Assembly (NCBI GenBank): GCA_003157775.1
Contig: PMKP01000355.1
Location: 1 to 33,250 of the forward strand
Source of the DNA: Myxococcales bacterium
Lineage (GTDB): Bacteria > Myxococcota_A > Polyangia > Fen-1088
Direction of reading: 5' to 3'
Length of the DNA: 33,250 bases
A model generated the notes under the pieces. The model had not been told where the DNA came from and did no database searches. It saw nothing but the letters and a program-made list of their open reading frames with translations. Shown one piece after another: positions 1 to 33,250 of the stretch (the stretch's first letter is position 1; each line of letters opens with the position of its first letter). The position numbers and the translations under genes are program-made.

Positions 1-1
1 G

Positions 2-271
2 ATCCAGAACTTCCACGATGTGAGTGGCGGTTCGAACACGCCCCAAGTCACGCTCGACGGCTATGATTCGTCGCACATGAACAGCATCACGCTCGACAAC
101 GTGATTATCGACGGGATCTCGTCTGCGAACGTGACCGCCTCGTACACAAACGTGACGCTAGGCCCGGGCAACGTGAACTTCCTGCCGTCAGGCGCGAACG
201 TGAACCTGACCAACACCATCTCAGGATCAAGCGCGCCAAATCCGTGCACGAACAAGTGGGTGACGTTCTGA
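2..271 (+). CDS. C-terminal fragment of a secreted parallel beta-helix glycosidase, probably GH28 (polygalacturonase)-like; 5' end outside window
   Basis: Frame 2 is open from the window edge (IQNFHDVSGGSNTPQVTLDGYDSSHMNSITLDNVIIDGI...NPCTNKWVTF*). The beta-helix-type 'ITLDNVIIDG' rungs and Cys-containing tail suggest GH28. Confidence 0.55.
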   Translation: MQNFHDVSGGSNTPQVTLDGYDSSHMNSITLDNVIIDGISSANVTASYTNVTLGPGNVNFLPSGANVNLTNTISGSSAPNPCTNKWVTF

Positions 272-310
272 CTTGGGAAAGACCGTCTTCTTGCGCTAGA
301 ATGTCCGGCC

Positions 311-1465
311 ATGGCGCCAAGTGATCGCTGGCCTGTCCCCAATGAGCTCCCGCCGGCCCTCGGCAGCCCCGTGTTCATGGGGCCGCTCACCCTGCCCGAC
401 GTCCGGCGCAAGCGGCGGTGGGTCTGGCTGCTCTTGTGGACGCTGCTGGTGTTCGCGGGCGGTGTCGCCGCCGGTCCCACGCTGACAAACCAGGCGCTGG
501 CGCTCGTCGCACGCGCGTACTCGATGCTCGGGATGTCCCCTCCGCGGTTCGTGGACAAGCTCAGGCCGGCCGCGCCCACGCTCACGCCGGTTGCGCCTTC
601 GATCGTGCCCCTGCCTGCGCCCCCGCCCAGCGTCGAGGAGCGAGCCGAGGCGCCAGCGGCGGCCGCAGAGCCCGTCGCACCTAGGCCCGCAAAACCCGCC
701 GAGCCCGCAAAACCAGCAGGAGTCGCAGCGCCACAGCCTGCGGCGCGCGCTGAGGCCGTTGCAACAGGCCGCACGGAAACCGCGTTGACGAAAATACCGG
801 TTGCGCGCCCACCTCACGGGAGGAGCGAGACAAGGACCCCGTCGGCCAAGGCCGCGCCTGCCGGAACAGCCGCCAACCCAACCGCCCCGGCCCCAGCAGC
901 CGCCGCCTTCCACGATCCTTTCGCCGAGGGCGCTGAAGGCGCGAACCAGCCCAAGTCCGCCGTCCCCAGCCGCAAGTCCAGACCGTCATTCGACGAGCCC
1001 TCGCCCACGGCGAAGAGTGAGCCAGCGCCGAGGCCCGCGGCTTCCGGGTCGCAGGATTCGCTCGACAACCTGATGGCGGATGTGGTCACGACCAAGAAGG
1101 CCAAGGACAAACCGCGCGAGGGCAAGAGCCTGGACGCCCTGCTGAACGATGTACAAAAGGGCAGTCCCGAGCCGGCGCCGAAGCGCGAAGCTCCAGCGCC
1201 GCCTGCCCCGCTGTCGCAGGCCGATATCTCCAGGGTCATGGCAGGCGTAAAGACGCGCGCCAAAGAATGCGCGCGGCAGCTCGGTCAGAAGGGTATCGCG
1301 GAGCTAAGTCTGGTCGTGGGCAAGGACGGCAACGTCACCGGGGTCAGCGTCGACGGAAAACTGGCGAACACGCCGGTCGCTGCTTGCATTGAAAAGGCTG
1401 CGCGCGCGGCGTCGTTTCCACGCTCCGCCGGCCTGCGCTTCGACTACGCCATCGACGCTCGTTAG
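311..1465 (+). CDS. Proline/alanine-rich single-TM protein with C-terminal TonB/AgmX-like domain
   Basis: N-terminal cytoplasmic segment, TM (WVWLLLWTLLVFAGGVAAG), long Pro/Ala-rich linker, C-terminal 'KGIAELSLVVGKDGNVTGVSVDGKLANTPVAACIEKAARAASFP', typical of TonB/AgmX-PglI C-terminal domains. Confidence 0.6.
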   Translation: MAPSDRWPVPNELPPALGSPVFMGPLTLPDVRRKRRWVWLLLWTLLVFAGGVAAGPTLTNQALALVARAYSMLGMSPPRFVDKLRPAAPTLTPVAPSIVPLPAPPPSVEERAEAPAAAAEPVAPRPAKPAEPAKPAGVAAPQPAARAEAVATGRTETALTKIPVARPPHGRSETRTPSAKAAPAGTAANPTAPAPAAAAFHDPFAEGAEGANQPKSAVPSRKSRPSFDEPSPTAKSEPAPRPAASGSQDSLDNLMADVVTTKKAKDKPREGKSLDALLNDVQKGSPEPAPKREAPAPPAPLSQADISRVMAGVKTRAKECARQLGQKGIAELSLVVGKDGNVTGVSVDGKLANTPVAACIEKAARAASFPRSAGLRFDYAIDAR

Positions 1466-1472
1466 CAAGCGA

Positions 1473-1709
1473 ATGACCTATGTGCGCAAGGACGTTCCCC
1501 CGCTCATCGTGGTCCAAGGAGCGAACGACACAACGGCACCGGTAGCTGACAGCCTCCGTTTGGTTGCTAACCTGACCGCTGCTGGCGCCGATGCCACCAT
1601 GCATGAGGTAGCCGGCGCAGGTCACGGATTCACCACCCCCGCCGCCGCCTGGCCAGATGCGGAAGCGGCCATGTTCGACTGGCTCACCCTGAAGGGCCTT
1701 GCCGAGTAG
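1473..1709 (+). pseudogene. C-terminal remnant of an alpha/beta-hydrolase (acetyl xylan esterase/BD-FAE-like)
   Basis: MTYVRKDVPPLIVVQGANDTTAPVADSLRLVANLTAAGADATMHEVAGAGHGF resembles the Asp/His-bearing C-terminal third of alpha/beta-hydrolase esterases. No nucleophile-containing N-terminal part is present; upstream DNA is the end of the preceding gene. Confidence 0.6.
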
Positions 1710-1936
1710 CCCCCCGGGGCCTTGCCTTGGGACTTTCCTAGCAAATTTAACCACTTGGAACGCTAGACCGTGGTGCGCCAGGTCCGCGGGCAGTGTGGCC
1801 ACGGCACCTGGCAGGCACGTCGGCGCTTCGCCCATCTCCTGTCCTGGCTTGGCCCGCTCGGCCATTCGATTCGGCTGAGCCGCATGGCCGCGGACGCGGC
1901 ACCTTTGTTCTAGCGTTTTGCCATTTTGGGGGAACC

Positions 1937-3850
1937 ATGCACACTACTCGCAAGACCCATCTTCTTGTCCTCGTACTGCTGGCCGGCGCGTCCATGGCTG
2001 CTGGCTGCAGTGGGAACGGCGCATCGCCCACCAACAGTGCGACGGGCGGTCAAACCGGTGGAGCCACCGCTACCGGCGGTACGACTAGCACGGGTGGCAC
2101 GACCAGCGCCGGTGGACAGCCCGCCACCGGCGGTACCTCCATCAGCACTGGTGGCCCTGCCACCGGAGGGGTGGTTGCTAGCGGAGGGGGCGGCGGTCAG
2201 GGTGCTGGCCCAGCCGGCGGGAACACCAAAACCGGTGGAACCACAGGCACGGGCGGCACCACGAGAACAGGCGGCGCCACTGGAACCAGCGGGACCACCG
2301 CCACCGGCGGCATCATCATCGATGGCGGCATCACCGCCGCGGGCGGGATAACCGTTACGGGTGGAAAAGCCCCGACTGGCGGGAGCAATATCGACGGCGG
2401 CATCACCGCCACGGGCGGAAAGACCGGCGGCATCATCGATGGCGGCATCACCGCCGCGGGCGGGAAAACCACCACGGGCGGCATCGGCGCCACGGGCGGG
2501 ACCACCACCACAGGTGGAACAACCGGTGATGCGGGCGCGGCCACGACCGGTTGGGCGACAATCCACAACGACTTCTTCTGGTATGACACAGACGGCAACT
2601 TGATCAATGTGCGCAGTGGAGCGCTTCGCAAGTTCGGTGACCTTTACTACTGGTATGGCGGCGCCCCGAACGATCACAACCAAACCTGCTATTCGTCGCC
2701 CGATCTAGTCCATTGGACCTACAAGGGCTACGTCCTCACAACCACCGGCGATGCCAACCGAATGGACATCCTGTACAATGCGACGACACAACAATACGTC
2801 ATATTCCTGAAGTACATTGGGAACGGTGCCTATTTTGGCATAGCCACCGGTTCGACTCCCGACGGACAATTTACGTTTAAGAGCCAGACACTCGTAGATG
2901 GCTTCGTGATTGGGGACATGTCGATGTATCAGGACGACGACGGGACAGCGTATCTGGCCTATGTTTGGTGGGAGACCGGTGCCAATAAGGAGCATGGCAT
3001 ATATCGAATGTCGGCGGATTATTTGACCCTAGATACGCGAATGTATCTGTGGAACGAGGGCAGTCGCGAAGCTCCCCACATGTTCAAACGCAACGGCGTT
3101 TACTACTATGGGGTTTCCGAAACCAACGGGATTGATCCGTCAGCCACCCGGTACTACACCGCAACCAACTTGACTGGCCCTTGGTCCGCCGCAACCATGC
3201 TAACCACGCCCGGCTCGACCGTTTCGTACGAAACCCAGTGTGATTTCGTCTTCCCCTTCGCGGGCGCGCAAGGGACCGTCTACATGTACGATGGCGACCG
3301 TTGGGAACCCTCGGGAGGGACCCAGGGCAACTACCTGTGGCTGCCGTTCGAATTCGGCACCGGTCTTATCCCAGAGATGGATTACTACCAAGATTGGGAT
3401 TTGAACGCGGCCGCCGGAACCTGGAGGGCCTTTGATCGTACTACACGCGACCTGGCACTCGGCAAGACCGCCACCGCCTCCTCGGCAGCCGCCGGGAACC
3501 CGGCCTCGGCCGTAACCACGGCCACGACCTACCAAAATTACACAGCTACGCGATGGGAGAGCACGGCGAGCGACCCACAAACGATCACGGTGGACCTTGG
3601 CTCTGCCATGGAAGTCAACAGGGCTATTCTCAAGTGGTACACAGACTATGGCAAAGCATTCAAGATCCAGGTATCGACCGATTCCACAACCTGGACGGAC
3701 GTCTACAGCACGACCACCGGGGCATCGTATTCTGTGACCGACGTTACCTTTGCCAAGACCACAGCGCGCTATGTGCGAATGAACGGTACGCAGAGAGGCA
3801 ATAGCAACGGGTACTCGTTGTTTGCGTTCATGGTTCTGAATGACCCTTAG
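1937..3850 (+). CDS. Lipoprotein with Thr/Gly-Gly repeat linker, GH43-like five-bladed propeller domain and C-terminal F5/8 type C (CBM32-like) domain (paralog 1)
   Basis: Signal + lipobox (LVLLAGASMAAGC), TGG-rich linker, 'DTDGNLINVRSGALRKFGDLYYWYGG...DLVHWTYKG...' GH43-type motifs, 'DLALGKTATASSA...DPQTITVDLGSAMEVNRAILKWYTDYGKAFKIQVSTD' discoidin motif. Confidence 0.75.
   Translation: MHTTRKTHLLVLVLLAGASMAAGCSGNGASPTNSATGGQTGGATATGGTTSTGGTTSAGGQPATGGTSISTGGPATGGVVASGGGGGQGAGPAGGNTKTGGTTGTGGTTRTGGATGTSGTTATGGIIIDGGITAAGGITVTGGKAPTGGSNIDGGITATGGKTGGIIDGGITAAGGKTTTGGIGATGGTTTTGGTTGDAGAATTGWATIHNDFFWYDTDGNLINVRSGALRKFGDLYYWYGGAPNDHNQTCYSSPDLVHWTYKGYVLTTTGDANRMDILYNATTQQYVIFLKYIGNGAYFGIATGSTPDGQFTFKSQTLVDGFVIGDMSMYQDDDGTAYLAYVWWETGANKEHGIYRMSADYLTLDTRMYLWNEGSREAPHMFKRNGVYYYGVSETNGIDPSATRYYTATNLTGPWSAATMLTTPGSTVSYETQCDFVFPFAGAQGTVYMYDGDRWEPSGGTQGNYLWLPFEFGTGLIPEMDYYQDWDLNAAAGTWRAFDRTTRDLALGKTATASSAAAGNPASAVTTATTYQNYTATRWESTASDPQTITVDLGSAMEVNRAILKWYTDYGKAFKIQVSTDSTTWTDVYSTTTGASYSVTDVTFAKTTARYVRMNGTQRGNSNGYSLFAFMVLNDP
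2037..2550 (+). repeat. Degenerate Gly-rich tandem repeat (TGG/(A)TGG units) encoding linker of paralog 1
   Basis: Recurring 'acc ggc gg(t/c)' units; includes internal near-duplicates of 'ggcggcatcatcgatggcggcatcaccgccgcgggcggg'. Confidence 0.7.
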
Positions 3851-4022
3851 CACACCAGCACGGCAGGCTCTCTCTTCGAGGGCGCTGCGCATTGTCTTAT
3901 AGTTTCTAGCCAATTCACTTGCTTGAACCAAACCGTATCCTCACTTGCGCCGCGGGCCGCTCCGAATCCGCTGGGGACAAGCGCGATCGTCATTCAAGGT
4001 GTTTGCCACACTCGGGGAAACC

Positions 4023-5873
4023 ATGAAAACAACTCCGAAAACACATCTTCTCATCCTTCTGCTCCTGGTCAGCACTCCGATAGCGGCTGGCTGCAGCGGT
4101 AGCAACGCAACATCCACTGCCGCTGGCGGGACCACCAGCAGCACCGGCGGTGCCACCGGCGCTGGTGGACAACTCGCCACCGGCGGCAGCACCGGCGGTT
4201 CTCTGGCCGGAGGCACCAGCGGCGGCTCGCTGGGCACTGGCGGGGTTGCTACGGGAGGCGCCGGTGCCACCGTCACCGGCGGGGCCACCGCTACCGGCGG
4301 CACCACCAGCAATGGCGGAACCACCCCTGCCGGCGGCACCACCCGAACTGGTGGCAGGACCCCCACTGGTGGCGCAACCGGAGATGGCGGGACAACCGCT
4401 ACCGGGGGGACCACCCGAACTGGCGGCATCGCGGCTACTGGTGGCGCCACCGTTACGGGCGGCACCATCAGAACCGGCGGCACCACCCTTGCTGGAGGGA
4501 CCACCGCCACAGGCGGGAGCTCCGCTTCAGGCGGCACCACCGGTGATGGCGGCGTAGCTCCCACAGGCTGGGTCACAATACATAACGACTTCTTTTGGTA
4601 TGACAGCACCGGATTGTTGATCCAGGTCCGCAGCGGAGCCCTACGCCAATTCAATGGCATCTACTACTGGTTTGGCAGCCAGCCAGGCGGGATCGACCAG
4701 ACTTGCTACGCTTCTACCGACTTGCTCCATTGGACCTACAAGGGCGTTCCGCTGGTCACGGCAAAATTGTGCGACAGAATGGACGTGCTGTACAATGACA
4801 CAACCCAACAATACGTCATGTTCTTGAAATACGATGGAGACAAGGCGTCTTTTGGAACAGCCACTGCTTCAGCCCCCGAAGGACCATACACGTTCTTAGG
4901 CGATGTTCTCGTAGACAACAACTACATCGGCGACATGTCGATGTGGAAGGATGACGACGGGACAGCGTATCTGGCCTACGTTTGGGACCAAGCCGGCCCC
5001 AATCGACAGCATGCCATATACAAAATGTCGGCCGACTATTTGACTCTGGACACGCGAATACACCTATTCGATGTACCTAGTCGTGAGGCCCCGCACATGT
5101 TCAAACGCAACGGCACCTACTACTACGGGGTTTCCGAAACCAATGGGATAAAGCCATCACCAACGCGGTACTACACAGCAACCGCCCTGACTGTGACTGC
5201 CGTTTGGTCTGATGCAACGATGCTAGTCACACCCGGCTCGAGCACCACGTACGAAACGCAGTGCGATTTCGTATTCCCGTTTACGGGTCCGCAAGGGACC
5301 GTCTACATGTTGGACGCCGATCGTTGGATACCAACGGGAGGGTTTCAGGGCGACTACCTGTGGCTGCCCTATACTTTCGACACTGCTGGCAACCCGACGG
5401 CGGATTACTACCAGGATTGGGATTTGAACGTGGCCGCCGGCACCTGGAGGACCTTCGATCGGTCGACGCGCGACCTGGCTCTCGGCAAGACGGCCACCGC
5501 CTCGTCGGCAAACGCCGCGAACCCGGCTTCGTCCGTGACGACGGATACGACCTATCAGAACTACACGTCCACGCGCTGGGAGAGTTCGGCGAGCGACCCG
5601 CAGTGGATCATGGTGGATTTGGGCTCGGCCATGGCAATCGACCGGGTCATTCTCAAGTGGTACACAGATTATGCCAAGGCATTCAAGATCCAGGTATCGA
5701 CCGATTCCACAACCTGGACTGACGTGTTCAGCTCGACCGTCGGGGCATCGTATTCTGTCACTGACGAGAGGTTTGCCTCGACCACGGCGCGGTACGTGCG
5801 AATGAATGGCACGCAAAGGGGCAATGCAAACGGATACTCATTGTTTGCTTTCATGGTTCTGAATGACCCGTAG
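4023..5873 (+). CDS. Lipoprotein with TGG linker, GH43-like domain and F5/8C domain (paralog 2)
   Basis: MKTTPKTHLLILLLLVSTPIAAGC lipobox; same architecture and strong sequence similarity to 1937-3850 and 5920-7818. Confidence 0.75.
   Translation: MKTTPKTHLLILLLLVSTPIAAGCSGSNATSTAAGGTTSSTGGATGAGGQLATGGSTGGSLAGGTSGGSLGTGGVATGGAGATVTGGATATGGTTSNGGTTPAGGTTRTGGRTPTGGATGDGGTTATGGTTRTGGIAATGGATVTGGTIRTGGTTLAGGTTATGGSSASGGTTGDGGVAPTGWVTIHNDFFWYDSTGLLIQVRSGALRQFNGIYYWFGSQPGGIDQTCYASTDLLHWTYKGVPLVTAKLCDRMDVLYNDTTQQYVMFLKYDGDKASFGTATASAPEGPYTFLGDVLVDNNYIGDMSMWKDDDGTAYLAYVWDQAGPNRQHAIYKMSADYLTLDTRIHLFDVPSREAPHMFKRNGTYYYGVSETNGIKPSPTRYYTATALTVTAVWSDATMLVTPGSSTTYETQCDFVFPFTGPQGTVYMLDADRWIPTGGFQGDYLWLPYTFDTAGNPTADYYQDWDLNVAAGTWRTFDRSTRDLALGKTATASSANAANPASSVTTDTTYQNYTSTRWESSASDPQWIMVDLGSAMAIDRVILKWYTDYAKAFKIQVSTDSTTWTDVFSSTVGASYSVTDERFASTTARYVRMNGTQRGNANGYSLFAFMVLNDP
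4117..4560 (+). repeat. Degenerate TGG-unit tandem repeat encoding linker of paralog 2
   Basis: Translated GGTTSSTGGATGAGGQLATGGSTGG...; repeated 'accggcggcaccacc'. Confidence 0.7.
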
Positions 5874-5919
5874 GCGACACAACCCGCGGGCAGACGCATT
5901 CTCTTCGAAAGGCGAAGCC

Positions 5920-7818
5920 ATGAGTACAACTCCGCGAGTGCGTCTTTTTGCCCTTGTGCTTTTAGTCAGCCCGCCGATTGCGGTTGGCTGCTCTAGCAGC
6001 AATACGCCGGCCGCCCTCAGTGCCGGAGGCGTCCAAACCGGCGGCGCTGGCGGGGCGGGCACGACGGGTGCGGGTGGACAAACGGCCGCCGGCGGAGGCA
6101 CCGGCGGCGCGCCCGCAGGCGGAGCCGGAGGCAGCTCCGCAAACTCTGGCGGCCTTGCCAGCGGGGGAACCAGTGCCAGCGGAGGGAGCGTTGGTCGCAG
6201 TGGCGGTGCATCTGGTGGGAACACCCAGACCGGCGGAAGCATAGTCACGGGTGGCATTATCAGGTCGGGCGGCACCCCTGCCACTGGAGGGACTGCTGTT
6301 TCCGGCGGAACCATCGCTTCCGGCGGAACCACCCTTGTTGGCGGCACCACCCCTGCCGGCGGAACCACCCCTGCCGGCGGCACTGCCGCGGGCGGAGGTT
6401 CGACTGCTGCTGGTGGCACCACAGCGCGTGGCGGCTCGACCGCTGCCGGTGGCACTACCGCCACCGGCGGCAGCATTGCGGATGGCGGCGTCGCAGCCTC
6501 CGGGTGGGTGACCATACACAACGACTTCTTCTGGTATGACGATACTGGGGCGGCGATCGAGACCCGCGCTGGCTGCCTTCGCAAGTTCGGTGATACCTAC
6601 TACTGGTACGGCCTTTTCGCCTGGCAGGACCCCAAGGCATGGAACGATCAGACCTGCTATGCGTCTTCCGATCTGGTCCATTGGACCTACAAGGGAGTTG
6701 TGCTTCACGTGGATGCGGGTGCCAACAGAATGGACGTACTCTACAACGACACTACTAAGCAATACGTGATGTTTCTCAAGTACGGTGGAGACGCCGCTTC
6801 TCTGGGCATAGCCACGTCTTCGAATCCCGACGGCCAGTTCACCTTCCTCAGCCAGACGCAAGTGGACGGTGCCAACATAGGCGACATGTCGATGTACAAA
6901 GACGACGACGGGAAAGCGTATCTGGCATATGTTTGGGACAAAACTGGCCCGAATCGACAACACGGCATCTACCGAATGTCGGCTGACTATTTGACCCTGG
7001 ACACGCAAATGTACCTGTTTAGTGTGGCTAGTCGCGAGGCCCCGCACATTTTCAAGCGCAACGGTACCTACTACTATGGGGTTTCCGAAACCAACGGGGT
7101 TAATCCATCACCCACCCGTTACTACACAGCAACCAACCTGACCGGCCCCTGGTCTGCCGCAACGATGCTAGTTACGCCCGGCTCGTCCACTACCTACGAC
7201 ACGCAGTGCGATTTCGTCTACCCGTTCACGGGTACGCAAGGGACTGTCTACATGTTGGACGCCGATCGTTGGATACCGACGGGAGGATTTCAGGGTGGCT
7301 ACCTGTGGCTGCCCTATGATTTCGACACCGCTGGCAATCCAACCGCTAATTACTACCAGGATTGGGATTTGAACACCGCCGCCGGCACCTGGAGGGCCTT
7401 CGATCGTACTGCGCGCGACCTGGCACTCGGCAAGATCGCCACCGCCTCCTCGGCAACCACCGCGAACCCGGCCTCGGCCGTAACCACGGCCACGACCTAT
7501 CAGAACTACACAGCCACGCGATGGGAGAGCACGGCGAGTGACCCGCAATCGATCATGGTCGATCTGGGCTCTGCCATGGAGATCGACAGGGCTATTCTCA
7601 AGTGGTACACAGACTATGGCAAGGCGTTCAAGATCCAGGTATCGACCGATTCAACGACCTGGACCGACGTCTACAGCACGACGGTTGGGGCTTCGTATTC
7701 CGTCACGGATGTGACCTTTGCCAAGACCACGGCGCGCTACGTGCGAATGAATGGCACGCAAAGGGGCAATGCAAACGGATACTCATTGTTTGCCTTCATG
7801 GTTCTGAACGACACCTGA
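5920..7818 (+). CDS. Lipoprotein with TGG linker, GH43-like domain and F5/8C domain (paralog 3)
   Basis: MSTTPRVRLFALVLLVSPPIAVGC lipobox; same architecture as the two upstream copies. Confidence 0.75.
   Translation: MSTTPRVRLFALVLLVSPPIAVGCSSSNTPAALSAGGVQTGGAGGAGTTGAGGQTAAGGGTGGAPAGGAGGSSANSGGLASGGTSASGGSVGRSGGASGGNTQTGGSIVTGGIIRSGGTPATGGTAVSGGTIASGGTTLVGGTTPAGGTTPAGGTAAGGGSTAAGGTTARGGSTAAGGTTATGGSIADGGVAASGWVTIHNDFFWYDDTGAAIETRAGCLRKFGDTYYWYGLFAWQDPKAWNDQTCYASSDLVHWTYKGVVLHVDAGANRMDVLYNDTTKQYVMFLKYGGDAASLGIATSSNPDGQFTFLSQTQVDGANIGDMSMYKDDDGKAYLAYVWDKTGPNRQHGIYRMSADYLTLDTQMYLFSVASREAPHIFKRNGTYYYGVSETNGVNPSPTRYYTATNLTGPWSAATMLVTPGSSTTYDTQCDFVYPFTGTQGTVYMLDADRWIPTGGFQGGYLWLPYDFDTAGNPTANYYQDWDLNTAAGTWRAFDRTARDLALGKIATASSATTANPASAVTTATTYQNYTATRWESTASDPQSIMVDLGSAMEIDRAILKWYTDYGKAFKIQVSTDSTTWTDVYSTTVGASYSVTDVTFAKTTARYVRMNGTQRGNANGYSLFAFMVLNDT
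6020..6500 (+). repeat. Degenerate TGG/AGG-unit tandem repeat encoding linker of paralog 3
   Basis: Translated 'GGTTLVGGTTPAGGTTPAGGTAAGGGSTAAGGTTARGGSTAAGG'; exact repeat of 'ggcggaaccacccctgcc'. Confidence 0.7.
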
Positions 7819-7856
7819 ACCTTCTTGCCAGGAGGGGGGCGCGGGGTGAGCATGTG

Positions 7857-9590
7857 ATGATGCGCTCTTTCGTGAAGCATTCTGGTAACGCGGTTTTGGC
7901 GTGCGCGCTCGCGTCGTTCGCGAGCGCCGCGCGTGGCGCCACCATCGAAGTCACGCCCGCTGATTCCTTCGCCAAGATCGAAGGGGCCAAGCCGGGCGAT
8001 GAGGTGATCATCGATCCGGGGACCTACAAGTTTCGTGTCTACCTGCAAACCAAGGCCACGGCCACCCAGCCGATCGTCATTCACGCCAAGGATCCAGCAA
8101 ACCCTCCGGTCTGGGACCTCAACGGCAGCAACGTCGAGGCCGCTCCGGGTAGCTACACCGCGGGCGATCGCGGCCGTGGCTGCTGGCAATTCAGTGGCGC
8201 CGAGAACATTCAGGTTTCGGACATCGTGGTCACCGGTTGCCACAATGCTGGTTTCAATTCGGCCGGGGTTCGCTATTACGAGGCCTCCAAGGGCATCAAG
8301 CTGAGCAACGTAGTTTTTCGCGACAACGACAACGGCCTCACCGGCGGCAGTCAAGACAGCGAGATCACAGTCGAGTTCTGCGAGTTCGACGGGAACGGCA
8401 ACTTGAACGCGTCGACGAGCTCGCCCTCGCACAACATCTACATCTATGGAGGCACGTTCACCCTTCGTTACTCGTATGCGCACGATCCCATTCAGGGGCA
8501 GAATTTTCACATTCGAGCGCACGATGCCGTGATCGAATACAACTGGTTCTCGCGCGCCAAGTCGTATGCCGGTGACCTGATGACCGACGACGACAACGAC
8601 GGCACCACGGCCGCAACGCAGAACATGACCCTGCGCGGGAACGTGATCGTGCAAGGAAGCACGCAGTCGAACACGTCGCAGATCGTCGCGGTGTACAACG
8701 ATGCCGGCGCCGCCAACCTTACGTTGAACGTCAAGTTGCTCTACAATACGTTCGTCGGCACCACCGGGGGCCGCGCGGCGCTGGTGCACCTGTCCAATGC
8801 TGATGCGACCGTGATGAGCGCTGAGCTCGACAACGACATCATCTACGGCACAAGCCGGCCCACCCTGGTCGAGGACACCGCGCACGGAAAGGTTGCCGGT
8901 CAAAACAACTGGATCATGACTGGCGCAGACGCCACCGGGCTCGGCGGCTCGGTCGCGGGCACCGACCCAGAGTTCAGCAACGCCGCGCAGAACGATTTTA
9001 CGCTCGCGCCTGGCAGCACCGCGATCGGGGCCGCCCTTACCTCGATCGCAGGCCTGCCGGATCACGAATACTACAAGGACGAAACCGTCACGCGCGAATA
9101 TCGGGTGCGTGCAAGCGCGAAGGACATCGGCGCGTTCGAGGCGACCACCCAAGGGCCTGGCGTTGGTCCGGGAGGCGGATCCGCCACGGGTGGAGCCGGA
9201 GGCGCCGGTGGGACGAGTACTCCGACGGGAGGTGTGACCACGACGGGAGGCGCGACAGGCGGTATTGCAGCGACGACCGGTGGCAGCGCGACGAGCGCGG
9301 GTGGAGCGGGCGGCATTGTGATGAGCACGGGGGGAGCGGGCGGCACGGTGACGAGCGCCACGTCGGCATCGGGAGGCTCGGCCACGACAGGTGGAACCAG
9401 CGCTGAGACGACCGCAGCTGGCGGCAGCACTGGAACGACGGATACCACGAGCGCCACCAACGGGAAATCAGGGTGCGGCTGTCGTCTGGCTGGGGGCAAC
9501 CGCAGCCCCACTTCCTGGGGCGAGATGCTGGCGCTCGGCGCGGCGGTGGCCGCGATGTTTCGGCGGCGTGAGGTGCGCCGGCCGGCGTGA
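7857..9590 (+). CDS. Secreted right-handed parallel beta-helix (pectate-lyase-like fold) protein with Gly-rich stalk and MYXO-CTERM-like sorting tail
   Basis: MMRSFVKHSGNAVLACALASFASAARGATIEVTPADSFAKIEGAKPGDEVIIDPGTYKF; multiple beta-helix rungs; C-terminus 'SGCGCRLAGG...WGEMLALGAAVAAMFRRREVRR' (Cys motif, hydrophobic segment, Arg cluster). Confidence 0.7.
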   Translation: MMRSFVKHSGNAVLACALASFASAARGATIEVTPADSFAKIEGAKPGDEVIIDPGTYKFRVYLQTKATATQPIVIHAKDPANPPVWDLNGSNVEAAPGSYTAGDRGRGCWQFSGAENIQVSDIVVTGCHNAGFNSAGVRYYEASKGIKLSNVVFRDNDNGLTGGSQDSEITVEFCEFDGNGNLNASTSSPSHNIYIYGGTFTLRYSYAHDPIQGQNFHIRAHDAVIEYNWFSRAKSYAGDLMTDDDNDGTTAATQNMTLRGNVIVQGSTQSNTSQIVAVYNDAGAANLTLNVKLLYNTFVGTTGGRAALVHLSNADATVMSAELDNDIIYGTSRPTLVEDTAHGKVAGQNNWIMTGADATGLGGSVAGTDPEFSNAAQNDFTLAPGSTAIGAALTSIAGLPDHEYYKDETVTREYRVRASAKDIGAFEATTQGPGVGPGGGSATGGAGGAGGTSTPTGGVTTTGGATGGIAATTGGSATSAGGAGGIVMSTGGAGGTVTSATSASGGSATTGGTSAETTAAGGSTGTTDTTSATNGKSGCGCRLAGGNRSPTSWGEMLALGAAVAAMFRRREVRRPA

Positions 9591-9643
9591 TGACCCGCAT
9601 CGCCTGAGTCGCACCCATTCTGCCGTATGCCACCAACCCCTCT

Positions 9644-10156
9644 CTATGTCGTACGCACCATCGCGAGAAGTTTTGCGATGGTATTGAGATTTCGCCAGGT
9701 GCCGGTCTTCGCGAAGGGGATCCTCAGTTTCGAGCGCCCCATGCCGCTCGGAAAATGCACAAAGACCTCGCGTCGGTCAAGCCACACCCTTTCTCCTCCC
9801 GGAATGGGCAAGTCCGCGAGGGCGCCGCGGCCAGGCGCCTGGGCGAGGAATAGTACCAGCACCTGACTGGGCTCTGCCTTCTTGAATGGGTTGCGCTGCA
9901 AGATCGCCGCAAGCTCTGCTCCGCTGCGCAGAAAAACAGCACAAGGCTTGCCCAACTTCGTGCAGAGCGCCTGTGCGAGCTTGCTCTTGACCTTGGCCTG
10001 GGAAAGGGCGCTCGAAAACACGACATTTCCGCTCTGAATGTAGGTTCTCACGCTCCGGAATCCCGCGGCCTCGCACAGCCCACGAAGATCGCTCATGGCG
10101 AGTTTTCCGGTACCACCGACGTTGACTGCGCGAAGGACTGCGACAAAGACCGCCAT
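9644..10156 (-). CDS. DUF1697 family protein
   Basis: MAVFVAVLRAVNVGGTGKLAMSDLRGLCEAAGFRSVRTYIQSGNVVFSS matches the typical DUF1697 N-terminus. Confidence 0.85.
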   Translation of the reverse strand: MAVFVAVLRAVNVGGTGKLAMSDLRGLCEAAGFRSVRTYIQSGNVVFSSALSQAKVKSKLAQALCTKLGKPCAVFLRSGAELAAILQRNPFKKAEPSQVLVLFLAQAPGRGALADLPIPGGERVWLDRREVFVHFPSGMGRSKLRIPFAKTGTWRNLNTIAKLLAMVRTT

Positions 10157-10329
10157 CGTTGAAGTCACCTACCGTAGCTCCTGTTGGATGTCACGAGTGG
10201 CCCGGTGGTGGCAGCTACGGCAATGGCTGCGGGATGTCGCTGTTTTCGCCCTGGAAAACGGTTGGAGCGTGTGGCATAGAAGAGGATCCGGAGGGGCCGG
10301 CGGGTCGTGCCGGCTGGGAGGCACATGAA

Positions 10330-11277
10330 ATGAGAGCCCTGTACATCAAGGCATACGGTGGTCCTGATGTCATGCAGATTGGCGAGCTGCCTGACCCCGA
10401 GCCCAAGCGGGGCGAGGTGCTGGTTGCCATCAAGGCCGCCTCGATCAACCCCGTGGATTGGAAGGTGCGTTCGGGCGAGTTGAAGCTCATCACGGGCCGT
10501 ACCTTCCCCAAGACCCTTGGCTCGGACTTTGCTGGCGTGGTGGAGCGGGTCGGCACCGGCGTGGCCGTTCCGTCGGTGGGAGAGCGTGTCTATGGAATCA
10601 CAGCCCTGATGCTGCGCAAACCGGGTGCCCATGCCGAGCGGCTGGTTGCGCCGCCAAAACGTCTGCGACGCATGCCCGACAGCATGTCGTTCGAGCTTGC
10701 GGCGGCGCTGCCGGTCGCGGGACTCACCGCACTCAATGGGCTTCGCCAATGCGGTGATCTGCACGGCAAGAGCGTGCTCATCAACGGCGCTACCGGCGGG
10801 GTGGGGCACTTCGCTGTGCAGATCGCCAAGGCCCGTGGCGCGACCGTGACCGCGGTGTGCAGCGAACGCAACGCCGAGCGGGCGCGCTCGCTGGGCGCTG
10901 ATGTGGTCATCGACTACCGCAAGCAGGATTTCGCCCGGGGCAACGTCCGCTACGATGTGGTGTTCGACGTATTCGGCCACCTGAAGTTCCCGGCCGTCGC
11001 GCCTGTGCTCAAAGATCACGGAACCATGGTGACCACGCTGCCCGGGCCATCCCTCATCGCACGAATGGTCTGGCGGCGGTTCGTCGGCGGCAAACACATC
11101 GTGCTCGGCAGCATGCGCGACCGTCCCGGGGACTACGCCGAATTGGAGCGCCTGCTTGCCGACGGGTCGATCAAGCCGGTGATCGACAGGGTCGTCCCCC
11201 TGACAGAGGCCGCGCAAGCCTACGCAGCCCTGGAAGTCGGCGGCACCGTCGGCAAGGTGGTCATCCGCACCGGCTGA
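10330..11277 (+). CDS. NAD(P)-dependent MDR-family oxidoreductase (quinone-oxidoreductase-like)
   Basis: MRALYIKAYGGPDVMQIGELPDPEPKRGEVLVAIKAASINPVDWKVRSG; nucleotide-binding 'VLINGATGGVGHFAVQIAKARGATVTAV'. Confidence 0.88.
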   Translation: MRALYIKAYGGPDVMQIGELPDPEPKRGEVLVAIKAASINPVDWKVRSGELKLITGRTFPKTLGSDFAGVVERVGTGVAVPSVGERVYGITALMLRKPGAHAERLVAPPKRLRRMPDSMSFELAAALPVAGLTALNGLRQCGDLHGKSVLINGATGGVGHFAVQIAKARGATVTAVCSERNAERARSLGADVVIDYRKQDFARGNVRYDVVFDVFGHLKFPAVAPVLKDHGTMVTTLPGPSLIARMVWRRFVGGKHIVLGSMRDRPGDYAELERLLADGSIKPVIDRVVPLTEAAQAYAALEVGGTVGKVVIRTG

Positions 11278-11292
11278 ATCGCCGACGGCGGA

Positions 11293-11662
11293 CTACGAGC
11301 GAGGCTTGTGCACGCGACGGCGCAGTGCCGTTCGTCGTGGCCGGGGCGAAGGCGAAGACAGGGCTTGCAACATGGCCACGTCGCGCAGGTCCTTCTCGCG
11401 GCCGCTGGCGCGCTTGTTTGCCATGAGTTCCCGGCGCCCGATGATGAACAGCGGCCGGAGCATGAAACTCAAAGGCCAGCAAGGCTTCACGAAGGCGACC
11501 GGCGTTTTCCTGCGCGGGATCCACGAAGACGTCGAGGTCCTCGGTCAGCCTGGGCTCGCCGTGGGCCGCCACGGCGTGGCCCCCCACGAGCAGGAAGCGA
11601 ACGCGCTTCGAGATCAGAAGCGACAAGAACTCGTTCCAGTCGGGACTTAGTTGGATCTTCAC
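11293..11662 (-). pseudogene. Nucleotidyltransferase-fold (AbiEii/DUF6036-like) gene with internal deletion and frameshift
   Basis: Frame A: MKIQLSPDWNEFLSLLISKRVRFLLVGGHAVAAHGEPRLTEDLDVFVDPAQENAGRLREALLAFEF; continuation in a different frame: IIGRRELMANKRASGREKDLRDVAMLQAL. Confidence 0.7.
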
Positions 11663-11792
11663 CGAACCAGACCCTCCTCAGCTTCTCTACCACGGAGATG
11701 CGCTCTTCAAGACTCAAACGCATGAGATCGTCTCGGTCGCAGTCTTCGACCTCACGAAAATTCGCTGCCGTGCGCAGGATTCGCTCGATCAC
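11487..11792 (-). CDS. Small partner protein upstream of the nucleotidyltransferase; ORF probably extended past its original stop
   Basis: MIERILRTAANFREVEDCDRDDLMRLSLEERISVVEKLRRVWFGEDPTKSRLERVL resembles small ORFs preceding this nucleotidyltransferase class; 3' part overlaps the nucleotidyltransferase and looks non-native. Confidence 0.45.
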   Translation of the reverse strand: MIERILRTAANFREVEDCDRDDLMRLSLEERISVVEKLRRVWFGEDPTKSRLERVLVASDLEARSLPARGGPRRGGPRRAQADRGPRRLRGSRAGKRRSPS

Positions 11793-11846
11793 GGCTCAAT
11801 TGTCCCACCTGTTCTGCAGCGAGGCAAGGCGGCTGCTCGTCAGTGG

Positions 11847-14315
11847 TCAACCCCCGACCTCCTCCTCCAGCAGCGCCAACGCCCTTGGCAGATCCGGGCG
11901 CAATTGCAGGACCGGCGCTAGGGGATCTTCGCGCAGTCGCTTCATGCGGCCGGGCGCGGTTTTGATGGTGAAGGCCGCGGGATTCAGGCGGGCGTTCACT
12001 TCGGACCAGCGCACGGGCATGGACACGCGGGCGCCGGGGACTGCACGTGCGCTGAAGGGGCCGGCAATGGTCTTGCCGTGGCCGTTTTGTAGGCAGTCCA
12101 GGTACACGCGGCCGGCCCGCTGGGCGACGGCACGGGTCACAGTGGCAAGATCAGGATGATCGCGAACCATGACTTGGCCGAGCAGTTGGGCCAGGGTGCG
12201 CGACTCGGCGTGGATGAGTTGGCCAGCCAGAGGAATGAGAACATGCAGCCCGCTGCCGCCGCTGGTCTTGGCAAAGCAAGGCAAATCGATGCGCTCGCAC
12301 AGTTGGTGAATGGCGCGGGCCAATTGCACCACATGGGCAAAGGGCGCGTCCTTGGGATCGAGATCCAGGATGCACCAGTCCGGCCGCTCCAGCGAGCCAG
12401 CTCGACTTGCCCACACATGCAGCGGAATGCTGCCCAGGTTGGCCAGGTACAGGATCGATTCCACATCGTCGCACAGGAAATACTCCAGCTCGGCCTTGCG
12501 CTCGTCGCTCCAGATGCGCACCCGACGCACCCACTCGGGCGACCAGGTGGGCGCGTCCTTCTGGAAGAACGACGGCCCGGCAATGCCCTCGGGATAGCGG
12601 GTCAGCACCAGGGGCCGGTCGCGCAGGTAGGAGAGCAGCCAGGGTGCGATCGCGCGATAGTAGTCAATCAGATCGCCTTTGGTGAATCCCTCGGCGGGCC
12701 AGAAGATTTTCTTCAGGTTGGTGAAGGCAATCCGCTTCTCGACGTCCGGCTTGGCAAGCGGCGGCTCGGTCTTCGCCAGTGGACGGGCACATTCCTCCGG
12801 CCACTTGTCTGTGCGCCAGCGCAAGAAACTCGGCTGGCGCAGAAGTCCGTCGCTGGTGATCTCCTTGTAGCGCACCTCGCACACCAGGCGGGGCTTCACC
12901 CAAGTGTGTTCACGACCGCTCGGCACTGCTCCCGAGCACGGGGGCTCGGCCTGCACGTCGTCGTGCAGTTCTTGCGGCAGGCTGGCCAGATCCTTCTCGG
13001 ACAGGCCGCTGCCCACCCGTCCCGCATACACCAACGCCCCGGATTCCTGGGCTGCCAGGTGCAGGGCGCCCAGTCCGCTGCGCAGACCGCGGGGCGCGGT
13101 GTAGCCTACCACCACGAAATCCGCGCTGTGGTCGCGCCGGATCTTCAGCCAGTCGGGCGAACGACCGGCGCGATAGGGTGATTCGGCCCGCTTGGCCATC
13201 ACGCCCTCCAGCCCCAGCCTCGAGATCTCCTCGAACATCTCTTGCCCGCGGGTTTCAATATGGTCCACGTAGTGCAGGGGTCCCAGTGCCGGCAGCAATC
13301 GGCTGAGCAGTGCCTTGCGTGTGGCAAGAGGCAGCGAGCGCAGATCGCGAGCCTCGAAACCGAGCAAATCGAAGACGAACAGGCTGGCGGGCAGGCTCAA
13401 GGCCGCGTGCTCGATGTCAGGCTGCCGGGTCAGCAACGCCCGTTGCTGCAGGCGCTCGAAGCTGGGCCGGCCCTGCTCGTCGCACACCGTGATCTCGCCG
13501 TCCAGAACAATATCAGCCGGCAGAGCGCCCAGTGCCGCCGCCAAATCAGGGTAGAGCGCGGTGGCGTCGCTTCCATGTCGGTAGAGCAGCTTGCCCCGTC
13601 CGCCTTCATGCGCGGCCAGAGCGCGGAAGCCGTCGTACTTGATCTCGAACAGCCAGCCTGGCTCGGAGAAGGACTGCGGCCGGTTTTCCGCCAGCATCAA
13701 CTGAACTTGCTCGGCCCGCAGCGGGGAGATCGGCAGCTTGGCGACCTGGGCGCGCACCTCGGCCCAGCGGGGCGAGCCGTCGCGCAGTTCCTCGATGGTC
13801 AAGCCAGACAGCACCGAAGCTTCAGCCAAGCTGCTTTCGCCGCCGCGGACAACGTAGGCATCGCGTTCTTTGATAAGCAGCCAGTCCCTTTCGCTCTTCG
13901 CCAGACGCACCAGTGACCAGGCCCCGCGCAGCTTGTAGCCGGCGAAGGTGAAACGCAGCTTGCCCTTGGCCAGACCCTGCTCGACGTCGTCGAGCGGGTT
14001 CCAGGTGCCGCGATCCCATACGATGGTGGGGCCAGCGCCGTAGTTGCCGGCAGGAATCACGCCTTCGAACGATCCGTATTCGATGGGGTGGTCTTCCACC
14101 TGCACCGCCAGGCGCTTTTCCGCTGGGTCGAAACTGGGCACCCGGGGCACAGCCCACGAACGCAGCACGCCCTCCATCTCCAGGCGAAGATCGTAGTGCA
14201 GGCGCCGCGCGGCGTGTTTGTGCATCACGAACAACCTCCTCGGACCAAAACCGCCGCCAAACGGCTCATTGGTCCGGCTCGGCGAGCGCTTGGCGCGATA
14301 ATCCTGCAGGGGCAA
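11847..14315 (-). CDS. ligD: ATP-dependent DNA ligase LigD (3'-phosphoesterase, ligase and polymerase domains)
   Basis: PE: MHKHAARRLHYDLRLEMEGVLRSWAVPR; ligase: WLFEIKYDGFRALA; primase-polymerase: FTNLKKIFWPAEGFTKGDLIDYYRAIAPWLLSYLRDRPLVLTRYPEGI. TTG start at 14315 inferred from the canonical N-terminus (LQDYRAKRSPSRTNEP); ATG alternative at 14225. Confidence 0.93.
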   Translation of the reverse strand: MPLQDYRAKRSPSRTNEPFGGGFGPRRLFVMHKHAARRLHYDLRLEMEGVLRSWAVPRVPSFDPAEKRLAVQVEDHPIEYGSFEGVIPAGNYGAGPTIVWDRGTWNPLDDVEQGLAKGKLRFTFAGYKLRGAWSLVRLAKSERDWLLIKERDAYVVRGGESSLAEASVLSGLTIEELRDGSPRWAEVRAQVAKLPISPLRAEQVQLMLAENRPQSFSEPGWLFEIKYDGFRALAAHEGGRGKLLYRHGSDATALYPDLAAALGALPADIVLDGEITVCDEQGRPSFERLQQRALLTRQPDIEHAALSLPASLFVFDLLGFEARDLRSLPLATRKALLSRLLPALGPLHYVDHIETRGQEMFEEISRLGLEGVMAKRAESPYRAGRSPDWLKIRRDHSADFVVVGYTAPRGLRSGLGALHLAAQESGALVYAGRVGSGLSEKDLASLPQELHDDVQAEPPCSGAVPSGREHTWVKPRLVCEVRYKEITSDGLLRQPSFLRWRTDKWPEECARPLAKTEPPLAKPDVEKRIAFTNLKKIFWPAEGFTKGDLIDYYRAIAPWLLSYLRDRPLVLTRYPEGIAGPSFFQKDAPTWSPEWVRRVRIWSDERKAELEYFLCDDVESILYLANLGSIPLHVWASRAGSLERPDWCILDLDPKDAPFAHVVQLARAIHQLCERIDLPCFAKTSGGSGLHVLIPLAGQLIHAESRTLAQLLGQVMVRDHPDLATVTRAVAQRAGRVYLDCLQNGHGKTIAGPFSARAVPGARVSMPVRWSEVNARLNPAAFTIKTAPGRMKRLREDPLAPVLQLRPDLPRALALLEEEVGG

Positions 14316-14381
14316 AAGAACCTTTTCGCGCAAACATTGCGCGGGACTCGCAGCAACTGTTTTCTGCGCTACGCTTGGATC

Positions 14382-15269
14382 ATGGCGCAGGCAATGGCGG
14401 GTGCAACAATCTCGTTTGGGTTGGTGTCGATTCCAGTGAAGCTGTACGCGGCCACGCAGCCTTCGGCTGGCATTTCGTTTCACCTGTTGCACGGCAAGGA
14501 CGGCTCGCGCCTGCGTCAGCAGTACCTTTGCGCCAAGGATGGCCAGGTGGTGCCACGCGAGGAAATGGTGAAAGGCTATGAGTTCGCCAAGGATCAGTAC
14601 GTGACCTTCACCAGCGAGGAACTCAAGGCCGTGGAGGAGAAGGCGACCCAGGCCATTGCCATTGCGCAATTCGTACCCGCGGACAAGGTCGACCCGATCT
14701 ACTTTGACCGTCCCTATTATCTGGCGCCCGACAAAGGCGGCGAGAAGGCCTACCGTCTACTGGTCGAGGTGATGCGCCAGAGCGGCCGCGCCGCCATCGC
14801 CCGCTACGCCGCGCGGGACCGGCTGTACCTGGTGATGTTGCGACCGGTTCCGGGAGCACAGCCGGGCGCCAGCGGGTTGGTCATGCAGCAACTGTTGTAT
14901 GCCGACGAGGTGCGCCCCCTGGCCGAAGTTCCGATACCCGAGGGGCAGTCGAGTGAGGCCGAACTGAAACTGGCCAGTCAAGTGGTCGAGCAGATCGCCT
15001 CCGACAGCTTCGACCCAGTGGCATATCGCAACGACGTGCGCGAGCGGATGCAGGCCGAGATCGAGCGCAAGGTGGCAGGCCAGGAGGTGGCTGTGTCAGC
15101 CGCGCCGGAGCAGCCCGCGCAGATCATCGATCTGATGGAGGCACTCAAGGCCAGCCTCGCGGCGCGCGGACAACCGGCAGTGACGGGCACGCGCGAACTC
15201 GAACGCAAGCCGGCCCGGCCCGCACCGTCGCACAGTGCGCGGCCCAAGGCGCGTTCCTCGCGGGGCTGA
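14382..15269 (+). CDS. ku: Non-homologous end joining protein Ku
   Basis: MAQAMAGATISFGLVSIPVKLYAATQPSAGISFHLLHGKDGSRLRQQYLCAKDGQVVPREEMVKGYEF; divergent from ligD. Confidence 0.95.
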   Translation: MAQAMAGATISFGLVSIPVKLYAATQPSAGISFHLLHGKDGSRLRQQYLCAKDGQVVPREEMVKGYEFAKDQYVTFTSEELKAVEEKATQAIAIAQFVPADKVDPIYFDRPYYLAPDKGGEKAYRLLVEVMRQSGRAAIARYAARDRLYLVMLRPVPGAQPGASGLVMQQLLYADEVRPLAEVPIPEGQSSEAELKLASQVVEQIASDSFDPVAYRNDVRERMQAEIERKVAGQEVAVSAAPEQPAQIIDLMEALKASLAARGQPAVTGTRELERKPARPAPSHSARPKARSSRG

Positions 15270-15289
15270 CCGAGAGATGGAGGTGGGCG

Positions 15290-16000
15290 ATGCGGGTGTG
15301 GGTCGGAACAAGCGGGTTCAGCTACCCGCCCTGGCGTGGCTCGTTCTATCCAGAAAAACTTCCGGCCGGCGACATGCTGGCTTTCTACGCGCAGCAACTC
15401 CCGACGGTGGAGATCAACAACACCTTCTACCGCATGCCCAGCCCTGCCCTGCTCGAACGCTGGTCCGCCGCCACGCCAGCCGACTTCGTCTTCGCCCTCA
15501 AGTGCAGCCGGCGCATCACCCATGAGCTGCGGCTCCACGACGCGCAGAGCGCGGTGGAGCGCTTCGCCAAAGGGGCAGCAACCTTGGGCAGCAAGCTGGG
15601 CCCGGTGCTGTTTCAGTTGCCGCCCTGGCTGCACAAGGATCTGGAGCGCCTGCAGGCCTTCCTGACTGTACTGGCACAAGTTGGGCAAGGAATTCGTGCA
15701 GCCTTCGAGTTTCGCCATGCTTCATGGTTTTCCGAAGACGTCTACGCCACCCTGCGAACGGCAAAAGCTGCACTGTGCATTGCCGAAGCCGAGAAGCTGG
15801 AGACGCCCCTGCAGGCCACCAGCTCATGGGGCTACCTCCGCCTGCGTCGGGAAGACTACACAGAGGCCGCCCTGGACGCCTGGGCCGGCCGCATCGCCCA
15901 ACAGCCTTGGAGCGAGGCCTACGTCTTCGTCAAGCACGAGACTGCAGAGGCGCCTGCCCTGGCCGGTCGCCTGCTCGCTGCGCTCCGAGCTTCTGGCTGA
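15290..16000 (+). CDS. DUF72 family protein
   Basis: MRVWVGTSGFSYPPWRGSFYPEKLPAGDMLAFYAQQLPTVEINNTFYRMPS ... VLFQLPPWLHKDLERLQAFL ... EFRHASWF. Confidence 0.92.
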   Translation: MRVWVGTSGFSYPPWRGSFYPEKLPAGDMLAFYAQQLPTVEINNTFYRMPSPALLERWSAATPADFVFALKCSRRITHELRLHDAQSAVERFAKGAATLGSKLGPVLFQLPPWLHKDLERLQAFLTVLAQVGQGIRAAFEFRHASWFSEDVYATLRTAKAALCIAEAEKLETPLQATSSWGYLRLRREDYTEAALDAWAGRIAQQPWSEAYVFVKHETAEAPALAGRLLAALRASG

Positions 16001-16112
16001 TGGGCCGCGCCTTTGAAACACAACCCATCTCGCGGTCGGGCGTGACCCTCGCTGTCTGGTATGGCAACTTGCGGACATGCCAGCCCCGACCAGCCCACGC
16101 AAGCAATCGCTC

Positions 16113-16418
16113 ATGCCTTCCTCACCCCTGCGCCGCCTGCTGCGCGCTTCTGGCCATGCCCTGCAGGCGGTGGTCCAGATTGGCAAGGGCGGAACCAACG
16201 CGGCGGTCATCGCCCAGGTCGCGCGGGCACTCTTGGACCACGAGCTCATCAAGGTCAAGTTGAGCCGCGAGTGTCCGGAAACGCGATTCGAAGTAGCCGA
16301 ACGCCTGGGCGAGAGCCCGGGCGTCAACGTGGTTCAGATCCTCGGGCGCACCATCTTGCTTTACCAGCGCCACCCCAAACAACCGCGTTTCGAGGGCGAA
16401 GCGGCGCGAACTCTCTGA
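16113..16418 (+). CDS. yhbY: YhbY-like CRM-domain RNA-binding protein (ATG at 16077 also possible)
   Basis: LRASGHALQAVVQIGKGGTNAAVIAQVARALLDHELIKVKLSRECPETRFEVAERLGESPGVNVVQILGRTILLYQRH. Confidence 0.88.
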   Translation: MPSSPLRRLLRASGHALQAVVQIGKGGTNAAVIAQVARALLDHELIKVKLSRECPETRFEVAERLGESPGVNVVQILGRTILLYQRHPKQPRFEGEAARTL

Positions 16419-16539
16419 GTCAGCCCTTCTCAACGAAGTCGCGCACGTCCACTCACGCGTGCATCTGCCTCCGGCCGTGCTAGATTCTGCGCGGTTGCTG
16501 CCTCGTGATTCGGCGGCGACCTGGAAGGAGCGTGTTCAC

Positions 16540-17394
16540 ATGTTCAGCGTTCGTCTTGCTTGCGCCGCAGCCTTTTGTGGTTCGGTTTCTTTGCTATCCT
16601 CTCCGGCTATGTCCCAGCCCGAGTTGCCACGTCCCAGTCCTGCGGCCAAGGTGTCGCAGGTTATCGGACTGACCGAGGTGTCGGTCGAGTACAGTAGCCC
16701 GGCGGTCAAGAACCGCAAGATCTGGGGCGGCCTGGTGCCCTATGATCAGATCTGGCGGACCGGGGCAAACCAGGCGACCAAGATCAGTTTCAGCAAGGAC
16801 GTGGTCTTTGCGGGCAAGCCTGTGCCGGCCGGGAGCTACGCCTTGTTCACCATTCCGACCAAGGGCGCGTGGACCGTAGTGCTCAACAAGAAAGCCGACC
16901 AGGCGGGCACGGGGCGTGACTACAAGGCCGACCTGGACCTGCTGCGCGTGCAAGTGCAGACCAAGGCGGCTCCCTTCCGCGAGCGCATGACGTTTCTCTT
17001 CGCCGATTTCACCGACGACGAGGTTTCGCTCAATCTGGAATGGGAACGGCTGCGCCTGTCCATCCCCATCCAGGTTCACACGGCCGAGCAAGCCCTGGCC
17101 AACATTGCCGCCAGCATCGATGGCACCTGGCGAACCTATGCCTTTGCTGCGCGCTACATGTTGGAGACCAAAAAGGACTACAACACTGGCCTCAAGTACA
17201 TCGACCAGTCGCTGGCGCTGAAAGAAGATTGGCTCAACCTGTGGATCAAGGCGTCGCTGCTCGCGGCCAAGGGCAACTACAAGGATGCCCATGCCCTGGC
17301 CGAGAAGGCCTACCAGCTCGGCCAGAAGGCAGAGTTCTTCTTCTTCGAGGCCGATGTGAAGAAGGCGCTCAGCGAGTGGAAGAAGAAGCTCTAG
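16540..17394 (+). CDS. DUF2911 domain secreted protein with C-terminal TPR-like region
   Basis: Signal peptide; 'PSPAAKVSQVIGLTEVSVEYSSPAVKNRKIWGGLVPYDQIWRTGANQATKISFSKDVVFAGKPVPAGSYALFTIP'; GGAAGGAG upstream. Confidence 0.88.
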   Translation: MFSVRLACAAAFCGSVSLLSSPAMSQPELPRPSPAAKVSQVIGLTEVSVEYSSPAVKNRKIWGGLVPYDQIWRTGANQATKISFSKDVVFAGKPVPAGSYALFTIPTKGAWTVVLNKKADQAGTGRDYKADLDLLRVQVQTKAAPFRERMTFLFADFTDDEVSLNLEWERLRLSIPIQVHTAEQALANIAASIDGTWRTYAFAARYMLETKKDYNTGLKYIDQSLALKEDWLNLWIKASLLAAKGNYKDAHALAEKAYQLGQKAEFFFFEADVKKALSEWKKKL

Positions 17395-18514
17395 TGCCGA
17401 CGACGCGGCGATAGACCGCGTGATAGCGCTCCACTGCCGGTTCAAGCTGGAAGTGCGTCTCGGCCCGACTTCGTGCTGCGCGTGACATTCGCGCGTGGAG
17501 ATTCTCGTCGGTGAGGAGACGGCGTACCTGCTTCGCCATCTCGTCCGGATTTCCCACCGGAGCCAAGAAGCCGGTCTCGCCGTCCAGCACGACCTCGGGC
17601 AGACCGCCCACGTTCGAGGCCACCACGGGTACGCCACAAGCCATTGCCTCCAGCGCACCCAGGCCGAAACTCTCGGTCTCGCTGGGCAGCAGGAACACGT
17701 CGCTCCCCTGCAAGACCTCCGCCACGTCCGCGCCCTCGCCGAAGAACTTCACAGCGCCTGCCAGCCCGAGAGAATGGACCAACCCATCGACGCGTGGGCG
17801 TTCCGGGCCATCGCCGACCAAGTGCAACTTCACTGGCATCTCGCCGCGCACGCGCGCGAAGATCCGCACGACGTCTTCGACCCGCTTGAGCGGACGAAAA
17901 TTGGAAACGTGGGTGAGAACCCGCTCGGCGGACGCGATCTCACGACGAACCACGCGAAAGCGCTGGGTGTCGACGAAGTTCGGAATCACTTCAATGCTGG
18001 TCTCGCGTGGCAGGCCGAGGTTGCAGAAGGCCTGCTCCGCCAACCAACGCGAGGGAGCGGTGATGGCATCTCCGGCCAGAACCGCAAAGCGCGTGAGCGA
18101 CGAGAATTTCGGATTCGCGCCAATGCGGGTGACGTCCGTGCCATGCAGGGTAATCAGGACTTTGGGAGCGACAGCGCCCAGAACCTGGCGGGCCAGATAG
18201 GCGCCGAGCGCATGGGGAACGGCGTAGTGAACGTGAAGAAGGTCCAGGCGTTCCGCTTGCGCCACCTCGATCATCTCGGCTGCCAAAGCCAGGGCATACG
18301 AACGCTCTGCCGGCACGGGATAGTCGAGGGCTGCGACAGCGTGAAACGAGATGTTGGGACAGGAAAGGTCGAGGCGTGCGGGTGGCTTGTCACTGAAAAA
18401 CGCAACCCGGTGGCCCCGCCGCGCCATTGACATTCCAGTCTCGGATGCGATCACGCCGCTTCCACCAAAGGTTGAAAAGCACGCCACGCCGATGCGCAAT
18501 TGGGCTGCGCTCAT
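17369..18514 (-). CDS. bshA: BshA, N-acetyl-alpha-D-glucosaminyl L-malate synthase (GT4)
   Basis: LRIGVACFSTFGGSGVIASETGMSMARRGHRVAFFS...LLHVHYAVPHALGAYLARQ...TLHGTDVTRIGANPKF...VIPNFVDTQRF. Confidence 0.9.
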   Translation of the reverse strand: MSAAQLRIGVACFSTFGGSGVIASETGMSMARRGHRVAFFSDKPPARLDLSCPNISFHAVAALDYPVPAERSYALALAAEMIEVAQAERLDLLHVHYAVPHALGAYLARQVLGAVAPKVLITLHGTDVTRIGANPKFSSLTRFAVLAGDAITAPSRWLAEQAFCNLGLPRETSIEVIPNFVDTQRFRVVRREIASAERVLTHVSNFRPLKRVEDVVRIFARVRGEMPVKLHLVGDGPERPRVDGLVHSLGLAGAVKFFGEGADVAEVLQGSDVFLLPSETESFGLGALEAMACGVPVVASNVGGLPEVVLDGETGFLAPVGNPDEMAKQVRRLLTDENLHARMSRAARSRAETHFQLEPAVERYHAVYRRVVGTRASSSTR

Positions 18515-20142
18515 GGCAGAAGCTCCAGAACGTCCGTGGCAAAGGCGCCTGCCTGCTCCAATCCTTCAATCACCAAACGCTTGCAAACCGGAACGCCCAA
18601 GCGGCCGGCCAGCCAGGGCCAACCATAGAAGCGCTCTTGCGCGACACCGCCGGGATAAAGGACCATCTCAAGCTGATGAATCCTTCGCTGTGTGGTTTCA
18701 TCGCCCTCGACCAAATCGTGTGCGTAGCGCCCAATGAGCTGTTCCAGGGCATGGGCCACACTGCCCCGCGTGCGCTGCGCGGGCCGGCGCAAATGCTCGC
18801 GAGTGGCAGAAATGGCCGATGTGATTTCGTCGACGGCCGGCAGAATCTGCCTTGCGACTCGATCGCGCAACTCTTGCGGATCAGGAGAGCCGGCGGGGCG
18901 CGCTGGATGGAGCCGGGCACGGAGCTCATGCGCAGGTTGCGCCAGATCGGAAGCTCTAAGCCCCGACTGCGCAAGCCAGCGACGCGTGCGAGCGTCCACG
19001 CAACGAAAACGCGCGCGGGAAACCAGTAGCGGCGGCACAACCCCAAAGTGATGGTAGAGCGGGCCTAGCTCGGCGAAGTAGTTGATCTCGCCCGGACCAC
19101 CAACATAGGCCGCGGTTGGCAGCAGCGCGTCCTGCACGATGGGGCGCAAGAGCGCGGAAGTGGAAAAGCGCAGCGGCTCGCGCGCAAGCAGGTCGAGCAA
19201 TTCGGCGTGGGTTACGGTTTGTGTAGTCCCAGCCAAAGCCCACTCCGTGGCACCTTCGCGTGCGCTCTTCTGCAGACGAAAGCGCGGCCCGGCCGCGCTG
19301 CCTTGGTGAAAGAACACCAGCGCGCAAGAGCGAACCGGAACCTGCGTGGCAAATCCCGCAGTGCAAAGCGCGGCCTGGCGGTCCTGCAAATGCCGTTCGA
19401 TCAATTCCGCATCTTCGATGCATGATCGGTAGATAGGCGCAGCCAGGGACGCCACGCGCGCGTCGCGCGGATCGAGAAGGATCAACCCCTCGTCGGCGAA
19501 AAGCGTGGCCAACACTCCGGAAAACGCCGCTGCGAGCGATCGCCCAGGCCGATATTGTGCCCGCAAGAGCGCCAACACCTCTTCTGCCCCTGGCTGGCCA
19601 TCGAGCAAAGAACCCAGCTTGTCGAGCACAGCATCGATCTCCGCCCCCAAGCACCGGTACGCCACCGACACGCGAGACTCGGCCTCGCTGCCCTCCGACA
19701 GCTCAAGCTGCACGGGTTGCCCATCCGATCCGGCCACGGCGCAGGTGCGGATCTCAGCGAAGTCGTGGTCCTCGGTTTGCAGCCAGAAGAGCGGCACGCA
19801 GCGGATCCCAGACTCGGCCTCGATGGCCCGCGCCACGACCACCGCCGAGGCTGCCTTGTAGAATGTGTAGAGCGGGCCGAGGAACAGTCCCACCTGTTGC
19901 CCTGTTGCCACCACCGCCACGCCGCCTTCTGCCAGGGCTTCCAGACTTGCCTGGCGGGCTGCGCTCGCGGGCAAGGCAGCTTGTTGCTCGCGCAGGACCT
20001 CCAGCAGAGCGGCTGGCACCCTGCGACCAGCCGCGAGCCGGGCCACCCTTTGCCGTTCGGCCGGGTCGCGAAAGCCTGACGCAAAAAACGCGTGTGCAGC
20101 AGGCTCACCTGCGAGGTAGGAATCAGAGAATGCGCGGCCCAC
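18511..20142 (-). CDS. bshC: BshC, putative bacillithiol cysteine-adding enzyme (GTG start inferred)
   Basis: SYLAGEPAAHAFFASGFRDP...VVATGQQVGLFLGPLYTFYKAASAVVVARAIEAESGIRCVPLFWLQTEDHDFAEI; 4-nt overlap (ATGA) with bshA. Confidence 0.9.
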   Translation of the reverse strand: MGRAFSDSYLAGEPAAHAFFASGFRDPAERQRVARLAAGRRVPAALLEVLREQQAALPASAARQASLEALAEGGVAVVATGQQVGLFLGPLYTFYKAASAVVVARAIEAESGIRCVPLFWLQTEDHDFAEIRTCAVAGSDGQPVQLELSEGSEAESRVSVAYRCLGAEIDAVLDKLGSLLDGQPGAEEVLALLRAQYRPGRSLAAAFSGVLATLFADEGLILLDPRDARVASLAAPIYRSCIEDAELIERHLQDRQAALCTAGFATQVPVRSCALVFFHQGSAAGPRFRLQKSAREGATEWALAGTTQTVTHAELLDLLAREPLRFSTSALLRPIVQDALLPTAAYVGGPGEINYFAELGPLYHHFGVVPPLLVSRARFRCVDARTRRWLAQSGLRASDLAQPAHELRARLHPARPAGSPDPQELRDRVARQILPAVDEITSAISATREHLRRPAQRTRGSVAHALEQLIGRYAHDLVEGDETTQRRIHQLEMVLYPGGVAQERFYGWPWLAGRLGVPVCKRLVIEGLEQAGAFATDVLELLP

Positions 20143-22724
20143 TTTTGCCGTTGAGTATACTCGGCGGGAATCCCTCGCGCCGGGCAGGCTTCGGCTTTTT
20201 CCTCCCCCTCCTGGTTTTGTCCATGACCACTCTTTTACCCAACGTCGCCCAGGCTGGCCCGACAGAATTGGATAGTGCGCAGATCCAACTGGCCCTGCGC
20301 AAGCTCGGCGTGGTGGGCAGCGTGCTCTACATCGGCGCGCACCCCGATGACGAGAACACCAACCTGCTCGCCTACCTTGCCAACCACGCGCTCTTGCGCA
20401 CGGCGTATCTGTCACTCACGCGCGGCGATGGGGGACAAAACCTGATCGGCGCAGAGCAGGGAGCGGAGTTGGGTGTGATCCGCACGCAGGAACTGCTCGC
20501 CGCGCGCCGAATTGATGGGGCGGAACAGTTCTTCACTCGTGCGCGCGACTTTGGCTACTCGAAGACCCCTGAAGAAACCTTGCGCATCTGGGGCAAGGAC
20601 GCTGTGCTGGCCGACGTGGTTTGGGTCATCCGGCGTTTTCGGCCTGACATCATCATCACCCGCTTTTCCCCCGAGCTGGCCGACACGCACGGGCACCACA
20701 CGGCCTCGGCGCAGCTCGCGGTTGAGGCATTTCGGGCAGCCGCGACCCCGACACGTTTCCCGGAGCAACTCGGGCAGGGAGTGCGCCCCTGGCAAGCGCA
20801 GCGACTGCTTTGGAACCGCTCTTCGTGGAGCATCAAGCCGGGGGAAGACTTGTCGAAGTTTCTCAGCCTGGATGTGGGCAAGTACAACCCGCTCTTGGGG
20901 CTTTCCTACGGCGAGATGGCGGCGGACAGCCGCAGCATGCACAAGAGCCAAGGCTTTGGCGTGGCACGCGCGCGCGGGCCCATCGTCGAGTACTTCAAGC
21001 TCCTGGACCAGGCGCCTTCCTCTCCTTCGCTCGCCGGCAGCGTGCTGGGTGGGATCGACTTCTCCTGGTCGCGCATCAAGGACAGCAGCGAGGTTGCACG
21101 CCTGGTTGAACGAGCGGCTCGCCAATTTGTGCCTGCGACGCCGCACAAGATCATCCCAATCCTTTTGCAGTTGGATAAAGCGCTGGACTTTATCCCCGAT
21201 GCGTACTGGCGCACACACAAGGAGGACCAGGTGCGCGAGTTGGTCTTGGCTTGTGCAGGACTCTTTATTGAAGCGACCGCCGCCGATTTTCGTGCCGTGC
21301 CGGGCGAGACCGTGGACGTGACGGCGACGGCCATCAATCGCTCGCCCGCCGAGTTCGCTCTGCGCGAAATTCGCCTACCAGACTCCGTCATCCCGATGAG
21401 GATAGGCTCGCTCGCTTCGTTTGAGGTGAAGCGAGCCATCCGCGTCCCAAACACCGCGGCTCTGACCACTCCCTACTGGCTGGTCGCGCCGCCGGAGCCA
21501 GGACTCTTCCGTGTCGAAGATCCCACGCTCGTCGGCATGCCTGAGGCCCCTGCGCCGCTCGCCGTCGAGTTCGTGCTGGTCTCCCCCATCTCCACGCTGA
21601 CCGTGAAACGGCCTATCACCTTCAAGTGGACCGATCCGGTTGCAGGCGAGTGCTATCGTCCCCTCGAAGTTACACCCCCGATACTAGTGCGGCCTGCAAG
21701 CACCATGTTGGTCTTGCCCAATGGAGAGCCGCGAACCTTGGGCGTCCGCCTCACCGCAGTGGCCGCACCAATCTCGGGCAGCTTGCGTCCCGAGATCCCA
21801 GCCGGCTGGTCGGTAGCGCCCACCAGCGCCCCCTTCGAACTGGCCGCCAAAGGGGACGAGAAGGAAATTCTTTTCCACATTCAGCCATCGCCGAAGATGG
21901 GCCAGCAGGTTTATGCAAGAGTTGTCTTGCATTTCGTGGCTGAGGTTGGTGGAGGCCGCTTCTCTCTCGGCCAAATTCGCATTGAACACGCCCACATTCC
22001 CATGCAGACGATTCTTGCCAACGCCGACGTGCAGTTGTCCGCCTTTCCGCTGGAACGGAAAGGAACCCGAATTGGCTACCTTCCCGGGCCTGGCGACGAG
22101 ATCCCCGCCAGCCTTCGCCAAGCCGGCTACATGGTGACGGTCATCAGCGACCCGGTACTGGCAGACGCGGCCGCGAGCCAAAGCGCTGCCGCTTTCGCCG
22201 ATTTCGACGCCGTCGTGACCGGCGTGCGCGCCTTCAACAGCAATGCGCGGGTACGTGCAGCCTACCGGGCCCTGTTGGCCTATGTTCAGTCCGGTGGAAC
22301 GTTGGTCGTCCAGTACAACACCAATAATCGCCTGAGCCCGCTCCACACACCCATTGGTCCCTTCCCTTTCGAGATCGGCCACGAGCGCGTGACTGACGAA
22401 GATGCGCCGGTCACCTTCACCTCGCCCGCCCATTCCATCCTCAACTACCCCAACAAGATTACCGAACACGATTTCCAAGGCTGGCTGCAAGAGCGCGGCC
22501 TCTACTTTGCGTCCAATTGGGATGCGCGCTATCAAACTATGGTCTCCATGAGTGACCCCGGCGAGCCTGCCCTGCCTGGTGGCATTTTGGTCGCGCGGTA
22601 TGGAAAGGGAACCTTCATCTACACCGGGTTGGCATTCTTTCGGCAATTGCCCGCGGGCGTGCCGGGCGCTTTCCGCCTGTTCGCCAATCTTCTCGCCGGC
22701 GCCACGGAGTCTCATGGCAAGTGA
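20130..22724 (+). CDS. Large exported PIG-L (LmbE-like) family deacetylase with C-terminal extension (start uncertain: ATG 20130 or TTG 20151)
   Basis: Hydrophobic leader; 'VGSVLYIGAHPDDENTNLLAYLANHALLRTAYLSLTRGDGGQNLIGAEQGAELGVIRTQELLAARRIDGAEQFFTRARDFGYSKTPEE...' with AHPDDE zinc motif and later HGHHTASAQLA. Confidence 0.85.
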   Translation: MRGPLLPLSILGGNPSRRAGFGFFLPLLVLSMTTLLPNVAQAGPTELDSAQIQLALRKLGVVGSVLYIGAHPDDENTNLLAYLANHALLRTAYLSLTRGDGGQNLIGAEQGAELGVIRTQELLAARRIDGAEQFFTRARDFGYSKTPEETLRIWGKDAVLADVVWVIRRFRPDIIITRFSPELADTHGHHTASAQLAVEAFRAAATPTRFPEQLGQGVRPWQAQRLLWNRSSWSIKPGEDLSKFLSLDVGKYNPLLGLSYGEMAADSRSMHKSQGFGVARARGPIVEYFKLLDQAPSSPSLAGSVLGGIDFSWSRIKDSSEVARLVERAARQFVPATPHKIIPILLQLDKALDFIPDAYWRTHKEDQVRELVLACAGLFIEATAADFRAVPGETVDVTATAINRSPAEFALREIRLPDSVIPMRIGSLASFEVKRAIRVPNTAALTTPYWLVAPPEPGLFRVEDPTLVGMPEAPAPLAVEFVLVSPISTLTVKRPITFKWTDPVAGECYRPLEVTPPILVRPASTMLVLPNGEPRTLGVRLTAVAAPISGSLRPEIPAGWSVAPTSAPFELAAKGDEKEILFHIQPSPKMGQQVYARVVLHFVAEVGGGRFSLGQIRIEHAHIPMQTILANADVQLSAFPLERKGTRIGYLPGPGDEIPASLRQAGYMVTVISDPVLADAAASQSAAAFADFDAVVTGVRAFNSNARVRAAYRALLAYVQSGGTLVVQYNTNNRLSPLHTPIGPFPFEIGHERVTDEDAPVTFTSPAHSILNYPNKITEHDFQGWLQERGLYFASNWDARYQTMVSMSDPGEPALPGGILVARYGKGTFIYTGLAFFRQLPAGVPGAFRLFANLLAGATESHGK

Positions 22725-22857
22725 GCCCGAGCTAGCGCGCCGGGAACTTCATGCGGCGCCACCCTTTCTGACCTGGACCGGCCTCTACTGGGTTGTGGCC
22801 GGCGCACTCCTGGCCGAGATAGTGCTTTTCATAGCCCTCACCCTTGCCTACCGATGA
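22714..22857 (+). CDS. 47-aa single-TM small membrane protein
   Basis: MASEPELARRELHAAPPFLTWTGLYWVVAGALLAEIVLFIALTLAYR*; overlaps the PIG-L stop and ends in an ATGA overlap with the symporter. Confidence 0.7.
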   Translation: MASEPELARRELHAAPPFLTWTGLYWVVAGALLAEIVLFIALTLAYR

Positions 22858-24557
22858 GTTCACTCGACTGGCTGGTTCTCCTCGGCACCCTGGGCGGCAT
22901 TGTGGCGTACGGGGTGTACAGGACGCGTGGCAGGCAGGACATGGCTACCTATCTGCGAGGGGGCTACCAGGAAAAGTGGCACACCATCGGCTTGTCAGTG
23001 ATGGCAACCCAGGCCAGCGCGGTGACCTTCTTGTCAACCCCCGGCCAGGCATACCAAGACGGAATGGGCTTCGTGCAGTTCTACTTCGGCCTGCCACTGG
23101 CCATGATCGTGCTATCAGTCGCCTTCATTCCTCGCTATTTCCAGCTTCGGGTCTACACCGCCTACGAGTTTCTTGAGAGCCGCTTCGATCGCAAGACCCG
23201 CCAGTTGGCGGCGTTCCTGTTCTTGCTCCTGCGCGGACTTTCCGCTGGCATCACCATCTACGCGCCCGCCATCATCTTGTCCTCGGTTCTTGGCTGGCCG
23301 CTTCGCCTCACCTGCTTGTGCATGGGGGCCATGGTGATCCTGTACACGGTCGCGGGGGGCACGCGGGCCGTCAGTCAGACCCAGAAGCATCAGATGGTCG
23401 TAATGCTGGGCGGGATGGTGGTCGCATTCATCGTCATCGTGATGCGCTTGCCGGCAACGGTTTCCCTGCGCAACGCCTTTCACATCGCGGGCACCCTGGG
23501 CAAGTTGAACGTCATCGATTTTTCTGCCGATCCGAGCCGGCGCTACACCCTTTGGTCCGGCTTGCTGGGAGGTTTCTTCCTGGCCACGGCCTACTTCGGG
23601 ACCGACCAGTCGCAGGTACAACGCTACCTCGCGGGCCAATCCATCACTCAAAGCCGCTTGGGCCTGCTCTTCAATGGCCTGGTCAAGGTTCCCATGCAGT
23701 TTCTCGTCCTGCTGGTTGGCGTGATGGTTTTCGTTTTCTACCAATTCAATCTGCCACCGATCTTTTTCAATCAGCCGGAACTCGCCCGCGTCTATCGAAC
23801 TCCCCACGCGGCCCACGCAGCCGCGCTTGAACGCGACCACCAGGCCGCCTTCGGGCGCAAGCGCGCCGAAATCGAGCGCCTCGACGCTGCCTTGAACCGG
23901 CACGACGAAGAGTCTATCGCTGCCGCCGAGAAAGCGGTGCGCGCTAGCGAAGCGGACTCCGCATCCATCCGCGCTGAGATGAGGCAAGTCCTCGCCACTG
24001 CCCTGCCCCACCCCGCGACCAAGGATGCAGACTACGTGTTCTTGTCTTTCGTTATGCACAACCTTCCGCGTGGAATCGTGGGCTTGCTTCTTGCCGTCAT
24101 CTTCTGCGCAGCTATGTCCGCCGTTGCCAGTGAACTATCGTCGCTGGCCTCGACCACGGTCATCGATTTCTACCGACGCAGCCTGTGCAAGAACGCCAGC
24201 GATGCGCACTACGTCCGCGCCGCGCGCTGGTTCACCGCAGGCTGGGGCATCTTGGCTTTGCTTTTCGCCACCTTTGCTTCACTGCTCGACAACCTCATCC
24301 AAGCGGTCAATATTCTTGGCTCGCTTTTCTACGGCACGGTGCTGGGCATTTTCGCTGTGGCGTTCTTCCTGCGCCGGGTGCAGGGAACCGCCGTGTTCCT
24401 CGCCGCGCTCCTCTCCGAGGCGCTCGTCCTCTTCCTCTTCCTACGAACCAACGTCAGCTTTCTTTGGTACAACGTCGTCGGTTGCGCAGCCGTGATGCTT
24501 ATTTCTGCGACCGCGACCAAATTGCCAGGTCTTTGCACTCCTCGCAGTCCGGGTTGA
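22854..24557 (+). CDS. Sodium:solute symporter (SSS) family transporter
   Basis: MSSLDWLVLLGTLGGIVAYGVYRTRGRQDMATYLRGGYQEKWHTIGLSVMATQASAVTFLSTPGQAYQDGMGFVQFYFGLPLAMI; multiple TM helices, SSS motifs. Confidence 0.9.
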   Translation: MSSLDWLVLLGTLGGIVAYGVYRTRGRQDMATYLRGGYQEKWHTIGLSVMATQASAVTFLSTPGQAYQDGMGFVQFYFGLPLAMIVLSVAFIPRYFQLRVYTAYEFLESRFDRKTRQLAAFLFLLLRGLSAGITIYAPAIILSSVLGWPLRLTCLCMGAMVILYTVAGGTRAVSQTQKHQMVVMLGGMVVAFIVIVMRLPATVSLRNAFHIAGTLGKLNVIDFSADPSRRYTLWSGLLGGFFLATAYFGTDQSQVQRYLAGQSITQSRLGLLFNGLVKVPMQFLVLLVGVMVFVFYQFNLPPIFFNQPELARVYRTPHAAHAAALERDHQAAFGRKRAEIERLDAALNRHDEESIAAAEKAVRASEADSASIRAEMRQVLATALPHPATKDADYVFLSFVMHNLPRGIVGLLLAVIFCAAMSAVASELSSLASTTVIDFYRRSLCKNASDAHYVRAARWFTAGWGILALLFATFASLLDNLIQAVNILGSLFYGTVLGIFAVAFFLRRVQGTAVFLAALLSEALVLFLFLRTNVSFLWYNVVGCAAVMLISATATKLPGLCTPRSPG

Positions 24558-24681
24558 TCTGGTGGCGGTCTTGGTCGGGAATCTTGAAGCACTCAACCAG
24601 TGCCACGTGCACGCCGTCGAGGATGGCCCGCCGATAGGCAACCGAGTGGCCGTGCAGGACGTCGATTTGAACCAGCGGCAT
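24499..24681 (-). CDS. Tautomerase-family (4-oxalocrotonate tautomerase-like) protein, apparently truncated
   Basis: MPLVQIDVLHGHSVAYRRAILDGVHVALVECFKIPDQDRHQ with catalytic Pro1; last ~18 aa are antisense to the symporter 3' end and do not resemble tautomerase. Confidence 0.6.
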   Translation of the reverse strand: MPLVQIDVLHGHSVAYRRAILDGVHVALVECFKIPDQDRHQINPDCEECKDLAIWSRSQK

Positions 24682-24685
24682 GTTT

Positions 24686-27600
24686 CTATGCCGGCTCGCC
24701 GGCGTTCCCACCCGTGCGCATGCGCGCAGTCAGGTTCTGCACCGGCACCAGCTTGTCGCGGGGTTGCCAGACACCGGGCTGCGCGTCGTTGCCGCCGATG
24801 CTCATGCGGCCACTTGCACGTTTGCCGCTGACAGCGTTGTTGAGGAACACCTCCAGACGCCGATTCTGTCCGCCGCTGCCGTCGTAAAACAAACTGACAA
24901 TGGGCATGTCCACCTCGGCTGACACGCGGCCAAACACTGCTGTGGCCACGGTCTCGGGCATGCAGCCAAAGGGCGCGCAGTTGACCACCATGGCAGCACC
25001 CTGTTGCGCGAACTTGATGGCACGGCCGATTGACAACTTGCCTTCGCCGCCACAGTAGAACGCCATGTAGGGGGTGGCCAGTTTCATGCATTCCTGGAAG
25101 GGCGGCTCGTGCCGGTCGTCGAGCAACGGGCTGGCCGCGCGCATGAGCTTCTGCTCCCAATGCCTCATCCAGTGGTAGGTCACAAAGGTGTCGGCCTTGT
25201 CCCACGACATGATGGTCGAGGGGAATTCCTCCATGTAGTTTTCAATTGACGACGTGTAGAGGATCCAGTCGGTAATCGGGATCATCCACGCCTCGCCGCC
25301 AAACATCTCAATGGCGCTGATCACGTCTTCATTGGCGTAGACGTTGTTGCGCACGTAGATCTCGCCCACTATGCCGACCAGGGGTTTGCGCGCTCCCGCC
25401 ACGGGAATGGCAGCGATCTTGCCAATGCCTTCGTGAATGACAGCAGGAAGATCGCCGTCTTTCTCCAGGGCCAGCGCCACCGCATCAGTCACTTCGGCCA
25501 CCACCCGGTCAGTTTCACCGGCGTTGACCTCGTAGGGCCGAACCTTGCACTGGGCCTTGAGGATGATGTCCGCGCAGGCAATCGCCTTGAACAACGAGCG
25601 GCGCATCTGGCTGTCCAGCCCCTGGTAGGCGTTGTTCGAGGCCGGCGCCAGGATGGCCACGTCTTCGAATCCCTCGCGGTCCAGGATCTGGCGGTGCAAG
25701 ACGGTGTACTGGCCGAAGCGGCACGGGCCCTTGGAACTGGGCATGAAGAATGCGTGCCGGCCGCCGGCTGGCTGCTGGCGCAGCGTCTTCAACAACGTCC
25801 CGATGGTGAGCGCGCAGGGCAAGCACTCGGATCCGCGGGTCAGCGAGCGTCCCAGGTCGAACGATTCCTTGTCCTCGTCGGGCAAGGTGCGCGCGTCGTA
25901 GCCGTGTTGCCGAAAGGCCGCCGCGAACAGGCGCGTGCCGAACTGGTGCATGGGCGGGATCCAGATGGTGCGGCCACGCAGATCCGAAGGCTCGATGTGC
26001 TCGCGCGCGCGCCCGCCGCGTTCGGGCCGCGGCCGCCGCAACACATCGAAATACGCCTCCAATCGGGTCATGTACCCGGCGTCGGCGCCGTGCTCGTCCA
26101 GCTCCAGCATGAGCAGCGGCCGGCGCCCCATGATCTCCTCGGCAAAGCTGAGCAGGAAGCTGTCCGGCCCGCAGGAGAAGTTGGTCAGGTACACCACGTC
26201 GAGCAACTCGCTCTCAGCCGCCTGTTCCAGCGCGGTCAGGATCCTCTGGCCGTAGCTCCAAAAGGCGTTCCGGTAGCGCAGACCCAGGCGCCACAGCTCG
26301 GGCCGAAGGAAATCCATGGGCAGGACCGTGCGGCCCATGTCCGCGATCTTCTGCGGCAGACCCAGGTTGGCGCCGCCGTCGTAGTTGTTGTACGGCCTTC
26401 CCACCAGCAGAATCATCTTCTCGTTCTTGGCGGTGGCCTCGGCCAGGATCTTGGCGCCCTCTTCCTGGCAGCGCTCTTCGAAGCCGGCCTGCGCCTGCAG
26501 GCCCGCGCGCCAAGCCCGCCGAATGTCGCGCGACGAGCACCCGAGTGGCCGGGCCAGCTCGTCGGCCAGCGTCTTGATGATGTCCCGCTCGCGCATACGC
26601 ATGTCCACCAAGGGCGAGAGTAAGCGCGAGGCGTCCATGTGGTTCATGGCCAGGGCGCTGCGGCTGCAGGCCGCCGTGCCTTGCACATAGGGGCACACGG
26701 CCGTTCCCGTGGTTTCTTCATTGGCCGGTGTGTTCTTCAGGTGCGGCACGAACACGAAGTCCACTCCGTCGCTGACCGCCAGCTTGGCCACATGGCCGAG
26801 CGCCAGCTTGGCCGGGAAGCAGAAGTCGGCTCCCGCCATGCGCGGGCCCAGCTCGCGGATCTCGTCCGTGGTCTGGCCGGACAGTTGCACGCGCAAGCCC
26901 AGGGTATTGAAGAAACGCTGCCACAGCGGATAGTAGGTGTAGGTCAGAAGGGCCTGCGGAAGACCCACCACCGGCGCGTTATCGGGAACCTTCACCCCGG
27001 CGCCCGCTTCGCGCCACAGACGCTGGCGCAGGCGCAGGGCTCGGTCGAATGGGCTCTTGCGTACCTTTTGCTCGTTGGGATCGCGGCCGCACATATAGCC
27101 CCACGAGGGCGAGCCCTGCACGCCCTCAATGTCGGCAAAGGTTATGGTGCAGTCATTCTGGCAGAGACTGCAGCTTTCTTTGCGCAAAGCGATCTTGCGC
27201 TTGTCGAGATCAAGCCCACGGAAGCGCGATTGGTGCAGGCCCTGCTCCGCCATGGTCTGGCGCACCAGCCGGGCCACGCCGAAGGCGCCCATCACGTGAC
27301 AGTAGGGTGAAACCACCACCTCCACGTCGAGCAGGCGCTCGAACGCGGCCACCAGCGCCTTGTTCCGCGCGGTGGCGCCCTGGAACATGATGCGCTTGCG
27401 GCTGCGGTGGCGGTTGCCCACCACCTTGTTGAGGTAGTTCTTGGCCACCGCGACCATGACCGCGGCCATGGCCTCGGGCCGGCTGGCGCCTGCCTCGATG
27501 AAGCGGCCCACGTCCTGCTCCATGAAGACAGTGCAGCGATCGGTGGCGCGCGGGGGCTTCACCCCCAGCACCGCCTGACCCACCTCCGCCACCTGGTAGC

Positions 27601-28987
27601 CCAGCTTGTTGGCCTGCTCCTCGATGAACGAGCCCGTGCCCGCGGCGCACACGTAGTTCATGTTCGCGTCGCGGATGTGACCGTCGACGATATGCATGTA
27701 CTTGGCGTCCTGGCCGCCGATTTCGAAGATGGTGTCGACGGAGGGATCGGTGAAGGTGGCGCCTGCCACATGGGCGCTGATTTCGTTGATGATGGCGTCC
27801 GCGCCGATCACCTCGCCCACAATCTTGCGGCCGCTGCCTGTGGTCCCTGCGCCCAGGACTTCGATGTGCGCGCCTTTCTTTTCCTCAAGCTCGCGCAAGG
27901 CGTGGCACAGCTTCTGCGTGGCGCCCACTGGATCGCCGCCCGTCTTGCGGTACACGTCGACCAGCAGCTCGTCCTTGTCGTTGACCAGCGCCAACTTGGT
28001 GCTGGTCGAGCCGATGTCGATGCCCAGGTACACGCGCAACGACTGGCCCGCGGGCCACGAAACCACGCGGACCTCGTTGCCTTCCTGGTCAGTGTAGGAC
28101 TCGGCCAGGCGAAAATCGGGGTACTTGGACTTCTCCAGGGTGAGCGGCCAAGGGTGGAACTCCACATCGCTGCTGGTGGCAATACGATGCAATGATTCGC
28201 GCGAGGGCAACCGCCGCGGCACCGCGCCCAGGGCGGCAGCGCCCATGGCCGCCACCAGATGGGGCGAGGCTGGCGCGCGCAGCAGGTTGGGGAAAACCGC
28301 GTCCAACCAACGCAGGACCTCGCGGTTGAGCGCCACCCCTCCGATGATCGCAGTGGGCGCATCCAGGGGCCGCGCCCGCAGAAGGGTTCCAATCAGGGTG
28401 CGGGTCATCCCCCGGCACAGGCCGGACCACATGGCGGCCTTGCTGTAGCCCTCCTGCTGGCGGTGGATAAGGTCGCTCTTGGCGAACACCGAACAACGGG
28501 TGGCGATGGAGGGCGGCTCGGCCACGCTGCCCACCAGGGCCGGATCGCTGCAGTCCAGGCCCAGACGCGCGGCTTGCTCATCGAGGAACGATCCAGTGCC
28601 AGCCGCGCACATGGAGTTGGTGGCGTAGTTTTGAAAGTGCCCCTGGGCGTCGAGCTGCACCAGGGTCACCGACCCGCCGCCGATGTCGATGATGTTGCGA
28701 ACCTCGGGGAACTGGGCGTGCACTACGCGAATCTGACAGGCCGCGATGTCTAGCCGCCTGGTTTCAAAAGCCTCGCAGAAGCGGGTCGCATTCAGCCCGC
28801 AGAAGCCGATGGCGTCCCCGGGTGCCAGATTAAGCTCGCGGAGGGCGCGCTCCAGCACGGGGGCCGGTTCACCCTTGTGTCGGGCGTAGAAGGATTGAAC
28901 GACCTTGCCGGCACTGTCGATCCGAACCGCCTTGAGCGATACGGCGCCGATGTCGACTCCTATTCTTCCCGGTTGCTCCACGGTCAC
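24686..28987 (-). CDS. Giant acyl-CoA dehydratase activase-like protein: two BadF/BadG/BcrA/BcrD ATPase domains + DUF2229 + HgdB-like C-terminal region (GTG start inferred)
   Basis: Domain 1 'RIGVDIGAVSLKAVRIDSAGKVV...IDIGGGSVTLVQLD...NSMCAAGTGSFLDEQAARLG'; domain 2 'VYLGIDIGSTSTKLALVNDKDELL...IGGQDAKYMHI...NYVCAAGTGSFIEEQANKLG'; then 'RKEYCSLCQ-like' Cys motif (CSLCQNDC) and 'GPCRFGQYTVLHRQILDREGFEDVAILAP'. Confidence 0.88.
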   Translation of the reverse strand: MTVEQPGRIGVDIGAVSLKAVRIDSAGKVVQSFYARHKGEPAPVLERALRELNLAPGDAIGFCGLNATRFCEAFETRRLDIAACQIRVVHAQFPEVRNIIDIGGGSVTLVQLDAQGHFQNYATNSMCAAGTGSFLDEQAARLGLDCSDPALVGSVAEPPSIATRCSVFAKSDLIHRQQEGYSKAAMWSGLCRGMTRTLIGTLLRARPLDAPTAIIGGVALNREVLRWLDAVFPNLLRAPASPHLVAAMGAAALGAVPRRLPSRESLHRIATSSDVEFHPWPLTLEKSKYPDFRLAESYTDQEGNEVRVVSWPAGQSLRVYLGIDIGSTSTKLALVNDKDELLVDVYRKTGGDPVGATQKLCHALRELEEKKGAHIEVLGAGTTGSGRKIVGEVIGADAIINEISAHVAGATFTDPSVDTIFEIGGQDAKYMHIVDGHIRDANMNYVCAAGTGSFIEEQANKLGYQVAEVGQAVLGVKPPRATDRCTVFMEQDVGRFIEAGASRPEAMAAVMVAVAKNYLNKVVGNRHRSRKRIMFQGATARNKALVAAFERLLDVEVVVSPYCHVMGAFGVARLVRQTMAEQGLHQSRFRGLDLDKRKIALRKESCSLCQNDCTITFADIEGVQGSPSWGYMCGRDPNEQKVRKSPFDRALRLRQRLWREAGAGVKVPDNAPVVGLPQALLTYTYYPLWQRFFNTLGLRVQLSGQTTDEIRELGPRMAGADFCFPAKLALGHVAKLAVSDGVDFVFVPHLKNTPANEETTGTAVCPYVQGTAACSRSALAMNHMDASRLLSPLVDMRMRERDIIKTLADELARPLGCSSRDIRRAWRAGLQAQAGFEERCQEEGAKILAEATAKNEKMILLVGRPYNNYDGGANLGLPQKIADMGRTVLPMDFLRPELWRLGLRYRNAFWSYGQRILTALEQAAESELLDVVYLTNFSCGPDSFLLSFAEEIMGRRPLLMLELDEHGADAGYMTRLEAYFDVLRRPRPERGGRAREHIEPSDLRGRTIWIPPMHQFGTRLFAAAFRQHGYDARTLPDEDKESFDLGRSLTRGSECLPCALTIGTLLKTLRQQPAGGRHAFFMPSSKGPCRFGQYTVLHRQILDREGFEDVAILAPASNNAYQGLDSQMRRSLFKAIACADIILKAQCKVRPYEVNAGETDRVVAEVTDAVALALEKDGDLPAVIHEGIGKIAAIPVAGARKPLVGIVGEIYVRNNVYANEDVISAIEMFGGEAWMIPITDWILYTSSIENYMEEFPSTIMSWDKADTFVTYHWMRHWEQKLMRAASPLLDDRHEPPFQECMKLATPYMAFYCGGEGKLSIGRAIKFAQQGAAMVVNCAPFGCMPETVATAVFGRVSAEVDMPIVSLFYDGSGGQNRRLEVFLNNAVSGKRASGRMSIGGNDAQPGVWQPRDKLVPVQNLTARMRTGGNAGEPA

Positions 28988-29090
28988 ACGTGTTTCGTGA
29001 GGTTGATGTAGGTGTCCGCCGGTGCGCGGCATCCTTACCACAGAACAGTCGCTGAGGCTAACCCGAGTCCGGGTGCTTCAGCGCAAAGCG

Positions 29091-30200
29091 CTATTTCCCA
29101 CCGAACACGCGGCCCAGTCGCCGCCAAAGCGGCAGCCGGGCCTGGTGGGGTGGGGTAGGCTTGGCTGCCACGGCCGGCGCGGCCGCGACTGGTGCAGACG
29201 CCGTCTTGCTCGCAGCAGAAGGGACCGGCTTCGGCTTCCCCGGCGCAAAATCCTGGGTCACCGAAGCGGACAGCTTCTGCGCAGTCTCGCGCAGCTCAGC
29301 TTCCTGCTCATCGGTGAACCCCAGTACCTCACGGGCGCGCGCCAGGGTCTCAGGCGCCACCCGATCACAGCGGCCAGCCCCGATGGTGACGCCGTGGCCG
29401 AGCTTCTGGCTCAGGTCTTCGGCGATGGCAACCGTAGCGGAAAGAAGACTGGGGGGCTCACCGTCAGGAAAACTGTGGTGGTTGGCCAGCACATTCTGTA
29501 CCTCAGCCGGCAGCTTCCATAGCTGGGCGATCATGCCGGAGACTTCCTGGTGGGTCTGGCGCAAGACCTCGTCGAGTACCAGCGGGCTGATGGACGGCTC
29601 GTCCTTGGGGCGATCGGACAGCACCAGCAGCGTGGCTGCCATGCCAATATCGTGGAGCAGGCCGCACAGAAACGCGGTCTCCGTGGTCAGGGCCTTGCGC
29701 GAAGCTATCAGCCGGCAGAGGTGCGCACACATCGTGCTGTGCCTGCGGATCTGTTCCATCGCCGCAGCGTAGCGGGCCGAGCGAAACACCCGCATTCCCG
29801 CCGCGACTTCCCACACCACGCTGGCCAGGTGGCGCATGCCCAGCCGGACCACCGCGACCCGCAACGAGATGTCGTCTTCGCCCCAGCCTCCGTAGGCCGC
29901 CGAGCCGGCGACGCGCAGAACTTGTGCTGCGAGAACCGCGTCCTTCTCCAGCACCTCGACCAACTGATCCGCTCCCACGTCGGAGCGAAAGGACAGCTCA
30001 TGGACTTCCAGCGCCACCGTGGGAAGAAGCGGTGGCCGGTAGCTGGGCGCAGAGAACACACGCCGCAGTTGCGTCACAAAGGCGATCACCAGGGCCACGT
30101 CGGCCGACGGCAAAGCCGCATCCGGCGGAGCCCCGGTCTCCTGCGGCGCAGGCTGGGCGCCGGCCTGCGCATCGTGGGGGGAATTCCGCTCGCTCGTCAC
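29091..30200 (-). CDS. HDOD domain protein
   Basis: 'LLPTVALEVHELSFRSDVGADQLVEVLEKDAVLAAQVLRVAGSAAYG...LRVAVVRLGMRHLASVVWEVA...FLCGLLHDIGMAATLLV...HQEVSGMIAQLWKLPAEVQNVLANHHSF'. Confidence 0.9.
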   Translation of the reverse strand: MTSERNSPHDAQAGAQPAPQETGAPPDAALPSADVALVIAFVTQLRRVFSAPSYRPPLLPTVALEVHELSFRSDVGADQLVEVLEKDAVLAAQVLRVAGSAAYGGWGEDDISLRVAVVRLGMRHLASVVWEVAAGMRVFRSARYAAAMEQIRRHSTMCAHLCRLIASRKALTTETAFLCGLLHDIGMAATLLVLSDRPKDEPSISPLVLDEVLRQTHQEVSGMIAQLWKLPAEVQNVLANHHSFPDGEPPSLLSATVAIAEDLSQKLGHGVTIGAGRCDRVAPETLARAREVLGFTDEQEAELRETAQKLSASVTQDFAPGKPKPVPSAASKTASAPVAAAPAVAAKPTPPHQARLPLWRRLGRVFGGK

Positions 30201-30260
30201 AGTGTGTGCCTCGGCTGATGATACACGTGCCCTGCCACGGACCGCCAGAAACCCGCGGAT

Positions 30261-30450
30261 CTGGGATTTGGAGGAGCGGAAAACGGTGGTGGGTAGCGGT
30301 AACGATGGCAGGGACGGGTGCGGCTACAGGGGCGGTGGCAGTTACCGGTGACGGATACGGTGGCGGCGGGCACAGGGCCGTCGTCCGGTAGGGGCGACCT
30401 GCGGTCGCCCAGGTGGCCCCAGGGCCGAGGCGGTGTCAGGGATGGGTCAG
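30261..30450 (+). repeat. Left arm of a ~185-bp imperfect inverted repeat (partner 31853-32034)
   Basis: Reverse complement aligns with 31853-32034, including an uninterrupted 53-nt identical core 30368-30420 (gggcacagggccgtcgtccggtaggggcgacctgcggtcgcccaggtggcccc). Confidence 0.95.
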
Positions 30451-30521
30451 GCGAATGGGTTCAAGAGTCTCACCCCTCATTGCCTCGCCAGAATCCCGCG
30501 ATGTATCATTGGGAGGAGCCG

Positions 30522-31322
30522 ATGCCGAACGAATTCTCCGAGATCGCCAAGCGCTACCGGGAAACCTCGCTTGTCCAGCAGAGCGCCGCGGAGACTCTCT
30601 TCCGCTTGCTTGCCATCGGGGGCTCGGAAGATGTGCTCGACGTGGGATGCGGGACCGGCAATCTGACGAAGAAGATCCGGGTGGCGACGTCGGGTAGGGT
30701 GGTCGGCATTGATCCAGCGGAAGGGATGATTGAGCGTGCGGCCCGCGAACACGGCGACGGTATCGATTTCGCGGTCTTGTCAGCCGAAGCCTTGTCTTTC
30801 CGTGAGGAATTCGACACCATCTTCTGCAATTCCACATTTCAATGGGTGCGCAACGCTGACAAGGCGGTGGCGGGGTTTGCCGGTGCGCTTCGGGCCGGCG
30901 GGCGAGTGGGCATCCAGGCGCCAGCGCGCTCCGACTACTGTCCGAATTTTCTTTCGGCCATCGAAGCCGTCGCCGCTGACCCCGCTCTTGGTCCAACCTT
31001 TACGCACTTCAAATCGCCGTGGTGTTTCTTCCAAGACGCAAGCGAATACTCGGCGTTGTTTGTCCGCCACGGGTTTCAGGTGCCGTTTGCGGAGATCCAG
31101 ACGGTCGACTCGACCTACACGCCTTCGCAAACCTTCGACATTTTCGCCTCTGGCGCGATTGCCGGGTATCTCGATCCTTCCTGCTACGGCTGCCCGATCG
31201 ACGAGCGATACATGACCGGGTTTCGGCAGACGGTACGCGAGCAGTTCGAGCGGCAGGCCGACGCGGATGGACTAGTCCGGCTTGTGTTCCGTAGGATCTT
31301 CCTGGTTGCTGTCAGAGCGTGA
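30522..31322 (+). CDS. Class I SAM-dependent methyltransferase
   Basis: MPNEFSEIAKRYRETSLVQQSAAETLFRLLAIGGSEDVLDVGCGTGNLTKKIRVATSGRVVGIDPAEGMIERA; ggaggag RBS upstream. Confidence 0.9.
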   Translation: MPNEFSEIAKRYRETSLVQQSAAETLFRLLAIGGSEDVLDVGCGTGNLTKKIRVATSGRVVGIDPAEGMIERAAREHGDGIDFAVLSAEALSFREEFDTIFCNSTFQWVRNADKAVAGFAGALRAGGRVGIQAPARSDYCPNFLSAIEAVAADPALGPTFTHFKSPWCFFQDASEYSALFVRHGFQVPFAEIQTVDSTYTPSQTFDIFASGAIAGYLDPSCYGCPIDERYMTGFRQTVREQFERQADADGLVRLVFRRIFLVAVRA

Positions 31323-31537
31323 TGGCGTCCTGCCAGCGCGTGGGCTCGACCGGCGGGCCCATGCTTTCGCCTCCGGTTTCCGCAGCTCGAAGGCGGAACG
31401 AAGGCGAAGGGATCCAGCAGAAAAGACCCCCACCGGCCGGGATGGTTTCGCGCTGACCCTGTCGTTTCGTGCTTGCGCCGGGCTCGGGGACCGTCACACG
31501 CGCGCGACGGCCCGTTTGCGGCCGCACGGAGGTCCCG

Positions 31538-31867
31538 ATGAAACGCTTCGAGGTTTACGAAATGGCTCTGCAGATGATCCGCTCTCTCCGCCCGGCGGTC
31601 GAGCGCATCCGGCAACACGACCGCGATCTGGCGGCGCAGCTCAAGCGCGCAGGCTCGTCAGTGCCGGGCAACATCGCCGAAGGGGCCCGGCGTGTGGGCC
31701 AGGATCGGCTGCACCACTACCGGGTCGCCGCTGGATCCGCTGGGGGAGTCCGTTCGCACCTGGCGGTCGCCCTGGCCTGGGGTGATGTGGACCAAGCCAC
31801 GGTCACGCCAGCACTGGCTCTGCTTGATTCCATCCTCGCGATTGTTTGGCGACTGACCCATCCCTGA
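31538..31867 (+). CDS. Four-helix-bundle protein (S23 / 23S rRNA intervening-sequence protein family)
   Basis: MKRFEVYEMALQMIRSLRPAVERIRQHDRDLAAQLKRAGSSVPGNIAEGARRVGQDRLHHYRVAAGSAGGVRSHLAVALAWGDVDQATVTPALALLDSILAIVWRLTHP. Confidence 0.88.
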   Translation: MKRFEVYEMALQMIRSLRPAVERIRQHDRDLAAQLKRAGSSVPGNIAEGARRVGQDRLHHYRVAAGSAGGVRSHLAVALAWGDVDQATVTPALALLDSILAIVWRLTHP

Positions 31868-32034
31868 CACCGCCCTGGCCCCGGGGCCACCTGGGCGACC
31901 GCAGGTCGCCCCTACCGGACGACGGCCCTGTGCCCACTGCCACCGTATCCGTCACCGACAACTGCCACCGCCTCTGTCACCGCACCCGCCCCTGCCACCG
32001 TCGCGGCTACGCACCACCGCTCCCCGAATCCCAG
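31853..32034 (-). repeat. Right arm of the ~185-bp imperfect inverted repeat (partner 30261-30450)
   Basis: 53-nt identical core at 31883-31935 in reverse complement; arm starts within the last codons of the four-helix-bundle gene. Confidence 0.95.
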
Positions 32035-32127
32035 CGCGAACCGACACGCGCCGCGCCAACGAAAAACTCCGGCGGAGCGATCGCCATGGACTTCGCGGCT
32101 GCCAGCGAGAGTGCTAACTTGGTGGCC

Positions 32128-33132
32128 ATGATCATTGCTGGCGACATCGGCGGAACCAAGACTGTCCTCGCGCTCTTCGAGACGGCGGGCGAGGATCTGC
32201 GCTGCGTGCGCGAGGCCACCTTTCCCAGCCTCGAATACCATGCGCTTGAGGCGGTGGTGGATGAGTTTCTCTCGGCCACCGCGCGGCCCGTGCTGACCGG
32301 CGCCTGCTTCGGTGTGGCCGGGCCGGTCGAGGGCGGCAGGGCTCGGCTGACCAATCTGCCTTGGTTGCTCGACGAGGAGCTGTTGGCCAAGTCCCTGCAC
32401 GCACCCCGTGTGCGTCTGCTCAATGATCTGGAAGCGGCCGCCTTCGGCATGTTGTTTCTTGCGTCTACCGATTTTGAGGTGCTGCAGCCTGGGAAGGCTG
32501 GCGCCCGAGGCGACATCGCGGTCATCGCGCCCGGCACCGGCCTGGGTGAGGCCCTGCTCCACTTCGACGGCAAGCAGTACCACGCCATTGCGTCGGAGGG
32601 CGGCCACGCCGACTTCGCCCCGCGCACGGACGACGAGATCGTTCTTCTGCGCCACCTGCGGGCGGCCCTGGGCGGCCATGTCAGCTACGAGCGCATCCTC
32701 TCAGGCGCCGGCATCGGCAACCTGTATCGCTGCCTGCGCAGCGAGGCCACCACCCGCGAGCCCGCCTGGCTGACTGAACAGCTTGGCAGCGGTGATCCCA
32801 ACGCGGCGATTTCGGCAGCCGCCTTGGCCAAACAGGATCCGGTGTGCGTGCAAGCCCTGCGCATGTTCTGTGCCGTGCTGGGTGCCGAGGCTGGGAACCT
32901 GGCGCTCAAGGGGATGACCACAGGAGGCGTGATCATCGGCGGCGGCATCGCCCCGAAGATCTTGCCGGCGCTCAAGGAAGGATCCTTTCTGGCAGCGCTC
33001 GCCGACAAGGGGCGCTTCTCGGGTTGGGCGAAGAACCTGCCGGTGCGGGTCGCGCTCGATCCGCGTGCGCCGCTCATCGGCGCCAGCCGCTACCTGGTCA
33101 GCAGCGCGATTCACCCGGGCGCAAGGGCGTAG
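32128..33132 (+). CDS. glk: Glucokinase (alternative ATG at 32086)
   Basis: MIIAGDIGGTKTVLALFETAGEDLRCVREATFPS...GACFGVAGPVEGGRARLTNLPW...LLNDLEAAAFGM...APGTGLGEALL...SEGGHADFAP. Confidence 0.92.
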   Translation: MIIAGDIGGTKTVLALFETAGEDLRCVREATFPSLEYHALEAVVDEFLSATARPVLTGACFGVAGPVEGGRARLTNLPWLLDEELLAKSLHAPRVRLLNDLEAAAFGMLFLASTDFEVLQPGKAGARGDIAVIAPGTGLGEALLHFDGKQYHAIASEGGHADFAPRTDDEIVLLRHLRAALGGHVSYERILSGAGIGNLYRCLRSEATTREPAWLTEQLGSGDPNAAISAAALAKQDPVCVQALRMFCAVLGAEAGNLALKGMTTGGVIIGGGIAPKILPALKEGSFLAALADKGRFSGWAKNLPVRVALDPRAPLIGASRYLVSSAIHPGARA

Positions 33133-33148
33133 AACCGCGATAGCCAAG

Positions 33149-33250
33149 AGCGTGTTCAAGAAGTCAGGACCGAGCCGGGCGGAGCGCCGCGGGGCCGAAT
33201 GCAAGGAGCAGCGAAGCGCCGAATATTGGAGGTATTCAAGCGAGCGGCGA
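33149..33250. repeat. Possible partial palindromic/dispersed intergenic repeat, truncated by window end
   Basis: Non-coding 'gagcgtgttcaagaagtcaggaccgagccgggcggagcgccgcggggccgaatgcaaggagcagcgaagcgccgaatattggaggtattcaagcgagcggcga'; small hairpin gaata-ttggagg-tattc; resembles element ends, but only one end is visible. Confidence 0.35.

Follow-up and report, generated by a model that had tools for sequence, protein, structure and literature searches.

A probable non-autonomous mobile cassette with ends formed by inverted S23 units carries a methyltransferase gene in a Myxococcales genome

We analyzed a stretch of DNA of 33,250 nt from a Myxococcales bacterium (contig PMKP01000355.1), hereafter the window. 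A preliminary description had reported two inverted arms with a 53-nt identical core that flank a gene pair, a SAM methyltransferase and an S23/IVP-like four-helix-bundle protein. Both genes and both arms were recovered by our analysis, and domain searches of the interval between the arms found just these two genes and no transposase or recombinase, in agreement with that description. The features of the locus are as follows:

29091–30200, minus strand: left flanking host gene, HDOD protein (PF08668; syntenic in the genus)
30262–32033, no strand: whole element, between the HDOD gene and the glucokinase gene
30262–30453, minus strand: left arm, a truncated S23 unit with the last codons (RLTHP-stop) and the tail (90% identity to the right arm; full-unit alignment)
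30262–30271, plus strand: left terminus TGGGATTTGG (matches the right terminus in inverted orientation; terminus TGGGATTCGG shared with C299, locus L036, and with G003 C341, locus L110)
30368–30420, minus strand: 53-nt core, identical in both arms, with the REP-like palindrome GGGCGACC-GCA-GGTCGCCC inside (dispersed copies)
30454–31429, no strand: cargo interval (beyond the leader edge, units are unrelated in sequence)
30522–31322, plus strand: cargo gene, class I SAM methyltransferase with a BioC/Tam-like domain (PF13649/PF08241)
31430–31537, plus strand: S23-unit leader, sharply delimited on its inner side at CCACCGGCCGGGATGG (same boundary in 13 of 13 aligned type A units)
31538–31867, plus strand: S23/IVP four-helix-bundle gene, 109 aa, twin-S23 clade (profiles, tree, structure; dN/dS ~0.09)
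31850–32033, plus strand: right arm, the S23 gene end and the tail with palindrome and CACCG-type repeats (arm and unit alignments)
32025–32033, plus strand: right terminus CGAATCCCA (comparison with relatives)
32129–33132, plus strand: right flanking host gene, glucokinase, start codon approximate (PF02685; syntenic in the genus)

The two arms (30277–30453 and 31850–32026) are 177 nt long, 89% complementary and spaced by 1396 nt; by BLAST, the left arm matches the right one at 90% over 170 nt, and the longest exact run that they share is the 53-nt core. Their alignment, the best inverted match of a 5.25-kb segment, scored 231 bits, and 200 Markov-shuffled copies reached 32.8 bits at most; the arms are therefore genuine and far above chance expectation. 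They delimit a single element whose ends were refined by comparison with relatives: the left terminus begins at 30262 and the right terminus stops at 32033. Terminal inverted repeats (TGGGATTYGG..), the hallmark of MITEs and other TIR elements, are present, and the same termini are found in an element on contig C299 of the host genome and in an element of G003 that carries ScaI restriction-modification genes. Within the identical core lies a REP-like palindrome (GGGCGACC..GGTCGCCC), further copies of which occur at tens of places in the host genome. This palindrome, also seen on contigs C313, C176, C265 and C270, forms several tandem arrays of ~43–44 bp.

The right arm forms the tail end of a repeated unit of ~600 bp composed of a leader, the S23 gene and a tail that reaches position 32033. 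Because the inner end of this arm consists of the final S23 codons (R-L-T-H-P-stop), it overlaps the S23 gene and does not lie outside it, which corrects the reported layout on this point. The left arm retains the same last codons and is thus a truncated second unit, present as a tail in the opposite direction and broken just before these codons. All 13 aligned units have their inner edge (CCACCGGCCG-GATGG) at the identical base; past this edge, sequences are unrelated among units except where two species have the same cargo. Three tail-only arms (at 30453 in the window, ~5434 in L110 and ~5934 in L037) end almost identically, before the last S23 codons (CTGACCCATCCCTGA), and judging from the sequences this shared breakpoint looks as if it were a second functional boundary.

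The S23/IVP assignment of the window protein is well above profile cut-offs (PF05635, 47.6 bits, cut-off 33.8; TIGR02436, 46.4 bits, cut-off 24). Its AlphaFold model (pLDDT 95.8) has four helices, and the nearest PDB structures are 2gsc and 2rld, followed by Avd. The median dN/dS of S23 is 0.085 for the elements of the window's type (type A, defined below) and 0.12 for type B, whose upper range was inflated by one wrong row of 86 aa. These low values indicate that the protein is under selection, and the paired S23 genes experience strong purifying selection. In the S23 tree, 22 paired S23s fall on one side of a branch and 18 unpaired ones on the other (support 92/93), a separation that is suggestive and not final since there are long branches among the single genes. 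RNA folding of leaders and tails revealed no structure exceeding that of shuffled sequences, and an Rfam search of the element matched no family. Searches of plasmid and phage collections yielded no S23 gene of this kind.

In three sister species of the genus (G002, G003 and G005; loci L134, L135 and L138), the HDOD gene directly adjoins the glucokinase gene, which indicates that the window element is an insertion. At the same site, G006 has a solo tail of ~80 bp, and G004 retains the end of S23 and the right tail beside a different gene of 274 aa. A target duplication at this site is at most a weak similarity of ~9 bp. Empty versions of five more sites were identified, and a search with concatenated flanks detected such versions in two to six relatives per site; for type B elements, orthologous empty sites are L178 and L186. 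The content of occupied sites is variable. At one of them (L108 in G006 and L112 in G004), both flanks and both arms are orthologous and the cargos of 2.5 kb and 3.1 kb are unrelated. At argG, at C384 and at the site of the window element, three further cases, the flanks are conserved and the content varies by species; the locus sets that differ in content at the same site are L036/L123, L037/L120/L118 and window/L113. The cassette ends are conserved and the cargo is not: a single site holds different cargo, or none, depending on the species. Other DNA is also found at such sites. In the window's own genome (G000), ~16 kb including FeFe-hydrogenase-related and radical SAM genes interrupts, on contig C64 (L169), a site that carries S23 cassettes in G004 and G006. 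The place that the G006 C106 element occupies is taken in G003 (contig C140; L170, 1074–2627) by an AAA_21 (OLD/AbiEii-like) gene, with no detectable S23 gene.

Similar elements are present throughout the genus. Across its seven genomes, all 11 S23 pairs within 5 kb are in opposite orientation, and units occur almost exclusively as inverted pairs around 1.5–4 kb of cargo. In the host genome, an intact inverted pair surrounds an HNH nuclease gene on contig C299 and a degraded pair is found on C384. These copies, together with the empty sites and the different cargo at the same site, support the proposal of the preliminary description that the block is a non-autonomous mobile cassette; since an S23 gene accompanies every full-length copy, its suggestion of a repeat family travelling with four-helix-bundle genes is borne out as well. 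Arms confined to this locus and the lack of an empty site, which would have spoken against both, were not what we observed. We distinguish type A elements, whose S23 genes face outward, from type B elements, whose S23 genes face inward. The paired arms of an element are mostly 90–96% identical. In G003, G004 and G006, every type A element combines one alpha and one beta leader, and the S23 coding regions tend toward homogenization within an element. No intact solo unit was detected in the genus: the single genes of the clade are either truncated, paired with a degraded partner or located at contig ends.

The window cargo is a class I SAM methyltransferase (PF13649, E 2e-18; PF08241 was also matched) that scores 80 bits against the NCBIfam BioC model, below the BioC cut-off. 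Copies that are 94–95% identical are found in other contexts in G002 and G004; neighboring host genes are ~85–93% identical, and the methyltransferase therefore looks like a travelling gene. We surveyed 17 cargo sites of the genus with Pfam and PADLOC. Nucleases and restriction-modification genes include two HNH genes, a ScaI endonuclease with a DNA methylase, REase-ARP, Mrr, GmrSD/Mrr_N/HEPN and a DUF4365 protein, which is Argonaute-associated and REase-like. Other cargos are AAA_21 with DUF4276 (HEC-01), Schlafen AlbA_2 with a dCTP deaminase, DUF5655 (PDC-S18) and an SduA-like gene; the remaining ones belong to no family, apart from one lipoprotein (type B, L126). A PADLOC defense model was matched (E about 1e-5 or better) at 9 of the 17 sites, a count that leaves out the generic match of the window's methyltransferase. 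Of 10 flanking genes, one had more than a weak match, a generic Ser/Thr kinase (one-sided Fisher p = 0.03 for cargo versus flanks, and 0.007 with Pfam nucleases counted). The sample is small, the sites were not picked blind, and the 17 include S23-less remnants (L110, L118, L120 and L123) as well as L038, whose S23 genes are at contig ends; the matches are thus an enrichment and not proof of function. The cargo appears enriched in nucleases and defense genes, and homology is what points to a possible protection against phages. The window's own cargo is not a recognized defense gene. We also observed ~100–150 bp of common sequence directly 5' of differing cargo genes (L037, 5666–5810; L118, 1307–1473; L110, 5517–5664; L123, 3346–3491; L120, 2216–2314), which resembles a shared promoter or docking segment.

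The clearest traces of transposition come from type B. The Mrr element of G002 (L125) has CTAG on either side, and its empty counterpart in G000 and G005 has a single CTAG. Its termini are AACCGCCTCTCGTAGGTT and the inverse of this sequence. The terminal inverted repeats of type B (WACCGCCTCTCG..) are found at the outer ends only. A second type B element (L129) shows the same CTAG/CTAG arrangement, and five gene-less MITEs of 140–237 bp (L188, L189, L192, L196 and L199) present the same termini and CTAG. Searching the genus for the terminal pattern gave 99 matches, as compared to 0 for a reversed control. The terminal repeats and CTAG duplications that type B has in common with gene-less MITEs show past transposition without an encoded transposase. 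The seven fragmented MAGs yielded no transposase with matching ends; a 4.6-kb candidate autonomous element on G003 C267 proved to be a lone end and a separate MITE, without a transposase. Clean target duplications were observed for type B alone, and the transposition of type A is suggested by analogy with type B, by its terminal repeats and by its empty sites.

S23 genes also form inverted pairs in other Polyangia, where most are free of cargo. Seven convergent pairs, 18 bp apart, were found in G036 and five in G158, and divergent pairs in G231, G248 and G033. Across Polyangia, 51 of 57 neighboring S23 pairs are in opposite orientation (p = 3e-10 against even odds, with pairs taken as independent), and the six exceptions are all in G115; chance would yield such close pairs at 0.05–0.3 per genome. 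Hexanucleotide arrays flank the pairs, with a coverage of 23.5% within 450 bp as compared to 0.7% farther off. The multi-copy element of G036 has two diverged S23 paralogues (~54% identical) that were copied together, and G152 and G156 have an empty site, with an array remnant left in G044. One convergent pair with cargo, a metallophosphoesterase, occurs in another family (G140). No opposite S23 pair within 5 kb was found in 14 genomes of other phyla. As an exception to the inverted rule, G115 has five same-strand tandem S23 genes ~360–430 bp apart (C2:1856815–1859605). In G015, of the same family as the window's genome, there are thirteen S23 copies (e.g., C237:15769–16071), most with an in-frame TAG, which suggests the amplification of a broken or recoded S23 gene.

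We consider it probable that the block represents a degraded version of a non-autonomous mobile cassette with S23-unit ends, a transposase acting in trans, exchange of cargo through the arms and S23 proteins that act on the ends. Such a cassette would consist of two inverted end units, each with a leader, an S23 gene and a repeat-rich tail bearing the terminal repeat. Whole cassettes would enter between host genes when a transposase supplied from elsewhere recognizes their termini; this is shown in type B by the terminal repeats and CTAG duplications found also in MITEs, and type A presumably moves in the same way. Once inserted, the near-identical inverted arms would serve as a frame, and recombination between the arms of different cassettes would replace the cargo between the two leader edges; the expected outcome is seen at the site where both arms are orthologous. 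Since the cargo is often restriction- or defense-like, it likely pays for the upkeep of the frame. For the S23 proteins, the most likely role would be binding to the leaders or repeat arrays of the end units, by which these ends would be held or marked for mobilization. The window copy has lost its left S23 gene and has the methyltransferase as cargo. Some cases of cargo change could reflect repeated insertion at permissive sites, and some arms may be mis-joined because most genomes are MAGs; the pattern recurs across independent assemblies and is also seen in genomes that consist of a single contig (G231 and G248).

Alternatively, each ~600-bp unit might be an IS-like element whose S23 gene encodes an unrecognized mobility enzyme, inverted copies mobilizing the DNA between them as in many composite transposons. 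The sharp inner ends and recurrent outer ends of the units, their inverted pairing and the conservation of S23 are what one would expect. We nevertheless regard this as unlikely, given that the genus has no intact solo unit, that S23, as a four-helix bundle, lacks any known catalytic fold, that the terminal repeats of type B are confined to the outer ends and that the two S23 genes of a G036 element are different paralogues copied together. It is also possible to view S23 as a passenger, with REP-like or minisatellite repeats at permissive intergenic sites gathering defense genes by ordinary homologous recombination. The palindrome is indeed dispersed, and other DNA enters these sites too (the 16-kb cluster of G000 C64 and the S23-less AAA_21 gene of G003 C140). 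Precise terminal repeats with target duplications in type B, strictly inverted S23 pairs across families, purifying selection on S23 and the combination of one alpha and one beta leader in each type A element of G003, G004 and G006 all make this explanation improbable.

The preliminary description had also raised an invertible segment. A short gene set between long inverted arms could in principle be a phase-variable cassette that switches the expression of the methyltransferase or of a defense gene. We rejected this reading, which is very hard to maintain: there is no invertase or other recombinase in the element, the arms differ by 10%, no inverted allele was found among relatives, and the HNH cargo common to G004 and G006 has the same orientation in both.

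A bolder possibility can be put forward tentatively: twin-S23 elements might constitute their own class of mobile elements, in which the S23 pair would be no passenger but would recognize the ends, keep the inverted arms together and permit the replacement of cargo. If true, this would be a natural system that shuffles defense genes among fixed chromosomal sockets, and the intervening sequences of rRNA would be distantly related to twin-S23 elements. To our knowledge, S23/IVP proteins have gone for decades without an assigned function, and a role in mobility has been a conjecture. Our results give S23 a clear genetic context (inverted pairs at element ends, empty sites, terminal repeats, target duplications for type B and strong purifying selection) in which that conjecture becomes directly testable. 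They also point to a compact vehicle for swapping defense genes at fixed chromosomal positions in a bacterial lineage and, as several cargos match no known family, offer a guilt-by-association route to new defense genes. We found no description of inverted S23 pairs in open-licence papers, a weak form of evidence, and mobile cassettes framed by twin S23 genes are apparently undescribed.

The closest relatives in terms of protein are the intervening sequences of 23S rRNA. In PMC4990558 (citing Ralph and McClelland 1993), their S23 ORF is proposed as a mobility component, without direct evidence. The window element shares with these sequences (Coxiella IVS, PMC4990558) the family and fold (PF05635, TIGR02436; 2gsc, 2rld) and an ORF within a small, sporadically distributed, putatively mobile element. 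In contrast, it sits between the HDOD and glucokinase genes and not in a 23S rRNA gene, has inverted twin genes of a separate S23 clade, carries cargo and has DNA-level termini, which in type B are accompanied by target duplications. The relation to Avd of diversity-generating retroelements that was invoked in the preliminary description holds at the level of the fold (4dwl, 8ub7; TM ~0.8), with 11–15% identity in structural alignment, but it does not by itself explain the element, whose genes include no reverse transcriptase; a diversity-generating retroelement was rejected on this ground. Like core defense hotspots of Pseudomonas aeruginosa, where variable defense cargo occupies a conserved chromosomal site (PMC10250203), these loci combine a conserved site with variable defense cargo, but here the variable segment lies inside a dedicated mobile frame of 1.5–4 kb that recurs at many sites. 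Composite transposons likewise bracket cargo with inverted repeated units; the present units, however, encode S23 and no transposase, and have not been seen moving alone. MITEs and mobile insertion cassettes resemble the element in several features: terminal inverted repeats, a 4-bp CTAG duplication (type B), multiple copies, no transposase and short gene-less relatives. Unlike them, it has a conserved protein gene duplicated in inverted orientation, and its cargo changes while its ends stay. Rather than with diversity-generating retroelements, invertible segments or composite transposons, the element is best classed with the non-autonomous cassettes that have terminal repeats (MITE-like elements or mobile insertion cassettes), as one whose frame is of a new kind.
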